From positions 124,001 through 188,000 of the forward strand of contig NZ_OY284435.1 in assembly GCF_958304185.1 (NCBI RefSeq): a stretch of DNA of 64,000 nucleotides. The letters run 5' to 3'. Under the pieces are notes generated by a model, which was not told where the DNA came from, ran no database searches, and saw nothing but the letters and a program-made list of their open reading frames with translations. Source of the stretch: an uncultured Erythrobacter sp. (GTDB taxonomy: Bacteria; Pseudomonadota; Alphaproteobacteria; Sphingomonadales; Sphingomonadaceae). This document shows, piece after piece, positions 1 to 64,000 of this stretch. Made by a program: the position numbers and the translations under genes. Positions within the stretch are counted from its first letter, which is position 1. Every line of letters starts with the position of its first letter.

Positions 1-165
1 GATATCGGGCTGGGCTACCGCATCTTCCTCGTCCGCCGCTACCTCGCGATGGACGTGATCCTGCCCTACGTCGCATGGATCGCGATCCTTGCCGTGGTGA
101 TGGATTTCGCCCTGTCGCGCGGCAGCCGCCGCCTGTTTGGCTGGGCGCATGGGGCCGCGCATTGA
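1..165 (+). CDS. ABC transporter permease, C-terminal end (partial)
   Basis: The frame is open from the first base and ends at TGA 163-165, leaving 54 codons. They contain one hydrophobic segment (ILPYVAWIAILAVVMDFAL) and a basic tail, as at the end of TauC/SsuC-type inner-membrane permeases. The stop shares one base with the start of the next gene, an ABC ATPase, so the two are translationally coupled. In the family the permease pairs with that ATPase and with a periplasmic binding protein, which should lie upstream of the window. The substrate is inferred from the downstream catabolic genes to be guanidine or urea. Only the end is visible, so the subfamily is uncertain. Confidence 0.75.
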   Translation, partial: DIGLGYRIFLVRRYLAMDVILPYVAWIAILAVVMDFALSRGSRRLFGWAHGAAH

Positions 166-959
166 TGGCGTTGCTGAGCCTCAAGAACCTGTGGGTCGAG
201 TATGGCGAAAAGGTCGTACTCGAACGGATTTCGCTCGATATTGCCGAGGGATCCTTCGTCTCGATCATCGGGCCATCAGGCGCGGGCAAGAGCAGCCTGC
301 TGCGGGTGGTGCTGGGGCAGGAGAAGCCGACGCGAGGGACGATCACCTTGGACGGCGCACCGCTGCCGCCAGAATGCGGGCCGGATCGCGGGGTGGTGTT
401 TCAGCGTTACTCGGTGTTCCCGCATTTAACTGTGCTGGGTAACACTCTGCTGGGGCTAGAATTTTCCGCCTCACCGTTAACCGCCCGTCTGTTCGGTAGC
501 GCCCGGCGGGCTGCGGTGGCGGAGGCTGAGGGGATGCTGGAATCGGTCGGGCTGGCCGATAGCCGCCACCTCTACCCAGCGCAGATGTCGGGCGGGATGC
601 AGCAGCGCCTCGCCATCGCCCAAGCCCTGATCAAGCGGCCCCGCATCCTGTTGCTGGACGAGCCTTTCGGCGCGCTCGATCCCGGCATTCGCAAGGATAT
701 GCACGCGCTCATCACCCGGCTGTGGCGTGAGCATGGGCTGACGATCATCATGGTAACGCACGACATCAAAGAGGCTTTTTCGCTCGGCACACGCGTGCTG
801 ACGCTCGACAAGCGCCGCCACGATCCGCACGCCCCGCAGCGCTATGGTGCGGCGGTCATCTATGACCTCGAACTGACCCGCAAGCACGCCGTCCAAGCCG
901 CGGTGGAAGTGGCGGCCTTGGCTGACGGTATTACGATTGACACAGTTGGTAATAATTGA
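165..959 (+). CDS. ABC transporter ATP-binding protein, taurine/nitrate type
   Basis: This 264-residue cytoplasmic ATPase powers the importer whose permease ends immediately upstream. Visible motifs are Walker A GPSGAGKS (about residues 36-43), a Q-loop VVFQRYSVFPHL, the signature MSGGMQQR (about 141) and Walker B ILLLDEPFGALDP (about 161), followed by the H-loop MVTHD. ATG 165 is chosen over an in-frame ATG at 75 because the upstream codons overlap the permease frame, while 165 gives a one-base TGATG overlap. SEED-type annotations call such proteins 'urea carboxylase-related ABC transporter'. Given the DUF1989 genes downstream, guanidine uptake is the better guess. Substrate assignment is inference. 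Confidence 0.92.
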   Translation: MALLSLKNLWVEYGEKVVLERISLDIAEGSFVSIIGPSGAGKSSLLRVVLGQEKPTRGTITLDGAPLPPECGPDRGVVFQRYSVFPHLTVLGNTLLGLEFSASPLTARLFGSARRAAVAEAEGMLESVGLADSRHLYPAQMSGGMQQRLAIAQALIKRPRILLLDEPFGALDPGIRKDMHALITRLWREHGLTIIMVTHDIKEAFSLGTRVLTLDKRRHDPHAPQRYGAAVIYDLELTRKHAVQAAVEVAALADGITIDTVGNN

Positions 960-971
960 AATGATCGCTGC

Positions 972-1451
972 ATGAGCTCCCCCGAACCCTCCCGCCTCGC
1001 GCGCCTCAGCATGAGCCTGCCGGCGGAACTGTTCCGTCAGCTCGACATGATGGTCGAGGAACGCGGACTGCCCTCGCGCTCGCAGCTGATCGCCGAATTG
1101 ATCCGCCACGCGCTGGCCGAGCATGAGGCGCTGACCCGACCGGACGAGACGCTCGCGGGGACTGTCACCATTGTCTATGCTGGAGGCGGTGGCAGGGTTC
1201 GTCAGCAACTGGCTGAAACGCAAGTGGATTACCTCAAGGAGGTGATTTCCTCGCAGCACGTGTTCCTTGAAGAGGACCAGTCGCTCGAAGTGCTGCTGGT
1301 GCAGGGGCCTGCGGTGCGGCTGAAGCAGCTGTGCGATGCCTTGCGCGCGATCCGGGGCGTGCAGCAATTGCAGCTCGTCACCACCACCGCGCTGCTGCCG
1401 CCGCTGCATGAACAGGACTTTCCGCCTGCGCGGCAGGAGGCTGCCGAATGA
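972..1451 (+). CDS. NikR-like ribbon-helix-helix regulator lacking most nickel ligands
   Basis: This 159-residue protein has an N-terminal ribbon-helix-helix DNA-binding fold (about residues 8-50) and a NikR-like ACT-type C-terminal domain (about 62-140). Aligned by eye with E. coli NikR, the high-affinity nickel ligands His76, His87, His89 and Cys95 correspond to Val85, His96, Phe98 and Ser104, so only one of four is kept. It is therefore unlikely to sense nickel in the classical way. It lies inside the urea/guanidine operon, 12 bases after the ATPase gene and overlapping UAAP1 by ATGA. It may repress or tune this operon in response to another ligand. Family membership is good; ligand and targets are unknown. 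Confidence 0.82.
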   Translation: MSSPEPSRLARLSMSLPAELFRQLDMMVEERGLPSRSQLIAELIRHALAEHEALTRPDETLAGTVTIVYAGGGGRVRQQLAETQVDYLKEVISSQHVFLEEDQSLEVLLVQGPAVRLKQLCDALRAIRGVQQLQLVTTTALLPPLHEQDFPPARQEAAE

Positions 1452-2269
1452 GCGGGACTGCCGATCCCAAGGCCGCGCGCGATCATGCCCGCGCGCAAGG
1501 CGGCACGCGGGTCGAAGCGATGCCGACCTTGCCGCCTGTCGCGGGCGACCTGCCCGAAGGCGTGGCCGCCGACGACTTGCTGTGGGAAGAAACCATAGCG
1601 CCGGGCGGATATGCCTCCCGCCGGATCGCGCGCGGCACCCGGTTGCGGCTGATCGACAAGGCGGGCGATGCCTGCGCGAGCGTCAATATCTTCAACGCCG
1701 AAATGCCGACCGAGCGGCTGAACGTCGCCGATACCGTCAAGGTGCAGTGGAGCGCCTATCTCGGCGCGGGCAAGCTGTTGCTCAGCGACATGGGCCGGGT
1801 GCTAATGAGCATCCTCGAAGACGACGCTGGCACGCACGACACTTTCTGCGGCGTCTCAACTGCCGCCAGCAACCTGCGGAAATATGGTGAGGGCCGTAAC
1901 TCCGGCGCTTACCCTAATGGGCGCGACCGGCTGATCCTCGGCGCGGCCAAGCACGGTCTGACCCGGCGCGACGTCCACCCTTGCGTGAACCTGTTCAAGG
2001 GCACCCGGATCGAGACTGACGGCACGATCACGCCAATCGTTGGCCCCTTTGCGGCAGGCCGCGAAGTGCTGCTGCGCGCCGAGATGGATGTCATCGTAGT
2101 GATCGCCAACTGCCCTCATGTGCTCGACCCGCGCGAGGGCTGGAACTCCGCCCCACTGCGCGTCACCGCATGGCACGGCGCGATTACGCCTGAACAAGAC
2201 CCCGTGCGCAATGCCACACCAGAGGGGCAACGCGCCTTCCTCAACACCGAGGACTACTACCGCCGATAA
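1448..2269 (+). CDS. UAAP1-type DUF1989 protein, probable carboxyguanidine deiminase subunit
   Basis: This 273-residue member of the DUF1989 family was historically called urea carboxylase-associated protein or 'aminomethyltransferase'. In characterised guanidine-using bacteria the two DUF1989 proteins form a heteromeric carboxyguanidine deiminase (CgdAB) that converts carboxyguanidine to allophanate and ammonia. The conserved core is visible: GTRLRLIDKAGDACASVNIF, the region around THDTFCG, HPCVNLF, and a C-terminal block with EMDVIVVIANCPH. The first 45 or so residues are a variable extension. It overlaps the regulator gene by ATGA and lies 24 bases before UAAP2. The two-subunit arrangement strongly favours a guanidine pathway, but activity is inferred. 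I leave the symbol blank because I cannot say which subunit is CgdA. Confidence 0.88.
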   Translation: MSGTADPKAARDHARAQGGTRVEAMPTLPPVAGDLPEGVAADDLLWEETIAPGGYASRRIARGTRLRLIDKAGDACASVNIFNAEMPTERLNVADTVKVQWSAYLGAGKLLLSDMGRVLMSILEDDAGTHDTFCGVSTAASNLRKYGEGRNSGAYPNGRDRLILGAAKHGLTRRDVHPCVNLFKGTRIETDGTITPIVGPFAAGREVLLRAEMDVIVVIANCPHVLDPREGWNSAPLRVTAWHGAITPEQDPVRNATPEGQRAFLNTEDYYRR

Positions 2270-2293
2270 CCCGCGCAAAAAGCAAGGCAAACC

Positions 2294-2929
2294 ATGACCA
2301 GCGACCCGGCCCTCTCCGGCCTTTCCGGCACTATCATTCACGACGAGATCGTGCCCGCCCGCGCACCGTGGTTGCACCATGTCGCGGCGGGGGAAGTGCT
2401 GCGGATCGTCGATCTCGAGGGCAATCAGGCGGTCGACTTCCTGATCTATGCCGCCGCTGATGATGCCGAGCGATACTCCGCGCAGGACACTGTTGCAGCG
2501 CAGGGTAACTTGTTCCTGCGCACCGGAGCTGTGCTCCTCTCGAACGAAGGCCGCGCGCTGATGACCATCGTGGACAGCGCAGTGGAGTATCACGATACCA
2601 TCGGCGGGGCGTGTTCGTGCGAATCCAATACCTTGCGTTACGGTCATCACACCAAGTCGCAGCACGCCTGCGTCGAGAACTTCCTTGAAGCGAACCTCAC
2701 CCAAGGTCGCAGCAAGCGCGATATTGTCTCCAACATCAACTTCTTCATGAACGTTCCGGTGGAGGAAGATGGCACGCTTGGTATCGTGGACGGCATTTCT
2801 GCCCCTGGCCTCACCGTTGACCTGCGCGCCGAGATGGATGTGATCGTGGTCGTGTCGAACTGCCCGCAGATCAACAATCCCTGCAACGGCTTCAACCCGA
2901 CGCCGGTGCGGATGATTGTGACCGCGTGA
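2294..2929 (+). CDS. UAAP2-type DUF1989 protein, probable carboxyguanidine deiminase subunit
   Basis: This 211-residue DUF1989 paralogue of the preceding gene is the probable second subunit of carboxyguanidine deiminase. It shows the shared core: GEVLRIVDLEGNQAVDFLIY, VEYHDTIGG, a Cys/His-rich stretch (ACSCES, HHTKSQHAC) that could bind metal, NINFFMNVPV, and near the end EMDVIVVVSNCPQINNPCNG. Its stop TGA 2927-2929 overlaps the GTG start of the carboxylase. The two DUF1989 genes share the EMDVIVV-SNCP block, which suggests duplication and divergence. Confidence is high for family and moderate for the enzymatic role. Confidence 0.88.
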   Translation: MTSDPALSGLSGTIIHDEIVPARAPWLHHVAAGEVLRIVDLEGNQAVDFLIYAAADDAERYSAQDTVAAQGNLFLRTGAVLLSNEGRALMTIVDSAVEYHDTIGGACSCESNTLRYGHHTKSQHACVENFLEANLTQGRSKRDIVSNINFFMNVPVEEDGTLGIVDGISAPGLTVDLRAEMDVIVVVSNCPQINNPCNGFNPTPVRMIVTA

Positions 2930-5900
2930 CTTTCGACACTGTCCTCATCGCCAATCGGGGCGCGATTGCGACGCGGATCATCCGCACGTGCAAGGCGATG
3001 GGGCTGCGCAGCGTGGCGGTCTATTCCGAGGCGGACGCAGGCTCGCTCCATGTCAGCGCGGCGGACGCGGCGGTGTGCATCGGGCCGGGCCCAGCGGCGC
3101 AGAGCTACCTGAATGTCGAGGCCATTCTGGCAGCGGCCAAGGCGACGGGCGCCGGGGCGATCCATCCGGGCTACGGCTTCCTCGCCGAGAATGCCGAGTT
3201 TGCCGAAAGCTGCGCGGCGGCAGGGATCGCCTTTATCGGGCCGACGCCGGACAATATCCGCACCTTTGGCCTCAAGCACTCCGCCCGTGCGCTAGCCGAA
3301 GCGCATGGCCTGCCGCTCGCCCCTGGCACCGGGTTGCTGACCGGCGAGGACGAGGCGGCCGAGGCGGCGGCGCGGATTGGCTATCCGGTGATCCTCAAGG
3401 CCACGGCAGGTGGCGGCGGCATCGGCATGCGCATTTGCGAGAGCGAGGCAGCGGTGCGCGACGGTTTTGCCGCAGTCGTCCGGCAGGGAGAAGCCAGCTT
3501 CGGCGATGCGGGCGTCTTCCTTGAGCGCTATGTCGCCCGCGCGCGGCATATCGAAGTGCAGATCTTCGGCGACGGGCAGGGCCGGGTGATGGCACTGGGT
3601 GAGCGTGACTGCTCGCTGCAACGGCGCAACCAGAAGGTCGTGGAAGAAGCGCCCGCGCCGTGCCTGTCGGACGCCAAGCGCGCCGAGCTGATTGCTGCTG
3701 CGGTGCGGTTGGGCGAAGCGGCGGGGTATCTGTCGGCTGGCACGGTCGAATTCCTGTACGATGCGCAGCGCGACGATTTCTTCTTCCTCGAAATGAACAC
3801 CCGGCTTCAGGTCGAACACGGCGTCACCGAGGAGGTGATGAGGATCGATCTGGTCGAATGGATGATCCGGGGCGCAGCGGGCGACTTCGCCTTTCTCGAT
3901 GCCCCCGCGCCCACCGCGCAAGGCCACGCGGTTCAGGTGCGGCTCTATGCCGAAGATCCGGCGATGGATTACCGTCCCACGATCGGCACGCTCGTCAACG
4001 TCGCCTTTCCCGACAATATCCGCGCCGAGACTTGGGTCATGGCGGGCAGCGAGGTCAGCGCGTTTTACGATCCGATGCTGGCGAAGCTGATCACCTATGC
4101 CGACACGCGCGATGCCGCCATTGGCGTGATGCAGGCGGCGCTGGATGCCTCCCGTGTCGACGGGCTCGAGACCAACCTCAGGTGGCTGCGCGATGTGGTG
4201 CGGCATGAGGGCTTTACCAGCGGCGAAGTCTCGACCCGGATGCTTGATCACGTCGGCTATGCGCGCCGCGCGGTGCGGGTAATTGCAGGCGGCACGGCAA
4301 CTTCGGTGCAGGACTTCCCCGGCCGCCTCGGTCTGTGGGATGTGGGCGTCCCGCCGTCAGGGCCGATGGATGATCGGAGCTTCCGGCTGGGCAATCTCAT
4401 GCTCGGCAACCCCGAGGTTACAGCGGGGCTGGAGGTCACTGCCAGCGGGCCAACCCTGCTGTTCGAAGCGCCTGCGACCATATGCCTGACCGGCGCGGAT
4501 TTCGGCGCGAAGCTCGACGGCGAGACCGTCGCGCGCGGGGTGCCGATAGCTATCGCCGCTGGGCAGACCCTCGCGCTAGGGCGGGCGAGCGGCGGGGGGA
4601 TGCGCGGCTATATCCTGTTCGCGGGCGGGCTTGATGTGGTGCCCTATCTCGGCAGCGCGGCGACTTTCACACTCGGTCAGTTCGGCGGCCACGCCGCGCG
4701 CGGACTGGTGGCGGGCGATGTGCTGCATCTGGGCGATGGTGCGACCGGCGAGGGTATCACGGCGCCGCTTCCCGCGCTCTCCCGGACATGGGAGTTGCGC
4801 GTTCTCTACGGCCCCCACGGCGCGCCCGATTTCTTCACGCCGGACGACATCGCCCGCTTCCTCGAAGCCGAGTGGCAGGTGCATTACAACTCCAACCGCA
4901 CCGGGGTGCGTCTGGTCGGCCCCAAGCCCGAATGGGCGCGGCGCGACGGGGGTGAGGCGGGGCTGCACCCGTCGAATATTCACGACAACCCCTATGCCAT
5001 CGGCGCGGTCGATTTCACCGGGGATATGCCGATCATCCTCGGGCCGGACGGGCCTTCGCTGGGGGGCTTCGTGTGCCCCTTCACGGTGATCGCGGCGGAT
5101 CGGTGGAAGATCGGTCAGCTCAGCCCTGATGACCGGCTCCGCTTCGTGCCAGTCACGATTGCCGACGCCATGGCGGCGAACGCCGCGCCGCTCAACGCTC
5201 TGCCCGTGCCGACCTCGACGCGCGCGATTGCGGGCCTCTCACCGGTACTCGCGGAGCTGCCCGCGCTCGGCGCACGCCCCAAGACCACCTATCGTCAACA
5301 GGGCGACCGCAACATTCTCGTCGAATATGGCGACATCGTGCTCGATATCGAGCTGCGCATCCGCATCCATGCGCTGATGCAGGCGCTGGAGGCAATGAAC
5401 CTGCCCGGCGTGATCGACATCACCCCAGGCATCCGCTCGCTGCAATTGCACTTCGACGGCACCACGCTGGATCAGCCCCGCGCGCTCGCCGCGTTGATGG
5501 CGGCCGAGGAGGCGATGGGGGATCTCGATGATTTCGAAACGCCCTCGCGCATCGTGCACCTGCCGCTGAGCTGGCGTGATCCCGCGATTGAGGAGACCAT
5601 CGCCAAGTATATCGGCACGGTGCGCGACGATGCGCCGTGGTGCCCGGACAATATCGAGTTCATCCGCCGTATCAATGGTCTGCCCGATGCGCAGGCGGTC
5701 GAAGATCTGATCTTCGATGCCAGCTACCTCGTGCTGGGCCTTGGCGATGTCTACCTCGGCGCGCCGGTTGCAACCCCGGTCGATCCGCGCCACCGGCTCG
5801 TCACCACCAAATACAACCCCGCGCGCACCTGGACTCCGCCCAATGTGGTCGGGATCGGCGGCGCCTATATGTGCATCTACGGGATGGAGGGGCCGGGCGG

Positions 5901-6510
5901 CTATCAGCTGTTCGGGCGGACCATTCAGGTGTGGAACACGCACCGGCAGACCGACGCCTTCGTCGATGGCAAGCCGTGGCTGTTGCGGTTCTTCGACCAG
6001 ATCCGGTTCTTCCCTGTCACCGCCGACGAACTCACCGATTGGCGCCGCGATTTCCCGCATGGGCGGCGGTCGATCAAGGTCGAAGAGACCACCTTCCGCC
6101 TCGCCGATTACCGCGCGTTCCTGGCCGATAACGCCGCCAGCATCGCCGCTTTCGAGACCACCCGCCAAGCCGCCTTTGATGCCGAACGCGCCGCGTGGCA
6201 GGCCTCGGGCGAGTTCGACCGGGTCAGCGACCTGCTCGAAGGCGGAGCAGGCGGCGGCGATGTGGTGGCAATCGAGGTGCCGGACGGCGCGGATGTGATC
6301 GAAGCCCCGTTCGGCGGCAGCGTGTGGAAGCTCCTAGTCGCTCCCGGCGATGTGGTGGCGGAAGGCGATGTGATCGCGGTGATTGAGGCGATGAAGATGG
6401 AATGCCCGTTTGAAAGCCCCGCCAGCGGCACGGTGGCCGCGCTCTACATCACTGAGCATCAGGCCTTGCAACCCGGCGCGCCAATGCTGGCCTTGAGGAA
6501 AGCATCGTGA
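2926..6510 (+). CDS. Biotin-dependent urea/guanidine carboxylase
   Basis: This 1194-residue cytoplasmic carboxylase adds CO2 to urea or guanidine using ATP and biotin. Domain order is biotin carboxylase N-domain (1-110), ATP-grasp (about 115-320), biotin carboxylase C-domain (about 335-440), a KipA/AHS2-like domain (from about 450), a KipI/AHS1-like domain (about 780-990), a linker, and a C-terminal biotinyl domain with the acceptor lysine in EAMKMECP. Length and order match the urea carboxylase family. The start is GTG 2926, overlapping the upstream stop as GTGA. Because the operon has both DUF1989 genes, guanidine is the more likely substrate; the sequence alone does not settle it. Allophanate hydrolase follows in a second GTGA overlap. 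Confidence 0.93.
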   Translation: MTFDTVLIANRGAIATRIIRTCKAMGLRSVAVYSEADAGSLHVSAADAAVCIGPGPAAQSYLNVEAILAAAKATGAGAIHPGYGFLAENAEFAESCAAAGIAFIGPTPDNIRTFGLKHSARALAEAHGLPLAPGTGLLTGEDEAAEAAARIGYPVILKATAGGGGIGMRICESEAAVRDGFAAVVRQGEASFGDAGVFLERYVARARHIEVQIFGDGQGRVMALGERDCSLQRRNQKVVEEAPAPCLSDAKRAELIAAAVRLGEAAGYLSAGTVEFLYDAQRDDFFFLEMNTRLQVEHGVTEEVMRIDLVEWMIRGAAGDFAFLDAPAPTAQGHAVQVRLYAEDPAMDYRPTIGTLVNVAFPDNIRAETWVMAGSEVSAFYDPMLAKLITYADTRDAAIGVMQAALDASRVDGLETNLRWLRDVVRHEGFTSGEVSTRMLDHVGYARRAVRVIAGGTATSVQDFPGRLGLWDVGVPPSGPMDDRSFRLGNLMLGNPEVTAGLEVTASGPTLLFEAPATICLTGADFGAKLDGETVARGVPIAIAAGQTLALGRASGGGMRGYILFAGGLDVVPYLGSAATFTLGQFGGHAARGLVAGDVLHLGDGATGEGITAPLPALSRTWELRVLYGPHGAPDFFTPDDIARFLEAEWQVHYNSNRTGVRLVGPKPEWARRDGGEAGLHPSNIHDNPYAIGAVDFTGDMPIILGPDGPSLGGFVCPFTVIAADRWKIGQLSPDDRLRFVPVTIADAMAANAAPLNALPVPTSTRAIAGLSPVLAELPALGARPKTTYRQQGDRNILVEYGDIVLDIELRIRIHALMQALEAMNLPGVIDITPGIRSLQLHFDGTTLDQPRALAALMAAEEAMGDLDDFETPSRIVHLPLSWRDPAIEETIAKYIGTVRDDAPWCPDNIEFIRRINGLPDAQAVEDLIFDASYLVLGLGDVYLGAPVATPVDPRHRLVTTKYNPARTWTPPNVVGIGGAYMCIYGMEGPGGYQLFGRTIQVWNTHRQTDAFVDGKPWLLRFFDQIRFFPVTADELTDWRRDFPHGRRSIKVEETTFRLADYRAFLADNAASIAAFETTRQAAFDAERAAWQASGEFDRVSDLLEGGAGGGDVVAIEVPDGADVIEAPFGGSVWKLLVAPGDVVAEGDVIAVIEAMKMECPFESPASGTVAALYITEHQALQPGAPMLALRKAS

Positions 6511-8273
6511 GCACCTTTGCCCGCCTCAGCGCGACCGCCATCGCGGCAAACGTCACCAGTGGCGAGGCCACCGCGCTCGCCGTGATCGAGGATACGCTCG
6601 CCCGCCTCGCCGCCTATGATGCGCATCAGCCGCAGGTGTGGATCAGCCGCGCCGACCCTGCGGCCCTGCGCGCCGCCGCCCGCGCCATTGACGCGCGGGT
6701 CGCGGCGGGCGAGCACTTGCCGCTCGCCGGAGTGCCGTTTGCGGCGAAGGACAATATCGACGTCGCCGGGCTGGAGACGACCGCTGCCTGCCCGACCTTC
6801 GCCTATCGGCCTGAGCGTTCCGCCACCGCGATCGAACGGCTAGAAGCGGCGGGCGCGATCTGTGTCGGCAAAACCAATCTCGATCAGTTCGCCACCGGCC
6901 TCGTCGGCACGCGCAGCCCCTATGGCATCCCGCGCAACGCCTATAACCGTGACTATGTCAGCGGCGGTTCAAGCTCCGGCTCGGCGATAGCCGTGGCGGC
7001 GGGGCTGGTGGCGTTCGCGCTTGGCACGGATACGGCGGGGTCGGGCCGGGTGCCTGCGGCGTTCAATCACCTTATCGGGTTGAAGCCGACCAAGGGCCGC
7101 TGGAGCACGCGCGGCCTGGTGCCGGCCTGCCGGACGCTCGATTGCATCACGGTGTTCACCGATGCCCTGCATGATGCGCAGACCGTAGATGCTGTGATCG
7201 CCGGGTTCGATGCCGAGGACGCCTTTTCGCGCGTACCCTCGGACGTTGCGATTAGCGGTCGCCGGATCGGGGTGCCGCGCCGTGATCAGCGGGTGTTCTT
7301 CGGCGATGTCGCGGCCGAATATCTCTACGACCGCGCGCTAGGCGTGCTGGCGGCGCAGGGCGAGATCGTAGAGATCGACATCGCCCCGCTGCTCGAAGCC
7401 GCGCGCCTGCTCTACGGCGGGCCGTGGGTGGCAGAACGCACCGCAGCCGTCGCTCCGCTGCTCGATAGCAATCCGCTCGCCATCGACCCGGTGGTGCGCG
7501 AAGTCATCGCGCCCGGCAGTGCCATGCTCGCGACCGAATTGTGGAACGGCATCTACCGCCTCGCCGAATTGCAGCGCCATGCCGAGAGCATGTGGAGCGA
7601 GGTCGATGTGCTCGCTTTCCCCACCACCGGCACCACTTACCGGGTCGCCGAACTGCTCGAAGCGCCGGTGGCATTGAACAGCAATCTCGGGCTCTATACC
7701 AATTTCGTGAACTTGCTCGACATGGCCGCGCTGGCGGTGCCAGCCGGTGCGCGCGACAATGGCACGGGCTTCGGAATCACGCTGATCGGGCCTGCGCACA
7801 GCGATCTTGCGCTCATTGACCTCGCGCGTTCGTATCTGGCTTCGGCCGACCTTCCCCTTCCGCCACCGCTCGATCTTGGAGACCGCATGGACACCGTCAA
7901 ACTCGCCGTCGTTGGTGCACATCTTGAAGGGATGCCGCTGCATTGGCAGCTGACGTCGCGCGGGGCGACCTTTGTGGGTGCCTTCACCACCGCGCCCAAT
8001 TACCGGCTGTATGCGATGGCCGATTCCGTCCCGCCCAAGCCTGCGCTGGTGCATAGTGAGGACGGGGCCGAAATCGCTCTGGAAGTCTACGAGCTCGACA
8101 TGGCCAGCTTCGGCAGCTTCGTCACCGAGGTGCCTCCGCCGCTTGCGATTGGCACGGTCACGCTCGCCGACGGCAGCAGCGTCAAGGGCTTCGTCGCCGA
8201 ACCGCGCGCGCTGACCGGGGCGGAAGACATCACTCATCTGGGCGGCTGGCGCGCCTATATCGCCTCGCGATGA
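6507..8273 (+). CDS. atzF: Allophanate hydrolase
   Basis: This 588-residue amidase-signature enzyme hydrolyses allophanate to ammonia and CO2, the last step of the urea carboxylase or guanidine carboxylase route. The amidase domain covers about residues 1-440. It carries the catalytic lysine in PFAAKDNIDVAG and the Ser-cisSer pair in SGGSSSGSA within a Gly/Ser-rich loop. The C-terminal 130 residues form the separate allophanate hydrolase C-domain (from about VKLAVVGAHLEGMPL), present in full-length AtzF. The start is GTG 6507, overlapping the carboxylase stop. The next gene, a histidine kinase, begins one base after the stop codon. Confidence 0.94.
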   Translation: MSTFARLSATAIAANVTSGEATALAVIEDTLARLAAYDAHQPQVWISRADPAALRAAARAIDARVAAGEHLPLAGVPFAAKDNIDVAGLETTAACPTFAYRPERSATAIERLEAAGAICVGKTNLDQFATGLVGTRSPYGIPRNAYNRDYVSGGSSSGSAIAVAAGLVAFALGTDTAGSGRVPAAFNHLIGLKPTKGRWSTRGLVPACRTLDCITVFTDALHDAQTVDAVIAGFDAEDAFSRVPSDVAISGRRIGVPRRDQRVFFGDVAAEYLYDRALGVLAAQGEIVEIDIAPLLEAARLLYGGPWVAERTAAVAPLLDSNPLAIDPVVREVIAPGSAMLATELWNGIYRLAELQRHAESMWSEVDVLAFPTTGTTYRVAELLEAPVALNSNLGLYTNFVNLLDMAALAVPAGARDNGTGFGITLIGPAHSDLALIDLARSYLASADLPLPPPLDLGDRMDTVKLAVVGAHLEGMPLHWQLTSRGATFVGAFTTAPNYRLYAMADSVPPKPALVHSEDGAEIALEVYELDMASFGSFVTEVPPPLAIGTVTLADGSSVKGFVAEPRALTGAEDITHLGGWRAYIASR

Positions 8274-8274
8274 T

Positions 8275-9756
8275 ATGATGGCGGGGCGGCTCACCAATTG
8301 GCTTAAAGGCGACGGCGCAACAGGGCCGACCGACGACGCGTTCGCGCAGCTGCGCGCCGCCAAGGAGGCCGCCGAGGCCGCCAATGAAGCCAAGACCCGC
8401 TTCCTCGCCAGCGTCAGCCATGAAATCCGCTCACCGCTCAATGCGATCTATGGCTATGCCCAGCTGCTGGAGCGGAATGACGGCAAGGACGCGCTCAATG
8501 CCGCGCGGGTGATCCGCCGCAGCGCCGAACACCTGTCGCATCTAGTCGAAGGCCTGCTCGACATCGCGCAGGTCGAAGGCGGCGCGCTGAAGCTGAGCCG
8601 GGAGGCGATCCGCTTCCCCGAGTTCCTCGCGCAATTGATCGCCATGCTCGAACTGCAAGCGCAGTCGAAGGGGATCGCGCTGGTGCTCGACCATCCGCCG
8701 GGCTTGCCCGAATTCGTCCATGCCGATCCCAAGCGCTTGCGGCAGGTGCTGATCAATCTGTTGACCAACGCAATCAAGTTTACCGATCATGGATCGGTCA
8801 CCCTCAAGGTCGAATACCGCAACCAGTTGGCGACCTTCACCGTGATCGACACCGGCATCGGCATCGCGCCCGAGGATGCGGAGCGGATTTTCGCGCCGTT
8901 CGAGCGGGTGGCAGGGCCAGCGGGCGAGCGGCCCGGCGTCGGGCTCGGGCTCGCGATCACGCAGGCGCTGGTGCATATCATGGGCGGCGAAATCCGGGTC
9001 GAAAGCGCGCCGGGGGAAGGATCGCGCTTCATCGTGCGGTTGATGCTGTCGCAGCCGCTCAGCCCGCCGACCGATCCGGCGCCAGAGCCGGGCATGGTCA
9101 CTGGCTACCTTGGGCGCGAGCGCTGGGTCGTGCTGATCGATGACGATACGGCGCATCTGGCGATGGTGCGCGGCCTGCTCGAACCGCTGGGCTTTCGGGT
9201 GCACACCGCCAGCGACGGCGAGACCGGCCTAGCGCTCGCCGCGCAGGTGCAGCCCGATCTGGTCCTGTGCGATGTTATGCTGGGACGCGAGTCCGGGTGG
9301 GATATCGCGGCGAAACTGCGCCGCCGCCACGGCGCTGCGTTGCGGATCGTGATGCTGTCGGGTGAGGGGCCCCATTCCGCCGCACCGCCTGCGGACGGCC
9401 CGGCCAATGATACGTTTGTGATGAAGCCATTCGAATTCACCGTGTTGCTTGATGTGATTGCCGCCCAGCTGGGGCTCGAATGGCTGCGGGCTGGTGGCCC
9501 CGCCCGTGACGCGCCCGAAGCCGGCGTGACGCACTTACCGCCAGCAATTGCTTCTCGCGCCGCTGCCCATTGCGCCGAGATCGAGCGGTTGGTGCGGATC
9601 GGCCATGTTCGCGCCATCGAGGCGGAGATTGACGCCATCGCCGCGCTCGCTCCCGAAGCGGCGCCACTGGCCGAACGAATGCGGCGGGTGCTCGACAGCT
9701 TCGACCTGAAGGCGCTGGCCGACCTTGCCAAAGCGGTGGCTGCCGATGCGCGCTAA
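8275..9756 (+). CDS. Soluble hybrid histidine kinase with receiver
   Basis: This 493-residue signalling protein has no visible transmembrane segment or PAS domain. A short N-terminal helix leads into the HisKA box FLASVSHEIRSPLNAIYG (phospho-His about 49). The HATPase_c domain follows, with LINLLTNAIKF, DTGIGIAPEDAE and GVGLGLAI. A receiver domain occupies about 285-400, with acceptor Asp about 333 in LCDVML and a Lys in MKPFEF. The last 70 residues are a helical region of unknown role. It starts one or four bases after the allophanate hydrolase stop (two tandem ATGs) and overlaps the response regulator gene. It probably reports nitrogen-source or substrate status, perhaps through a partner such as the ABC system. 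The stimulus is unknown. Confidence 0.9.
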   Translation: MMAGRLTNWLKGDGATGPTDDAFAQLRAAKEAAEAANEAKTRFLASVSHEIRSPLNAIYGYAQLLERNDGKDALNAARVIRRSAEHLSHLVEGLLDIAQVEGGALKLSREAIRFPEFLAQLIAMLELQAQSKGIALVLDHPPGLPEFVHADPKRLRQVLINLLTNAIKFTDHGSVTLKVEYRNQLATFTVIDTGIGIAPEDAERIFAPFERVAGPAGERPGVGLGLAITQALVHIMGGEIRVESAPGEGSRFIVRLMLSQPLSPPTDPAPEPGMVTGYLGRERWVVLIDDDTAHLAMVRGLLEPLGFRVHTASDGETGLALAAQVQPDLVLCDVMLGRESGWDIAAKLRRRHGAALRIVMLSGEGPHSAAPPADGPANDTFVMKPFEFTVLLDVIAAQLGLEWLRAGGPARDAPEAGVTHLPPAIASRAAAHCAEIERLVRIGHVRAIEAEIDAIAALAPEAAPLAERMRRVLDSFDLKALADLAKAVAADAR

Positions 9757-10657
9757 GGACTGCATCCTTGTTGTCGACGACAGCCCGGAATCGCTCCGGT
9801 TCCTGGTCGATACGCTCGAGGCTGAGGACATGACCGTGCTGATCGCCCGCAGCGGCGAGGCGACGCTTGAATTGCTGGCCGAAGTGCAGCCCGATCTTAT
9901 CCTGATGGACGCGATCATGCCCGGCATCGGCGGGATCGAGACCACCCAAGCGATCAAGCGCAATCCGGCGACCGCGCACATTCCGGTGATCTTCATGACC
10001 GGCCTCAACGATCCCGATCACGTGGTCGCCGCGCTCGGCACCGGCGGGGTCGATTATGTGCGCAAGCCGGTGGTGATCGAGGAACTGCTGGCGCGGATGA
10101 AGGTGCACCTCGCCAATGCCCGCACGACCTATCGCTCGCGGCTGGCGCTCGGTCTGGCGGGGCGCAGTCTGGCGGCGCTGGGCGAGGATGCGGGACTAGT
10201 CTGGTGCACACCCCAGGCCGAGGCGTTGTTCATCGCAGTCGATCCCGACTGGACCGCCGATCGCGGCGTGCTACCCGAAGCCTTGATGGGCGCAGCCCTC
10301 GGTTTGATCGCCGCAGACCCCGTGCAGCCCCCCGCCAGCGTCCGCGTCGATGTGCGCGGGCTGGAGATTGATCTCGCCTTGGTCGAAACCGGCCGGCCGG
10401 GCGAAACCCTGATCCGCGTCACCGAAGTGCGTGAAGATGGCAAGATCGCCGACCTGCAAAAGCATAACGGCCTGACCCGGCGCGAGGCAGAAGTGCTGCT
10501 GTGGGTGAGCTATGGCAAAACCAACAAGACGATCAGCGAGATTCTTGGTATAAGCCCGCGCACGGTGAACAAGCACTTGGAACAGGTGTTTCGTAAACTC
10601 GGGGTCGAAACCCGCGCCGCCGCCACTGCCATCGCAGTGCGATATCTTGCTGACTGA
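9746..10657 (+). CDS. LuxR-family response regulator, partner of the upstream kinase
   Basis: This 303-residue protein has an N-terminal receiver (about 5-120; DD pair at 11-12, phospho-acceptor Asp55 in LMDAIMPG, Lys in VRKPVVIEEL). A roughly 110-residue middle region shows no motif I recognise. A C-terminal LuxR-type helix-turn-helix follows (LTRREAEVLLWVSYGKTNKT, then ISPRTVNKHLEQVFRKLGV). ATG 9746 is chosen over an in-frame ATG at 9725 because it aligns directly with the receiver start; either overlaps the kinase gene. It is the last gene of the operon, so phosphorelay from the hybrid kinase likely feeds back on the operon promoter upstream of the window. Confidence 0.9.
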   Translation: MRAKDCILVVDDSPESLRFLVDTLEAEDMTVLIARSGEATLELLAEVQPDLILMDAIMPGIGGIETTQAIKRNPATAHIPVIFMTGLNDPDHVVAALGTGGVDYVRKPVVIEELLARMKVHLANARTTYRSRLALGLAGRSLAALGEDAGLVWCTPQAEALFIAVDPDWTADRGVLPEALMGAALGLIAADPVQPPASVRVDVRGLEIDLALVETGRPGETLIRVTEVREDGKIADLQKHNGLTRREAEVLLWVSYGKTNKTISEILGISPRTVNKHLEQVFRKLGVETRAAATAIAVRYLAD

Positions 10658-10787
10658 TCACTTTCTCACTGAAATCGCTTCATTTTCCTCGGGTCCGCGC
10701 AAGCCTACGTCATTTGGCCACTTCCTCGAACGGGGGAGGTCGCCATGGGTATTTGGAATGAAACGGACAGCTTAAGGGGAGTTCGTC

Positions 10788-11804
10788 ATGGCCGGAGTGC
10801 AGGTGGGCAAGCGCATTATCGGGGCAGATGCTCCGGTGATTGTCGGCTGGGAGAATATCGGCCGGGTCCAAGGCGGTCCGGTGAAGCAGTTCGTGTTCAC
10901 GTACTTCCAGCCCGCGATGCTCTTTGCCGCGATCTTGTTCTGGTACTACGCCCCCAATTGGCTCGCTGTCGCGTCGACTGCGATCGCCATCCGGCTTGGC
11001 TGGATGATCCTGCTGCTCGTGCTCGAATGGGTCAATCCGCGCTATGAAAGCTGGCAACTGACGTGGAAAGAATTCGCCACGGACGCCTTCTATGTCGGGC
11101 TCGGCATGACCTTCCTCGGCATGGTTGACGCCTATATTGGCGATGGGGTGATGATCAAAGCGGTGCAGGGCGCGTTCGATTGGGACAAGTTCAGCTGGTT
11201 CACGGGCCTGCCGCTGCTGCTGCAAGCGCTGCTGATCTCGATGATCTTCGACTTCGGCCAGTACTGGATGCATCGCGCGATGCACAATTGGCACCCGCTG
11301 TGGCTGACCCATGCGCCGCACCACTACGTCACCCAGCTGAACATCAACAAAGGCGCGGTTGGCAACCCGATCGAGCTGTTCCTGATCGGCCTCGGCATCG
11401 GCGGCTTGTTCGACTTCCTGCCGCGCGCTTTCCTGTTGGCAGGGGCAATCGGGATGACCGTGTCGGTCTATCAGCACATCAACGTGCGCTTCAACACTCC
11501 GCGCTGGTGGCGTTTCATCTTCAACACCGTGGAGCATCACTCCGTCCACCACTCGCAGGATTATGAGGCGACCCGCAGCAACTACTCCGGGACCTGGATC
11601 ATCTGGGACCGCATCTTCGGCACTTGCGTCGATGGTGAGGCCGAAGTGCTCGGCATGGAAGGCGGACGCCGGATGCACATTGGCGAGACGATGATCTTCC
11701 CGTTCCGCGAAGGCTGGCGCAGCGCCAAGGAGGCTTTCGCCAAGCGCTCCGGACGCGGGGCCACTCCGCAGCTTCAGGCAGCCCAGATGGAACCTGCCGA
11801 ATGA
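10788..11804 (+). CDS. Sterol desaturase / fatty acid hydroxylase superfamily membrane protein
   Basis: This 338-residue integral membrane di-iron oxygenase family member has four or so hydrophobic segments in the first 210 residues. The histidine clusters of the superfamily are present: HRAMHN, HAPHHY and HHSVHHSQ, with a further His in VYQHIN. A GGGGAG Shine-Dalgarno sequence precedes ATG 10788. Bacterial members hydroxylate or desaturate sterols, hopanoids, carotenoids or fatty acids; the substrate cannot be told here. The next gene overlaps it by ATGA, suggesting co-expression. Confidence 0.85.
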   Translation: MAGVQVGKRIIGADAPVIVGWENIGRVQGGPVKQFVFTYFQPAMLFAAILFWYYAPNWLAVASTAIAIRLGWMILLLVLEWVNPRYESWQLTWKEFATDAFYVGLGMTFLGMVDAYIGDGVMIKAVQGAFDWDKFSWFTGLPLLLQALLISMIFDFGQYWMHRAMHNWHPLWLTHAPHHYVTQLNINKGAVGNPIELFLIGLGIGGLFDFLPRAFLLAGAIGMTVSVYQHINVRFNTPRWWRFIFNTVEHHSVHHSQDYEATRSNYSGTWIIWDRIFGTCVDGEAEVLGMEGGRRMHIGETMIFPFREGWRSAKEAFAKRSGRGATPQLQAAQMEPAE

Positions 11805-12517
11805 GCGGAACGTCTGGGGGTATTGCCAGTGACACAGCGGGGCCGTGGGGTGCGGCACCTTCACCTGAACGCCCGGCGAGCATTCCGTCCATGAGGCTGC
11901 CGCTGATCGACCACATCTGGCGGGTGCGCAGCGATGTGCCGATCGACCCTTTGCTCTCGCCTGAGGAGGTTTTCGCCCGGCTCGATCCGCTGCTGCGCAC
12001 GCCGGGGACAACCGTTGCCGCCGAGGGTGGCACGCTGACCTATTCGAAGCACAATCCCGCCGCGCAGGACAAGCTGGCGACATTCACCCGCGGACAATTG
12101 CGGATCGAGCGGGTCGGCGCGGGCGCAGTGCTGCGGTTTGACCTGTTCAGCCATGCGCTGCTGCTGTGCTTCCTCGCGCCGCTGCTGTTCCTCGGCTTTG
12201 CCCAGGTGGCGGTGGCGATCAATGCGTGGGAAGGCGCCGGAGCCGACGCGTCCGAAAAGGCCGAGAAGAAGGATGAGAAGCCGAAGCCGGTGAAGGTGCT
12301 CAACCCCGTCGATCAATTCCTCGGCGCGCCTGCGCCTGAAGATCCTAACAAGAAGAAGAAAGATGAGAAGAAGGACGAAGGCCGCCATTCGCCTGATGAG
12401 GGTTACTTCATGGCCGGTGTCTTCGCGCTGATCTATCTCGTGGGCCGCTGGCTGGAGCCGTGGCTGGTGCGGCGGCGCTTCCGCGCCGCGCTCGCAAACC
12501 CGCCCGCTGCGTCCTAG
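11801..12517 (+). CDS. Hypothetical membrane protein with lysine-rich linker
   Basis: This 238-residue protein is of no family I recognise. The first 30 residues are low-complexity; an internal ATG at 11891 (MRLPLIDHIW) may be the true start. The middle has a hydrophobic segment (ALLLCFLAPLLFLGFAQVAV). A highly charged linker (EKAEKKDEKPKPVKV and PNKKKKDEKKDEGRH) leads to a second hydrophobic segment (FMAGVFALIYLVG) and a basic C-terminus. It overlaps the desaturase gene by ATGA, so a shared operon is likely. Its stop overlaps the convergent ArsR stop by four bases (CTAG). Confidence 0.7.
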   Translation: MSGTSGGIASDTAGPWGAAPSPERPASIPSMRLPLIDHIWRVRSDVPIDPLLSPEEVFARLDPLLRTPGTTVAAEGGTLTYSKHNPAAQDKLATFTRGQLRIERVGAGAVLRFDLFSHALLLCFLAPLLFLGFAQVAVAINAWEGAGADASEKAEKKDEKPKPVKVLNPVDQFLGAPAPEDPNKKKKDEKKDEGRHSPDEGYFMAGVFALIYLVGRWLEPWLVRRRFRAALANPPAAS

Positions 12518-12861
12518 GACATTCGTGCGAAATTGGCGACGCCGGGTGCCGGTGTGCGCTGTGCGAGAGGCTCGCTGACCGGGGCTGTGTTCGCCGGGGC
12601 GACCTTCGCCATCGCGGCGGTCACCGCGCCAAGTTCATCCGGCGCGAGCGAATAGAACACCAGCTTGGCATCCTTGCGCGTGGCGACGAGGCCTGCCTTG
12701 CGCAACACGCCCAACTGCTGCGACAGTCCCGGCTGGACGATCCCGGTCGCCTGTTCGAGTTCACCGACATTGCGCTCGCCGCCTGCTAGCGTCGTCAGAA
12801 TCCGCCAGCGCAAAGGGTGGGCGAGGGCTTTGAGCGCCTCGATCAGATCATCTTCAGCCAT
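12514..12861 (-). CDS. ArsR-family transcriptional regulator without cysteines
   Basis: This 115-residue winged-helix regulator is of ArsR type, with ALAHPLRWRIL in helix 1 and a recognition region GIVQPGLSQQLGVLRKAGLV. Placement in a sulfide-detoxification island recalls BigR/SqrR/YgaV persulfide sensors, which use two conserved cysteines. This protein has no cysteine at all, so dithiol sensing is excluded. ATG 12861 gives a TGATG overlap with the peroxiredoxin stop; an upstream in-frame TTG is less likely. It probably controls the divergent promoter region at 13524-13585. The signal is unknown. Confidence 0.88.
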   Translation of the reverse strand: MAEDDLIEALKALAHPLRWRILTTLAGGERNVGELEQATGIVQPGLSQQLGVLRKAGLVATRKDAKLVFYSLAPDELGAVTAAMAKVAPANTAPVSEPLAQRTPAPGVANFARMS

Positions 12862-13523
12862 CAATCGCGCCCCGTCTCATCGCGCAGGAACCAGCTGGTC
12901 GCGTCCTCGGCATCGAACACTTCGTCAAGAGTCTGGCTCGGCGGTTTGAGCAGCGGCTCGCCCGGCAGCCAGTTGGCAGGGGCGAGGGCGCCCTTGGCAT
13001 CAATCGCCTGAAGCCCGTCGAGAATGCGCAGCATTTCCGAGATCGAGCGGCCAAGGTTCGCCGGATAGCAGGTCATCGCCCGGATCACGCCCTTAGGGTC
13101 AAGGAAGAAGGTCGTGCGCACCGCCGCACTGTCGCTGTCCTGCGCGCCGACCATGCCGAAAGCGCGGGCGATCACCAGCGTCGGGTCTTCAAGGATGGGA
13201 AAGCGCACCTCGACCCCGAAGCGGTCGCGGATCATCCTGAGCCACGCGAAGTGCGAAAACAAGCTGTCGACCGAGAGCGCCATCAGCGCGCAGTCCCGCG
13301 CTTCGAACGCCGCCGCCTCGCGGGCGAGGGCGACGAATTCGGTGGTGCAGACCGGCGTGAAGTCCGCCGGGTGCGAGAACAATACCAGCCAGCGCCCCCG
13401 GTGGGCGGAGAGCCGCACCGGGCCGATGGTGCTGCGGGCTTCGAAATCGGGGGCGAAATCGCCGATCCTGAGGCCCGCGCAGGGTGGGAGGCTGGAAGTG
13501 GTCTGGTCCATGAACCGGGTCAT
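12861..13523 (-). CDS. Peroxiredoxin (AhpC/TSA family, probably 1-Cys type)
   Basis: This 220-residue thiol peroxidase shows FAPDFEAR near the N-terminus and the active-site PADFTPVCTTEF with peroxidatic Cys59. The C-terminal dimerisation extension (LAPANWLPGEPLLKPP) is typical of the Prx6-like 1-Cys group. ATG 13523 is chosen because AGGAG lies nine bases upstream; an in-frame ATG at 13541 falls inside a palindromic operator candidate and has no such site. It is co-transcribed with the ArsR gene and divergent from the persulfide dioxygenase. It may remove peroxides or polysulfides formed during sulfide stress; that role is inference. Confidence 0.9.
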   Translation of the reverse strand: MTRFMDQTTSSLPPCAGLRIGDFAPDFEARSTIGPVRLSAHRGRWLVLFSHPADFTPVCTTEFVALAREAAAFEARDCALMALSVDSLFSHFAWLRMIRDRFGVEVRFPILEDPTLVIARAFGMVGAQDSDSAAVRTTFFLDPKGVIRAMTCYPANLGRSISEMLRILDGLQAIDAKGALAPANWLPGEPLLKPPSQTLDEVFDAEDATSWFLRDETGRD

Positions 13524-13535
13524 AGCACTTGACTC

Positions 13536-13551
13536 CTGCATTGCAATACAG
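13536..13551. promoter_or_regulatory. Palindromic operator candidate between divergent sulfur genes
   Basis: CTGCATTGCAATACAG is a 16-base inverted repeat with a perfect ATTGCAAT core and one mismatched pair. It sits between the peroxiredoxin start (13523) and the persulfide dioxygenase start (13586), where a local regulator would act on both promoters. The neighbouring ArsR protein is the obvious candidate. Binding is not shown by the sequence. Confidence 0.5.
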
Positions 13552-13585
13552 ATACACGATTTATGAAAATGAATGGAGATTGGCG

Positions 13586-14518
13586 ATGAGCGCGATTGAT
13601 CCGGTGCTGCAAAGTGCGACCGAGCAGGTGCTGAGGGCTGCTGACGACTCAGCGCTCCGTCCCGAAATCGCGAGCTTTTTTGACCCGGCGACCTTCAGTG
13701 TTACCTACGTGGTTCACGATCCCGGGACGCTTGAGGCGGCGGTGATCGACTCGGTGCTCGACTTTGATCCCAACTCCGGACGCACGGCGACGGCTTCGGC
13801 CGACCGGGTGATCGACCATGTCACTTCGCATAATCTGAAAGTGAAGTGGCTGCTGGAGACCCATGCCCACGCCGATCACTTCTCCGCTGCGCCCTACCTT
13901 CAGGAAAAGCTTGGCGGCAAAATCGCCATCGGCGCGGACATCACCACCGTTCAAACCGTGTTCGGCAAGCTGTTCAACGCTGGCACCGAGTTCGAGCGGG
14001 ACGGATCGCAGTTCGATGTGCTGTTCAAGGACGGCGACACCTTTACCATCGGCAATCTGCCGGTGACAGTGATGCACGTCCCCGGCCACACCCCCGCCTG
14101 CATCGCCTATGTCGTGGGCGAGGCGGTGTTCGTGGGCGATACCATGTTCATGCCCGACTACGGCACGGCGCGCGCTGACTTCCCCGGCGGGGACGCGCGC
14201 ACGCTGTTCCGCTCGCTGCGCCGCATTCTCTCGCTGCCGCCCGCTACCCGGCTGTTCATGTGCCATGACTACCTGCCCAAGGGCCGCTCGACCTATGTCT
14301 GGGAGACCACCGTTGCAGCGGAGCGAGAGGGCAATGTCCACGCGCATGATGGCATCACCGAGGACGAGTTTGTCATGATGCGCGAGGCGCGTGATGCGAC
14401 GCTCGATATGCCGCGCCTCATCCTGCCTTCGGTGCAGGTGAATATGCGCGCGGGCCATATGCCCCCGCCGGACGATAATGGCATCACCTACCTCAAAATT
14501 CCGGTCAACGCGGTATGA
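13586..14518 (+). CDS. MBL-fold persulfide dioxygenase, ETHE1/Blh type
   Basis: This 310-residue metallo-beta-lactamase-fold enzyme carries THAHADHFSAA (His93, His95, Asp97, His98), VPGHTPAC, VFVGDTMFMPDYGTARADFP, and a late metal-site histidine in CHDYLP. These match the ETHE1-like persulfide dioxygenases that oxidise glutathione persulfide to sulfite. ATG 13586 follows a TGGAG ribosome site; an upstream in-frame ATG at 13529 would run through the operator region. In Xylella and Agrobacterium the related Blh protein is fused to a DUF442 domain; here DUF442 is a separate gene in the same operon. The next gene overlaps by ATGA. Confidence 0.88.
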   Translation: MSAIDPVLQSATEQVLRAADDSALRPEIASFFDPATFSVTYVVHDPGTLEAAVIDSVLDFDPNSGRTATASADRVIDHVTSHNLKVKWLLETHAHADHFSAAPYLQEKLGGKIAIGADITTVQTVFGKLFNAGTEFERDGSQFDVLFKDGDTFTIGNLPVTVMHVPGHTPACIAYVVGEAVFVGDTMFMPDYGTARADFPGGDARTLFRSLRRILSLPPATRLFMCHDYLPKGRSTYVWETTVAAEREGNVHAHDGITEDEFVMMREARDATLDMPRLILPSVQVNMRAGHMPPPDDNGITYLKIPVNAV

Positions 14519-14964
14519 CCTTACCCGGCTTCCCTAATGCCGCGCCGCTTGAAGGCCTGATCGGCGGCGTGCTGATCGGACTGGCGGCGGCGTTGATGCT
14601 GCTGGGGGCGGGGCGGATCGCCGGGGTTTCCGGGATCGCCGCGCGCGCCTTCGGCCTTGCCAGCGGGTCGCAGCCGCGGCTCGGCGCATGGGCCTTCATC
14701 ATCGGCCTGCCGCTCGGGGCGCTGATCGTAATCAGCGTGACTGCGGCTTCAGCGCCTGCCTTCGCCAATCCGGTCACGCTTGTCATTGCGGGCGTGATCG
14801 TCGGCGTCGGCACCCGCCTCGGCAGCGGCTGCACCAGCGGTCATGGTGTGTGCGGCATGAGCCGCCTGTCCCAGCGGTCGTTGGTCGCCACTGCCACCTT
14901 CATGGCGACCGGCTTTGCCACAGTCGCCGCGATGAACGCCCTCGGCATTGCGGTGCTACCATGA
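14515..14964 (+). CDS. YeeE/YedE family half-transporter 1
   Basis: This 149-residue membrane protein has about four hydrophobic helices and the family motif GSGCTSGHGVCG, with two cysteines like those used in YeeE for thiosulfate transport. In sulfide-detoxification operons it is typically paired with a second half as here, together making up the usual two-part YeeE/YedE protein. It overlaps the dioxygenase gene and the next gene by ATGA. It probably moves a sulfur compound (thiosulfate, sulfite or persulfide) across the inner membrane; direction and substrate are unknown. Confidence 0.88.
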   Translation: MTLPGFPNAAPLEGLIGGVLIGLAAALMLLGAGRIAGVSGIAARAFGLASGSQPRLGAWAFIIGLPLGALIVISVTAASAPAFANPVTLVIAGVIVGVGTRLGSGCTSGHGVCGMSRLSQRSLVATATFMATGFATVAAMNALGIAVLP

Positions 14965-15380
14965 TCCGCGAAACGCTGGTTCCGCTCGCGTCGGGCACGA
15001 TTTTTGGCGCAGGCCTTACCATCGGCGGGATGACCGATCCGGCGCGGGTGCGCGGGTTCCTCGATCTGTTCGGAGACTGGGATCCGACGCTCGCCTTCGT
15101 GATGGGCGGAGCGGTGCTGGTGATGGCGCTGGCCTGGACCATGCAGCGCAAAATGTTGCGCCCCTTTTTCGCCGACGGTTTTGCCCTCCCTGACCGGAGC
15201 GACATCACGCCGCGCCTCATCGGCGGATCGGCGCTGTTCGGGATCGGCTGGGGTATCGCTGGCCTCTGCCCCGGACCCGGCTTTGCCGCGCTGGCAATCG
15301 CGCCTGCCTCGGCCGCGATATTCGTGATCGCGATGCTTGGCGGAATGCTGCTGGTGCGGCTTGTGGAAGGGCAGGGATAA
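14961..15380 (+). CDS. YeeE/YedE family half-transporter 2 (DUF6691)
   Basis: This 139-residue membrane protein carries TIGGMTDPARVRGFLD and GIAGLCPGPGFAAL, the hallmarks of the second YeeE/YedE half. ATG 14961 overlaps the first half's stop (ATGA), and its TAA overlaps the following ATG by one base, so the three genes are tightly coupled. It likely forms one transporter with the preceding protein. Confidence 0.88.
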   Translation: MIRETLVPLASGTIFGAGLTIGGMTDPARVRGFLDLFGDWDPTLAFVMGGAVLVMALAWTMQRKMLRPFFADGFALPDRSDITPRLIGGSALFGIGWGIAGLCPGPGFAALAIAPASAAIFVIAMLGGMLLVRLVEGQG

Positions 15381-15799
15381 TGGACATTCGCACAATCGTC
15401 GACACTCTGGCCGTCGCGCCGCAGATGCTGCCCGATGATGTTGCGGCGCTCGCGGCGCAAGGCGTCACCTCGCTGGTCTGCAACCGTCCTGATGGCGAGG
15501 AGCAGGGACAGCCTGCGCTCGATGAGATGCGCCGCGCTGCGCAGGAAGCGGGCCTCGCGTTTCACCACATTCCGGTGGCTGGCGGGCTGTTTCCGCCCGC
15601 TGCGGTCGCCGCCTTTGCTGCGATCCGGCGCGGCACGGCGGGCAAGGTGCTGGCCTACTGCCGCACCGGCACCCGCGCCGCGACGCTCGACGCGCTGGCC
15701 AATATCCACGGCCTCACCGCCGCCGAGCGGATCGCGCGGGCGCAGGCGGCCGGATACGACCTCTCGGCGCTCGCCGGGCGGATGGAGGCGGGCGGGTAA
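15380..15799 (+). CDS. DUF442 family protein, phosphatase-like sulfur transferase
   Basis: This 139-residue cytoplasmic protein of the DUF442 (TIGR01244) family has SLVCNRPDGEEQGQP near the start and a catalytic-type P-loop AYCRTGTRAA, with a Cys in the position used by dual-specificity phosphatases and rhodaneses. In Blh-type proteins this domain is fused to persulfide dioxygenase and thought to handle persulfide sulfur. Here it is a separate gene one base into the preceding stop. A role in passing sulfane sulfur between SQR and the dioxygenase is inferred. Confidence 0.85.
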   Translation: MDIRTIVDTLAVAPQMLPDDVAALAAQGVTSLVCNRPDGEEQGQPALDEMRRAAQEAGLAFHHIPVAGGLFPPAAVAAFAAIRRGTAGKVLAYCRTGTRAATLDALANIHGLTAAERIARAQAAGYDLSALAGRMEAGG

Positions 15800-15825
15800 C
15801 ACCGCGCGCGAGGGAGGGATCGGAC

Positions 15826-17052
15826 ATGAGCGCCACATCACATAAGGTTGTCGTCATCGGTGGCGGCGCGGCGGGGATTGCAACCGCTGCCTCGATCCTC
15901 AAACGCCGACCCGGCCTCGACATCGCGATTGTCGAACCGGCGGAAACCCACGCCTATCAGCCCGGCTGGACGATGGTTGGCGGCGGGGTGTTTGATGTCG
16001 CCACTACAACCCGCCCGATGCACAGCGTCATGCCCAAGGGCGTCACCTGGATCCGGGAATCGGCGGCGAGTTTCCAGCCTGACAACAATCAGGTCACGCT
16101 GGGTGATGGCAGCACCGTGACTTACGAGGTGCTGATCGTCGCCCCCGGCATCCGGCTGGCATGGGAGAAAATCGCAGGGCTGAACGAGACGCTCGGTCAG
16201 AACGGCGTCACCTCCAATTATCGCGGCGATCTGGCCCCTTACACCTGGCAGCTGGTGCAGCAGATGCAGGGCGGGCGGGCGATCTTCACCCAGCCGCCGA
16301 TGCCGATCAAATGCGCCGGTGCGCCGCAAAAGGTGATGTATCTCGCTTGCGATCACTGGCGGCGGGCTGGCGTATTGGGGGATATCGACGTTGATTTTCG
16401 CACGGCAGGCGCGGTGTTGTTCGGCGTGGCCGACTATGTCCCGGCGCTGATGGAATATGTCGGGAAATACGGGATCGGGCTGGAACTCGGGAGCAATCTC
16501 GTCGCGGTCGATGGCCCCGGCCAGCAGGCAACTTTCGCCACGGCTGGGGGCGAAGTCACAGCGCCGTTCGACATGATGCATGTCGTCCCGCCGCAAGTCG
16601 CCCCGCAATTCCTCGCCGATAGTCCGCTGGCCGCGCCGAGCGGCTTTACCGATGTCGATCAGCACACGCTCCAGCATGTGCGCTATCCCAATGTCTTCGG
16701 CCTCGGCGATGCAGGCTCGATGCCCAACGCCAAGACTGCGGCGGCCGTCCGCAAGCAGGCGCCAGTGGTCGCCGTCAATGCGCTGCGCCAGTTGGACGGC
16801 AAAGGGCCGACGGCGGGCTATGACGGCTACGGCTCGTGCCCGCTGACGGTGGAGCGCGGGAAGATCGTGCTCGCCGAATTCGCCTATGGCGGCAAGCTCG
16901 CGCCGAGTTTCCCAACCTGGCTGGTCGACGGAACCAAGGCCAATCGCCTGTCCTGGATGCTCAAGGCCGATTTCCTGCCGTGGCTCTATTGGAACGGGAT
17001 GCTCAAGGGCCGTGAATGGCTCGCCGGCCCCGGCGGGCTGATCGCGCAATAA
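15826..17052 (+). CDS. sqr: Sulfide:quinone oxidoreductase, type II-like
   Basis: This 408-residue FAD protein oxidises sulfide and passes electrons to quinone at the inner membrane. The N-terminal dinucleotide fold is [18 protein letters not shown]. Redox cysteines appear in PIKCAGAP (Cys163) and YGSCPL (Cys338); only these two central cysteines are placed as expected for the type II (SQOR-like) group. The FAD-site block [20 protein letters not shown] is present. The C-terminal region (WLPWLYW-like aromatics, [12 protein letters not shown]) suits membrane association. It lies in the sulfide island just before SulP and the bd oxidase, its likely electron partner through the quinol pool. Confidence 0.93.
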
Positions 17053-17056
17053 CGCC

Positions 17057-18813
17057 ATGCTCGCCCGCTATCTCCCGATCCTCGAATGGGGGCGCAGCTA
17101 TGATCGCCCCGCGCTGACCAGCGACCTGATGGCGGCGGTGATCGTGACCATCATGCTGATCCCGCAGAGCCTCGCCTATGCGATGCTGGCGGGGTTGCCG
17201 CCGGTGGTGGGGCTCTATGCCTCGATCCTACCGCTGTTTGCCTATGCGCTATTCGGCACGAGCCGGAGCTGGCCGTGGGGCCGGTGGCAGTGGTCTCGCT
17301 GATGACGGCGAGTGCGGTCGGCACAATCGCGGCGCCGGGGACGGCGGAGTATTGGGAAGCGGCGGTGACGCTCGCCGCGCTGTCCGGCGTGATGCTGGTG
17401 GTGCTGGGGCTGCTGCGGCTGGGGTTTCTGGCGAACCTGTTGTCGCATCCAGTCATAAGCGGGTTCATCTCGGCCAGCGGCGTGCTGATCGCGACCAGCC
17501 AGCTGAAGCATATCCTCGGCGTGAAAGTGGGCGGGGAGACTTGGCCGGAGATGCTGGCGGGTCTGGCAAGCGCGCTGGGTGACAGCAACCTTGCGACCCT
17601 CGCCATCGGCATCCCGGGGACGCTGTTCCTGTTCTGGGTGCGCAAGGGGCTGAAGCCTACGCTCCAGCGGCTCGGCCTATCCCCGCGTGCTGCCGACATG
17701 ACCGCCAAGGCCGGGCCGGTGGTGGCGGTGGCGCTGTCGATCCTCGCGGTGATCGGCTTCGGGCTGGAGGCGCAGGGTGTCTCGGTCGTCGGCGCGATCC
17801 CGCAAGGCCTGCCGCCCTTTGCGCTTCCATCGACCGACCTTGCGCTGCTGCAAGCCTTGTGGGTGCCTGCACTACTGATCTCGGTGATCGGCTTTGTCGA
17901 GAGTGTCTCGGTCGCCCAAACCCTCGCGGCGAAGCGCCGCCAGCGGATCGTGCCGGATCAGGAGTTGATCGGGCTCGGGGCGAGTAACATCGCCAGCGCG
18001 CTATCGGGCGGCTATCCGGTGACGGGCGGCTTTGCGCGCTCGGTGGTCAATTTCGATGCGGGCGCGCAGACCCCGGCGGCGGGAGCATTCACGGCGGTAG
18101 GCATTGGCCTAGCCAGCCTGTTCCTCACCCCGCTCTTGTTCCACCTGCCCAACGCGACGCTGGCGGCGACCATCATCGTCGCGGTCCTCAGCCTCGTCGA
18201 TTTCAAGACGCCGAGCCAGCTGTGGGTCTATTCGAAGGCGGACTTCGCTGCTCATGTCGCGACCATCGCCGTGACTCTGGTCGCCGGGGTCGAACTGGGG
18301 GTAATTGCGGGCGTGGCGGTCGGCTTGCTGCTTTACCTGTGGCGGGCAAGCCGGCCCCATGCTGCCATCGTCGGGCGAGTGCCGGGGACCGAGCATTTCC
18401 GCAATGTCGAACGCCACACAGTGCTGACCCTTCCGCACCTGCTGACCATCCGCGTCGATGAGAGCCTGACCTATCTCAACGCCCGTTGGCTGGAGGAATA
18501 TGTGCTCGAACAGGTCGCTGACCGGCCCGCCTTGCGCCACGTGGTGCTGATGGCGAGCGCGGTCAACGCCATCGACGCATCGGGCCTCGAAAGCCTTGAA
18601 GCGATCAACCACCGGCTCGCCGATGGCGGCATCAAGCTGCACCTTTCGGAGGTCAAAGGCCCGGTGATGGACCGCCTCAAGCGCACGCATTTTCTGGATG
18701 AGCTGTCGGGCCGCGTGTTCCTGTCACAGGACGCCGCCTTTGCCGACCTTGCACTCGATACCGGCGAGGCTTCCCCGTCGCCGATCCTGGACGAAGCGCG
18801 GGGGCTCATTTGA
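17057..18813 (+). pseudogene. SulP-family anion transporter, single-base frameshift
   Basis: The N-terminal 70 or so residues read in one frame from ATG 17057 ([20 protein letters not shown]). The rest reads in another frame up to 18813 (from about [18 protein letters not shown]), ending with a STAS domain (from about VERHTVLTLPHLLTIRVDES). The break is near 17262-17272. One missing base between FGTSR and LAVGP explains the shift, and together the parts make a normal-length SulP protein of about 585 residues. The distal part keeps a plausible GTG at 17275 but would lack the first helices. SulP proteins transport sulfate or bicarbonate; here export or import of the sulfide-oxidation product would fit. 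A sequencing error cannot be excluded. Confidence 0.82.
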
Positions 18814-18836
18814 GCTTTTGCGCCGCGTCCCCCTAT

Positions 18837-18885
18837 GCACCGCCGGACGCCCTAATCCTTTGGCCCCCAATTCGTCCGGCGGTGC
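18837..18885 (+). terminator. Large inverted repeat between sulP and cydA
   Basis: A perfect 13-base inverted repeat (GCACCGCCGGACG at 18837 and its complement ending 18885) encloses a 23-base loop. The sequence AACCCTTTTG follows, giving only a short T-run. It starts 23 bases after the SulP stop and ends 78 bases before cydA. It could be a terminator for the sulfide operon, or a processing or read-through element separating it from cydAB. Confidence 0.6.
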
Positions 18886-18963
18886 AACCCTTTTGCTCCC
18901 AAACCGTATCTCAGTTGCGCCAAAAGCAATTGATCGGCGCCGCCAAGGGATTAGCTGCTGATC

Positions 18964-20418
18964 ATGCTTGAGAACCTCGACGCCCTGCTGCTCGCGCGCA
19001 TCCAGTTCGCGTTTACCGTCAGCTTCCACTTCTTCTTCCCGGCCTTTTCGATCGGGCTCGCCAGCTACCTTGCGGTGCTTGAGGGGCTGTGGCTGAAGAC
19101 CGGCAAACCGGTCTATCATGACCTGTTCAAGTATTGGCTGAAGATCTTCGCGATTGCTTTTGCGATGGGCGTCGTCTCGGGCATCGTCATGTCCTACCAG
19201 TTCGGCACCAATTGGGCGGTGTTCTCGGACAAGGCCGGGCCGGTGATTGGGCCGTTGATGGCTTATGAGGTGCTGACCGCCTTCTTCCTTGAGGCGGGCT
19301 TCCTTGGCGTGATGCTGTTTGGGATGGAAAAGGTCGGCAAGAAGCTCCACTTTGCCGCGACGCTGATGGTGGCGCTCGGCACGTTCGTCTCGGCTTTCTG
19401 GATCCTCAGCGTCAATAGCTGGATGCAGACCCCGACGGGGTACGAGATTGGCGCGAATGACCAGTTCCTGCCCGGCCCCAGTTGGTGGGACATCGTCTTC
19501 AACCCGAGCTTCCCTTATCGTCTCGTCCACACCGTGATGGCCGCCTATCTGACGACCGCCTTCGTGGTTGGCGCTGTCGGCGCGTGGCACCTGCTGAAAG
19601 ACCGCGCCAATCCGCACGCGCGCAAGATGTTTTCGATGGCGATGTGGATGGCCGCGATTGTCACCCCCTTGCAGATTTTCGCAGGCGACATGCACGGGCT
19701 CAACACGCTCGAGCATCAGCCGGCCAAGGTGATGGCGATGGAGGGGCATTACCAAAGCCACCCCGAAGGCGCGCCGCTGATCCTGTTCGGCATTCCCGAC
19801 AGCGAAGCCAAGACGGTGCGTTATGCTATCGAGATTCCCAAGGCGTCCTCGCTGATCCTCAAGCATGATATGAACGCGCCGATGGCGGGGCTGGACACTA
19901 TTCCCGACGACAAGGAGCCGCCGGTCGGCACCGTGTTCTGGAGCTTCCGCGTGATGGTCGGCATCGGCTTCGCGATGCTCGGGATCGGGCTGTGGAGCCT
20001 GTGGGGCCGGGCGCGTAGGCGTCTGTATGATATGCCGTGGCTGCACCGCGCCGCCGTCTTGATGGGGCCTTCGGGCTTTGCTGCCGTGCTGGCCGGATGG
20101 ATCACCACCGAAGTCGGCCGCCAGCCCTATGTGATTTACGGCGTGCTGAGGACAGCCGATGCGGCCAGCCCACTTGATGCGCCTGCTGTCGCCGCTTCCC
20201 TGCTGGCGTTTGTGGTCGTGTACTTCACGGTCTTCGGCATCGGCGTGTGGTATATCCTCAAGCTGATGGGCAAACCGCCGCACGCGGGCGAGAGCGGCAT
20301 CAAGGGCGACATTGACGGCCCGATCCGCACCGCCGGGATTACCCCCGGTCCCACGCAGAACCCCGGCGGCGAAGAGCCGCTTCCGACCGAAGCGCCTTCC
20401 GAAAAGGAGCCGGTGTGA
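18964..20418 (+). CDS. cydA: Cytochrome bd-type quinol oxidase subunit I (CIO-like)
   Basis: This 484-residue polytopic membrane protein carries the three heme ligands of a bd oxidase. His22 in TVSFHFFFPAFSIG matches E. coli His19, a His lies in PYRLVHTVMAAYL, and a Met sits in the later helix. The quinol-loop signature GWITTEVGRQPYVIYG is present. The short Q-loop and length resemble cyanide-insensitive oxidases. It reduces O2 with quinol electrons at the inner membrane. The upstream hairpin at 18837-18885 separates it from the sulfide genes. The cydB ATG overlaps its stop by one base. Placement suggests a sulfide-tolerant outlet for SQR electrons. Confidence 0.95.
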   Translation: MLENLDALLLARIQFAFTVSFHFFFPAFSIGLASYLAVLEGLWLKTGKPVYHDLFKYWLKIFAIAFAMGVVSGIVMSYQFGTNWAVFSDKAGPVIGPLMAYEVLTAFFLEAGFLGVMLFGMEKVGKKLHFAATLMVALGTFVSAFWILSVNSWMQTPTGYEIGANDQFLPGPSWWDIVFNPSFPYRLVHTVMAAYLTTAFVVGAVGAWHLLKDRANPHARKMFSMAMWMAAIVTPLQIFAGDMHGLNTLEHQPAKVMAMEGHYQSHPEGAPLILFGIPDSEAKTVRYAIEIPKASSLILKHDMNAPMAGLDTIPDDKEPPVGTVFWSFRVMVGIGFAMLGIGLWSLWGRARRRLYDMPWLHRAAVLMGPSGFAAVLAGWITTEVGRQPYVIYGVLRTADAASPLDAPAVAASLLAFVVVYFTVFGIGVWYILKLMGKPPHAGESGIKGDIDGPIRTAGITPGPTQNPGGEEPLPTEAPSEKEPV

Positions 20419-21413
20419 TGGACCTCACCGTCATCTGGGCTTTCATCATCGCCTTTGCGGTCTTCGCCTATGTGGTGATGGACGGCTTCGATCTCGGGAT
20501 CGGTATCCTGTTCCCGACCTTCCGGGTCGGGCAGGGCCGCAACCGCGCGATGAACTCGATCGCACCGGTGTGGGATGGTAACGAGACTTGGCTGGTACTG
20601 GGCGGAGGGGGGCTGTTTGCCGCCTTTCCGCTGGCCTATGCCGTGATCCTGCCTGCGACCTATCCGCTGATCATCGCGATGCTGCTCGGCCTTGTGTTCC
20701 GAGGCGTGGCGTTCGAATATCGCTGGCGCGATCCGGCCCATGAGAAGTTCTGGGACTTGGCGTTTTTCGGTGGCTCGCTGGTTGCGGCGATGTCGCAGGG
20801 GATGATCCTTGGCGCGCTGCTGCAAGGGATCGATGTTGACGGCCGCGCCTATGCGGGCAGCTGGTGGGATTGGCTGACGCCTTACACCTTCCTGACCGGG
20901 CTTGGCACGGTTGCGGGCTATGCGCTGCTCGGCAGCACCTGGCTGATCTGGAAGCTCGACGGCGGGGTGCAGGCCCACGCGCGCTATGTCGCCTTCCGTG
21001 CCGCGATTGCGACCATCGTGCTGATGGGCGCGGTTAGCCTCTACAACATCACCCTCAACCCCGAATATGCCGCACATTGGCTGTCCGCGCCTGAGGTGTA
21101 CTGGGTCGCGCCCGTTCCGATCGTTACCGCGCTTGTGGCATTCGCACTGATCCGGACAATCCGGGGGACCGGCAATTCAGCGCCGTTCTGGCTGGCGATT
21201 GCGCTGTTCTTCCTGGGCATGAGCGGGCTGGGTGTCACCATCTGGCCCAATGTCGTGCCACCCTCGATCACGATCTGGGACGCCGCCGCACCTGAGCGGA
21301 GCCAGGAATTCATGCTGGTCGGCGTCGCGCTAACCTTGCCGCTGATCATCGCCTATACCGTGTGGGCCTATTGGGTGTTCCGCGGCAAGGTTGGTGCTGA
21401 GGGGTATCACTGA
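20418..21413 (+). CDS. cydB: Cytochrome bd-type quinol oxidase subunit II
   Basis: This 331-residue membrane subunit has eight to nine hydrophobic helices and the family blocks [12 protein letters not shown]-like ([16 protein letters not shown]), [16 protein letters not shown] and [14 protein letters not shown] 20418 makes a TGATG overlap with cydA; an in-frame GTG three bases earlier is the alternative. The stop at 21413 overlaps the start of a tiny third gene. Confidence 0.95.
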
Positions 21414-21547
21414 TGCTCGCGCCGCCGGAACTGGAACCTGAGAAGCCCCTGTGGCAGCGCTTGCTATGGATGGCGGGCATCTGGGCTGCGAGTGTCGCTG
21501 TCCTTGGCGCGGTGGCCTATGTGATCCGCCTGTGGATCGCACCTTGA
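21413..21547 (+). CDS. DUF2474-like small subunit of the bd oxidase (44 residues)
   Basis: This very small single-helix membrane protein has a charged N-terminus ([17 protein letters not shown]) followed by a hydrophobic stretch ([20 protein letters not shown]). DUF2474 proteins of this size and pattern follow cydAB in cyanide-insensitive oxidase operons and are likely the counterpart of CydX. The start shares one base with the cydB stop (TGATG), and its own stop overlaps the next gene's TTG start. Position and pattern make it convincing despite its size. Confidence 0.8.
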
Positions 21548-21894
21548 GCGGCACAGTCAAAGTTTGGTTCGACGGTGCCTGCCCTCTGTGCCTGCGCGAG
21601 ATCGCGCTGATGCGGCGGCTCGACCGGCGCGGGGCGATCACCTTCGTCGATGTCGCACGCGCCGCCGATCCGTCCTGCCCAATCGACCGAGCGCAATTGC
21701 TCGCCCGTTTCCACGCCGAGGAAGACGGCGTGGTGCACAGCGGCGCGGCGGCCTTTGCGGCGATGTGGCGCGCGATCCCGTTGCTGCGTCCGCTCGGGCT
21801 GGCGGCGCGGAACCCCACTGTGCTGCGGGTGCTGGAGGCCGCTTACCTGCGCTTCCTCAAGGTGCGCCCATGCCTGCAACGCTTCTTCGCCTAG
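21544..21894 (+). CDS. DCC-family (DUF393) thiol-disulfide oxidoreductase-like protein
   Basis: This 116-residue protein has the family N-terminus [15 protein letters not shown], with the DxxCPLC motif, and later [13 protein letters not shown]. No ATG fits; TTG 21544 gives a TTGA overlap with the DUF2474 stop and places the DCC motif at the usual distance from the N-terminus. The function of DCC proteins is not well defined; the CxxC pair suggests redox chemistry. Sitting at the end of the bd oxidase operon, it might help oxidase assembly or thiol balance; that is speculation. Confidence 0.82.
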
Positions 21895-21963
21895 AAAACC
21901 GCTTGCCCTGCACCCGCGGATCGTCTGATCTGTTCCCATAAGAAACGGGAGAGACCAGCCGCT

Positions 21964-23130
21964 ATGAGCAATTTCGGCGCGATGCAGAACGAAATCTACA
22001 ACGCCGGCCTGCGCGGCATACTGCCGACGTGGCCGGTCGATTTCGCTACCCTCGAAAAGCGGGCGCATGAGGCGTTGGGGCCGGGTCTCACCAACTACGT
22101 GGCAGGCGGCTGCGGGGACGAGCATACGCAGAGCAGCAATGCCTCGGCTTTCCACCACTGGGGCATGGTGCCACGCATGATGGTCGATTGCACGGTGCGC
22201 GATCTCAGCATCGAACTGTTCGGCCACACCTATCCCACGCCGCTGTTCATGGCCCCCATCGGCCTGAACGGAGAGGCGACGCAGGATCGCCACGGGGACA
22301 TGGCCGCCGCACGCGCCTCGGCACTGACGGGGGTACCGTTCTGCGCTTCGACACTGGCGAATGATCGGCTGGAGGATGTGAAGGCGGCCTGCGGCGACAC
22401 GCCCGCGTGGTTCCAGCTCTACACCCCGAAGAACAAGGAATTGGCGACCAGCCTGATCCGCCGCGCCGAAGACGCGGGCTACAAGGCGCTGGTGGTGACG
22501 CTCGACACCTGGGTAACGGGCTGGCGGCCGCGCGATCTCAACGCATCGAACTTCCCGCAGCTGCGCGGCAAGGTGCTCCAGAACTACTTCACCGACCCCG
22601 TGTTCCGTTCACTGCTGGCCAAGCCGCCCGAGGAAGATCCGGCCGCTGCAATCTTCACTTGGGCGGCGACTTTCGGGCAGGTGCTGACGTGGGACGACAT
22701 GGCGTGGTTCAAGTCGGTGACCAAGCTGCCGATCGTGTTGAAGGGCATCTGCCACCCGGATGACGCGCGCCGCGCGGTCGATTGCGGGGCGGACGCGGTC
22801 TATTGTTCGAACCACGGCGGCCGGCAGGCCAACGGCGGGATCGCGACCATCGATCTGCTGGAGGATGTGGTGAAGGCCTCAGGTGACACTCCGGTCCTGT
22901 TCGACAGTGGAATCCGTTCCGGTTCCGATGCCGTCAAGGCTTTGGCGATGGGCGCGCGGGCTGTAGGCGTGGGGCGGCCCTATACTTACGGGTTGGCGCT
23001 GGGCGGGGCTGACGGTGCCGCTTGGGTGCTGCGCTCGATCTTGGCCGAGGCGGACTTGCTGATGGCGGTCAACGGCTATCCGACGCTGGCCGATGTTCGC
23101 GCTGCCGGTGTTCGCCGCACCACGGCCTAG
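21964..23130 (+). CDS. FMN-dependent alpha-hydroxy acid oxidase, lactate 2-monooxygenase-like
   Basis: This 388-residue TIM-barrel flavoprotein shows PTPLFMAPIGLNGEATQDRH, the FMN-contact lysine in LPIVLKGICHPDDA, the catalytic His/Arg in CSNHGGRQANGG, and the phosphate-binding block FDSGIRSGSDAVKALAMGA. The N-terminus (YNAGLRGILPTWPVDF) and length resemble lactate 2-monooxygenases more than LldD. It oxidises lactate or a similar 2-hydroxy acid; with O2 the monooxygenase yields acetate and CO2. A GGGAGAG ribosome site precedes ATG 21964. No clear partner genes are adjacent. Confidence 0.85.
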   Translation: MSNFGAMQNEIYNAGLRGILPTWPVDFATLEKRAHEALGPGLTNYVAGGCGDEHTQSSNASAFHHWGMVPRMMVDCTVRDLSIELFGHTYPTPLFMAPIGLNGEATQDRHGDMAAARASALTGVPFCASTLANDRLEDVKAACGDTPAWFQLYTPKNKELATSLIRRAEDAGYKALVVTLDTWVTGWRPRDLNASNFPQLRGKVLQNYFTDPVFRSLLAKPPEEDPAAAIFTWAATFGQVLTWDDMAWFKSVTKLPIVLKGICHPDDARRAVDCGADAVYCSNHGGRQANGGIATIDLLEDVVKASGDTPVLFDSGIRSGSDAVKALAMGARAVGVGRPYTYGLALGGADGAAWVLRSILAEADLLMAVNGYPTLADVRAAGVRRTTA

Positions 23131-23303
23131 GCCATTCACGCGGACCAGCGTGCGGCACTCGGGATGCAAATCCCGCAACCCAGGCCTCCGATAGTGATGG
23201 CGTCCGCGCGATGTGTATGTAGGGCTGCATTAAGACTCTATTTATGCAAGGAATTTATGCTATCCATTGCGCTATAATAAAACGCAACTCGGGGACGCAA
23301 GAC
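23131..23303 (+). other. Intergenic stretch with small hairpin and AT-rich segment
   Basis: This region is not coding on either strand as far as I can support. It holds a six-base stem with a GCAA tetraloop (CGGGATGCAAATCCCG, 23160-23175) with no T-run after it, so at best a weak terminator for the preceding gene. An unusually AT-rich segment (23228-23285) then leads into the TATAAT box of the possible small gene. Confidence 0.4.
23273..23278 (+). promoter_or_regulatory. TATAAT -10 box candidate
   Basis: An exact TATAAT lies 26 bases before ATG 23304 in an AT-rich island unlike the surrounding GC-rich DNA. The -35 position (17 bases upstream) is GGAATT, a poor match, so promoter strength is uncertain. 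It would drive the 53-codon gene downstream. Confidence 0.4.
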
Positions 23304-23465
23304 ATGGAAAAACCGACTTTCTGGTCGAGCAGGCCAGATCTGATGCGACGCACTGTTTGCATGAGGGACGAGCAGTCGCGGCGCGCGCGCTATGGCCAAA
23401 TCCAGCCGATGGAACAGCGCAAGTCGTTGCTGTCGCGGATCGCCTGGATAAACCCGCGCGCCTAA
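23304..23465 (+). CDS. Possible small basic protein (53 residues)
   Basis: I do not recognise this short frame. It begins MEKPTFWSSRPDLMRRTVCM and is rich in Arg and Lys with no membrane segment. In its favour are a TATAAT box 26 bases upstream, a GGGGA ribosome-site candidate seven bases before ATG, and a stop that overlaps the convergent aldehyde dehydrogenase stop, a packing common here. Against it are the size and the lack of a known family. Confidence 0.4.
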   Translation: MEKPTFWSSRPDLMRRTVCMRDEQSRRARYGQIQPMEQRKSLLSRIAWINPRA

Positions 23466-24913
23466 CCGCCGGACTTTGCCAGCATGACCAGCTTGGTATC
23501 GGTGAATGCGAGGTAGCCTTCTTCGCCGCCTTCCGATCCAAAGCCGCTGTCGCCGATCCCGCCGAACGGGGTTTCGGGCGACGATACGATCAGCTGGTTG
23601 ATCCCCACCATTCCTGCGCGCAGCGCCCGGCCGAGGTAGTGCGCTTCGTCCAGATCGCCCGAGAAGGCATAGGCGGCAAGGCCATAGCGGAGTGAATTAG
23701 CGATCCCGACCGCGTCCTCGATCGCATCGAACGGCACGATCCCGGCGATCGGGCCGAAAGGTTCCTCGGTCATGAAGCGGCTGTCGGGCGACGGATTGGC
23801 GATCACGGTCGGCTGGAAGAAGAACCCGCTCCCAGCGATAACCGACCCGCCAGTGACAACCTCGCCGCGATTGCCGCCAGCGTCGGCCACGACCTGCTCC
23901 ATCGCCGCGATCCGGCGACCGTGGGCGAGCGGGCCCATGTCGACGCTTTCATCCGCGCCCGGATCGCCGACTTTCAACTTGCTTGCAACGGCGGCAAATT
24001 CGGCGACGAAGCGGTCGTAAATCTCGCGCGCAACCAGGAACCGGGTGGGCGAGACGCAGACCTGTCCGGCGTTGCGGAACTTGGTGCTCGCGCACATCGC
24101 CACCGCGCGGTCCAGATCGGCGTGCTTGCTGACGATCACAGGGGCATGGCCGCCCAATTCCGGGGTGAAGCGCTTCATGTGGGTCGCAGCCAGCGCACCC
24201 AACTGCTTACCCACTGCGGTCGAGCCAGTGAAGCTTACCTTGCTCGTTACTGGCGAGGCGATGAGGTGTTCCGACACCGGGCCGGGATCGCCGTGGACGA
24301 GGTTCAGCACGCCCTTGGGCACGCCCGCATCGACAAAGCATTCGACCAGCAATTGCGCCGAGCCCGGAGTGTTTTCCGCCGGCTTGAGGATCGCGGTGCA
24401 GCCCGCGGCGAGAGCACCCGCGATCTTCTTGACCGGCAGATTGATCGGGAAATTCCACGGGGTCAGCAATGCTGCCGGACCAATCGGTTCGTGCGTCACC
24501 ATCTGCGCAATCAGCGCTGCGCCGCGCGTCGGGATCAGGCGCCCGCCGCGCCGCTTGGCTTCTTCCCCAAGAAAGTCGACCACATCGCATGACGAGGTGA
24601 TCTCGCCGATGGCCTGCGCGCGGGGCTTGCCCATTTCGGCGGTCACCACGCGGGCGATAGCAGGTGCGCGTTCGCGCAGCAGATCAGCGGCGCGGCGCAG
24701 GATCGCGTAACGCTCTGCCCCCGAAGTGCGGCTCCAGGTCACAAAGGCATCGTCCGCCGCTTTGAGCGCGGCATCGAGCTGCGCGGGTGAGGCCTTGGGG
24801 CATTGGCCGATCACGGCGCCGGTGGCGGGGTTGACCACGTCCATCGTGCCAGCCTCTCCGGCTTCGATCCAGTCGCCGTTGATGAACATCTTGAGGGTGG
24901 GATAGTCGGTCAT
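23462..24913 (-). CDS. NAD(P)-dependent aldehyde dehydrogenase, succinate-semialdehyde type
   Basis: This 483-residue enzyme oxidises an aldehyde to the acid. It shows the cofactor segment LTPWNFPINLPVKKIAGALA, the fold motif SFTGSTAVGKQL, the general-base Glu in TPELGGHAPVIV, the catalytic Cys in NAGQVCVSPTRF, and EEPFGPIAGIVPFD. Overall it looks most like GabD/AldH succinate- or glutarate-semialdehyde dehydrogenases. AGGA lies eight bases before the ATG. Downstream on the chromosome map, but upstream in transcription, is an FAH-family hydrolase 107 bases away. With glutaryl-CoA dehydrogenase nearby, a role in amino-acid breakdown is reasonable. Confidence 0.88.
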   Translation of the reverse strand: MTDYPTLKMFINGDWIEAGEAGTMDVVNPATGAVIGQCPKASPAQLDAALKAADDAFVTWSRTSGAERYAILRRAADLLRERAPAIARVVTAEMGKPRAQAIGEITSSCDVVDFLGEEAKRRGGRLIPTRGAALIAQMVTHEPIGPAALLTPWNFPINLPVKKIAGALAAGCTAILKPAENTPGSAQLLVECFVDAGVPKGVLNLVHGDPGPVSEHLIASPVTSKVSFTGSTAVGKQLGALAATHMKRFTPELGGHAPVIVSKHADLDRAVAMCASTKFRNAGQVCVSPTRFLVAREIYDRFVAEFAAVASKLKVGDPGADESVDMGPLAHGRRIAAMEQVVADAGGNRGEVVTGGSVIAGSGFFFQPTVIANPSPDSRFMTEEPFGPIAGIVPFDAIEDAVGIANSLRYGLAAYAFSGDLDEAHYLGRALRAGMVGINQLIVSSPETPFGGIGDSGFGSEGGEEGYLAFTDTKLVMLAKSGG

Positions 24914-24978
24914 CGGTCAGTTCCTGATGGTGGGCGCGTGCACGACTGTTCCACGCGAAACATCGCCGCGAGGGCGTG

Positions 24979-25024
24979 CTAGAGGGGGCTAGATGGGGTC
25001 TAGCCGGGGTCTGGCAAGGTCTAG
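24979..25024. repeat. Imperfect ~11-base tandem repeat containing CTAG
   Basis: Four to five degenerate units of the pattern GCTAGAGGGG / GCTAGATGGGG / TCTAGCCGGGG / TCTGGCAAGG / TCTAGACC run in a row. CTAG, rare in most bacterial DNA, appears four times (24979, 24989, 25000, 25021). The period is close to one helical turn. It fills the gap between the FAH-family gene and the aldehyde dehydrogenase gene. Function is unknown. Confidence 0.6.
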
Positions 25025-26031
25025 ACCGCCACGACGTGCTGCTCGATCGCCCCGAAGACCGAGTGGTTGTGCGCGTCGCGCATCTCGATCCGCACCGTGT
25101 CACCAACCTGCATGAACGGCGTTTTGGCAGCACCGTCGCAAATGCTTTCGATCATGCGGATTTCCGCGATGCAGGAATAGCCTGCGCCGCCCTCCGCGAC
25201 TGGCTGGCCGGGGCCGCCATCGGCGCCCTTGTTTGAGATCGTGCCCGTGCCGATTACTGTGCCTGCGCTGAGATTGCGGGTCTTGGCGGCATGGGCGACG
25301 AGCTGCGCGAGGTTGAAGGTCGCATCCTTGCCCGCATTCGCCCGCCCGAACGGCGCTCCGTTGAGATCGACCATCAGCGGCAGGTGGATCAGATAGTCAG
25401 CCCAAGCCTCGCCGAGTTCATCCGGGGTCACGGCGACAGGCGAGAAGGCGCTCGCGGGCTTGGACTGGAAGAAGCCGAAGCCTTTCTCCAGTTCGGCCGG
25501 GATTAGGCCCCGCAGCGAAACGTCGTTCACCAGCATCAGCAGCTTGATGTGGCTGGCGGCGTCTTCGACCGACACACCCATCGGCACATCATCGGTGATG
25601 CAGGCGATCTCACCCTCCATGTCGCAGCCCCAGGCCGGATCGCCCAGCGGGATGTCCTGACGCGGGCGCAGGAAGCCGTCCGATCCGCCCTGATACATCA
25701 AGGGATCGGTGTAGAAGCTGGTCGGAACCTCTGCCCCGCGCGCGCGGCGCACCAGTTCGACATGGTTGATGTAAGCGCTGCCATCGGCCCACTGATAGGC
25801 GCGCGGCAGGGGTGAATGCGCCTGCCGCTCGTGGAAGCGTTCGCACGGCACCGTCTCATGTTCGACATCGCGGGCGAGCAGTTCAAGCTCCGGCGCGATC
25901 CGCCCCCAATCATCGAGCGCGGCTTGCAGGGTCGGCGCGATATAGCCTGCCGACGAGCAACGGGTCAGGTCTTTCGAGACCACCACCAGCTTGCCATCGC
26001 GCGTGCCATTATCGAGGGTTGCGAGTTTCAT
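25021..26031 (-). CDS. Fumarylacetoacetate hydrolase family protein
   Basis: This 336-residue metal-dependent C-C hydrolase of the FAH superfamily shows MEGEIACITDDVPMGVS with metal-binding acidic residues, LLMLVNDVSLRGLIP, FFQSKPASAFSPVAV, GTGTISN and a C-terminal VRIEMRD. The length and an N-terminal domain (MKLATLDNGTRDGKLVVV) fit bacterial fumarylacetoacetases or fumarylpyruvate hydrolases. The maleylacetoacetate isomerase gene lies 26 bases upstream, so the pair performs the last two steps of homogentisate (tyrosine) or gentisate breakdown. The ring-cleaving dioxygenase is not in the window. Confidence 0.88.
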   Translation of the reverse strand: MKLATLDNGTRDGKLVVVSKDLTRCSSAGYIAPTLQAALDDWGRIAPELELLARDVEHETVPCERFHERQAHSPLPRAYQWADGSAYINHVELVRRARGAEVPTSFYTDPLMYQGGSDGFLRPRQDIPLGDPAWGCDMEGEIACITDDVPMGVSVEDAASHIKLLMLVNDVSLRGLIPAELEKGFGFFQSKPASAFSPVAVTPDELGEAWADYLIHLPLMVDLNGAPFGRANAGKDATFNLAQLVAHAAKTRNLSAGTVIGTGTISNKGADGGPGQPVAEGGAGYSCIAEIRMIESICDGAAKTPFMQVGDTVRIEMRDAHNHSVFGAIEQHVVAV

Positions 26032-26057
26032 TGGGCGTTCCTCTCCGTCCGGGAAAT

Positions 26058-26693
26058 CTAGGATGCGTCGATCTGCTTGTCGGGATGCGCTGCCGCAAAG
26101 GCGGGCAGGGCAAGGCAGGCAGTTTCGATGCGGGTCATGTGGGGGCTGTTCGTCAGGTCGTAGTTGAACCGCCGCGCATTCGCGAGCTGCGGGATCAGCA
26201 CGATTTCGAACAGGCCGGGCGCGTCACCATGCAGGAAATCGCCGCTCCCCAGCTGCGCCAGCCGCGCTTCAACCGGGTTCAGCGTGCGCGCCAGCCAGTG
26301 GCGATACCAGGTGTCAATTTCGTCCTGCGTGTGGCCGAGTGGATCTTTCAGATACTTCAGCACTGGCAGATTGTTGACCGCGTGAATCTCGGTCGCGATC
26401 CCGTAGGCGAGTTCGCGCACGGTATAACGCGCCTCAACATCGGCGGGCAGGAACCGTGGAGTTGGATAGGCTTCATCCAGCCATTCGAGCAGCGCCATCG
26501 ACTGCGCGCGGTCTCGCCCATCCGCCTCCAGCATCGGCAGCGAGCCGAACGGGTTGCGGCTGGTGAAGGCTTCGTTCTTGTTCTCCGCCGTCACCAGATT
26601 GACCGGCACATTCTCGAAGGCGAGGCCTTTAAGGTTCAGCGCTATGCGCAGGCGGTAGGAGGTCGATGAGCGGAAGTAGCCGTATAGCTTCAT
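26058..26693 (-). CDS. maiA: Maleylacetoacetate isomerase (zeta-class GST)
   Basis: This 211-residue glutathione S-transferase family enzyme isomerises maleylacetoacetate to fumarylacetoacetate with glutathione. It carries the zeta-class active-site motif SSTSYRLRIALNLKGL, NPFGSLPMLEADG, the SMALLEWLDEAYP segment, and in the C-terminal domain EIHAVNNLPVLKYL. ATG 26693 is chosen because GST proteins start MKLYGYFRSS; a longer frame upstream adds 17 residues without homology. It forms an operon with the FAH-family gene. Maleylpyruvate isomerase activity is the main alternative. Confidence 0.9.
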   Translation of the reverse strand: MKLYGYFRSSTSYRLRIALNLKGLAFENVPVNLVTAENKNEAFTSRNPFGSLPMLEADGRDRAQSMALLEWLDEAYPTPRFLPADVEARYTVRELAYGIATEIHAVNNLPVLKYLKDPLGHTQDEIDTWYRHWLARTLNPVEARLAQLGSGDFLHGDAPGLFEIVLIPQLANARRFNYDLTNSPHMTRIETACLALPAFAAAHPDKQIDAS

Positions 26694-26868
26694 TGACCGG
26701 CCCTCGCACCGCTGTTGGAGACACGGGAGACACTGTCCAGACAATCAAAACCTGCCCGGTCGCGCCAGCCTTTGGCACGGCGTGCAACAGCAAGGTGGGC
26801 GCGGGAAGACATGGCACCGTCATGACAGCGCCGAGCCCTGTAGGACAGCGGCGAAAGCATCGTCGCCA

Positions 26869-28086
26869 TCAGAACGCTGCAATCCCCGTGATCGCGCGGC
26901 CCAAAATCAGCGCGTGGACATCATGCGTGCCTTCATAGGTGTTGACCGTTTCGAGGTTCACCATGTGGCGGATGACCTGATACTCCTCGGAAATCCCGTT
27001 GCCGCCATGCATATCGCGCGCTTGCCGAGCGATATCCAAAGCCTTGCCGACATTGTTGCGCTTCACGATCGAAATCATGTCGGGCGCGAACCGGCCCTCG
27101 TCGATCAACCGGCCGACGCGGAGCGAAGCCTGAAGGCCCAGCGCGATGTCAGTCATCATGTCGGCGAGCTTCTTCTGGAACAGCTGTGTCGCTGCCAGCG
27201 GGCGGCCGAACTGGTGCCGGTCGAGCCCATATTGGCGCGCGGCGGCAAGGCAGAACTCCGCTGCCCCCAGTGCGCCCCAGCTGATGCCGTAGCGCGCACG
27301 GTTGAGGCAACCGAACGGGCCCTTTAGCCCTTCGACATTGGGCAGCAGCGCCGAGGACGGCACCCGCACCTCGTCCATCATGATCATGCCAGTAGTCGAG
27401 GCGCGAAGGCTGATTTTTCCCTTGATCTTGGGCGCGCTGAGGCCTGCCATGCCCTTTTCAAGCACGAAGCCGCGAATGGCGCCGCCATGTTCTTCGGACT
27501 TGGCCCAGACCACGAAGACGTCGGCAAAGGGCGCGTTGCTGATCCAGGTCTTGCTGCCGGAGATGACATAATCATCGCCGTCCTTCTTCGCGTAGGTCTT
27601 CATCCCTGCCGGGTCTGAACCCGCGTCAGGCTCGGTCAGGCCAAAGCAGCCGATCAGCGTGCCAGCGGCAAGGCCGGGGAGGTATTTGCGGCGCTGTTCG
27701 TCCGAGCCATAGGCATAGATCGGATGCATCACGAGGCTCGACTGCACGCTCGCCATCGAGCGGTAGCCAGAGTCCACGCGCTCGATCTCACGCGCGATGA
27801 GGCCATAGGCGACATAGCCTGCGCCCGCGCCGCCGAATTCTTCGGGGATGGTGGCGCCCAGCAGGCCTGCGGCGCCCATCAGCGGGAAGAGCTCGGGCGC
27901 GTCGACTTCCTCGCGGAAGGCATCAATGACGCGCGGTTGCAGCTCGCTTTGGGCAAAGCCGTGCGCGGCGTCGCGGATCATCCGCTCTTCCTCGGTCAGC
28001 TGGCTTTCCAGGTCGAACGGATCTTCCCAGTTGAAAGGGGCCATTCGCGAATCCGCCCGCGAGGGGGCGCTGTTGGTGCCGTGCAC
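26869..28086 (-). CDS. gcdH: Glutaryl-CoA dehydrogenase-like acyl-CoA dehydrogenase
   Basis: This 405-residue flavoenzyme would convert glutaryl-CoA to crotonyl-CoA plus CO2 in lysine and tryptophan breakdown. Visible features are [52 protein letters not shown], and the C-terminal [11 protein letters not shown] and [20 protein letters not shown], where the Glu of TYEGT is the catalytic base of this group. I choose GTG 28086 because AGGAG lies seven bases upstream; ATG 28044 (MAPFNWEDP) is the alternative. The gene stands alone but is near the semialdehyde dehydrogenase. Confidence 0.88.
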
Positions 28087-28179
28087 GGGGATGCTCCTGC
28101 TTATTGTGTTTCTCCCAGCCTTTGCAGGCTTGGCAGGCCGGGGCAAGTGGGACGGGGCCAGCAGTGAGGCAGCACTCGC

Positions 28180-28536
28180 TCAGGCCGGGGCAATGACCCG
28201 GCTAACAGTTTCGAGCAGCATCGCTGGCGGGCAGGGCTTGGCCAGTGTGGTAGCGCCCGGAAAGCGGGCAGCGACTTCGCTGGCGGCATACCGTTCGGAA
28301 TGCAGGATCACCGGCACATTATCATCGAGCAGCTTCTGCGCCAGCTCATAGGTCAGGCCATCGGTCAGCTCGATATCGAGGATCGCCAGATCAGGCTTTT
28401 CCTTTTGGCAGGCCAGCATGGCCGAGGAGATTCCGGCGTGCGGCCCTTCAACTTCGTATCCTGCTTCCTCGAAAGTGTCGCACAGATCAAATCCAGTAAT
28501 GAACTCGTCTTCGGCCACCAAGATCCGCAAAACCAT
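28180..28536 (-). CDS. Single-domain response regulator
   Basis: This 118-residue protein is a receiver domain and nothing else. The acidic pocket is ILVAEDEF, the phospho-acceptor Asp is in LAILDIELTDG, the Thr/Ser position is in ILHSERY, and the Lys is in TLAKPCPP. Such lone receivers in alphaproteobacteria often pair with HWE-type kinases or act in phosphorelays; no kinase gene is adjacent. The start ATG 28536 directly precedes the fold. Confidence 0.88.
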   Translation of the reverse strand: MVLRILVAEDEFITGFDLCDTFEEAGYEVEGPHAGISSAMLACQKEKPDLAILDIELTDGLTYELAQKLLDDNVPVILHSERYAASEVAARFPGATTLAKPCPPAMLLETVSRVIAPA

Positions 28537-28608
28537 TGACCCTCTCCCGCTACTCCGACTCCCACAAATCGAAGTGTATCACGGATTGGACGTCAATCTT
28601 GCGCAATA

Positions 28609-29181
28609 TTATCCATTGCGGCCGAATTGTGCAGTAAATGCGTTTTCGTCTCCGGCGGCCAGCAATTGCGCCTGTTCGACCCATTGATCGCGCGTGATGC
28701 GACCGGAGAAACGGCCAAGCTGTGCATCGATGCGCTCGATATCGGCGGGCTGCCACGCGGCGATCTGAGCGTAGCTGCGGACCCCGAGTTCGCCGAGCAG
28801 CGCGGCCAGTTTGGGGCCGAGGCCCTTGATGCGGGTCAGATCGTCAGACGCCCCGGCGGAAGGCGGGCTGACGGTCGGGGTGATGGCGGGGCCGGCTTCG
28901 GCGTCGGTGTCCATCGGTGCGGCTGCCACGGCCTGACTGTTGGCAGCGGCCGACATCGCGCCCTGATTGATCTCGACCGCACGCGGTGCATCGATCAGCG
29001 CTTGATTCCGTGCCGCAGGGGCTGCGCCTTCTTCCAGCACATCGCGGGCGAGCGGGGTGCCGCTTTCATCCTCGATCACGCGCGCCTTGCGGCTGAGGCG
29101 CGCGAGCACCCAAACGGCCAGCACCAGCGCAACCAGACCAAGCAGGATTAGCGGCAGATAATTCATCATTTCAGGGGACAT
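28609..29181 (-). CDS. Membrane-anchored helix-hairpin-helix protein
   Basis: This 190-residue protein has one N-terminal transmembrane segment (YLPLILLGLVALVLAVWVLA), a low-complexity Ala/Pro linker of about 80 residues, and a C-terminal helix-hairpin-helix domain (LTRIKGLGPKLAALLGELGV) with a following 50-residue helical block. Such 'predicted flap endonuclease-1-like 5' DNA nuclease' domains are common, but no catalytic residues can be pointed to here. It lies between a receiver gene and a VWA lipoprotein gene. Function is unknown. Confidence 0.75.
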   Translation of the reverse strand: MSPEMMNYLPLILLGLVALVLAVWVLARLSRKARVIEDESGTPLARDVLEEGAAPAARNQALIDAPRAVEINQGAMSAAANSQAVAAAPMDTDAEAGPAITPTVSPPSAGASDDLTRIKGLGPKLAALLGELGVRSYAQIAAWQPADIERIDAQLGRFSGRITRDQWVEQAQLLAAGDENAFTAQFGRNG

Positions 29182-29263
29182 GGCGCTTTTGCTCCCAAGC
29201 GAATCATGGCGTTACGGCGATGCGCTCTAGCAGCCTCGTCCCGCTTCGCCCAAGCCCCTGCGA

Positions 29264-30946
29264 TCAACCGCCCTTCATGCTGGCTGCCAGCTGGTTCAAT
29301 TGCAGGAACTCCTGGCGCCAGAAATTGTCCTGCGTGCCTGCGAGTTTGCCGATGTCGTCAAAGCCGAAGCCGAGCATCATCTCGTCCCCGCGCAAGACCT
29401 GACCGTAAGCCGCGACCGCTGCGGCAAAGGCAAAGTCGCCCTTGGGTGCGGTGGCCGAGGTGAGCGTATTGGCGGACACGACCCGTTCGATCAGTTTCGA
29501 GGTATCGCCATCGGGCAGCTTGTAGCGCAGCTTGACGGTGGCGGCCTCGGCCAGCTTGGCGGTAGCCGCCGCGTCAGGCCTATCCTCATAGCGGCGCGGC
29601 GCGATCCAGCCCTTGCCGCCGACAGGGACGACTTCGTAGATCGCGGTCACCTGATGACCAGCGCCAATCTCGCCCGCGTCGACCAGATCATTGTCGAAAT
29701 CCTCTTCTCGCAGCGCCCGGTTCTCGTAGCCCACAAGGCGGTATTGCGCGATCACGGCGGGGTTGAATTCGACCTGGATTTTCACGTCCTTGGCGATGGT
29801 GAACAGGGTCGATTGCATTTCCTCGCCCAGCACCTTTTTCGCTTCCAGCGCGGTGTCGATATAGGCGTAGTTGCCGTTCCCCTTGTTGGCGATCTGCTCC
29901 ATCATCGCTTCGTTGTAATTGCCTTGGCCAAAGCCCAGCGTGGTCAGCGTGATGCCACTTTCGCGCTTCTTTTCGATCAGTTCGATCAGCGCCTTGGTGT
30001 CCGAAACGCCGACGTTGAAATCGCCATCCGTGGCCAGGATCACCCGGTTGACGCCGCCCTTGATGAAATTGTCCTCAGCGATGCGGTAGGCAAGCTCGAT
30101 CCCGGCGCCGCCCGCGGTCGATCCGCCTGCGGCAAGGCTGTCCAATGCGCGGCGGATCTTGGCGGTGTCATTGGTGGGTTCCAGCACCATGCCCGCCGCG
30201 CCCGCATAGACCACGATCGAAACCGTATCCTTGGGCGACAGCTCGCCCGCAAGGCCCGCCAGCGCGGTTTTGACCAGCGGCAGCTTGTCCGGGGAATTCA
30301 TCGAGCCCGAGACGTCCATCAAGAACACGAGGTTCGCCGCCGGGCGCTCATCGGCGGCGATATCGTAACCGCGCAGGCCGATCCGCATCAGGTAAGTGCC
30401 GGGGTTCCACGGGGTCGTGGCCACATCGGTCGTCACGGTGAAGGGCTGGCTGCGATCCTTGGGCCGGGCATAGTCATAGCGGAAATAGTTGATCATCTCC
30501 TCGGTGCGCACGGCATCCTTGGGCGGCATCATGCCTTGGGTCAGGAACCGCCGCGCATTGGCATAGGCGCCGGTGTCGACATCGACCGCGAAGGTGGAAA
30601 CCGGCTCGGCTGCGGTCAGCTTGACCGGAGAGACTTCCTTGCCGTCGTATTGCTCGCGGCCCGGATCGGTCGCAACCATTACGGGCGGGGCGTAGAAGGC
30701 GGCTTCGTTGGCGGAGGGGGCGGCACGAAGGCGCCGACTCTCGGCGTCCGCTGCGCGCTGCGATCCGGTGACCACTATGGCAGTAGGCTGCGGCGGAGGT
30801 GGCGGCGGGGGAGGGGGTGGAGGTGGAGGTGCCATCACAGAGGGCGGCGGCGGGGCCTTGGCCAATTGCTCCGGCGCGTTCTTCGCGCAGCCAGCCATCA
30901 CCGCGCACAGCGCTACTGCCGCGACCAACCGTGTCCCTCGCATCAC
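29264..30946 (-). CDS. VWA-domain lipoprotein, YfbK/DUF3520 type
   Basis: This 560-residue secreted lipoprotein has the signal peptide and lipobox AVALCAVMAGC, a polyproline run of 13 residues at about 43-55, then a vWF_A N-terminal region (EYDGKEVSPVKL-like). The VWA domain carries the metal-ion site LVFLMDVSGSMNSPDKLP and a C-terminal DUF3520 domain (from about RALREEDFDNDLVDAG). The family is widespread but uncharacterised; E. coli YfbK is the model. The intact MIDAS (DxSxS) suggests metal-dependent protein binding in the periplasm or at the outer membrane. It is the first gene of its group on this strand. Confidence 0.85.
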   Translation of the reverse strand: MMRGTRLVAAVALCAVMAGCAKNAPEQLAKAPPPPSVMAPPPPPPPPPPPPPQPTAIVVTGSQRAADAESRRLRAAPSANEAAFYAPPVMVATDPGREQYDGKEVSPVKLTAAEPVSTFAVDVDTGAYANARRFLTQGMMPPKDAVRTEEMINYFRYDYARPKDRSQPFTVTTDVATTPWNPGTYLMRIGLRGYDIAADERPAANLVFLMDVSGSMNSPDKLPLVKTALAGLAGELSPKDTVSIVVYAGAAGMVLEPTNDTAKIRRALDSLAAGGSTAGGAGIELAYRIAEDNFIKGGVNRVILATDGDFNVGVSDTKALIELIEKKRESGITLTTLGFGQGNYNEAMMEQIANKGNGNYAYIDTALEAKKVLGEEMQSTLFTIAKDVKIQVEFNPAVIAQYRLVGYENRALREEDFDNDLVDAGEIGAGHQVTAIYEVVPVGGKGWIAPRRYEDRPDAAATAKLAEAATVKLRYKLPDGDTSKLIERVVSANTLTSATAPKGDFAFAAAVAAYGQVLRGDEMMLGFGFDDIGKLAGTQDNFWRQEFLQLNQLAASMKGG

Positions 30947-31030
30947 CTTGTCTCCCCGCTCTTCCAGCGGTTCAAGAAATCGTAGCCGAGCCGTGAATAG
31001 CGACTGAACGTGTTGCGGCCCCGATTTGCC

Positions 31031-32548
31031 TTACGCCAGATCAGTCTCGGGGTTTGGGACGACCTGCTTGCGGAACAATACCTTGTCCCCGTCGTCAAAG
31101 CCGCGCCGCCAGATCACCAGCGCATAGGTGCCAAGGATCGCGGGCACGCCGAACACCAGCTCCATCCACTCGGGCAGCCAGGTAAAGACATAGCCCACCA
31201 CCACCGCAGGCGCGGCGGCATAGACCAGCGCCCAGCGCCAATTGGTGACGGGCGCTTTGAGCAGATGCTTGAGCAGCAGCGCCTTCACCAGACTGGACAC
31301 CGCCAGCGCGATCATCAGCGCGGCCGCTGCGCTGGCCGCCTCGTAGCCCTTGCCAAGACCATAGACCTCCGCCCCTTCGATCAGCGCGATGGTGAGCGCT
31401 GCCTGGAGCGCGATCACTCCCACCGAGATCGCCAGATTGCGCTTCCTCGCGATGTAGACGAGCACGCTTTCCGAGACGACCGCCATCGAAGCGGCGACCT
31501 CAGCCGCCAGCAGGAACGCCAGCGCGGCCGTGCCCGCGACATAGTCTGGCCCCCACAGGCCCATCACCGCCTCGCCCGGCATCCCCAGCACCAGCGCGAT
31601 GCCAAGCTGAATTGCGATGATCCAGAACCCCACCTGCCGCACCTGCGCGGCTATGGCGCCCATGTTACCGATGCGCAGGTTCTTGGTGATGACGGGAGAG
31701 AGGATTGGCTCGAAGCTGGTTTTGAGCTTCTGCGGCAGCGATGCGATCTGCTGCGCGGCGTAATAGATGCCCACCGCTTGCGGGGGTGCAAAAAACCCGA
31801 GCATGAAGATATCGAGCAGCCGCGTGCCGCGCTCAATCGCATCGGCGCCCACCAGCGGGAAGGCGCGGGACGACATGGCGAGCAACGCACGGGCCTCCGG
31901 TCGCCAGCCTTTGGGCAGGCCATAGCCGCGCAAAAACGGCCACAGTGCAGACAGCAGTCCGCAATAGATCGAGGTGATATAGGCCAGCGCCAAGCCGCCA
32001 TCGCGCGTGGCCGGGATGAAGAAGAACACGCCCGCGCCAATGGAAATCGTCCACGGTTCGACAATCGCGCGGGTGCGCACCATCGTGGCGATGTCGAAAC
32101 GATAGGCTTGGGCGGCGAGCAGGATCTCGGTGACGGCAAAGGCAGGGATCGCCGCAACCAGCCAGATATCCCATCGGCTGTTGGTGCCATTGGGAAACAT
32201 CGGCTCGGGGAAGGCGACCAGCAGCAGCGCGGCGACGCAGGAAAAGGCCAGCGACAGCAAGATCCCGTCATAGACGAGGTTGCTTTCTGCCCCCCGGTTC
32301 TCGCCCGCGCCTTCCGACAATCGCTGCGCCAGCCCGCGCTTTTCGCCCAGCGAGCAGATCAGCGCGACAATCTCGATCACCACCATTGCCGAGGCAAACC
32401 GGCCTAGCGACTCGGCTCCGTAGAGGCGTGTGGCGATGACGAGAAAGGGGATGCGCGCGATCAGCCGGATGGCAAAGCCCAGCGTATTGGTGCGCCCGCC
32501 CTTTGCCAGCTTGGCGAGGTCGTCCTGATCGTCAGCCGCTGTGGTCAC
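31031..32548 (-). CDS. Polysaccharide flippase-like membrane protein (Wzx/MATE superfamily)
   Basis: This 505-residue protein has about 12-14 hydrophobic segments and an N-terminus (GGRTNTLGFAIRLIARIPFLV) typical of polysaccharide biosynthesis/O-antigen flippases of the MOP superfamily. It likely moves a lipid-linked sugar across the inner membrane. GTG 32548 overlaps the gpsA stop as GTGA and is preferred to an ATG 15 bases upstream that lies inside gpsA. No glycosyltransferase genes are visible here, so the substrate is unknown. Confidence 0.8.
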   Translation of the reverse strand: MTTAADDQDDLAKLAKGGRTNTLGFAIRLIARIPFLVIATRLYGAESLGRFASAMVVIEIVALICSLGEKRGLAQRLSEGAGENRGAESNLVYDGILLSLAFSCVAALLLVAFPEPMFPNGTNSRWDIWLVAAIPAFAVTEILLAAQAYRFDIATMVRTRAIVEPWTISIGAGVFFFIPATRDGGLALAYITSIYCGLLSALWPFLRGYGLPKGWRPEARALLAMSSRAFPLVGADAIERGTRLLDIFMLGFFAPPQAVGIYYAAQQIASLPQKLKTSFEPILSPVITKNLRIGNMGAIAAQVRQVGFWIIAIQLGIALVLGMPGEAVMGLWGPDYVAGTAALAFLLAAEVAASMAVVSESVLVYIARKRNLAISVGVIALQAALTIALIEGAEVYGLGKGYEAASAAAALMIALAVSSLVKALLLKHLLKAPVTNWRWALVYAAAPAVVVGYVFTWLPEWMELVFGVPAILGTYALVIWRRGFDDGDKVLFRKQVVPNPETDLA

Positions 32549-33546
32549 GCACCGGCTTCCCATTCGGCCTTAAGCGGACGGGCGAGCAGCGTCTGCACCA
32601 CATCACGCGCCGGGGTTCCTGCCAGCAGATCGGCGACAGCTTTGGTGATCGGCATATCGATCCCGCGTTCCGCTGCGAGCTGCGCCAGCACCGGCGCGGT
32701 ATGCGCGCCCTCGGCCACGGTGCGCTTGTCCGCCAGCGCTTCGGCCGCGCTCATCCCTTGGCCCAAGGCCTTGCCAAGCGAGAAATTGCGGCTGGAGGTG
32801 GACGAACAGGTCAGCACCAGATCGCCGAGGCCGCACAGGCCTGCGATAGTGTCGAAGGTGGCGCCATAGGCTGCGCCAAACCGCGCCATTTCGGCAAAGC
32901 CGCGCGTGATCAGGGCGGCCCGCGCGTTCTGGCCGAGCCCCAGCCCGTCCACCACTCCGCAGGCGATCGCGAGCACATTCTTGACCGCGCCGCCGATCTC
33001 CGCGCCGACCACATCGTCGGAGTAATAGGGCCGGAAGGTGGGCCGGGCGAGGGCGGGAGCGAGCCGTTCCCACTGCGCTACGCCGTCATAGCAGGCGAGG
33101 GTCACCGCAGTCGGCAATCCGGCGGCAACTTCGTGCGCAAAGGTCGGGCCGGAGAGAACAGCGATAGCACTGCCGGGAGCGGCTTCGCTGGCAACGTCGA
33201 ACATCATCCGCCCGGTGCCGGCCTCGATCCCCTTCGAGCACAGCACCAGATCGCGCGGGGCTGTGGTGAGGCCCGTCAGCACCCGTCCCAGCACCTGTGC
33301 GGGCGTGACCACCAGCACGGTATCAAGCGCGGCAAACTCCGCCAGATCGCCGGTCGCGCGGATGGTCGGGGCGAGGGCAGCCGAGGGGAGGTAGAGCGGA
33401 TTGCGGTGATCGGTGTTGATCGCGGTGACAACTTCAGGCTCGAACGCCCATAGCAGCACGTCGCGCCCGTCGCTCGCCAGCATCTGGGCGAGCGCGGTGC
33501 CCCACGCGCCTGCGCCGATGACGCCCAGAATTGCGGGCTTGCTCAT
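32545..33546 (-). CDS. gpsA: Glycerol-3-phosphate dehydrogenase [NAD(P)+]
   Basis: This 333-residue cytoplasmic enzyme reduces dihydroxyacetone phosphate to sn-glycerol 3-phosphate for phospholipid synthesis. It shows the nucleotide fold [32 protein letters not shown], the catalytic lysine in [15 protein letters not shown], and [20 protein letters not shown]. Length is normal. Its ATG overlaps the tsaD stop (ATGA) and its stop overlaps the flippase start, making a three-gene transcription unit tsaD-gpsA-flippase. Confidence 0.95.
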
Positions 33547-34640
33547 GCCTTTACTCCAGCGCCGCGCACGGTCTCCGCCGCCGGATCGAGCGGCCAGCGC
33601 GGACGGGCGAGAAAATCGAGGCGGTCACCAGCAAAGGCCGCGCCGGGCGCCCAGCCTTCCGCCGCCAGCCGCTCGCACCCGGCCCAGGCGATCATGGCGG
33701 CATTATCGGTGCACAGCGCCAGCGGCGGAGCGGTGAAGCGCATGGCGTGCTTGGCGGCGAAGGCCTCCAATGCGGCGCGGACGGTCTGGTTGGCAGCAAC
33801 CCCGCCAGCGACGACCAGCGCCGGGAAGGGGCCAGCCCGCTCCAAGGCATAGCCGAGCCGGTCGATCAGGCAATCGACCGCCGCCTGCTGGAAACTCGCG
33901 GCGATATCAGCGGGGCTGTGCGCGCCGCTTTCGACAGCCCGCAACACCGCACTTTTCAACCCGGCAAAAGAGAAATGCGGTTCAGGCGAACCCTTCAACG
34001 GGCGCGGCAAAGGCACCGCCTTGGGATCACCCTGCAACGCCAGCCGCTCCACCGCTGGCCCGCCGGGATAGCCCAGACCGAGGATCTTGGCGGTCTTGTC
34101 AAACGCCTCGCCCAGCGCATCGTCGATAGTGGTGGCGAGACGGCGATATTGCCCCACGCCTTCGACAGCGAGAATCTGGCAATGCCCGCCTGACACCAAC
34201 AGCAGCAGATAGGGAAAGGCGAGACCCGCGTCTGCCAAACGGGGCGAGAGCGCATGGCCTTCGAGGTGGTTGACCGCCAGCAGCGGCTTGTCCGAAGCCA
34301 TCGCCAGCGCCTTGGCACTCACCAGCCCGACCATCACGCCGCCGATCAGCCCCGGCCCCGCAGTCGCGGCAATCGCGTCGACATCCTCAAGACCGATGCC
34401 CGCTTCGTCCATCACCCGCGCGATCATCGGGGCGAGCCGTTCGGCATGGGCGCGGGCGGCGATTTCGGGGACGACCCCGCCATAGGGCGCGTGTTCGGCC
34501 TCCTGACTGGCAATCGCTTGCGCAACAATCGTCCCGTCGCCGCGCACCAGCGCAACGGCGGTTTCATCGCAGCTTGATTCGATGCCCAAAACCAGCGGGG
34601 GCACGATGCAAGCATCAGAGGTGTGCGTGACCGATCCCAT
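33543..34640 (-). CDS. tsaD: tRNA threonylcarbamoyladenosine synthase subunit TsaD
   Basis: This 365-residue essential protein (Gcp/Kae1 family) transfers threonylcarbamoyl to A37 of ANN-decoding tRNAs, with TsaB and TsaE. It shows [20 protein letters not shown], the metal-binding [51 protein letters not shown] and a C-terminal [12 protein letters not shown]. About 17 residues precede the conserved VLGIESS, so a later start is possible. It diverges from hemC with 44 bases between starts. Confidence 0.95.
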
Positions 34641-34684
34641 CCCGCTTCCATCTAGACTGTGTGAAGGCTAGAGCAAGCATAGCT

Positions 34685-35626
34685 ATGACTGAAACTGAAC
34701 GAACCGCTCCCCGCCTGCGACTTGGAACGCGCAATTCCCCTTTGGCTATGGCGCAGGCGGTCGAGACCCGGGCGCGCCTCTGCGCCGCCCACGGCTGGAG
34801 CGAGGACGCGGTTGAACTCGTCCCCGTGCTCGCCAGCGGCGACAAGGTGCTCGACCGGCCTCTGTCCGAAATCGGTGGCAAAGCGCTGTGGACCAAGGAA
34901 TTGGACCAGTGGCTGGGTGAAGGCCTGATCGACCTTTCGGTCCACTCGGCCAAGGATGTCGAGACGATCAGGCCCGACGCGTTCCATTTCCCCGCCTTCC
35001 TGCCGCGCGCGGACCGGCGCGATTGTCTGGTGGGTGCAGCGAGCATTGCCGCGATCCCCGAAGGCGCGGTGGTCGGCACCAGCGCGCCCCGGCGGGCAGC
35101 GCAGCTTCTGAACCTGCGCCCCGATTGCAAGGTCGTGACCTTCCGCGGCAATGTCGCAACCCGGCTGGCGAAATTGCAGGCGGGTGAGGCTGATGTGACC
35201 TTCCTTGCCGCTGCCGGATTGGAGCGTCTGGGCCAAAGCGCTGTCGGCGCGCCGCTCGACCAGGATGAATGGATTCCAGCCGCCGCCCAAGGCGTGATCG
35301 CGATCGAATGCCGCTCCGATGATGCGACAACGACTGCGCTGCTGGCCGCAATCGACCACGCGCCGACGCGCGCGGAACTCGAAGCTGAGCGTGCGCTGCT
35401 CGCCGAACTCGGCGGCACCTGCCATTCGCCGGTCGCGGTGTTGTGCGCGCCTGCGGGTGGCGATCTTGTGATGCGCGCGGCGCTGTTCAGCCCGGACGGG
35501 GCCGAGCGGATCGAAGGCACGGCCAGCTTTGCGCCCGGTGACCACGCGGCGGTCAAAGCGCTCGCTGCCGACTTGCTCACCCGTGCAACGCCGGCAATTG
35601 CCGCGCATTTCCGCAAGGCCGGATGA
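34685..35626 (+). CDS. hemC: Hydroxymethylbilane synthase (porphobilinogen deaminase)
   Basis: This 313-residue cytoplasmic enzyme joins four porphobilinogens into hydroxymethylbilane in heme synthesis. It shows RLGTRNSPLAMAQA, GGKALWTKELDQWL, DLSVHSAKDVET, GTSAPRRAAQLLNLRPD, FRGNVATRLAKLQ and AAQGVIAIECRSDD. The cofactor-binding cysteine is in LAELGGTCHSPVA. ATG 34685 gives the family's usual length; an in-frame GTG at 34661 would add eight residues. hemD overlaps by ATGA. Confidence 0.96.
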   Translation: MTETERTAPRLRLGTRNSPLAMAQAVETRARLCAAHGWSEDAVELVPVLASGDKVLDRPLSEIGGKALWTKELDQWLGEGLIDLSVHSAKDVETIRPDAFHFPAFLPRADRRDCLVGAASIAAIPEGAVVGTSAPRRAAQLLNLRPDCKVVTFRGNVATRLAKLQAGEADVTFLAAAGLERLGQSAVGAPLDQDEWIPAAAQGVIAIECRSDDATTTALLAAIDHAPTRAELEAERALLAELGGTCHSPVAVLCAPAGGDLVMRAALFSPDGAERIEGTASFAPGDHAAVKALAADLLTRATPAIAAHFRKAG

Positions 35627-36339
35627 GCTTCCACCTGCTCGCGCTGCGCCCGCAGCCGGGGCTTGACGCGACGCTGGACAATGCCAGCGGCATGGGCCTC
35701 GCGATCACCGGGCTGGCCCTGTCGGAAATCCGCGCCGTCGCATGGGATCGCCCTGACCCGGCAGGCATTGAGGGGCTGCTGATCGGCAGCGCCAATGCGA
35801 TCCTGCACGGCGGGGAGAACCTCGCTCACCTCACCGCCAAGCCGGTCTATGCCGTGGGAGAGGCGACCGCCGCTGCCGCGCGCGCCGCCGGATTCACGGT
35901 CGCCATGACCGGGAGCGGGGGGCTGCAAGGGGTGCTCGATGCCATCGTTCCGCCCTGCCACCTGCTGCGCATCGCGGGCGAGGAGCACGTGCCGCTGACA
36001 CCGCCTGAGGGCGTCACCTTTGCCGAGGTGATCGCCTATCGCAGCGTCTCCCTGCCGCTTGATCCCGCCACGCCATTGCTGGCGGAGGGCAACGCGCTGG
36101 TGCTGCTCCATTCCGCCGCCACGGCGCGCCATTTTGCCGAGGAATGCGACCGGCTCGGCGTGCCGCGCGCGCGCATCACGCTCGCCGCGCTCGGCCCGCG
36201 GATCGCTGCTGCGGCAGGCGCAGGTTGGGCCGCCGTCCACATCGCCCCGCAGCCGGATGAAGCCGCTGTGTTGCAATTGGCATTTGACTTGTGCGGCGAG
36301 CCGCGCTCCATTCCGCCCGGCTCGTCCAGACAGCCGTAA
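35623..36339 (+). CDS. hemD: Uroporphyrinogen-III synthase
   Basis: This 238-residue protein closes hydroxymethylbilane to uroporphyrinogen III. The family is weakly conserved; it is recognised by position after hemC, normal length, and blocks such as LLALRPQPGLDATL, KPVYAVGEATAAAARAAGF and a C-terminal AALGPRIAAAAGAGW. The start overlaps the hemC stop. Another protein found next to hemD in alphaproteobacteria follows 50 bases later. Confidence 0.88.
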   Translation: MSFHLLALRPQPGLDATLDNASGMGLAITGLALSEIRAVAWDRPDPAGIEGLLIGSANAILHGGENLAHLTAKPVYAVGEATAAAARAAGFTVAMTGSGGLQGVLDAIVPPCHLLRIAGEEHVPLTPPEGVTFAEVIAYRSVSLPLDPATPLLAEGNALVLLHSAATARHFAEECDRLGVPRARITLAALGPRIAAAAGAGWAAVHIAPQPDEAAVLQLAFDLCGEPRSIPPGSSRQP

Positions 36340-36389
36340 GAACGGCGCTGGCGAGTGGGAATTGACGGTCGCAAAAAGAACGGATCACG

Positions 36390-37298
36390 ATGGCAACTGA
36401 GCCCGGATCATCGCCATTAGACAACCCGCCCAAGCCCACATCGGGCCGGGCGCTGATGCTTGCCGCCTTTGCCGCGTTCATCGCGGGCGGAGCGTTGGTG
36501 GGCTGGGTGATGTGGTACAATCTCCAGCCCGGCCGCGCCGGAGCGCCGCGTCCTGACGTGGTGGCCGAAGCGGGGTCAGAAGCCGGATCTGCGGCCCAGA
36601 CGCCGCTTACCGCCAAGCCGACCCCGATGGCCGCAACCGAAAAGGCGGTCGAGCGAGTGGCCGAACAGCAAGGCGGTCTTGATCAGCGTCTCGCCGCTGC
36701 CGAACAGCGCCTCACCCAGCTCGATCTGCAAGCCCAGGCCGCCGCAGGCAATGCCGCGCGTGCCGAAAGCCTGCTAATCGCCTTCGCCGCCCGCCGCGCG
36801 GTCGAACGCGGGGCGGAGCTTGGCTACCTGTCCGATCAGCTGCGCCTGCGGTTTGGCGACCAGTGGCCCAATGCGGTCAGCACGATCATCGAATTTTCGC
36901 GCAATCCGATCCGGCTCGACAGTCTGGTCGCGCGGCTCGAAGGGCTGGGGCCGCAACTGCGCGATAGCAGCGAAGGGCCATCATGGGCCGCGTTCCAGCG
37001 CGAAGTCGGCCAGTTGTTCGTGTTCCGCCGCGAAAGCACCCCTTCGCCGCAGCCGCAGCGCCGCTTGGATCGGGCACGCTGGGCCTTGGAACAGGGCCGC
37101 TACCGCGCCGCGATTGACGAAGTGAAGGGGATGCCCGGCGCCAGTAAGGCGGACGCATGGATCGCGGATGCCGAACGCTATCGCAAGGCGATGGAGGCGA
37201 TGGAAGTGATCGAAACCGCCGCCGTGCTCGACCAGCGCGGGCTGCGCGACGGAGCGGGCAATCCGGTCCGGCAGTTGAGCCCGTTGATCAGGCCTTAG
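36390..37298 (+). CDS. Mitofilin/Mic60-like membrane protein (COG4223 type)
   Basis: This 302-residue protein has a single N-terminal transmembrane helix (ALMLAAFAAFIAGGALVGWV), a Pro/Ala-rich stretch, a coiled coil (about 85-130, QQGGLDQRLAAAEQRLTQLD) and a helical C-terminal domain with paired helices around LDRARWALEQGRYRAAIDEV. In alphaproteobacteria a Mic60 homologue sits beside hemD; topology, coiled coil and context match. Mic60 shapes membrane invaginations and contacts outer-membrane proteins. This protein is shorter than many, so the assignment is moderate. Confidence 0.6.
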   Translation: MATEPGSSPLDNPPKPTSGRALMLAAFAAFIAGGALVGWVMWYNLQPGRAGAPRPDVVAEAGSEAGSAAQTPLTAKPTPMAATEKAVERVAEQQGGLDQRLAAAEQRLTQLDLQAQAAAGNAARAESLLIAFAARRAVERGAELGYLSDQLRLRFGDQWPNAVSTIIEFSRNPIRLDSLVARLEGLGPQLRDSSEGPSWAAFQREVGQLFVFRRESTPSPQPQRRLDRARWALEQGRYRAAIDEVKGMPGASKADAWIADAERYRKAMEAMEVIETAAVLDQRGLRDGAGNPVRQLSPLIRP

Positions 37299-37384
37299 GG
37301 TCGTCCTTCCCGTCTCAACCCGTCACCCCAGCACCAGTTTTGATGTGTGCTACAACACTAGGCGAAGCACCACTTGGCCCTAGG

Positions 37385-37402
37385 CCCCAGCTTTCGCTGG
37401 GG
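37385..37402. repeat. CCCCAGC/GCTGGGG hairpin, likely dispersed palindrome or bidirectional terminator
   Basis: A seven-base perfect stem (CCCCAGC with loop TTTC and GCTGGGG) lies between the convergent Mic60-like and ubiquinone hydroxylase genes. GTGACG follows, and a partial second copy (GTCACCCCAGCAC) is at about 37322-37334. Such sequences are typical of dispersed palindromic repeats in this order. No T-run follows, so terminator action is uncertain. Nothing else is seen in 37299-37426. Confidence 0.6.
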
Positions 37403-37426
37403 TGACGAGAAGCTGAAGTTGCGAAC

Positions 37427-38653
37427 TTAAGCCCGCAAAATCTCCGGCAAGTCCCCCGAAACCCCGCGCGCTTCGTCCATGAAGAAGCTCTTGAGCATCG
37501 GCGTGCGCTGCACTGCTGCCATGCCGAGCCGCCGCACGGCAGATGCGGCCTTGCCCGGAACGCCGAACAGCCGGGTCAACCCATCGGTCGCCAGCGCCAC
37601 CATGAAGCTGTCGAGGCCGCGCCATGTCTCATACCGCTTGAGCAGTTCAGGATCGCCCGGATCAAGGCCCAGCCGCGCGCCGTCTGCCAGCACTTCGACC
37701 AGCGCACCGACATCGCGCAGGCCAAGGTTCAACCCCTGACCGGCAATCGGGTGGATGCCGTGCGCCGAATCCCCGATCAAGGCGAGGCGCTCGGAGGTGA
37801 TCTTGGCGGTGTGGTGGAAGCCCAGCGGCCAGCTTGACCGGTGGCCGACGGTCTTCACTGTGCCCAGCACGCCGCCCATCCGCTTTTCGACCTCGGCGAG
37901 GAACGCGCGGTCGCCCAGCTTCATCACGCCCGCGCCGTCGGCCTCGGACACGGTCCACACCAGCGAGGAGCGGTGCGTGCCGTCTGCATCGTCGTTGAGC
38001 GGCAGCAGCGCGAAGGGGCCAGCGGGGTAGAAGATTTCCCACGCGACATTGCCGTGCGGCTTTTCGTGCGTCAGACCGGCGATGATCGCGCGGTGCTTGT
38101 AATCCCACTTGGCGATGGAGATTCCCGCCTGATCGCGCGTGGGCGACTGGCGACCCTCGGCAGCGATCATCAGTCGGCCCTTGAGTTTCTGCCCGTCTGC
38201 CAGCACGGCGGCGACGCCATATTCACTGCGCTGACGCTCGGTCACATTGGCCTTGGCGACCCAGTTGATCAGTGGCTCCTTGGCGGCCGCTTCGAACAAC
38301 GCAAGGCGCAGGCGGCGGTTGGGGAACATCCGCCCCAGCGTGCCGCCGCCTTCACCGGGCACGAAGTCGAGCCGTCCGGGCTTGTTCTGATCGGTGACGG
38401 CAATCGCGGCGATATCGCAGGCGAATTGATCGAGCCCTTCCGCGATCCCGATGTTTTCGAACAGGTGCCAGCTTGCGGTCGAGATCGCGGTGGCGCGGTC
38501 ATCGAAGCCTTCGGCGGTGAGTTCTGCCGGATCGGCGCGGTCGATCACGTGGCTCGACATCCCCTTTTTCGCTGCGGCCAGTGCCAGCGTCATGCCGACG
38601 AGCCCGCCGCCCAGGATCACCAGATCGCGCGTATTGTCTGTAATTGCTGTCAC
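37427..38653 (-). CDS. UbiH/UbiF/VisC-family FAD-dependent hydroxylase
   Basis: This 408-residue flavoprotein monooxygenase shows the FAD fold LVILGGGLVGMTLALAAAKKG and the late FAD motif LALIGDSAHGIHPIAGQGLN typical of ubiquinone-ring hydroxylases. It most likely hydroxylates a ubiquinone precursor at the inner membrane. Which ring position cannot be told, since alphaproteobacteria use varied UbiH/UbiF/UbiL/UbiM sets. It is divergent from the DsbD-like gene with 50 bases between starts. Confidence 0.88.
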   Translation of the reverse strand: MTAITDNTRDLVILGGGLVGMTLALAAAKKGMSSHVIDRADPAELTAEGFDDRATAISTASWHLFENIGIAEGLDQFACDIAAIAVTDQNKPGRLDFVPGEGGGTLGRMFPNRRLRLALFEAAAKEPLINWVAKANVTERQRSEYGVAAVLADGQKLKGRLMIAAEGRQSPTRDQAGISIAKWDYKHRAIIAGLTHEKPHGNVAWEIFYPAGPFALLPLNDDADGTHRSSLVWTVSEADGAGVMKLGDRAFLAEVEKRMGGVLGTVKTVGHRSSWPLGFHHTAKITSERLALIGDSAHGIHPIAGQGLNLGLRDVGALVEVLADGARLGLDPGDPELLKRYETWRGLDSFMVALATDGLTRLFGVPGKAASAVRRLGMAAVQRTPMLKSFFMDEARGVSGDLPEILRA

Positions 38654-38703
38654 GTCTCGCGCTCCGATTGCGAAGTATGGTGGTGAAGCCTAGAGGGTAG
38701 CCC

Positions 38704-40791
38704 GTGCCGCACGCAAGATTCTTCCCGTCCATCATCCGACAATTCGCTGCATGGGTGCTTGCGCTTGCCGCAAGTCTGATGCTGGCGGCGGCGGGCTTTG
38801 CGCAGGAAGCAGCGCCGCAGCCCGCACGCGGCGGGCCGATCATCGGGTCCGACAAGATCGCGGTCGCGCTTTACGCGGACGGCGCTCCGACCGAGGGCGA
38901 GGAATGGACGCTGGCGCTGCGCTTCACGCCGAGCGCGAGCGAATGGCACGGCTATTGGTCGAACCCCGGCGATGCGGGGCAGGGGATGCGGCTGTCGCTG
39001 AACCTGCCGCCCGACTGGGAAGTGGGCGAGGCGCGCTATCCGGTGCCCAAGCGGCTGCTGATCAGCGGGCTGATGAACCACATTTACGAAGGCCCCTACA
39101 CCGTGCTGGTGCCGGTGGTGCCGGGGCCGAGCGTGAAGAGCTTTGCGGGGACGGCGGTCAAAGGCGAAATCGAATATCTCGCCTGCACCGACGAGATCTG
39201 CGTGCCGCAGGCGGCTGCCTTGACGGTGCAAGCGGGGGGCGATTTTGCGCGTTGGCGGGCTGCCGTCGCGCCGCTGATCGACGCCAAGGCGCACTTCGCG
39301 ATCACCGGCAAGACCCTGCGCATCGCGATCCCCTTGCCCGCCAGCGTCGGCCTGACCGATCCGCACGTGTTCATCGCGAACGACCGGCTGGTTGCATACT
39401 CCGCGCCGCAAGTGCTCCGCCGGTTGGGCGATGTGCTGGTCGCTGAAATCCCGCTCGACGAATACGGCACGGGCAAGGCCGCGAAGGTCAGCGGAATCCT
39501 TGCTTTTGGCGATGCGGGCGGCGTTCGCTTCGAAGCCGATCTCGGCACCGTGCCAGGCGGCGGCGAGGTCATCGCTGGCGCGCAGAATGCTCCCATCCCG
39601 CCGCTATGGACGCTGATCCTCGGCGCGCTGGTGGGCGGTTTGCTGCTCAACATCATGCCCTGCGTCTTCCCGATCCTGAGCCTCAAAGCGATCGCACTCG
39701 CCCGTGCCGGTGAGAGCGAGGCCAAGGCGCGGGCCGAAGGGCTCGCCTATACCGCTGGCGTGGTGCTGGCCTGCGTCGCGCTGGGCGCGCTGCTGCTCGC
39801 CTTGCGCGCGGCGGGCGAGCAGGTTGGCTGGGCGTTCCAATTGCAGGAGCCAGGCGTTGTTGTCGCCTTGCTGGTGCTAGCAGCGGCGATTACGGCGAAC
39901 TTTGCCGGGCTGTTCGAGCTGCCGACAATCTCCATGAGCATGGGGGGCGAGCGCACCGGCGCGTTTGCCACCGGATTGCTGGCCGCCTTCGTGGCCACTC
40001 CCTGCACCGGCCCCTTTATGGCGGCCGCTTTGGGTGCGGCGCTGTTGCTGCCGGTGCCGCAGGCCTTGCTGCTGTTCGCGCTGCTGGGGTTGGGGCTGGC
40101 GCTGCCGTTCCTGCTGCTCGGTTTCGTACCGCCGTTGCGCCGGATGCTGCCCAAGCCCGGTGCGTGGATGGAGCGGTTCCGGAGGATCATGGCGGTCCCG
40201 ATGGGGCTGACCGGCCTCGCGCTGCTGTGGCTGACGGTGCAGCTGGGTGGGCGGCCCTTTGGCCTCATCGCGCTGGTGCTGGTGGTGGGCGTGCTCCTCG
40301 GGCTGTTCGTGACCGGCAAGCTGCAACGCGGCGGCAAGCTGGCCTGGCCCGCCTTCGGCCTCGTCGCCGCGCCGTTCCTTGCCTTTGCTCTGATCGCCCT
40401 GCCTTCGGTCTATGAGAGCAAGGCTGGCGCGCCCAAGGCCAGCATCCACAACCCGCAGAGCTTCAGCCGCGATGCGCTGGCCAAGGCGCGCGCGTCGGGC
40501 AAGCCAGTGTTCCTGTGGTTCACCGCCGACTGGTGCGTCACCTGCAAGGTCAATGAAGCCAGCTCGATTGAGCGCGAGAGCGTGCGCGAGGCTTTCGAGG
40601 CGGCGGGCGTGGTGCCGATGGTGGGCGACTGGACGGTGCGCGATCCCGAGATCACTGCCTTCCTCACCGAACAAGGCGCGGCAGGCGTGCCGCTTTACCT
40701 GTGGTATCCGCCGGAGGCAGCAAGCCCGCAGCAATTGCCGCAGGTGCTTACACCGGAATTGCTTGAGCGACAGGCATCAGGGAGCCGGTGA
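38704..40791 (+). CDS. dsbD: DsbD-like thiol:disulfide interchange protein
   Basis: This 695-residue protein has a signal peptide ending near GFAQEA and an N-terminal periplasmic domain of about 270 residues. A membrane region of about eight helices follows, with the redox cysteines in LNIMPCVFPILSLKAIALAR and VATPCTGPFMAAALGAAL. A C-terminal thioredoxin-like domain has WFTADWCVTCKVNEASS. It carries electrons from cytoplasmic thioredoxin to periplasmic targets such as cytochrome c maturation or disulfide isomerases. The start is GTG 38704 with GAGGG upstream. The N-terminal domain resembles ScsB-type proteins more than E. coli DsbD. Its end overlaps the convergent lipoprotein gene by 15 bases. 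Confidence 0.9.
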   Translation: MPHARFFPSIIRQFAAWVLALAASLMLAAAGFAQEAAPQPARGGPIIGSDKIAVALYADGAPTEGEEWTLALRFTPSASEWHGYWSNPGDAGQGMRLSLNLPPDWEVGEARYPVPKRLLISGLMNHIYEGPYTVLVPVVPGPSVKSFAGTAVKGEIEYLACTDEICVPQAAALTVQAGGDFARWRAAVAPLIDAKAHFAITGKTLRIAIPLPASVGLTDPHVFIANDRLVAYSAPQVLRRLGDVLVAEIPLDEYGTGKAAKVSGILAFGDAGGVRFEADLGTVPGGGEVIAGAQNAPIPPLWTLILGALVGGLLLNIMPCVFPILSLKAIALARAGESEAKARAEGLAYTAGVVLACVALGALLLALRAAGEQVGWAFQLQEPGVVVALLVLAAAITANFAGLFELPTISMSMGGERTGAFATGLLAAFVATPCTGPFMAAALGAALLLPVPQALLLFALLGLGLALPFLLLGFVPPLRRMLPKPGAWMERFRRIMAVPMGLTGLALLWLTVQLGGRPFGLIALVLVVGVLLGLFVTGKLQRGGKLAWPAFGLVAAPFLAFALIALPSVYESKAGAPKASIHNPQSFSRDALAKARASGKPVFLWFTADWCVTCKVNEASSIERESVREAFEAAGVVPMVGDWTVRDPEITAFLTEQGAAGVPLYLWYPPEAASPQQLPQVLTPELLERQASGSR

Positions 40792-41379
40792 AGGGTCTGG
40801 CATCGGCGGCGTGAACAGCTCCAAAGCTGTCGGTGCGTTTTCGCGCGCTTCGTTGCGGCAAGTGGTGACAAGCTGCATCGGCAGCGGGCTGGGGTTGAGC
40901 CGCACCAACCCCGCGCCCGGCACCGTGACGGTCGCCTCGCGTTCCGGCTTGAGCGCATTCCATTCGCGGGTCATCGCCGGAACCTCTCCCTGCCATAACA
41001 CGCGCCCGCCGATCGTGGTCGCATCGACCGGGAAGCGCCCGATCCAGCCATTGCCGATCAGCGCCAGCAGCGCGGCGGCGCCCTCGTCCGCTGGCGCATG
41101 GCGGGTGATCCTGAGACGGGCTTCGGGCTTCGCGGGGTCGAGGCATTCGAGCGCGAGCAGCACTGGCTGACCGGGAACGCCATAAACCAGCCGCAGCGGC
41201 GTATTCGTGCTTGCCCAGACCGCAGCGGTCGTATCGGGCGAGGGTAGCGGGGCAGCAGGCCCGGCGGTCGGCGCGAGCAGGGACACGCGCGCCACGGCAG
41301 CATCGGTCGGCGGCGGCTTGCACCCCGTCAATCCGCACACGCCCACAAGCGCGGCCAAAAACGTCAGCTTGCGGATCAC
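40777..41379 (-). CDS. Hypothetical lipoprotein
   Basis: This 200-residue protein begins VIRKLTFLAALVGVCGLTGC, a signal peptide with lipobox LTGC, so it should be anchored in the cell envelope. The rest shows no motif I recognise (MPMPDPSPAP-like proline-rich end). GTG 41379 overlaps the S10 peptidase stop as GTGA and is chosen over an upstream frame whose first 31 codons lie within that gene. Co-transcription with the peptidase is likely. Confidence 0.75.
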   Translation of the reverse strand: MIRKLTFLAALVGVCGLTGCKPPPTDAAVARVSLLAPTAGPAAPLPSPDTTAAVWASTNTPLRLVYGVPGQPVLLALECLDPAKPEARLRITRHAPADEGAAALLALIGNGWIGRFPVDATTIGGRVLWQGEVPAMTREWNALKPEREATVTVPGAGLVRLNPSPLPMQLVTTCRNEARENAPTALELFTPPMPDPSPAP

Positions 41380-42881
41380 CGCGCGCGGATGAAGGCGCGG
41401 ATATCGGCCGAAAGCTTCGCGCGATCCTCGTCGCGAATATACATCATGTGCCCGGCGTCGTAATATTTCCACGTGATGCGATCCTGCGGGATCCCGTAGC
41501 GCTTCAGCGAATATTCCGCCCCGAAGAACGGCGTGGCGAAATCATAATAGCCTTGCGCATTGAACAGGCGCAGCTGCGAATTCTGGCGGAGCGCCTGCCC
41601 GATCAGCGGCGCGACGTTGAGATAGGCTGCACGGCCCGAGCCGTCGAGGCTCCAGTCCCAATTGCGTCCCGGCTCGCGACCGATCGCCTGATATTCGCGA
41701 TCAGTCTTGTATCCCAGCGTCTCGCGCGCCCAGCTGTTGATCGCGGCGGTGTAGCCAGCATCGATGCCGTAGAAGCTCGGATCATTGTCCGGCGTCTCGC
41801 CTGCATTGTCGTAATCGGTGCCCGTGTAGCGCGAATCGAGCCGACCGACGGTCAGCCCCCGGTCGCGCAGCAACTCCTTGTAGAAGCGCTGGTCGGTGAC
41901 GCGCAGGTTGGCTTGGTCGAGATATTCCTCCGACAGGCCGGTGAGGCGCGACAGTTCCTTGCGCACGCTCGCGCGCTCCTCAGCGGGTAAGTCCTGTCCC
42001 TTGAGCAGCGCGGTGGCAAACGGCCCGATCGCAAAGCGGCGCGCTTCCTCAGCCACCGCCGCAGCCGAAGCGGCTTCGACCTTGCCGTGATAGAAGGCCG
42101 TGGTCGCCATGTTGGGCAGGGTGACGACATAGGCCATCTCATTGCCGGGCGTCGTGTCTTCTGCCCCAAAATCGAGGATGGTCGAGACGAGGATCAACCC
42201 GTTGAGACCGACGTCATTATAGGTGCTGCCTTCCAGCTCGTCCGCGACCATCGCGGTGCGGGTGGTGCCGTAGCTTTCGCCGCCGAGGAACTTGGGGCTG
42301 TTCCAGCGGCCATTGTCGTTGATCCAGCGCCGGATCACCGTGGCAACGGCGCGGCCATCCTGACGCAGGCCATAATACTTCTTGGGATCGGTGCCTTGGG
42401 TGAGGTGACTGAAGCCCGTGCCCGGCGGGTCGATGAACACGAGATCGGCAACATCGAGCAGGCTCTCCGGGTTGTCGACCAGCGGATAGGGCGGTGCGCC
42501 ATCGTCTTTGGCGTCCGAGGGGATCGCAACGCGCTTCGGCCCGAAGGCACCCATCTGGAGCCACACCGAGCCCGAACCCGGCCCGCCGTTGTAGATGAAG
42601 AACACCGGGCGCGTCGGATCAGCCGGGGTTTTTACATAGGAGGTGGTGACGATCACCGCCTCGGCCTTGCCCGCGTCATCCGACAGGATGGTGTCGGCGA
42701 TGGTCGCGCGGTAGGCGATGCGTTGGCCGCCAAAGGTACCGGCAAGATCGCGGGTGCGCGACTGCCGCTCCGGCGCAGGCTTGGCGGCGGCCTCAGGCTT
42801 GGGCGCGTCCTGCGCAGCGGTGGGATGGGCGAGGGCGAGCGTGCTGACAGCGGCCAGCGCGGTGAGGAATCGGGCGTTCAT
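41376..42881 (-). CDS. Serine carboxypeptidase-like S10 peptidase, secreted
   Basis: This 501-residue protein has an N-terminal signal peptide (FLTALAAVSTLALAHPTAAQ) and an alpha/beta-hydrolase fold. It carries YNGGPGSGSVWLQMGAFGPK (oxyanion region), DPPGTGFSH, and the catalytic Ser in FLGGESYGTTR; the late Asp and His are in the C-terminal third (FNAQGYYDFATPF and YDAGHMMYI). It likely trims peptides from the C-terminus in the periplasm or outside. The small lipoprotein gene overlaps its stop. Confidence 0.9.
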   Translation of the reverse strand: MNARFLTALAAVSTLALAHPTAAQDAPKPEAAAKPAPERQSRTRDLAGTFGGQRIAYRATIADTILSDDAGKAEAVIVTTSYVKTPADPTRPVFFIYNGGPGSGSVWLQMGAFGPKRVAIPSDAKDDGAPPYPLVDNPESLLDVADLVFIDPPGTGFSHLTQGTDPKKYYGLRQDGRAVATVIRRWINDNGRWNSPKFLGGESYGTTRTAMVADELEGSTYNDVGLNGLILVSTILDFGAEDTTPGNEMAYVVTLPNMATTAFYHGKVEAASAAAVAEEARRFAIGPFATALLKGQDLPAEERASVRKELSRLTGLSEEYLDQANLRVTDQRFYKELLRDRGLTVGRLDSRYTGTDYDNAGETPDNDPSFYGIDAGYTAAINSWARETLGYKTDREYQAIGREPGRNWDWSLDGSGRAAYLNVAPLIGQALRQNSQLRLFNAQGYYDFATPFFGAEYSLKRYGIPQDRITWKYYDAGHMMYIRDEDRAKLSADIRAFIRAR

Positions 42882-42957
42882 GGGAGTGTGGGTTGGCAGG
42901 GTTGCGAGTGGGGTTCAAGCGTCCCTCAAGCCTTGCCACCAAACTTAATTCCGTGCG

Positions 42958-43278
42958 TCAGGCAGCGCGAGGTTGGATACGCTCCAACTCTCCATTGAGC
43001 GCGCGTTTGGCCGTGCGGAGTTCACAATCGATCTGAAGGCCCATGAAAAACCCTTCCGACATGCGGAAATAGCGGGCGAGTCGCAGATCTAGTTCACCGT
43101 CGATGCGCTTTGAGCCGTCGATGACGGATTGAAGCCGCGCCGGATCGACCGCAATGGCCGTCGCCAAGGAAGTAGCATCTAATTCGTAGGGCTCCATGAA
43201 TTCCGATAAGAGCAATTCGCCCGCATGCGGAATGTGCAGCCAGTCCGAGGTGTCAATGATAGTCGACGATTTCGACAC
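42958..43278 (-). CDS. higA: HigA-type antitoxin
   Basis: This 106-residue protein has an XRE-type helix-turn-helix of the VapI/HigA group: IPHAGELLLSEFMEPYELDA leads into TSLATAIAVDPARLQSVI and RYFRMSEGFFMGLQ. It should neutralise the adjacent toxin and repress the pair's promoter. Its start lies 26 bases inside the end of higB, a gene order (toxin first) typical of HigBA. The C-terminus (RTAKRALNGELERIQPRAA) is helical. Confidence 0.88.
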   Translation of the reverse strand: MSKSSTIIDTSDWLHIPHAGELLLSEFMEPYELDATSLATAIAVDPARLQSVIDGSKRIDGELDLRLARYFRMSEGFFMGLQIDCELRTAKRALNGELERIQPRAA

Positions 43279-43534
43279 CGTGAGCTTCTCCGTTTTCGAA
43301 CACGAAGCATATACGCCATTGCCTGTTTATGGAAACAGAATGCTGACCGGAGCGGTCACCGGTGAGTGGGTGGAGCCGGTTCGACGGCGGGTTGCGCAGA
43401 TCGTCGATGGTCTTGACCCGATTAAGCAGCGCCAATTTTGCAAGCGCGCGCTGTTGAATGTCAGCGGGTAACTTGCGGCTGACGCAACCCCGCCAGATGC
43501 GTTCGGTTTCCTTGCAGGCGAAAGATCGGATCAT
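43253..43534 (-). CDS. higB: HigB-type toxin (RelE superfamily)
   Basis: This 93-residue protein matches HigB mRNA interferases: IRSFACKETERIWRG, KLALLNRVKTIDDLRNPPSN, RLHPLTGDRSGQHSVSIN, QWRICFVFENGEAHGVEIVD. Such toxins cleave mRNA at the ribosome. ATG 43534 is chosen because the family starts at MIxSF; 20 more upstream codons are open but unlike the family. It follows uvrB on the same strand after a 117-base gap. Nothing looks truncated, so the pair may be active. Confidence 0.9.
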   Translation of the reverse strand: MIRSFACKETERIWRGCVSRKLPADIQQRALAKLALLNRVKTIDDLRNPPSNRLHPLTGDRSGQHSVSINRQWRICFVFENGEAHGVEIVDYH

Positions 43535-43584
43535 GGCAGAACCCAGAAAAACCAAATTGCCTAGCCATGTTAGTGTCCGATCAT

Positions 43585-43600
43585 AAAATCTCAAAATCTC
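43585..43600. repeat. Tandem 8-base direct repeat upstream of higBA
   Basis: AAAATCTC occurs twice without a gap, 51 bases before the higB start. On the minus strand a TATGAT box (43580-43585) overlaps it. It could be part of the higBA promoter, bound by HigA, though HigA usually prefers inverted repeats. Confidence 0.35.
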
Positions 43601-43651
43601 ACGTTTGTCGGATGTCGCTGCAATCCGTTGAAAAGATTGATTTGTCCACGC

Positions 43652-45847
43652 TCAAGGCTTCCCACCCACCCGCTTGGCCCGCACTTTCCCATACCGCGTC
43701 TTGCGCGTCCCCGGCTTGCCCTCATTGCTCCGCCCCACGATCGGTGCGCGCTTGTCTTTGTCGGGGATGCCCAGTTCGTCCGCTTCCAGCCGCCGGATTT
43801 CGTCGCGCAACCGGCCCGCTTCTTCGAACTCCAGGTTCGCCGCCGCGTTGCGCATCCGCTTTTCGAGGTCTTCGATGTAGCTGCGCAGGTTGTGGCCGAC
43901 GAGGTTGTTGCGCTCCGGATCGCCGGTGTCCACCAACACGCTATCCTGTGCGGCGGAATGGGCGACGATGTCGTGGATGTTGCGCTTGATGGTCTGCGGC
44001 GTGATGCCGTGTTCCGCATTGAACGCTTCCTGCCTTGATCGGCGGCGATCTGTCTCTGCCAGCGCACGCTCCATGCTGCCGGTGATGCGATCGGCATAGA
44101 GGATCACCCGGCCATCGACGTTGCGCGCCGCGCGGCCGATGGTCTGGATCAGCGAGGTTTCGCTGCGTAGGAAGCCTTCCTTGTCGGCGTCCAAAATCGC
44201 CACCAGTCCGCATTCGGGGATGTCGAGGCCTTCGCGTAGCAGGTTGATCCCGATCAGCACGTCATAGACGCCAAGCCGCAAATCGCGGATCAGCTCGATG
44301 CGCTCCAGCGTCTCGACGTCCGAGTGCATATAGCGCACCCGCACCCCGGCCTCGTGCATGAATTCGGTGAGGTCTTCCGCCATCCTCTTGGTCAGCGTCG
44401 TCACCAAAGTGCGGTAACCCTTGGCGGCAGTCGCTTTGCATTCGACAATGCAGTCCTGCACCTGATCTTCGACCGGGCGGATTTCGACCGGCGGATCGAT
44501 CAGGCCAGTGGGGCGAATGACCTGTTCGGCAAAGACGCCACCGGTCTGGTCCATTTCCCAATGGCCGGGCGTGGCGCTGACCGCGAAAGTCTGCGGGCGC
44601 ATTGCGTCCCATTCGTTGAAGCGCAGCGGGCGGTTGTCGATGCAGCTGGGCAGGCGGAAGCCATATTCAGCGAGCGTCAGCTTGCGGCGGTGGTCCCCTT
44701 TGGCCATCGCGCCGATCTGCGGCACGGTCTGGTGGCTTTCATCGACGAACAGCAGCGCGTTTTCGGGCAGGTATTCGAACAAAGTCGGCGGGGGCTCGCC
44801 GGGGAGCCGCCCGGTGAGGAAGCGCGAATAGTTCTCGATCCCGGCGCAGCTCCCCGTCGCCGCGATCATCTCCAGATCGAAATGCGTGCGCTGTTCCAAC
44901 CGCTGGCGTTCGAGCAGCTTGCCTTCGATCTCCAGCTCCTTGAGCCGTTCCTCCAGCTCGAATTTGATCGCAGCCGCCGCCTGTTTCATCGTCGGCCCCG
45001 GCGTCACATAGTGCGAATTGGCATAGACCCGCACCTTTTCCAGCTTCGCGCCCTTGGTGCCGGTGAGGGGATCGAATTCGGCGATCTCCTCGATCTCGTC
45101 ACCGAAGAAGCTGATGCGCCAGGCCATGTCCTCGTAGTGCGAGGGGAAGATTTCGAGACTATCGCCGCGCACCCGGAAATTGCCGCGGGTGAAGCTGGCA
45201 TCGTTGCGCTTGTATTGCAGGGCGACCAGCTTGCGGATCAGCTCGCGCTGGTCGACCGTCTCGCCCAGCTTGATGTCGAAAATCATCGCCGAATAGGTTT
45301 CGACCGAGCCGATCCCGTAGAGGCACGAAACCGAGGCGACGATGATCACGTCGTCGCGTTCCAGCAGCGCGCGGGTGGCCGAGTGGCGCATCCGGTCGAT
45401 CGCTTCGTTTACGCTGGATTCCTTCTCGATATAGGTATCGGAGCGCGGGACGTAGGCTTCGGGCTGGTAGTAGTCGTAATAGCTGACGAAATATTCGACC
45501 GCGTTCTCGGGGAAGAAGCTCTTGAATTCGCCATATAACTGCGCGGCGAGGATCTTGTTGGGCGCAAGGATCAGCGCGGGGCGCTGCAAGGTTTCGATCA
45601 CCTTGGCCATCGTGAAAGTCTTGCCGCTGCCGGTGACGCCGAGCAGCACCTGCGTCTTCTCGCCCGCCAGCGCGCTTTGGGTCAGTTCGGCAATTGCCGT
45701 CGGCTGATCGCCCGCCGGTTCGTATTCCGAGACCAGCTTGAACGGAATGCCGCCCATCGACTTGTCGGGACGTTGGGGGCGGTGCGGGGTAAAGTCCGCG
45801 CCCGTTTCGGGCTCGTCCAGTCCGCGGCGGATCACGAGTTGGGCCAT
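43652..45847 (-). CDS. uvrB: Excinuclease ABC subunit B
   Basis: This 731-residue helicase-like subunit of nucleotide-excision repair loads onto damaged DNA from UvrA and recruits UvrC. It shows the early block [17 protein letters not shown], Walker [18 protein letters not shown], the beta-hairpin region [49 protein letters not shown], and a C-terminal UvrC-binding UVR motif ([20 protein letters not shown]). ATG 45847 ([10 protein letters not shown]) is chosen for family fit over 32 more open codons. A LexA-like box lies 15 bases upstream. Confidence 0.96.
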
Positions 45848-45861
45848 ATTATTGTTATGGG

Positions 45862-45876
45862 GAACAAAGCAGGGAC
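45862..45876 (-). promoter_or_regulatory. LexA-box candidate upstream of uvrB
   Basis: On the minus strand the sequence reads GTCC-CTGCTTT-GTTC, seven of eight matches to the alphaproteobacterial LexA site GTTC-N7-GTTC. It ends 15 bases before the uvrB ATG, a sensible place for an SOS operator. One mismatch and the short motif leave room for chance. Confidence 0.4.
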
Positions 45877-45969
45877 GTGCAAGGCGGCTTCCAGGCACCG
45901 GCGCTCTTTTCGTGGCACGATTTGCTGCTAGATCGGTTATCAACGCGAAACGCTGGAGGAGACGACAAT

Positions 45970-46503
45970 ATGAAGCGCATGACCATTATCGCCGCAGCCA
46001 GTGCGGCTCTGCTTGTCGGTTGTTCCGGCGGCAAGACGGATGCTGACGGCAATGGCGAAATCAGCGCCAAGGAAGTCGCCGACAAGGCTCAAGCCGAAGG
46101 AATCAAGCCGCAGCCCGGGCTATACAAGGCCACCATCACCATGACCGGGATCGACGTTCCGGGAATGCCTGCTGACATGAAGGGCCACGGTGCCGGTGCG
46201 ACCACCACCAGCGAAGATTGCCTGACGGCTGAAGACGTCGACAAGGGTTTCGAGGAATTGGTCAAGAAGGGCCAGAATGGCGAGTGCGCCTATGAAAGCT
46301 TCAACCTCAACGGCGGCAAGCTGGACGCTGTCATGGTCTGCAAGACCCCCGAGGGCGAAGCGCGCATGTCCATGACCGGCACCACCACCCCGACCTCGTC
46401 CGAATACAACGCCAGCACCAAGATGAACTTCGAAGGCATGGGCGAAGGCACGATGAGCTTCAAGGTCAAGCACGAGCGGGTCGGTGACTGCCCCGCGAAG
46501 TAA
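45970..46503 (+). CDS. DUF3617 family lipoprotein
   Basis: This 177-residue protein has a signal peptide with lipobox [11 protein letters not shown] short acidic segment ([17 protein letters not shown]) resembles an EF-hand loop, and the DUF3617 region runs from [20 protein letters not shown] to the end. Four cysteines are spaced as in the family (EDCLTAE, GECAYES, MVCKTPE, VGDCPAK). ATG 45970 follows GGAGGAG; the longer open frame upstream overlaps the uvrB regulatory region. The family is common in sphingomonads and of unknown function. Confidence 0.85.
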
Positions 46504-46574
46504 AGGGCATTAATGCGCGGTTCCATTGTTACACTTCAGGGAACATTAATCGGTTTCGCTCTTTAAACTGTCAC

Positions 46575-47411
46575 ATGACACCGCAGCGCTTCGTCCCTGA
46601 GCTTTCCCGCATCCCGTCTCCGCTGGTCGCAGCGGCGACGGCTGCTGGCGCGCAGGCGAGGCAGGCCTATGCGGCGACGGCGATGGCCCGGCGGGTCGCG
46701 CTCGCGCGGGAAGCCTGTCCTGAGGAATTCGAAGCGGGCAAGCCGCGCCTGATGCGCTTGCTGGGCGAAGCTGACGTGCTGCTCGAACCGCTGCGCCGTG
46801 CCAAGCGCAAGCCTGCCGCCCTAGCCACCGCCAACCCGCAGGTGGCGATGATCATCCCCGGCTTTGGCGCGAGTCCGCTGCGGATGCGCTATCTTGCACG
46901 GCAGCTCGAAAGCGCGGGCCATGTGGTCAAGCGCTGGGGGCAAGGCCGCAACTGGGGTCCCGATCCCGTCCGCTTCGACCAGATCGAGGCGCGCCTGGTT
47001 GAACTGCACGAACGGCACGGGCGTCCGGTCGTGCTGATCGGCTGGAGCCTCGGCGGGCTCTACGCGCGCGAGATTGCCAAGCGTCAGCCGCAGGCGGTCG
47101 CCAAGGTTGTAACGATGGGCTCGCCCTTTTCGGGGAGCCCGCGCGCCAATAATGTGTGGCGTGCCTACCAGTTCATCACTGGCCATTCGGTCGATGCCCC
47201 GCCGGTCGAGGCCATGCTGGCCGTCAAACCGCCGGTTGAAACGGTGGCGCTGTGGAGCGCCAATGACGGCGTGATCGCCCCGCGCTGCGCGGCCGGCCGT
47301 CCCGGTGAGCGTGACCGTGCGATCCCGCTGCGCTGCACGCATATGGGTTTCACCTATGATGCCCAGGTGATCCAGACCCTGCTCAGCGAGCTTGAAACCA
47401 CCCGCATCTGA
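46575..47411 (+). CDS. Alpha/beta hydrolase
   Basis: This 278-residue protein has an N-terminal helical stretch of about 85 residues, then an alpha/beta-hydrolase core. It shows MIIPGFGASPLRMRYLARQL, the nucleophile elbow VLIGWSLGGLYAREIA, TMGSPFSGSPRANNVWRAYQ, SANDGVIAPRCAAG, and a late His in CTHMGFTYD. The lipase-like layout suggests an esterase or lipase acting on a bulky substrate; the substrate is unknown. Confidence 0.85.
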   Translation: MTPQRFVPELSRIPSPLVAAATAAGAQARQAYAATAMARRVALAREACPEEFEAGKPRLMRLLGEADVLLEPLRRAKRKPAALATANPQVAMIIPGFGASPLRMRYLARQLESAGHVVKRWGQGRNWGPDPVRFDQIEARLVELHERHGRPVVLIGWSLGGLYAREIAKRQPQAVAKVVTMGSPFSGSPRANNVWRAYQFITGHSVDAPPVEAMLAVKPPVETVALWSANDGVIAPRCAAGRPGERDRAIPLRCTHMGFTYDAQVIQTLLSELETTRI

Positions 47412-47527
47412 CGCTTTTTCAGCGATCTTGCGCAAACTGACATGGCCGCTTTCCTTTTGTGAAAGGCCGGTTAGATTGTGCGCTGCACCTAAGGGCAAAA
47501 AGCTCTGAAAAAAGCGTGCGGGGGTCA

Positions 47528-48958
47528 ATGGACGCGAGTAGCAGCAATTTCGACGAGATGTTCGATAGCGATGGCCGCACGCGGCCAGCCTATGCTGAAT
47601 ATTGTCGCTGGTATAACGAGCAGCCGCCCGAATTCCTGCGCCGCAAGAACCGCGAGGCGGATGATAGCTTTCGCCGCACCGGCATCACCTTCAACGTCTA
47701 TGGCGAGGATGCGGCGGAAGAGCGCCTGATCCCGTTCGACATGGTGCCGCGGATCATCACCGCGAGCGAGTGGCGCAAGCTATCGCGCGGGATCGAACAG
47801 CGGGTGCGGGCGCTCAATTCGTTCCTCTATGATCTTTATCACCGGCAGGAAATCGTCCGCGCCGGGCGTCTGCCGGAGCGTTTGCTGCGCACCAATGACG
47901 CATGGCTCGCCAACATGGTCGGCTTCACCCCGCCCGGCGGGATTTACACCCACATCGTCGGGATCGACCTCGTTCGCACCGGGCCGGACGAGTTCTTCGT
48001 GCTGGAGGACAATGCGCGCACGCCGTCGGGCGTCTCCTACATGCTGGAAAACCGCGAGACGATGATGGGGATGTTCCCCGATCTGTTCAGCCGCGTGGCG
48101 GTGGAGAGCGTGTCGAACTACCCGCGCCGCCTTGCCCGCAGTCTCGCCGCCTGCGTCCCGCCCGCGTTCACCGGCGGCAAGCCGACCGTCGCGGTGCTGA
48201 CGCCGGGGATCTACAATTCCGCCTATTTTGAGCACGCCTTCCTCGCCGATCAGATGGGCGCAGAACTGGTTGAGGGCAGCGATCTGCGCGTGGTGGGCGG
48301 CCGTGTGCAGATGCGCACCACCCGCGGCTACCAGCCCATCGACGTGCTCTATCGCCGGGTCGATGACGAATATCTCGATCCGCTCACCTTCAACCCCGAT
48401 AGCGCGCTCGGCGTGCCGGGGATCATGGATGTGTACCGCGCGGGCGGAATCACCATCGCCAATGCGCCCGGCACCGGGGTGGCCGATGACAAGGCGATCT
48501 ACAGCTTCATGCCGGAAATCGTCGAATTCTATACCGGCGAAAAGCCCCTGCTGCCCAACGTCCAGACCTGGCGCTGCGCAGACAAGGACGCGCTTGGCTA
48601 CGTGCTCGACAATCTGGCCGAACTGGTGGTCAAGGAAGTGCACGGATCGGGCGGCTACGGGATGCTGATCGGGCCGACCTCGTCCAAGCGCGAGATCGAG
48701 GCTTTCCGCGCCAAGCTGGTTGCCCGGCCGGAGAATTACATCGCCCAGCCCACACTCGCGCTGTCGACCTGCCCGATTTACACCGCCAAGGGCCTCGCCC
48801 CCCGGCACCTTGATCTCAGACCCTTTGTGCTGGTCTCGCCCGAGGGGATCGACATCACGCCCGGCGGGTTGACGCGGGTGGCGCTGAAGAAGGGTTCGCT
48901 GGTGGTGAACTCCTCGCAGGGCGGGGGCACCAAGGACACCTGGGTGCTGAAGGACTGA
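47528..48958 (+). CDS. Circularly permuted ATP-grasp type 2 protein
   Basis: This 476-residue protein is of the family formerly split into DUF404/DUF407. It shows FNVYGEDAAEERLIPFDMVP, an ATP-grasp-related FVLEDNARTPSGVSYMLENR, DVLYRRVDDEYLDPL, VKEVHGSGGYGMLIGP and SSQGGGTKDTWVL. ATG 47528 (MDASSSNF) is the likely start. It opens a four-gene group with alpha-E, transglutaminase and Anbu protease genes, a partnership known from comparative genomics and proposed to make and process a peptide tag. The alpha-E gene begins 16 bases later. Confidence 0.92.
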   Translation: MDASSSNFDEMFDSDGRTRPAYAEYCRWYNEQPPEFLRRKNREADDSFRRTGITFNVYGEDAAEERLIPFDMVPRIITASEWRKLSRGIEQRVRALNSFLYDLYHRQEIVRAGRLPERLLRTNDAWLANMVGFTPPGGIYTHIVGIDLVRTGPDEFFVLEDNARTPSGVSYMLENRETMMGMFPDLFSRVAVESVSNYPRRLARSLAACVPPAFTGGKPTVAVLTPGIYNSAYFEHAFLADQMGAELVEGSDLRVVGGRVQMRTTRGYQPIDVLYRRVDDEYLDPLTFNPDSALGVPGIMDVYRAGGITIANAPGTGVADDKAIYSFMPEIVEFYTGEKPLLPNVQTWRCADKDALGYVLDNLAELVVKEVHGSGGYGMLIGPTSSKREIEAFRAKLVARPENYIAQPTLALSTCPIYTAKGLAPRHLDLRPFVLVSPEGIDITPGGLTRVALKKGSLVVNSSQGGGTKDTWVLKD

Positions 48959-48974
48959 TGGTGGGGGACGCATC

Positions 48975-49919
48975 ATGCTAGGCCGCACCGCCAATGGGTT
49001 GTTCTGGATGTTCCGCTATCTTGAGCGGGCCGAGAACACCGCACGCCTGCTTGAAGCCGCGCTGCGCATGGCGCTGACCCGCGATCTGGCCACGGCCGAA
49101 GCGGAATGGCGCTCGGTGATTGCGACGCTCGGGCTGAGCAAGGCCTATGAGGCGCTGCATGAAAGCTATGACGGGATGCAGGTCTGGAACTTCGTGCTGC
49201 GCGGGCCGTCCAATCCCGGCAATGTCCGGCTGATGTTCGGGGGGGTAAGGTCAAACGCCCGGACTGCGCGCACCAACATTTCCTCAGATGTCTGGGAAGC
49301 GGTCAACGAGAACTGGATGAAGCTTGACGCGCTGCTTGCTCGCCCGGTGGGTCAGGCAGGCGTGGGCGAGGTGCTGGCCGCGATCCGCCGTGCCGGCACG
49401 CAGGTTCACGGCGCTTTCGATGGCTCGATGCTGCGAGACGAAGGCTATCATTTCAGCCGTGCAGGCACTTTCATCGAACGTTCGGATTCCACCGCGCGCA
49501 TTCTCGACATGAAGTATTTCCTGCTGCTGCCTTCGCTCTCCTATGTCGGGTCGAGCCTGGATACCGGGCAGTGGGAACAGGTGCTGCGATCGGTCGCAGG
49601 GGCGCGGGTCTATTCTTGGCTCAATGCGGGGCAGATCGAGGCGCGCGGGATCGTCGAATTCGTGGTGCTGGATGATCGCTTCCCCCGCAGCCTCGCCTTC
49701 TGCCGCAATGCCTTGCGCGATTGTCTGGCCGCGCTGGCGCGGATGCACGGGGTCGAGGGGCGCGCCGTTGCCCTGATGCGAGATTCCGACACCCGCATCA
49801 GCCACCTGTGCGTCGACCAGATTTTCGAACAGGGGCTGCACGAGTTCCTCGTCGATTTCCTGTCCCGCAACGCCAGCATCAGCCAAGCCATCGCTGAGGA
49901 TTACCGGTTCCACGCATGA
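48975..49919 (+). CDS. Alpha-E domain protein
   Basis: This 314-residue, mostly helical protein of the alpha-E family (DUF403) shows LGRTANGLFWMFRYLERAEN near the start, then the conserved blocks ENWMKLDALLARPV, HFSRAGTFIERSDSTARILD and FVVLDDRFPRSLAFCRNAL. It nearly always accompanies the ATP-grasp protein before it and probably forms a complex with it. The transglutaminase gene overlaps its stop by ATGA. Confidence 0.92.
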   Translation: MLGRTANGLFWMFRYLERAENTARLLEAALRMALTRDLATAEAEWRSVIATLGLSKAYEALHESYDGMQVWNFVLRGPSNPGNVRLMFGGVRSNARTARTNISSDVWEAVNENWMKLDALLARPVGQAGVGEVLAAIRRAGTQVHGAFDGSMLRDEGYHFSRAGTFIERSDSTARILDMKYFLLLPSLSYVGSSLDTGQWEQVLRSVAGARVYSWLNAGQIEARGIVEFVVLDDRFPRSLAFCRNALRDCLAALARMHGVEGRAVALMRDSDTRISHLCVDQIFEQGLHEFLVDFLSRNASISQAIAEDYRFHA

Positions 49920-50800
49920 GCAAGCTGACTCTCTCGATCCGGCACACCACCCATTATGCCTTCACGCAGCCGGTGGTTCATGCGCTCCAACGGCTGCGGT
50001 TGACGCCCAAGGAAACGCAGGGCCAGCGCATCATCGACTGGCGCATGACCTTCGACAATGCCCATGCCGAGCTGCAATATGACGACCAGCATTTCAACCA
50101 CGTCACGCTGATCGGGTTGGAGCCGGGCGCGCGGGAGGTGACTGTAACCTGCGAAGGCGTGGTCGAGACCGACGACAATGCCGGGGTAATCGGCCGCCAT
50201 TCGGGCCACCTGCCCTTGTGGAGCTTCCTGCGTCAGACCTCGCTGACGCGTCCGGGCGCCAAGCTGCGCGGCTTGCTGCGCGAGGTGCAAGGGCCAGCGG
50301 ACAAGGCGCCGCTCGAATTTCTTCATTCGCTGTCCGATCTGATCCGGGGGCGGATCACCTACGAAGCCGGGCGCACCCATTCCGGCACCACTGCTGAAGA
50401 AGCGGTGATCCACGGCTTTGGCGTGTGTCAGGACCATGCGCATATCTTTATCGGCGCCGCCCGCGCGAACGGCATTCCGGCGCGCTATGTTAGTGGCTAC
50501 CTGATGATGGACGACCGTATCCAGCAGGAAGCCACCCACGCCTGGGCCGAAGCCCATGTTGAAGGGCTGGGCTGGGTCGGCTTCGATGTATCGAACGGGA
50601 TCAGCCCCGATCCGCGCTATGTCCGCGTGGCGACGGGGAGCGACTACCGCGATGCCGCGCCTGTCACCGGGATCAGCTTTGGCGGGGCGGCCGATGAAGT
50701 GCTGACCGTGGGCGTCGCGGTTGAGGCGAAACCTTCGGCCGGGCAATCCCAAAGCCAAGGCCAAAGCCAAAGCCAGAGCCAAGGCCAGTCGACGCAATAA
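49916..50800 (+). CDS. Transglutaminase-like cysteine peptidase with Gln/Ser tail
   Basis: This 294-residue protein has a beta-rich N-terminal domain (ASIRHTTHYAF-like: LSIRHTTHYAFTQPVVHALQ) and a transglutaminase core with the Cys/His/Asp triad. The Cys is in GFGVCQDHAHIFIGAARANG, the His in ATHAWAEAHV and the Asp in GFDVSNG. The last 20 or so residues are a Gln/Ser/Gly repeat (SQSQGQSQSQSQGQS) from a six-base DNA repeat, absent in typical family members. It probably cleaves or forms amide bonds in the same pathway as its operon neighbours. Confidence 0.92.
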   Translation: MSKLTLSIRHTTHYAFTQPVVHALQRLRLTPKETQGQRIIDWRMTFDNAHAELQYDDQHFNHVTLIGLEPGAREVTVTCEGVVETDDNAGVIGRHSGHLPLWSFLRQTSLTRPGAKLRGLLREVQGPADKAPLEFLHSLSDLIRGRITYEAGRTHSGTTAEEAVIHGFGVCQDHAHIFIGAARANGIPARYVSGYLMMDDRIQQEATHAWAEAHVEGLGWVGFDVSNGISPDPRYVRVATGSDYRDAAPVTGISFGGAADEVLTVGVAVEAKPSAGQSQSQGQSQSQSQGQSTQ

Positions 50801-50902
50801 CCGAAAAGCCGGGGCGCAGGCTTTGCGCAGATGCGTCCCACGCGCTAGGGCGCGGAGCAAGAAGGCTCAGGCCAAAGGGCTGGGGCAGGGGAGGATGACG
50901 GC

Positions 50903-51649
50903 ATGACCTATTGCGTTGGCATGGTGCTTGAGAAAGGCCTCGTGCTGATGAGCGACACCCGCACCAATTCGGGCGTCGACAACATCTCGACCTTCCGCAA
51001 GCTGTTCCACTGGAGCGTGCCGGGCGAACGCATGATCGCGGTGATGACTGCGGGCAATCTTGCGACCACGCAGGCGGTGATCAGCCAGCTTGAGGAACGT
51101 ACCAAGGCTCCGTCCGAGCGCGACAATGCTCTGCTCAAAGGGCCAACCATGTTTCAGGTCGCCACCGAGATCGGGCGCTTGCTGCGCACCACCATCGAAG
51201 GCGCGCAGGCCGTCAACGGCGACAGCGGCAAGGGGCGCTTTACCGCAACCATGATCGTGGCCGGGCAGATCGCCGGGATGCAGCCGCGCCTGTTCATGAT
51301 CTACCCCGAAGGCAATTTCATTGAAGCCAGCTGGGACACGCCGTTCTTCCAGATTGGCGAGACCAAATATGGTCGCCCGATCCTGATCCGCGGCTATGAC
51401 CGCGGCATGAGCTTTGAAGACGCGGTCAAGCTGCTGATGGTGAGCTTTGATTCGACGCTCAAGGCGAACCTGTCGGTCGGTCTGCCGCTGGATTTGCTGG
51501 TGATCGCAAAGGACGGATTTGTCGCCAGCCACGAACACCGCGTGACGGCTGAGGACGAGTATTTCGACACGATTTCGTCGGGTTGGGGAAATGCTCTGCG
51601 GTCGGCCTTCCACTCGCTGCCATCCTATCGCTTCAGCGATGATGCTTAG
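50903..51649 (+). CDS. Anbu (proteasome-like peptidase)
   Basis: This 248-residue NTN-hydrolase of the 20S proteasome beta type starts MTYCVGMVLEKGLVLMSDTR, so removal of Met would expose Thr2, the expected nucleophile. It also shows ERMIAVMTAGNLATTQAVI, the conserved RFTATMIVAGQIAG, and EGNFIEASWDTPFFQIGETK. Size and context mark it as Anbu, which forms open-ring or lock-washer assemblies. GGGGAGG precedes the ATG. It completes the ATP-grasp/alpha-E/transglutaminase/Anbu set. Confidence 0.9.
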   Translation: MTYCVGMVLEKGLVLMSDTRTNSGVDNISTFRKLFHWSVPGERMIAVMTAGNLATTQAVISQLEERTKAPSERDNALLKGPTMFQVATEIGRLLRTTIEGAQAVNGDSGKGRFTATMIVAGQIAGMQPRLFMIYPEGNFIEASWDTPFFQIGETKYGRPILIRGYDRGMSFEDAVKLLMVSFDSTLKANLSVGLPLDLLVIAKDGFVASHEHRVTAEDEYFDTISSGWGNALRSAFHSLPSYRFSDDA

Positions 51650-51792
51650 GTCTTTTTGCCTGATATGGCTCCGATGCGGAGATAAATAACCTATATAAAT
51701 CAATTCTATCTAGAGTTCAGAGGATTGTAAAGTCTCCGGATCGGCGGCGCTTCTGCGTGTATCCCGCAAGGGGTTGGCGCACACAGTATCGC

Positions 51793-52413
51793 ATGACCCG
51801 CAAAGCCTCCCTCCACTTCATCGATCCTTGCAGCCGCCAACGCGCAGAACTGGCCCGAGTGGGCTTTTTGCTTGGACATCATTGCGAGGTGTATGGGGAT
51901 CTCTCCGAACTCGCAGCGCACCCGCCGCGTGTAGGGATCATTATCGCCCGCGATACGGCTGAAGATGGCGGGGTGGGCATCATCCTCGACCGGCTGGGCC
52001 GGCTCGGCATCTGGTTGCCGATGATCGCGGTCGATGTGCAGCCGCGTCCCGGCCCGATCGTTGAAGCGATCAAGGCTGGAGCGCTGGATTACCTCGCCCT
52101 GCCGCTCGATCCCGATCGCTTCGACCGCTGCCTGATGCGGATCGAGAAGGAAGCCGAACAGTTCGGCGCCGCCCGCCGCCGCATGATCGAAGCGCGCGAC
52201 CGGATCTCGACCCTCTCGGCGCGGGAACGCGAAGTGCTCGATTGGTTGGCGGAGGGCAGCAGCAACAAGGCCATCGCTCGCGAACTCGACACCAGCCCGC
52301 GCACGGTCGAAATCCACCGGACGAATATGATGACCAAACTCGGCGCGCGTCATGCGGCTGAAGCGGTGCGGTTGAAATTGGAGGCGAGGCTGGAACCGAA
52401 GCTGCGGGCCTAG
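51793..52413 (+). CDS. FixJ-like response regulator with degenerate receiver
   Basis: This 206-residue protein has a receiver-like N-terminal domain (about 1-120) and a LuxR-type helix-turn-helix (LSAREREVLDWLAEGSSNKA, SPRTVEIHRTNMMTKLGARH). In the receiver the conserved lysine (usually KP) is replaced by Leu (DYLALPLDPDRF). The first acidic pair is reduced (SLHFIDPCS), and the acceptor Asp is not clear in GIIIARDTAEDGG. It may work without phosphorylation. ATG 51793 is chosen because MTRKASLHF aligns with the fold start; no strong ribosome site is seen. The preceding 140 bases are AT-rich and may hold its promoter. Confidence 0.82.
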   Translation: MTRKASLHFIDPCSRQRAELARVGFLLGHHCEVYGDLSELAAHPPRVGIIIARDTAEDGGVGIILDRLGRLGIWLPMIAVDVQPRPGPIVEAIKAGALDYLALPLDPDRFDRCLMRIEKEAEQFGAARRRMIEARDRISTLSAREREVLDWLAEGSSNKAIARELDTSPRTVEIHRTNMMTKLGARHAAEAVRLKLEARLEPKLRA

Positions 52414-52477
52414 GGTCAGGGCAGGTGGGCGCCCCCCAAAGCGGCCTCGGCGCTGATCGTTCAGCAACCCGTTTGGG

Positions 52478-53206
52478 CTAGCGGCAGAACTTCGCGCCGG
52501 CGCCCTCAAGGTGGAAGTGATCTTCATGCGCGGCGTTGTATTCGGGGCCGAGCACCGTGCCAAAGCGCTTGCACGCGCTCTTGTGTACCACCCGCAGGAA
52601 CTCGCGCGTGGCCGCATCGCCGCCGTCCCAGTCGCGCTTCAACACGATCCGCCGTCCGTCCGCCAGTACAAAGGCGGAGACGTCGATCGCTTCGGCGCGG
52701 GCATGAGCTGAGCGGCGCTCGCTCCCGGCGACATTGCGGCAGGCGTAGCTGCCCATAGTTTCGATTTTCGCCACCGGACTGCCGAGCAACTGACGCGCGG
52801 CACGGTCCACGCCGAAGCGCGCCCAATCGCCGAACGCCTTGGCAACGCTGCACCGCACCGGCCCCAGATTGCTGAGGGTGAGCGGCGCGCGGTCTCCCGC
52901 CAGCGCCATCAGCTGCACCGTGCCGAGCTTGTTGCAGCCCGGCGCGGCGTAGGTATCGGGGAGCGGATCGAACCGCGCCCCGCTTGCGCCGAGATCGGCG
53001 AGGCAGCTCGCATCCTCAGCGCGCGGTGCATAGCTTTGCGGGGCCGAGGCCACTGGAACTGCGGGACGGGCCGGTGCGCGTGCGCTTTGGCTGGCAGTAC
53101 CCGGTGCAGCGCCGCTGCCACCGCCGGGGATCAGCGAGCCGCACCCCGCGAGTGCGAGTGCGGCTGCCGCCAGCGTCCATCCGCGAATCTTGCCCTTGCC
53201 TTTCAT
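52478..53206 (-). CDS. Extensin-like family lipoprotein
   Basis: This 242-residue protein has a signal peptide with lipobox ALALAGCGSL and a Gly/Ala/Pro-rich linker of about 55 residues. An extensin C-terminal-like domain follows (ADLGASGARFDPLPD, VRCSVAKAFGDWARFG, MGSYACRNVAGS, AHARAEAIDVSAFVLADG, HEDHFHLEGAGAKFC). The histidine and aspartate pattern resembles M15-type zinc peptidases acting on peptidoglycan, but that is inference. The protein is likely in the envelope. Confidence 0.88.
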   Translation of the reverse strand: MKGKGKIRGWTLAAAALALAGCGSLIPGGGSGAAPGTASQSARAPARPAVPVASAPQSYAPRAEDASCLADLGASGARFDPLPDTYAAPGCNKLGTVQLMALAGDRAPLTLSNLGPVRCSVAKAFGDWARFGVDRAARQLLGSPVAKIETMGSYACRNVAGSERRSAHARAEAIDVSAFVLADGRRIVLKRDWDGGDAATREFLRVVHKSACKRFGTVLGPEYNAAHEDHFHLEGAGAKFCR

Positions 53207-53309
53207 AGCTAAGGAGTATCTCGCAGAAATGGTTAACAGGCCGGAAACGGGCTCGGATAAGCGATGATTGGCAGCAGGATATGGGCTTTGGGGCAGGCCG
53301 CCGCCCGAG

Positions 53310-53696
53310 TCAGGGCAAGGTGTCTTCGACCTGTTCCCACAATTCGATCTTCACCCCGTCGGGATCAAGCACCCAGGCAAACTTGCCATAGCCCTCGTCC
53401 GCTTCGCCGAGAATGTCTGCCCCCTTGGCGCGCAGCAGAGCGACAAACCCGTCCAGATCGTCGACCCGCAGGTTAATCATGAAGCCGCCGGTGCCGGGCT
53501 TGATATAGGCGTCGTCAGTGAAGTGGCTGATGAGCGAATAGGGGTTCGCACGCGGCTCGCCCGCCCAGGCGAGTTGCGGGCCGTAGGGGCCGTCAATCCC
53601 CAACATTTCGCGATACCACGTGCGTGAGGCTTCCGGATCGCGCACCACATAGAACACACCGCCGAGCCCGGTGACACGGGGCGAAGTTTCGCTCAT
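53310..53696 (-). CDS. VOC (glyoxalase/bleomycin resistance) family protein
   Basis: This 128-residue protein is one VOC module pair: LGGVFYVVRDPEASRTWYRE, PGTGGFMINLRVDDLDGFVA and YGKFAWVLDPDGVKIELWEQ, with a late Glu suited to metal binding. The substrate is unknown. ATG 53696 overlaps the symporter gene stop (ATGA), so the two are co-transcribed; 85 more open codons upstream lie inside the symporter gene. Confidence 0.88.
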   Translation of the reverse strand: MSETSPRVTGLGGVFYVVRDPEASRTWYREMLGIDGPYGPQLAWAGEPRANPYSLISHFTDDAYIKPGTGGFMINLRVDDLDGFVALLRAKGADILGEADEGYGKFAWVLDPDGVKIELWEQVEDTLP

Positions 53697-55168
53697 GCTT
53701 TCACGTCTTCGCGCTCGGTGCGCGTCATCCCGCTCACCACCACGATTGCCAGCAGCGACGCGGCAAAGCCGGGGACGATTTCGTAGAGGCCGGGGCCGCC
53801 CAGAAATGCCTTGTTCCAGCCCAGCGCGATCCATGCCGCGACCACACCTGCGCCCGTCACCAACCCGGCGACGGCGCCCGCACCGGTCATCCGGTTCCAG
53901 GTCAGCGCAAGTAAGATCAGCGGGCCGAAAGCCGCGCCAAAGCCCGCCCATGCGTTGGAGACAAGGCCGAGCACCTGGCTCTCCGGATCGGCGGCTATCA
54001 CAATCCCCGCCGCCGCCACCAGCGCCACGCTCAGCCGCCCGATATTCACCGCCTCAGCCTCTGAGGCATTGCGGCGCAGGAACAGGCGGTAGAAATCCTC
54101 GGTCAGTGAGGAGGAGGACACCAAAAGCTGCGATGAAATCGTGCTCATGATCGCCGCCAGCAGCGCGGCATAGAGGAAGCCGGTCACCGCCGGGTGGAAC
54201 AGCAGGTTGGCAAGGATGATGAAGATCGTCTCGGGATCGTCAACCACCAGCCCGTTGCGCTCGGCATAGGCCCGGCCCGCAAGGCCCACGGCCACTGCGC
54301 CCACCAGCGAGATTACCATCCAGCTCATCCCGATCACCCCGGCGCGGCCGACATTCTCCACCCGGTCAATCGCCATGAAGCGCACGATAATATGCGGCTG
54401 ACCGAAATAGCCCAGGCCCCACGTGACCGCGCTGATGATGCCGATGGCGGTCGCGCCTTGAGTCAGGCTGAGGAACCCCTCCTGTGGCACGGCAAGGATG
54501 CTCCCGCCCGCGCTGCCGCCGGGGCCGAACATGACCACCAGCGGCATCACCACCAGCGCCACCATCATGATCATGCCTTGCACGAAGTCGGTGAGGCTGA
54601 CGGCCAGGAACCCGCCGATCATGGTATAAACCAGCACGATCCCGGCGGTGATGAAGATGCCGAGCATGTAATCGCTGAGGCCCGTATCCGGCAGCACTCC
54701 GGCAAACGCGGTCGCGAAGAGCTTGCCCCCGCCCACCATCCCGCTCGCAGTGTAGACGGTGAAGAAGCCGACGATAATCACCGCCGAAATGACCCGCAGC
54801 AGTGTCCCGCTTTCAGGGAAGCGATTGGCGAGAAATTGCGGGATGGTGAGCGCGTCGCCCAGCCGCTCGGTCTGTTCGCGCAGGCGGGGGGCGACGATAA
54901 TCCAGTTGAGCGCCGCGCCGACTGTCAGCCCGATGGCGATCCACGCCTCCACCAACCCGCTGGCAAACAGCGCGCCCGGCAGGCCGAGCAGCAGCCAGCC
55001 CGACATATCAGATGCCCCTGCGCTCAAGGCGGCGACCGAGGGCGTGAGGCTGCGCCCCGCGAGCAGATAGCCCGAACTGTCCTTGGCCGTCTTGCGCCAG
55101 GCATAAACCCCGATGCCGAGCATCAGGACGAAATAGACAGCGAGCGAGCCGAGAGTGAATGCGTTCAT
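53693..55168 (-). CDS. putP: Sodium/proline symporter (SSF family)
   Basis: This 491-residue inner-membrane protein has about 13 hydrophobic segments. It shows SPY-like GYLLAGRSLTPSVAALSAGA, SDMSGWLLLGLPGALFASGL, VYTMIGGFLAVSLTDFVQGM and AAIMSTISSQLLVSSSSLTE, all typical of PutP. It imports proline with Na+. ATG 55168 (MNAFTLGSLAVYF) is chosen over an upstream start adding 20 basic residues. Its regulatory region contains the perfect palindrome at 55335-55350. Confidence 0.92.
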   Translation of the reverse strand: MNAFTLGSLAVYFVLMLGIGVYAWRKTAKDSSGYLLAGRSLTPSVAALSAGASDMSGWLLLGLPGALFASGLVEAWIAIGLTVGAALNWIIVAPRLREQTERLGDALTIPQFLANRFPESGTLLRVISAVIIVGFFTVYTASGMVGGGKLFATAFAGVLPDTGLSDYMLGIFITAGIVLVYTMIGGFLAVSLTDFVQGMIMMVALVVMPLVVMFGPGGSAGGSILAVPQEGFLSLTQGATAIGIISAVTWGLGYFGQPHIIVRFMAIDRVENVGRAGVIGMSWMVISLVGAVAVGLAGRAYAERNGLVVDDPETIFIILANLLFHPAVTGFLYAALLAAIMSTISSQLLVSSSSLTEDFYRLFLRRNASEAEAVNIGRLSVALVAAAGIVIAADPESQVLGLVSNAWAGFGAAFGPLILLALTWNRMTGAGAVAGLVTGAGVVAAWIALGWNKAFLGGPGLYEIVPGFAASLLAIVVVSGMTRTEREDVKA

Positions 55169-55334
55169 GGCGCGCAGGCCTAACAAGCGCCGCCGCCAAT
55201 GGCCACCCATCTGGCCAAGTTTCCCCATTGGAGACAGGCTTCGAGCAGGCGCGAAGACCGGCGGCCCATTTCATCGCAATTTACGCACACCTCTCAGGCC
55301 AACTGACGTGGCCGTAAGCCGGATCGTGCGAAAA

Positions 55335-55350
55335 CTAACTCATGAGTTAG
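55335..55350. promoter_or_regulatory. Perfect 16-base palindrome, operator candidate
   Basis: CTAACTCATGAGTTAG reads the same on both strands over all 16 bases. It lies between the divergent symporter (start 55168) and outer-membrane protein (start 55435) genes, 85 bases from the latter. Such perfect dyads with a CATG centre are typical of TetR-family operators. No TetR gene is in the window. Confidence 0.55.
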
Positions 55351-55434
55351 AAACAATATCGGAATTGCGACAGAGAGCATCGGCAATTGAAATAGGTTGC
55401 AAAAAGTTCATTTCCGAATCCGGAGTTTTCAATA

Positions 55435-56277
55435 ATGTCGCTACGTTACTTCACCCCGGCAGTTGGTATAACTGCACTGATGCTTTCGTCCGCTGCCTTT
55501 GCGCAGGAAGATGAACGCTACTTTAACGGCCCATACATTTCCGGATCAATTGGTCTTGAATCTGTTGAAGATGGTCGCGGCGATACGATCGTGTTCGATA
55601 CCGATCAGGACGGTACCTTCAACGACAACGTCAATACGGTGGCAGGCGCTAACGCCTTCTCGCCCGGCTTCTGCGCCGGCACGCCGGTAAGCGCGGCCGC
55701 TGCGGGCTGCCGCGGCAATCGCCAGAACGAAGGCTATGCGGTTCGCCTCGGCTATGACCGTCACCTCGGCGACGGCCCGATCGTTGCAGGCATTCTAGTC
55801 GAAGGCGCGCGTCCGGGCGTGGAGGAATTCACCACCGGCTTCAGCACCACCCCGGCATCCTACACCTTCGGGCGCGAGATGGATTGGGCTGTGACCGCGC
55901 GTGCACGTCTCGGCATTTCGCCGGGCGAAGGGCGCGCCCTGTTCTATGCCACCGGCGGCGCGGGTTATGCGCGCATCGACCACTCGTTCAGCACCAGCAA
56001 TGGCGCCAATTCCTTCACACCCGACAATGAGCGTGACTGGCAGTTCGGCTGGCAGGCTGGTGGCGGCGCTGAAGTGATGCTGACGCGCAACCTCGGGCTG
56101 GGGATCGAGTATCTCTACTCGCGCTTCAACGATGACGATTATGTCGTGGCTGTTGGCCCGGGCACCGCGCCTGCGACCAACCCGTTCCTGCTGGAATCGG
56201 GCGGCACCGATATGCGCCTGTCGAACGACAAGTTCGATTATCACGCCCTGCGCGCAACGGTGAACCTGCGGTTCTAG
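55435..56277 (+). CDS. Outer-membrane beta-barrel protein
   Basis: This 280-residue protein has a signal peptide (PAVGITALMLSSAAFAQE), a region with a cysteine pair (FCAGTPVSAAAAGCRG), and alternating-strand segments such as PYISGSIGLESVE, WAVTARARLGISPGEGRALF and AEVMLTRNLGLGIEYLYSRF. It ends in RATVNLRF, whose terminal Phe is typical of outer-membrane barrels (Bam recognition). It resembles porin-like proteins of the OmpW/Omp25 kind. A palindrome 85 bases upstream may be its operator, and a strong hairpin follows the gene. Confidence 0.85.
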   Translation: MSLRYFTPAVGITALMLSSAAFAQEDERYFNGPYISGSIGLESVEDGRGDTIVFDTDQDGTFNDNVNTVAGANAFSPGFCAGTPVSAAAAGCRGNRQNEGYAVRLGYDRHLGDGPIVAGILVEGARPGVEEFTTGFSTTPASYTFGREMDWAVTARARLGISPGEGRALFYATGGAGYARIDHSFSTSNGANSFTPDNERDWQFGWQAGGGAEVMLTRNLGLGIEYLYSRFNDDDYVVAVGPGTAPATNPFLLESGGTDMRLSNDKFDYHALRATVNLRF

Positions 56278-56304
56278 TCGCCGCTTCGGCCTAGGTTGAA
56301 AAAA

Positions 56305-56340
56305 ATGACCCCGCGCGAGGCCATCCTCGCGCGGGGTCAT
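56305..56340. terminator. Bidirectional rho-independent terminator
   Basis: A 16-base perfect stem (ATGACCCCGCGCGAGG) with a four-base loop CCAT lies between the convergent outer-membrane protein and typA genes. On the minus strand it is followed by six Ts, a textbook terminator for typA; on the plus strand the tail is TTGCGTTT, weaker but usable. Confidence 0.92.
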
Positions 56341-56375
56341 TTGCGTTTGGGGTCGGTCGCCAGGGCCTGCGGGCC

Positions 56376-58211
56376 TCAGCTTTCCTTCTTGCGGCGCATC
56401 TTCTTGCGCTCGTTCGGGTCAAGCTCGGCCTTGCGCAGGCGGATCGATTGCGGGGTCACTTCGACCATTTCATCGTCATCGATATAGGCGATCGACTGTT
56501 CCAGCGTCATCCGGCGCGGCGGGGTGAGGCGGATCGCTTCATCCTTGCCGCTCGAACGGACGTTCGACAGCTGCTTGGCTTTCATCGGGTTGACTTCGAG
56601 ATCGTCCGGCTTGGCGTTCTCGCCGATGATCATGCCCTGATAGACCTTCATCTGCGGGCCAACGAACAGCTCGCCGCGCTCTTCCAGCATATTCAGCGCG
56701 TAGGCATTCGCCTCGCCATCGCCGTTGGAGATCAGCACGCCGTTGATGCGGCCTTCGATCGGACCCTTGTAGGCGTCGTACTTCTCAAACAACCGGTTCA
56801 TAATCCCCGTGCCGCGCGTGTCGGACAGGAATTCACCGTGATAACCGATCAGCCCGCGCGACGGGGCGGAGAAGGTGATGCGGGTCTTGCCGAGGCCCGA
56901 GGGGCGCATTTCGGTCAGGTCGGCCTTGCGGCGCTGCATCTTCTCGACAACCGTGCCCGAGTGCTCGTCATCGACGTCGATCACGACGGTCTCGTAAGGC
57001 TCCATGCGCTTGCCGCCTTCTTCGCGGAACAGCACGCGCGGGCGGCTGATGCCGAGCTCGAAGCCTTCGCGGCGCATCGTTTCAATCAGCACGCCCAGCT
57101 GCAATTCGCCGCGCCCGGCGACTTCGTAGGCGTCCTTGTCTTCGCTTTCGGTGACGCGGATGGCGACGTTGGTCTCGGCCTCGCGCAGCAGACGGTCGCG
57201 GATGATGCGGGTGGTGACCTTGCTGCCCTCCCGCCCGGCGAGGGGGGAATCGTTGACCGAGAAGCGCATCGCCAGCGTCGGCGGGTCGATCGGCTGGGCG
57301 GCAATCGGCTCGGACACCGAAGGATCGCAGATGGTGTTGGCGACGGTCGCCTTTTCCAGACCGGCGAGCGCGATGATGTCACCCGCCTGCGCCGATTCCA
57401 CTGGCACACGCTCCAGCCCGTCAAAGCTCATCAGCTTGGTGGCGCGGCCGACTTCGACGACCTTACCGTCCATGTCGATCGCGTGGATCGGATCGTTGAC
57501 GCGGATCGTGCCCGACTGGACGCGGCCAGTGATGACGCGGCCCATGAAATTGTCGCGATCAAGCAGCGTCGCAAGGAAGCTGAACTTGGCGTTGGGATCA
57601 AGGCCGGGCGCGCGAACGTGCTCAATGATCTTTTCGAACAACGGAGCAAGCGTGCCTTCGCGGCGCTCCTGATCTTCGCTGGCATACCCATCGCGGCCTG
57701 AAGCGTAGAGCACCGGGAATTCGAGCTGATCGTCAGCGGCATCAAGGCTGACGAACAGGTCGAACACTTCGTCCAGCACTTCTTGCGGGCGGCCATCGGG
57801 ACGGTCGATCTTGTTGACGACGACGATCGGACGCAGGCCCAGCGCCAGCGCCTTGCCAGTCACGAACTTGGTCTGCGGCATCGCGCCTTCCGCGCTGTCG
57901 ACCAGCAGGATCACGCCGTCGACCATCGAGAGGATACGCTCCACCTCGGCGCCGAAGTCGGCGTGGCCGGGGGTGTCGACGATGTTGATGCGGGTGGTGT
58001 CGCCGTTGGCGCCGTGCCATTCAACACTGGTGCACTTGGCGAGAATGGTGATCCCGCGTTCCTTTTCGAGATCGCCCGAATCCATGGCGCGTTCTTCAAC
58101 GCGCTGGTTCTCGCGGAAGGTGCCCGACTGGCGGAACAACTGGTCAACCAGGGTGGTCTTGCCGTGGTCAACGTGGGCGATAATCGCGATATTTCTAAGG
58201 GCGGACGACAT
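56376..58211 (-). CDS. typA: Ribosome-associated GTPase TypA/BipA
   Basis: This 611-residue translational GTPase shows the G1 motif [17 protein letters not shown], the G2/G3 region [11 protein letters not shown] and [17 protein letters not shown], and [10 protein letters not shown] for G4. A beta-barrel domain II, EF-G-like domains and the TypA-specific C-terminal domain with [20 protein letters not shown] follow. It binds 70S ribosomes and assists 50S assembly, mainly at low temperature or stress. ATG 58211 ([10 protein letters not shown]) is chosen; 20 more open codons upstream overlap the structured leader. GGAAG lies ten bases before the ATG, inside one arm of a hairpin. Confidence 0.96.
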
Positions 58212-58215
58212 GCGC

Positions 58216-58253
58216 AAAAAACTTCCGGTGAAGGCCGGATGCGAGGCATCCGG
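58216..58253 (-). promoter_or_regulatory. Structured typA leader with two mutually exclusive hairpins
   Basis: Read on the minus strand, CCGGATGC-CTC-GCATCCGG (58253-58235) forms an eight-base hairpin. Its 3' arm end (TCCGG, 58239-58235) can instead pair with CCGGA (58228-58224), forming a second hairpin that is followed by AG and six Ts. The GGAAG ribosome site of typA overlaps this second stem. The layout allows attenuation or translational switching; whether it works is untested. Confidence 0.45.
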
Positions 58254-58629
58254 GGCAGGGTAAACGGGCAACGCGGATCGGGGGCGCTGCGTTAGGCAGT
58301 GTTTGTGGCGGGTTAGCGACAGCTCTGGACGCTACGGCAAGCGTGGCCGATACATCCATGTGCTGCGTTGCAACATCGCCGCGGCGCCTAGCGCAAGGAT
58401 GCGTTCGGGGCAAGCGTGGGGCGCATTTGGGGTGGCTTTGCTACCGATTCCAGTGTGACTCTCGCGCAACAATAACCCGGATTGACAGAGGAAAGCGCGG
58501 GTGGGCCGCTTGTCGCTGACGCAACACTGGCTTATCACAGCCGCCACACGATCACGGGAGAGAGCGCACGAATAACGTGCGTGCCCACAGGGGCGCCGGG
58601 GTCGCGGGATATTTTGGAGAGGAGCTTCC
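58254..58629. other. Non-coding region between typA and the TonB receptor gene
   Basis: About 375 bases without a supportable gene. It should hold the divergent promoters of typA and the receptor gene. A TTGACA is at about 58482, but I see no good -10 box 16-18 bases after it. A GGAGAGGAG ribosome site lies just before the receptor start. No repeats or clear riboswitch were noticed. Confidence 0.5.
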
Positions 58630-61212
58630 ATGCGTTCGACCATCACCGGCATTGCCGGCGCATATCGATTCACCCTGCTTGCAGGCGCTGCCACCTTTGC
58701 CCTGGCCATGCCGGGCACGGCATTCGCTCAGGAGCAGGACCCTGAAGTCGAAGCGCCTGAGAGCAGCAACGTCATCATCGTTACCGCGTCCAAGCGCGAA
58801 CAGACCCTGCAAGAAACCCCGATTTCGGTGTCGGTGACCAGCGGCGAAACGCTTGAGAACGCGCAGATCCGCGACGTGCTCGATCTGCAAACCGTTACGC
58901 CTTCGCTGCGCGTCAGCCAGTTGCAGAGCGCTTCGGCCACCACCTTCATCATCCGCGGCTTCGGCAATGGCGATAACAACTTCGGGATCGAGCCTTCGGT
59001 CGGCGTCTTCATCGACGGCGTGTTCCGTTCGCGTTCGGCCGCCGCGCTGTCCGATCTTAACATGGTCAGCCGCATCGAAGTGCTGAACGGCCCGCAATCG
59101 ACACTGTTCGGCAAGAACGCGTCGGCCGGTGTGATCTCGGTCGTCACCAAGGAGCCCGAGTACGAATTCGGCGGCGTCGTCGAAGCCAGCTATGGCAACT
59201 ACAATGCAATCGTCGTGCGCGGCGAAGTGACCGGCCCGATCACCGATAACATCGCCTTCTCGCTCGACGGGAGCTACAACAAGCGTGACGGCTATGCCCG
59301 CATCGTCAACCTCGATGAGGAGCTTTCGGATCGCAACCGTTGGTCGGCCCGCGGCCAGTTGCTGATCGAGCCGAGCACGGATTTCAAGGTCCGCATCATC
59401 GGTGACTACGGCCGGATCGATGAAGTGTGCTGCCAGGTCTCGACCCTCGTGGCCGGCCCCAGCGCGCCTGCGGTGTTTGCTGTGGGCGGTGCGCTCGACA
59501 CCAACTTCTTCAGCTACAATACCTTCCTCAGCCAGGTTCCGCGCAACACCGTCGACAACTACGGCGGCTCGATCCAGGCGGACTGGAACGTCGGCAACCT
59601 GACCGTCACCTCGATCACCGCCTACCGCGAGCTGAAGAACTTCCTCGATCAGGACGTCGACTTCACCAGCGCCGACGTGGTCACCGAAACGCGCGATCAA
59701 ACGGTCGACACCTTCACCCAGGAATTGCGGATCGCATCGGACTTTGATGGCCCGATCAACTTCCTGCTCGGCGGGTTCTACTTCGACGAATCGATCTCGC
59801 AGGACAGCCGCCTGACCACGGGCGCCGATACCCGCGCGTTCTTCAGCCTGCTGGCTGGCAACCCGCAGGTCTTCAACGGCGTCGAAGCTGGCCTTGGCCT
59901 CCCGCAGAACTCGATCTTCTCGCCCGGTCCGCTGACCGCCGAGCAATTTGCGATGGACAACAAGTCGTGGTCGGTGTTCGGCACCGTCGATTTCGAGCCG
60001 GTTGACGGCCTCGTCTTTACCGCGGGCTTCAACTACACCGACGACAAGAAGGACTTCGCGCTCGCCCAGCAGTCGTTCGACGAACTGTCCAACATCAACC
60101 TCGTCGATGCGTTCATCACGGGTGCGACGTTGCAGAACCCGAACCTGCCCGATGTCTTCACCCGCGCGCAGTTCCAGGCTCTGCCCGGTGCAGTTCAGCA
60201 GCAGCTGCTCGCTGCGGCCACCAACCCGACTGTCAACCCGCTGCTCGGCCTGACGCCGTTCCAGTTCCAGCCGCCGTTCCTCAACCTGCCCAACGCGGTC
60301 GAGCCCGGCCGCACGCAGGATGACCAGTTCACCTACCTGCTGCGCGCTGCCTATGAGGTCTCGAACGAGGTCAACCTCTACGCCAGCTACGCCACCGGCT
60401 TCAAGGCGAGCTCGATCAACCTGTCGCGTGATAGCCGTCCGGCGTTTGGGGACTACATTCCCGGTCCGGGCCGCTCGAGCTTTGGCGCTCCGGCCTCGCC
60501 GATCACCAATGGCGGGCTGGGCGTTGCCAACCTCGGCACCGGTTCGCGCTTTGCCGGGCCGGAAAAGGCGGAAGTCTACGAAATCGGCATGAAGGCGCAG
60601 TGGGACGGCTTCGGCTTCAACCTCGCGCTGTTCGACCAGACCATCAAAGGTTTCCAGAGCTTCCTGTTCACCGGCACCGGCTTCCAGCTGAACAATGCGG
60701 GTGAGCAATCGGTTCGCGGCTTTGAAATCGACACCACGATCAACCCGACCGATGGTCTGGTGTTCACCTTCGCGGCGACCCACCTTGATCCGAAGTTCAA
60801 CAGCTTCGATGAAAGCCCGGTCGGCAATCTGACGGGTGCGCGTCCGGGTGGCATCCCGGCGTGGAGCCTCGCCACCTCGGCGACCTACACGCTTGAGTTC
60901 GGCAACAGCGGCAACGCGCTGGTCACCCGTCTCGACTACGCCCACGAAAGCAACGTCGCGATCAACAACGGCCTGCCGACCTTCAACGCTGGTCTGGGCA
61001 ACACCCGGATCTTCCAGCGTGAAACCAACCTCGTGAACGCGTCGATGACCCTCAAGCTCGAAAACGGGCTGGAAATCGGCGCATGGGCGCGCAACCTGCT
61101 CGACGATCAGTACATCATCACGGTGTTCGACGGCGTGGCACAGGCAGGCACGGTCTCGGGCTACCCGAGCCAGCCGCGCACCTACGGCGGCCTGGTGCGC
61201 TTCCGCTTCTAA
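58630..61212 (+). CDS. TonB-dependent outer-membrane receptor
   Basis: This 860-residue protein has a signal peptide (AGAATFALAMPGTAFAQE), then the TonB box/plug start NVIIVTASKREQTLQETPIS and plug motifs TFIIRGFGNGDNNFGIEP and VEVLNGPQSTLFGKNASAG-like. A long 22-strand barrel ends in RTYGGLVRFRF with a terminal Phe. It imports a large or scarce substrate using TonB energy. This IMSN-type sequence (sphingomonad 'pesticin/FyuA-like') is common in the order. There is no adjacent enzyme or regulator to reveal the ligand. Confidence 0.93.
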   Translation: MRSTITGIAGAYRFTLLAGAATFALAMPGTAFAQEQDPEVEAPESSNVIIVTASKREQTLQETPISVSVTSGETLENAQIRDVLDLQTVTPSLRVSQLQSASATTFIIRGFGNGDNNFGIEPSVGVFIDGVFRSRSAAALSDLNMVSRIEVLNGPQSTLFGKNASAGVISVVTKEPEYEFGGVVEASYGNYNAIVVRGEVTGPITDNIAFSLDGSYNKRDGYARIVNLDEELSDRNRWSARGQLLIEPSTDFKVRIIGDYGRIDEVCCQVSTLVAGPSAPAVFAVGGALDTNFFSYNTFLSQVPRNTVDNYGGSIQADWNVGNLTVTSITAYRELKNFLDQDVDFTSADVVTETRDQTVDTFTQELRIASDFDGPINFLLGGFYFDESISQDSRLTTGADTRAFFSLLAGNPQVFNGVEAGLGLPQNSIFSPGPLTAEQFAMDNKSWSVFGTVDFEPVDGLVFTAGFNYTDDKKDFALAQQSFDELSNINLVDAFITGATLQNPNLPDVFTRAQFQALPGAVQQQLLAAATNPTVNPLLGLTPFQFQPPFLNLPNAVEPGRTQDDQFTYLLRAAYEVSNEVNLYASYATGFKASSINLSRDSRPAFGDYIPGPGRSSFGAPASPITNGGLGVANLGTGSRFAGPEKAEVYEIGMKAQWDGFGFNLALFDQTIKGFQSFLFTGTGFQLNNAGEQSVRGFEIDTTINPTDGLVFTFAATHLDPKFNSFDESPVGNLTGARPGGIPAWSLATSATYTLEFGNSGNALVTRLDYAHESNVAINNGLPTFNAGLGNTRIFQRETNLVNASMTLKLENGLEIGAWARNLLDDQYIITVFDGVAQAGTVSGYPSQPRTYGGLVRFRF

Positions 61213-61236
61213 GCGGACCGCCATCGGCTAGAATAT

Positions 61237-61271
61237 GGGCCTCGCACCACTGGTGCGGGGCCCTTTTCTTT
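61237..61271 (+). terminator. Rho-independent terminator after the TonB receptor
   Basis: A GC-rich stem of up to 11 pairs with one T-G wobble (GGGCCTCGCACC paired with GGTGCGGGGCCC) is followed by TTTTCTTT, 24 bases after the receptor stop codon. The nearest gene downstream starts at 61404 with its own ribosome site, consistent with termination here. Confidence 0.9.
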
Positions 61272-61403
61272 GGGGACGGCTTGGTTGGTGCCGTGCCGGT
61301 AACAGAACTGTGGCTAATGGCGCTTGTTCGTTTGCAGACGTCTCGCAGCTGTGTTCTTTTGCCTAGGTGTTTGGATGCACAATTGCAGCAGGAGGGTCAG
61401 CAC

Positions 61404-61853
61404 ATGAATTTTGCCGGTTTCTGGATCCGCGTTGTTGCATACATCATCGACATCATTCCGCTGGCATTTCTTGCCGTTGTGCTTTCGATCATCACCGGCG
61501 AGTCGCTGGTCGATCCTGATCCGACAGCGCCGATTTTCGGGGTCTCCGATCTGGTGGGTCTCGTTGCAGGCATCATCTATTTCGTCGGTTTCGAGAGTTC
61601 GTCATATCAGGCGACCCCGGGCAAGATGGCACTCGGGCTGATTGTGACCGACCTTAACGGTGGGCGGATTAGCCCCGGCAAGGCCGTGGGCCGCTATTTC
61701 GCGAAAATCCTGTCCAGCTTGATCCTGCTCATCGGCTTCATCATGGTCGCCTTCACGGAACGAAATCAGGGCCTTCACGACATCATCGCCGGCACACTCG
61801 TGGTGAAGGGAAAGCCGGGCCAGGTCGGTTACGATCCCGGCGTCTTCGAATAA
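61404..61853 (+). CDS. RDD family membrane protein
   Basis: This 149-residue protein has three hydrophobic helices. The RDD signature is GFWIRVVAYIIDIIPLAFLA (Arg and Asp of the first helix), with TPGKMALGLIVTDLNGGRIS in the second and GLHDIIAGTLVVKG near the end. The role of RDD proteins is unclear; some exchange Na+ for H+. AGGAGGG precedes ATG 61404. The next gene begins 40 bases after its stop and may be in the same unit. Confidence 0.9.
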   Translation: MNFAGFWIRVVAYIIDIIPLAFLAVVLSIITGESLVDPDPTAPIFGVSDLVGLVAGIIYFVGFESSSYQATPGKMALGLIVTDLNGGRISPGKAVGRYFAKILSSLILLIGFIMVAFTERNQGLHDIIAGTLVVKGKPGQVGYDPGVFE

Positions 61854-61892
61854 CGGGAAAGTGCGCGTCGAAAACGCGCCAGGGGGGCTTTC

Positions 61893-62765
61893 ATGATCGA
61901 TATCGGGCGCGTGTTTGCGACGGCCTGGGCGATGTTCCGGCAGCGCTTCTGGCTGCTGTTGGGGATGTGGCTGGTGTTTCTGGTGATCCAGTTCGCCGCC
62001 GCCGTCGCGCTGTTTGTCGGTGTGATGGTGATGGGGCTCGCCGGTGCGGCGGGGTTTGCGGCGGGCCTTGATGACCCGGCTGCGTTCACCGGGCTCGGGA
62101 TCGGGATGATCGCGGTGATCGTGGTGTTCTACGCCGCCTATATCGTGATCCTGATGGCCCAGCAGGCGGCGATGGTAACGATTGCCTCGCCGCTGGAGGA
62201 GCCGTCGTTCGGCGGGGCAATGGTGCGCGGCTTCCGGAGCGCGCTGCCGTTCTTCGCGCTCGCGGTGCTGATGCTGCTGGGATATTTCGGCCTCGCGCTG
62301 GGAGTACTGGCGCTGGTGGGAGGGTCAGCCGCCGCAGGTGGCTCGGGCGGCGGAGTGCTTGCAGCGATCCTGCCGCTGCTGTTCCTTCCCGTGATCATCT
62401 ATCTGGCGTGCCGCTTTGCCGTGCTGATCCCGGTGGTTGCGGTCGATCAGGTGTTCAACCCGATCACCGCACTGCGGCGCAGTTGGTCGGTGACGCGGGG
62501 CAAGGTGCGTGCGATCTTGCTGGCGCTGATCGCCTTTGTCGCGGTGTCGCTGGTGGCTTTGGGCCTGCCGGTGGCGCTGCTGTTTGCCGCGACTGACGCG
62601 GCCAGTGGCGGTTCGGGCGCGGGGACTGCGCTGGCGATCATCGGCGGGCTGCTGATCATCCCGGTAATGATCGCCTATACCCTGTTCGCCTCGGCCTTTA
62701 CCGCCTCGCTCCATTCCGAAGTGACGGGCGGCGGATCGGACCGGCTCGAACAGGTGTTCGCCTAA
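61893..62765 (+). CDS. Hypothetical polytopic membrane protein
   Basis: This 290-residue protein has about six hydrophobic segments and few charges. MIDIGRVFATAWAMFRQRFW at the start and NPITALRRSWSVTRGKVRAI after the third or fourth helix recall glycerophosphodiester-phosphodiesterase membrane-domain (GDPDase) or DUF975-like proteins. No catalytic residues are visible. It is probably co-transcribed with the RDD gene. Function unknown. Confidence 0.75.
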   Translation: MIDIGRVFATAWAMFRQRFWLLLGMWLVFLVIQFAAAVALFVGVMVMGLAGAAGFAAGLDDPAAFTGLGIGMIAVIVVFYAAYIVILMAQQAAMVTIASPLEEPSFGGAMVRGFRSALPFFALAVLMLLGYFGLALGVLALVGGSAAAGGSGGGVLAAILPLLFLPVIIYLACRFAVLIPVVAVDQVFNPITALRRSWSVTRGKVRAILLALIAFVAVSLVALGLPVALLFAATDAASGGSGAGTALAIIGGLLIIPVMIAYTLFASAFTASLHSEVTGGGSDRLEQVFA

Positions 62766-62776
62766 AGCTCCCGCGC

Positions 62777-64000
62777 CTACAATTCCCGCAGCGCCCGCGC
62801 CGGTTTCGCCCGCAAGAGCGGCAGTGACCCGGCCAGCGCGAAGCCGAGCACCAGCGCGACGCCGAGGCCGAGCACGCCGAGCACTTCGCCCCAATCGGGC
62901 AGCCAGTCGAACTCGAACAGCTGGGTGATCACCACCCACGCAAGCCCCCCGCCGAGCCCCAACGCCACCAGCGCCAGCACCCCGGCGAGCAGACCATATT
63001 CGGCCAGCTGCAACAGCAGGATCTGCCGCCGGCTCGCGCCCAGCACGCGCAGCATCACCGTGTCATAAGTGCGCGCCGCCCGCGCTGCGGCAATCGCACC
63101 CATCAACACGGCGAGACCCGCCAGCACTGTGACAGCCGCCGCCGCCAGCGTCGCAAGGCTCACCTGTTCGAGCAGCTTGCGCGCCTCGACCAGAATGCCG
63201 CCGACCTCGATCACCGAAGAGGAAGGCATCTCCTTCACCAGCGCCCGCAGCAGCTTGCCCCGTGCGGCGGTATCGGCGCCTTCGGGCAGGTCGATGGTCG
63301 CCGACAGGTTATGCGGGGCATCCGAAATCGCATTGCGGCTGAACACCAGCGCGAAGTTGAAGCCCATGCTCTCCCAGTCGATCTCGCGGATGTTGGCGAC
63401 CCGCGCGGTGCGCTCCACGCCGAGGATGCCGATGGTGAGGTAATCGCCGACCTTGAGGCCCACGGCCTTGGCGAAATCGGCATCGACTGAGACGAGCGGC
63501 TCACCCTTGTGGAACGGGCTCCACCATTGGCCTTCGATCACGTGATTGCCCTCGGGCAGGGTGTCGGCATAGGTCAACCCGCGCTCACCCCGCAGCGCCC
63601 AGGCGCCTTCGGGGATTTCCTTGAGGTCAGCCACGCGGATCATTGTCGGCTTAGGCCCATAGGCCAGCACCGCGCCGCGCATTGTCGGCACGGTGCGGAT
63701 TGCGGCCTTGGGGAAGTCCTGCTGGATCAGTGCGAAAAAGCGCGGCTCCTTGGCGGGCGGCACATCGAGCACGAAGTAATCCGGCGCCGCCTGCGGCACG
63801 CGCTGCTGGATATTGCCATCAATCGCGCTCTGCACCGCGGCGAGCAGCACGAAGGCAGCAAGGCCGAAGCCCAGCGCCGTCACCAGTGCGCCTGTGGGAG
63901 CACCGGGGCGGTGGATGTTGGCGAGCGCGCTCCGCAGCAACGGATTGGCCGGGCGCGGCAGGCGGCGGGCGAGGGTCTGGATGCCCCAGCCAAGCCCCGC
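62777..64000 (-). CDS. ABC transporter permease, FtsX/YbbP-like (N-terminus outside window)
   Basis: About 408 codons of the C-terminal half are seen; the frame stays open to the window edge (LGWGIQTLARRLPRP). It includes an FtsX-type arrangement: a helix (GALVTALGFGLAAFVLLAAV), a large periplasmic domain, then three helices (TVLAGLAVLMGAIAAARAAR, QLAEYGLLAGVLALVALGLG and GVLGLGVALVLGFALAGSLP). This matches the second half of YbbP-like permeases (two FtsX repeats), which with YbbA-type ATPases export lipids or hydrophobic molecules. It converges on the preceding gene with 11 bases between stops. Confidence 0.88.
   Translation of the reverse strand, partial: AGLGWGIQTLARRLPRPANPLLRSALANIHRPGAPTGALVTALGFGLAAFVLLAAVQSAIDGNIQQRVPQAAPDYFVLDVPPAKEPRFFALIQQDFPKAAIRTVPTMRGAVLAYGPKPTMIRVADLKEIPEGAWALRGERGLTYADTLPEGNHVIEGQWWSPFHKGEPLVSVDADFAKAVGLKVGDYLTIGILGVERTARVANIREIDWESMGFNFALVFSRNAISDAPHNLSATIDLPEGADTAARGKLLRALVKEMPSSSVIEVGGILVEARKLLEQVSLATLAAAAVTVLAGLAVLMGAIAAARAARTYDTVMLRVLGASRRQILLLQLAEYGLLAGVLALVALGLGGGLAWVVITQLFEFDWLPDWGEVLGVLGLGVALVLGFALAGSLPLLRAKPARALREL

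Follow-up and report, generated by a model that had tools for sequence, protein, structure and literature searches.

A NikR-like protein that has lost three of the four nickel ligands is the probable regulator of a guanidine assimilation operon in Erythrobacter

Introduction

Bacterial operons that assimilate guanidine by carboxylation have been described as riboswitch-controlled systems, with guanidine-I or guanidine-II riboswitches, in Pseudomonas syringae, Raoultella and Vreelandella. Passages of PMC12186494, PMC11410670 and PMC12508155 give their gene set as an ABC importer, CgdA, CgdB, an Asp-type carboxylase and allophanate hydrolase. The carboxylase belongs to the same enzyme family as the urea carboxylase (urea amidolyase) of yeasts and bacteria, and parts of PMC11410670 and PMC12186494 place the discriminator between the two at position 1330 of the K. 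lactis enzyme, with Asp for guanidine and Asn for urea.

Two further groups of regulators are relevant here. NikR, known from Escherichia coli, Pyrococcus horikoshii and Helicobacter pylori, combines RHH and NikR_C domains, holds nickel with three His and one Cys, and has an operator of two inverted half-sites with a 14-base spacer; GTGTTAC-N14-GTAACAC is the NikR signal reported for delta-proteobacteria in a section of PMC545781. The hybrid kinases TorS, BarA and NahK have the order HisKA-HATPase-REC and LuxR-type partners of REC-GerE form. We compared with these systems a locus in a 64,000-nucleotide stretch (the window) of contig NZ_OY284435.1, from an uncultured Erythrobacter sp.

Results

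Gene content and extent of the operon

The operon reads, all on the forward strand, from a binding protein, permease and ATPase through a NikR-like regulator, CgdA, CgdB, carboxylase and allophanate hydrolase to a hybrid kinase and a REC-LuxR response regulator (Table 1). Its 5' end, with the binding-protein gene and most of the permease gene, lies on the same contig just before the window begins. Within positions 1-10657 intergenic gaps are at most 25 bp and several genes overlap; the ATPase ATG and the permease stop share one base. All 80 named related loci keep this order on one strand from binding protein to allophanate hydrolase, contig-end losses aside, which is more than chance. These are the 80 NikR-like loci kept out of 218. 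The codirectional, nearly gapless operon recognised in the first-pass annotation is thus upheld, as is its expectation of a binding-protein gene upstream of the window. Its downstream end is less clear-cut: the genes are as described through 10657, but same-strand genes run on to 12517. The first of these encodes an FA_hydroxylase, and an operator-like site lies within 450 bases 5' of its homologue in 36 of the 63 named loci that have one; no such site precedes the gene in the present genome.

Table 1. Features of the operon and adjoining genes. Positions are those of the window; for features in L001 coordinates, window position equals L001 position minus 10000.
Feature	Position	Strand	Basis or remark
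Main operator	L001:8171-8196 (upstream of window)		89 bases 5' of binding-protein start codon
Substrate-binding protein gene	L001:8260-9345 (upstream of window)	+	Above TIGR03427 ABC_peri_uca cut-off
ABC permease gene	L001:9350-10165; 3' end = window 1..165	+	PF00528
ABC transporter ATPase gene	165..959	+	ORF; PF00005
Second operator copy, TATTAC-N14-GTAATA	929..954	.	Just 5' of NikR-like gene
NikR-family regulator gene (P0002)	972..1451	+	RHH_1 and NikR_C; V85, H96, F98, S104
CgdA-type DUF1989 protein (UAAP1), predicted carboxyguanidine deiminase subunit (P0003)	1448..2269	+	TIGR03425 311 bits, cut-off 206
CgdB-type DUF1989 protein (UAAP2), predicted carboxyguanidine deiminase subunit (P0004)	2294..2929	+	TIGR03424 336 bits, cut-off 285
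Predicted biotin-dependent guanidine carboxylase P0005 (annotated urea carboxylase)	2926..6510	+	Asp696; Asp in GLGDV
Allophanate hydrolase gene	6507..8273	+	Amidase and AH_C
Soluble hybrid histidine kinase gene	8275..9756	+	HisKA, HATPase_c, REC; no recognised sensor domain
Response regulator gene, REC and LuxR-type (GerE) output	about 9746..10657	+	Start codon picked by inspection
Membrane FA_hydroxylase (sterol desaturase type) gene	10788..11804	+	Pfam match; transcript candidate only
238-residue protein gene	11801..12517	+	No Pfam match; transcript candidate only

Substrate of the carboxylase

P0005 scores above the cut-off of TIGR02712, the urea carboxylase family. Its D696, however, aligns with N1330 of K. 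lactis 5i8i (TIGR02712 position 701), and Asp occupies this specificity position in the carboxylases of all 80 related loci. The Asp of GLGDV, present in P0005 and in every surveyed carboxylase examined, corresponds to K. lactis 1584 (TIGR02712 position 956) by manual count on the alignment. Beside the carboxylase stand two different DUF1989 subunits, P0003 above the TIGR03425 and P0004 above the TIGR03424 cut-off. In a phylum-wide sample of 53 carboxylase genes, the 42 of Asp type each have two distinct DUF1989 genes nearby (42/42). The remaining 11 are of Asn type; DUF1989 genes are near none of them (0/11), and neither a guanidine-I or guanidine-II riboswitch nor a NikR-like gene was found beside them. 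Because Asp stands at the published guanidine/urea position, the reading of the operon substrate as guanidine rather than urea holds at the level of sequence. This agrees with the first-pass proposal of a guanidine carboxylase, both in the alignment against urea carboxylase that it had called for and in the pair of DUF1989 proteins.

A NikR-like regulator with an altered nickel site

The gene between the transporter and CgdA, listed in the first-pass annotation simply as a regulator, is indeed one, but its NikR-like identity was passed over; it is this regulator that is tied to the operon. P0002 matches PF01402 (RHH_1) and PF08753 (NikR_C) above gathering scores, does not reach the cut-off of any of the five NCBIfam NikR models that it matches, and carries a C-terminal LLPPL extension. 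The best Foldseek match of its structure model is 2bj3, and the C-terminal domain lies within an rmsd of 1.3-1.5 of H. pylori NikR domains; the model is a monomer of moderate confidence (mean pLDDT 70.7), unsuited to reading the pocket.

Three of the four nickel ligands are replaced and H96 is kept (Table 1): the positions of NikR H79 and H92 are non-His, and the ligand Cys has become Ser. Among 99 NikR-like copies (80 named loci) His is absent from positions 85 and 98 throughout, all have Ser104, and none retains the full ligand set. H96 was part of the search pattern, so that its conservation over the 80 loci is partly selected. The complete HHHC set is kept in 2bj1 and in the six weakest-scoring phylum matches, ordinary NikR by their ligands. 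In a quick tree with several long branches, loss of the ligands is common to the guanidine-linked group. With neither His at the H79 and H92 positions and Ser in place of Cys, the rebuilt pocket suggests that the NikR-like protein should not answer to nickel.

Co-occurrence ties this protein to the pathway. Of 147 genomes of the order, 9 have the carboxylase, and exactly these 9 have the NikR-like protein; the gene of the latter is directly upstream of CgdA in all 10 carboxylase loci of these genomes. CgdA, CgdB and an Asp-type carboxylase are likewise present in each of the 80 kept loci. A literature search covering mostly open-access texts returned no NikR-like guanidine regulator among the titles listed, and the available portions of PMC2667541 and PMC12153308 contain nothing on one.

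Conserved palindromes of NikR spacing

Inverted repeats of NikR-type spacing, putative binding sites by their sequence, mark the promoters. The palindrome TATTAC-N14-GTAATA is exact in all 78 binding-protein promoters examined, with a variable spacer sequence. Allowing up to one mismatch, the 3.29 Mb genome contains only two sites, and the reversed-pattern control gives 0; the copy nearer the NikR-like gene includes a TTGACA hexamer. In both G054 loci the sequence 5' of the NikR-like gene is GTGTTAC-N14-GTAACAC, identical to the delta-proteobacterial NikR signal. A near-exact site is missing from the preceding 220 bases in 17 of 99 NikR-like copies. We rejected the motif alone as proof, because exact sites occur somewhere in 13 of 117 genomes of the order that have no NikR-like gene, other operon-bearing genomes contain stray one-mismatch sites, and in G054 the reversed-pattern control yields 9 matches against 4 forward.

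No detectable guanidine riboswitch

A guanidine-I (ykkC) riboswitch upstream of the operon, suggested in the first-pass annotation, did not materialise. Guanidine-I (RF00442) has no match in the window or the whole genome, and guanidine-II (RF01068) has none in the genome. At a relaxed threshold no Rfam family reached its cut-off in the upstream region, where the 5 matches all fall far below gathering scores. On these searches guanidine-I control was rejected for the present genome. Nor was a guanidine-I riboswitch accepted in nine homologous loci, and among the 147 genomes of the order none exceeds the cut-off, the three weak matches all belonging to genus g42.

Across the phylum sample, 34 of the 42 Asp-type carboxylase genes have only guanidine-I nearby, 7 only a NikR-like gene, 1 neither (in G252) and 0 both. 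A Fisher test of this split gives 3e-7, a value that overstates independence since 5 of the 7 NikR-like cases are one family. One of the seven, G173, has the intermediate ligand form x-H-H-T and adjoins a guanidine-II riboswitch; protein and riboswitch systems are therefore not strictly exclusive.

An accessory kinase-regulator pair

The hybrid kinase (HisKA, HATPase_c and REC) and its partner, a REC domain with a DNA-binding output, have the domains that define a two-component system. They share the domain order of TorS, BarA and NahK and the REC-GerE form of their partners, but in the present kinase neither an input domain nor a transmembrane segment is recognised, and its scores stay well short of the cut-offs for the 25 best-matching NCBIfam models. 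Of the 56 related loci that extend 2.5 kb or more beyond allophanate hydrolase, 32 have the pair, always codirectional with the operon (32/32 named loci). The other 24 have no pair and still keep the operator and the NikR-like gene; a further 24 of the 80 loci break off before, at or at most 251 bases past the end of allophanate hydrolase and are uninformative. In 5 of the 9 carboxylase-bearing genomes of the order, no match to the regulator is found anywhere at 1e-35, and 3 of the 147 carry the pair without the carboxylase. The pair was rejected as the defining feature of the operon because 24 of the 56 informative loci lack it; it is accessory. What stands of the first-pass view, which saw in it a sensor of substrate or nitrogen status, is its presence and orientation.

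Discussion

Compared with riboswitch-controlled operons, this locus has the same importer, CgdA, CgdB, Asp-type carboxylase and allophanate hydrolase, but carries a NikR-like regulator and palindromic operators where guanidine-I and guanidine-II were not detected; it adds the kinase-regulator pair, with a membrane FA_hydroxylase gene downstream. We propose that guanidine would be taken up by the ABC transporter and carboxylated in an ATP-dependent step, that the carboxyguanidine would be deiminated by CgdAB, and that the allophanate would be hydrolysed to ammonia and CO2. The switch of this operon would be a protein rather than a riboswitch, and we think it likely that a nickel-blind NikR took on this control. 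In this proposal the NikR-like protein would bind TATTAC-N14-GTAATA both in the operon promoter and in front of its own gene, with the ancestral nickel pocket apparently rebuilt. It would repress, and release when guanidine, less likely carboxyguanidine or allophanate, fills that pocket. The repression for which NikR is best known requires its ligand; ligand-driven release would be the reverse. Guanidine is suggested as ligand by genomic context; an intermediate of the pathway, or a signal of nitrogen supply in general, would fit equally. The kinase and LuxR-type regulator appear to have been added here and in many Erythrobacteraceae relatives, probably for nitrogen status.

Alternatively, the kinase-regulator pair could itself be the guanidine or nitrogen sensor and main switch, as the first-pass annotation suggested, with the NikR-like protein secondary. 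Arguing for this, the pair follows allophanate hydrolase almost without a gap and in constant orientation, and homologous pairs adjoin amine oxidase, RidA-type and amidase genes, which makes a link to organic nitrogen plausible. Counter to this, the operator and NikR-like gene persist in the loci devoid of the pair, the regulator is matchless in most of the carboxylase-bearing genomes of the order, the pair also occurs apart from the carboxylase, and the kinase offers no recognised input. We consider such a role unlikely.

The NikR-like protein might instead still be a metal sensor, responding to nickel or to some other metal by way of His96 and further residues. It would then link carboxylation, a route that needs no nickel, to metal supply, and the operon could for example stand in for nickel-dependent urease or guanidinase. 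The family is known for nickel sensing, its fold and one ligand-position His are conserved here, and a nickel-free nitrogen route would be sensible under nickel shortage. Set against this are the replacement of three ligands in 99 of 99 copies, the linkage to guanidine genes and the presence in other genomes of a guanidine riboswitch instead of this protein, which leave metal sensing improbable. Least probable, we suspect, is an ordinary urea carboxylase and allophanate hydrolase operon with accessory DUF1989 proteins and constitutive or unrelated control. The annotation speaks for it, with its urea carboxylase, urea ABC binding protein and UAAP1/2. The Asp at the specificity position and the adjoining CgdAB speak against it, and the 11 Asn-type genes are flanked by neither DUF1989 genes nor a NikR-like gene.

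If control by the nickel-blind NikR-like protein is correct, a metal sensor has turned into a sensor of an organic cation, and a protein does the switching that RNA does in other lineages. A NikR match in annotation need not mean nickel. One protein, a likely operator and 99 natural copies provide concrete objects for tests. More tentatively, and with somewhat less than even confidence, we suggest that the NikR-like protein is a guanidinium-binding transcription factor, its nickel pocket remade to fit this ion, that kept the NikR operator and replaced the riboswitch in Sphingomonadales, and that a second nickel-blind branch, of the x-H-H-T form, runs other small-nitrogen uptake operons.

A candidate for control by the x-H-H-T branch is the G488 operon, with genes for creatininase and for a type III glutamine synthetase.

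Guanidine as the predicted substrate

The first-pass annotation had taken the carboxylase (P0005) to be probably of the guanidine rather than the urea type, and this assignment held: Asp696 occupies the place of K. lactis residue 1330, where Asp marks guanidine and Asn urea carboxylases in two papers (PMC11410670; PMC12186494). A search of 398 phylum genomes at 1e-200 gave 53 carboxylase genes, and we tested this rule on all of them by reading the residue and the neighbouring genes. Two distinct DUF1989 genes lay near each of the 42 Asp-type genes and no DUF1989 gene lay near any of the 11 Asn-type genes. Given Asp696 and this difference in neighbours, a guanidine substrate is well supported by sequence. 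Asp is also present in the carboxylases of all 80 named loci, the best 80 of 218 from a pattern search for the NikR-like protein. The pathway enzymes have been described before; the novelty lies in the regulator, a NikR-family variant.

The operon lies in a 3.29 Mb genome and begins upstream of the window (bases 124001-188000 of contig C3). Downstream, a protein without a Pfam match is also encoded on its strand. All named loci (best 80 of 218) carry the permease, ATPase, CgdA, CgdB and carboxylase genes, with the binding protein in 79 and allophanate hydrolase in 78 (some contigs end early); matched genes share one strand and a conserved order in all 80. The NikR-like protein is identical in named records of Erythrobacter ramosus and two Porphyrobacter, which probably places the genome within the Erythrobacteraceae.

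Coordinates of the operon, its operators and related features (L001, same contig, extends upstream of the window, and subtracting 10000 from its positions gives window positions; other L-numbers are relatives' loci)
Feature	Location	Strand	Remark
TATTAC-N14-GTAATA, main copy	L001:8171-8196		89 bases before binding-protein start codon
Binding protein	L001:8260-9345		outside window, same contig
Permease	L001:9350-10165
TATTAC-N14-GTAATA, second copy	window 929-954		just before NikR-like gene
ATPase	window 165-959
NikR-like regulator	window 972-1451
CgdA	window 1448-2269
CgdB	window 2294-2929
Carboxylase	window 2926-6510
Allophanate hydrolase	window 6507-8273
Hybrid kinase	window 8275-9756
REC-LuxR regulator	ends window 10657		after hybrid kinase
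Membrane FA_hydroxylase	window 10788-11804	+	PF04116, sterol desaturase type; downstream, operon's strand
FA_hydroxylase, relative	L050:2616-3656	-
FA_hydroxylase, relative	L072:17603-18604	+
FA_hydroxylase, relative	L074:18681-19574	+
Two NikR-like gene copies	L057:10001-10441 and 13447-13887		second-copy example

A NikR-like protein as the probable switch in place of a riboswitch

The regulator (P0002) has RHH_1 and NikR_C domains and matches five NikR models with E-values down to 3e-28, yet falls under all five cut-offs. Its AlphaFold model is of moderate confidence (pLDDT 70.7); the top Foldseek match is NikR 2bj3, and the C-terminal domain superposes on H. pylori NikR domains at 1.3-1.5 A. 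Aligned to P. horikoshii NikR, whose nickel ligands we take to be H, H, H and C, the ligand positions are V85, H96, F98 and S104. None of the 99 NikR-like copies from the 80 named loci has His at position 85; position 98 holds F in 86 copies and V in 13, and Ser occupies position 104 throughout. H96 is present in all 99, but its conservation is partly selected, the residue being inside the search pattern that found the loci.

Among 15 NikR-like matches in the phylum, six, including G000, are guanidine-linked (ligands read in G000, G065 and G443), three (G488, G173 and G497) are intermediate, with x-H-H-T, and the other six retain HHHC, as 2bj1 does. The guanidine-linked proteins form one group in a quick tree (support 99) and, with the intermediates, split from the HHHC proteins (support 96). 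F98, E100, S104, K89 and R125 are among the residues shared by four guanidine-linked sequences and seen in none of seven HHHC NikRs; to read a guanidinium pocket into them would be guesswork. Of 147 genomes in the order, nine have the carboxylase and exactly those nine have the NikR-like protein (Fisher 1.5e-14, counting genomes as if unrelated). The NikR-like gene directly precedes CgdA in all 10 of their carboxylase loci, and ABC genes are present in eight, missing from the two of G054. A class-wide scan (385 genomes, 1e-20) gave model matches only in G000, G019 and G173, which suggests that the guanidine-linked form is largely restricted to the Sphingomonadales; G443, from another family of the class, also carries it.

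Genome-wide, at up to one mismatch, the TATTAC-N14-GTAATA palindrome occurs only at the two tabulated positions (reversed-pattern control, 0). The exact motif lies 84-100 bases before the binding-protein start, with variable spacer sequence, in 78 of 78 named loci whose upstream sequence is long enough; of the other two, one is too short and one has no binding-protein gene. Allowing one mismatch, 82 of the 99 NikR-like copies have a site within 220 bases before them and 17 do not. Exact sites occur in five of six NikR-like genomes (the sixth is G054) and also in 13 of 117 other genomes of the order; position and conservation, not presence, therefore carry the argument. Both G054 loci have GTGTTAC-N14-GTAACAC before the NikR-like gene, exactly the delta-proteobacterial NikR signal put forward in PMC545781. 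Two of the three intermediate forms have sites of this kind as well, GTATTAC-N14-GTAATAC before the binding-protein gene (G488) and GTATTAC-N14-GTACTAC beside it (G173); GTATGAC-N14-GTCATAC lies near the NikR-like gene of G497.

The guanidine-I (ykkC) riboswitch that the first-pass annotation proposed to look for upstream was not found. Neither guanidine-I nor guanidine-II had a match in the whole genome, no Rfam family reached its cut-off in the window or nine homologous loci, and a relaxed-threshold search upstream of the operon gave five Rfam matches, all far below cut-offs. Nor did guanidine-I exceed its cut-off in the 147 order genomes, where the three weak matches lay in genomes of another bacterial family. 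A guanidine-I riboswitch lies within 12 kb of 34 of the 42 Asp-type genes, all 34 lacking a NikR-like gene; seven show the reverse, and one (G252) has neither. One of the seven, G173, combines the intermediate form with a guanidine-II riboswitch. Near the 11 Asn-type genes there is neither riboswitch and no NikR-like gene. One family supplies five of the seven NikR-like cases, so this protein/RNA pattern represents few lineages.

The likeliest mechanism, which we infer, is repression of the operon by the NikR-like protein until guanidine or an intermediate of the pathway releases it; ligand-dependent activation by the same protein, instead of repression, is a possible alternative. A 2025 review (PMC12186494) states that no protein is known for the proposed role, and literature searches, with most subscription papers outside their reach, found no report of a NikR-like guanidine regulator.

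The kinase-regulator pair

The pair was matched in 32 of 80 named loci, codirectional in all 32. Half of the other 48 extend about 3 kb behind allophanate hydrolase with no pair; the remaining 24 end too early there to judge. Among the nine carboxylase genomes of the order, it lies within the operon in three (G000, G143, G030) and elsewhere in G123, and five have no regulator match at 1e-35. The kinase has only HisKA, HATPase_c and REC domains, and none of its sequence is hydrophobic enough for a transmembrane segment. Homologous pairs (46-53% identical) are encoded apart from the guanidine operon in G123, and also in G100, G121 and G133, which have no carboxylase match; genes nearby include an amidase, a flavin amine oxidase and PF01042 (RidA-type) proteins. 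In our reading the pair was drawn from a broader repertoire of organic-nitrogen controls. Five pair-less relatives (L072, L073, L081, L089, L093) have a one-mismatch operator between the allophanate hydrolase and FA_hydroxylase genes, the pair's place in the window operon; this agrees with, but is no proof of, its insertion there.

Neighbouring genes and variant loci

Of the 80 named loci, 63 have a match to FA_hydroxylase (PF04116) near the operon, and in 36 of these an operator-like site (one mismatch at most) stands no more than 450 bases ahead of the gene. The enzyme may belong to the guanidine regulon, its substrate being perhaps, at a guess, an alkylated guanidine. Just upstream of the operon are genes for a TonB-dependent receptor (L001:4458-6992) and a beta-propeller protein (L001:7077-8072); two relatives, L077 and L101, have an extra exact operator copy 328-380 bases from the start of a TonB-type receptor gene (4007-6445 and 4073-6511).

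A second NikR-like copy adjoins the operon in 19 of 80 named loci, mostly Novosphingobium records, and the in-operon copies of these form one group in a quick tree. On L086, a contig filed as Candidatus Poribacteria, the operon encodes a NikR-like protein that shows no difference from a Croceicoccus protein over the compared stretch; the contig is probably misbinned. In G488, a gene run (L118:4571-10256) encodes an intermediate NikR-like protein (ligands Y-H-H-T) together with a creatininase, a type III glutamine synthetase, a binding protein and a permease; with its perfect palindrome before the binding-protein gene, it is a possible second nickel-blind NikR regulon. The guanidine-type carboxylase locus of G252 (L129), without guanidine-I/II riboswitch or NikR-like gene, has creatininase (PF02633) and glutamine-synthetase (PF00120) genes upstream, as in G488.
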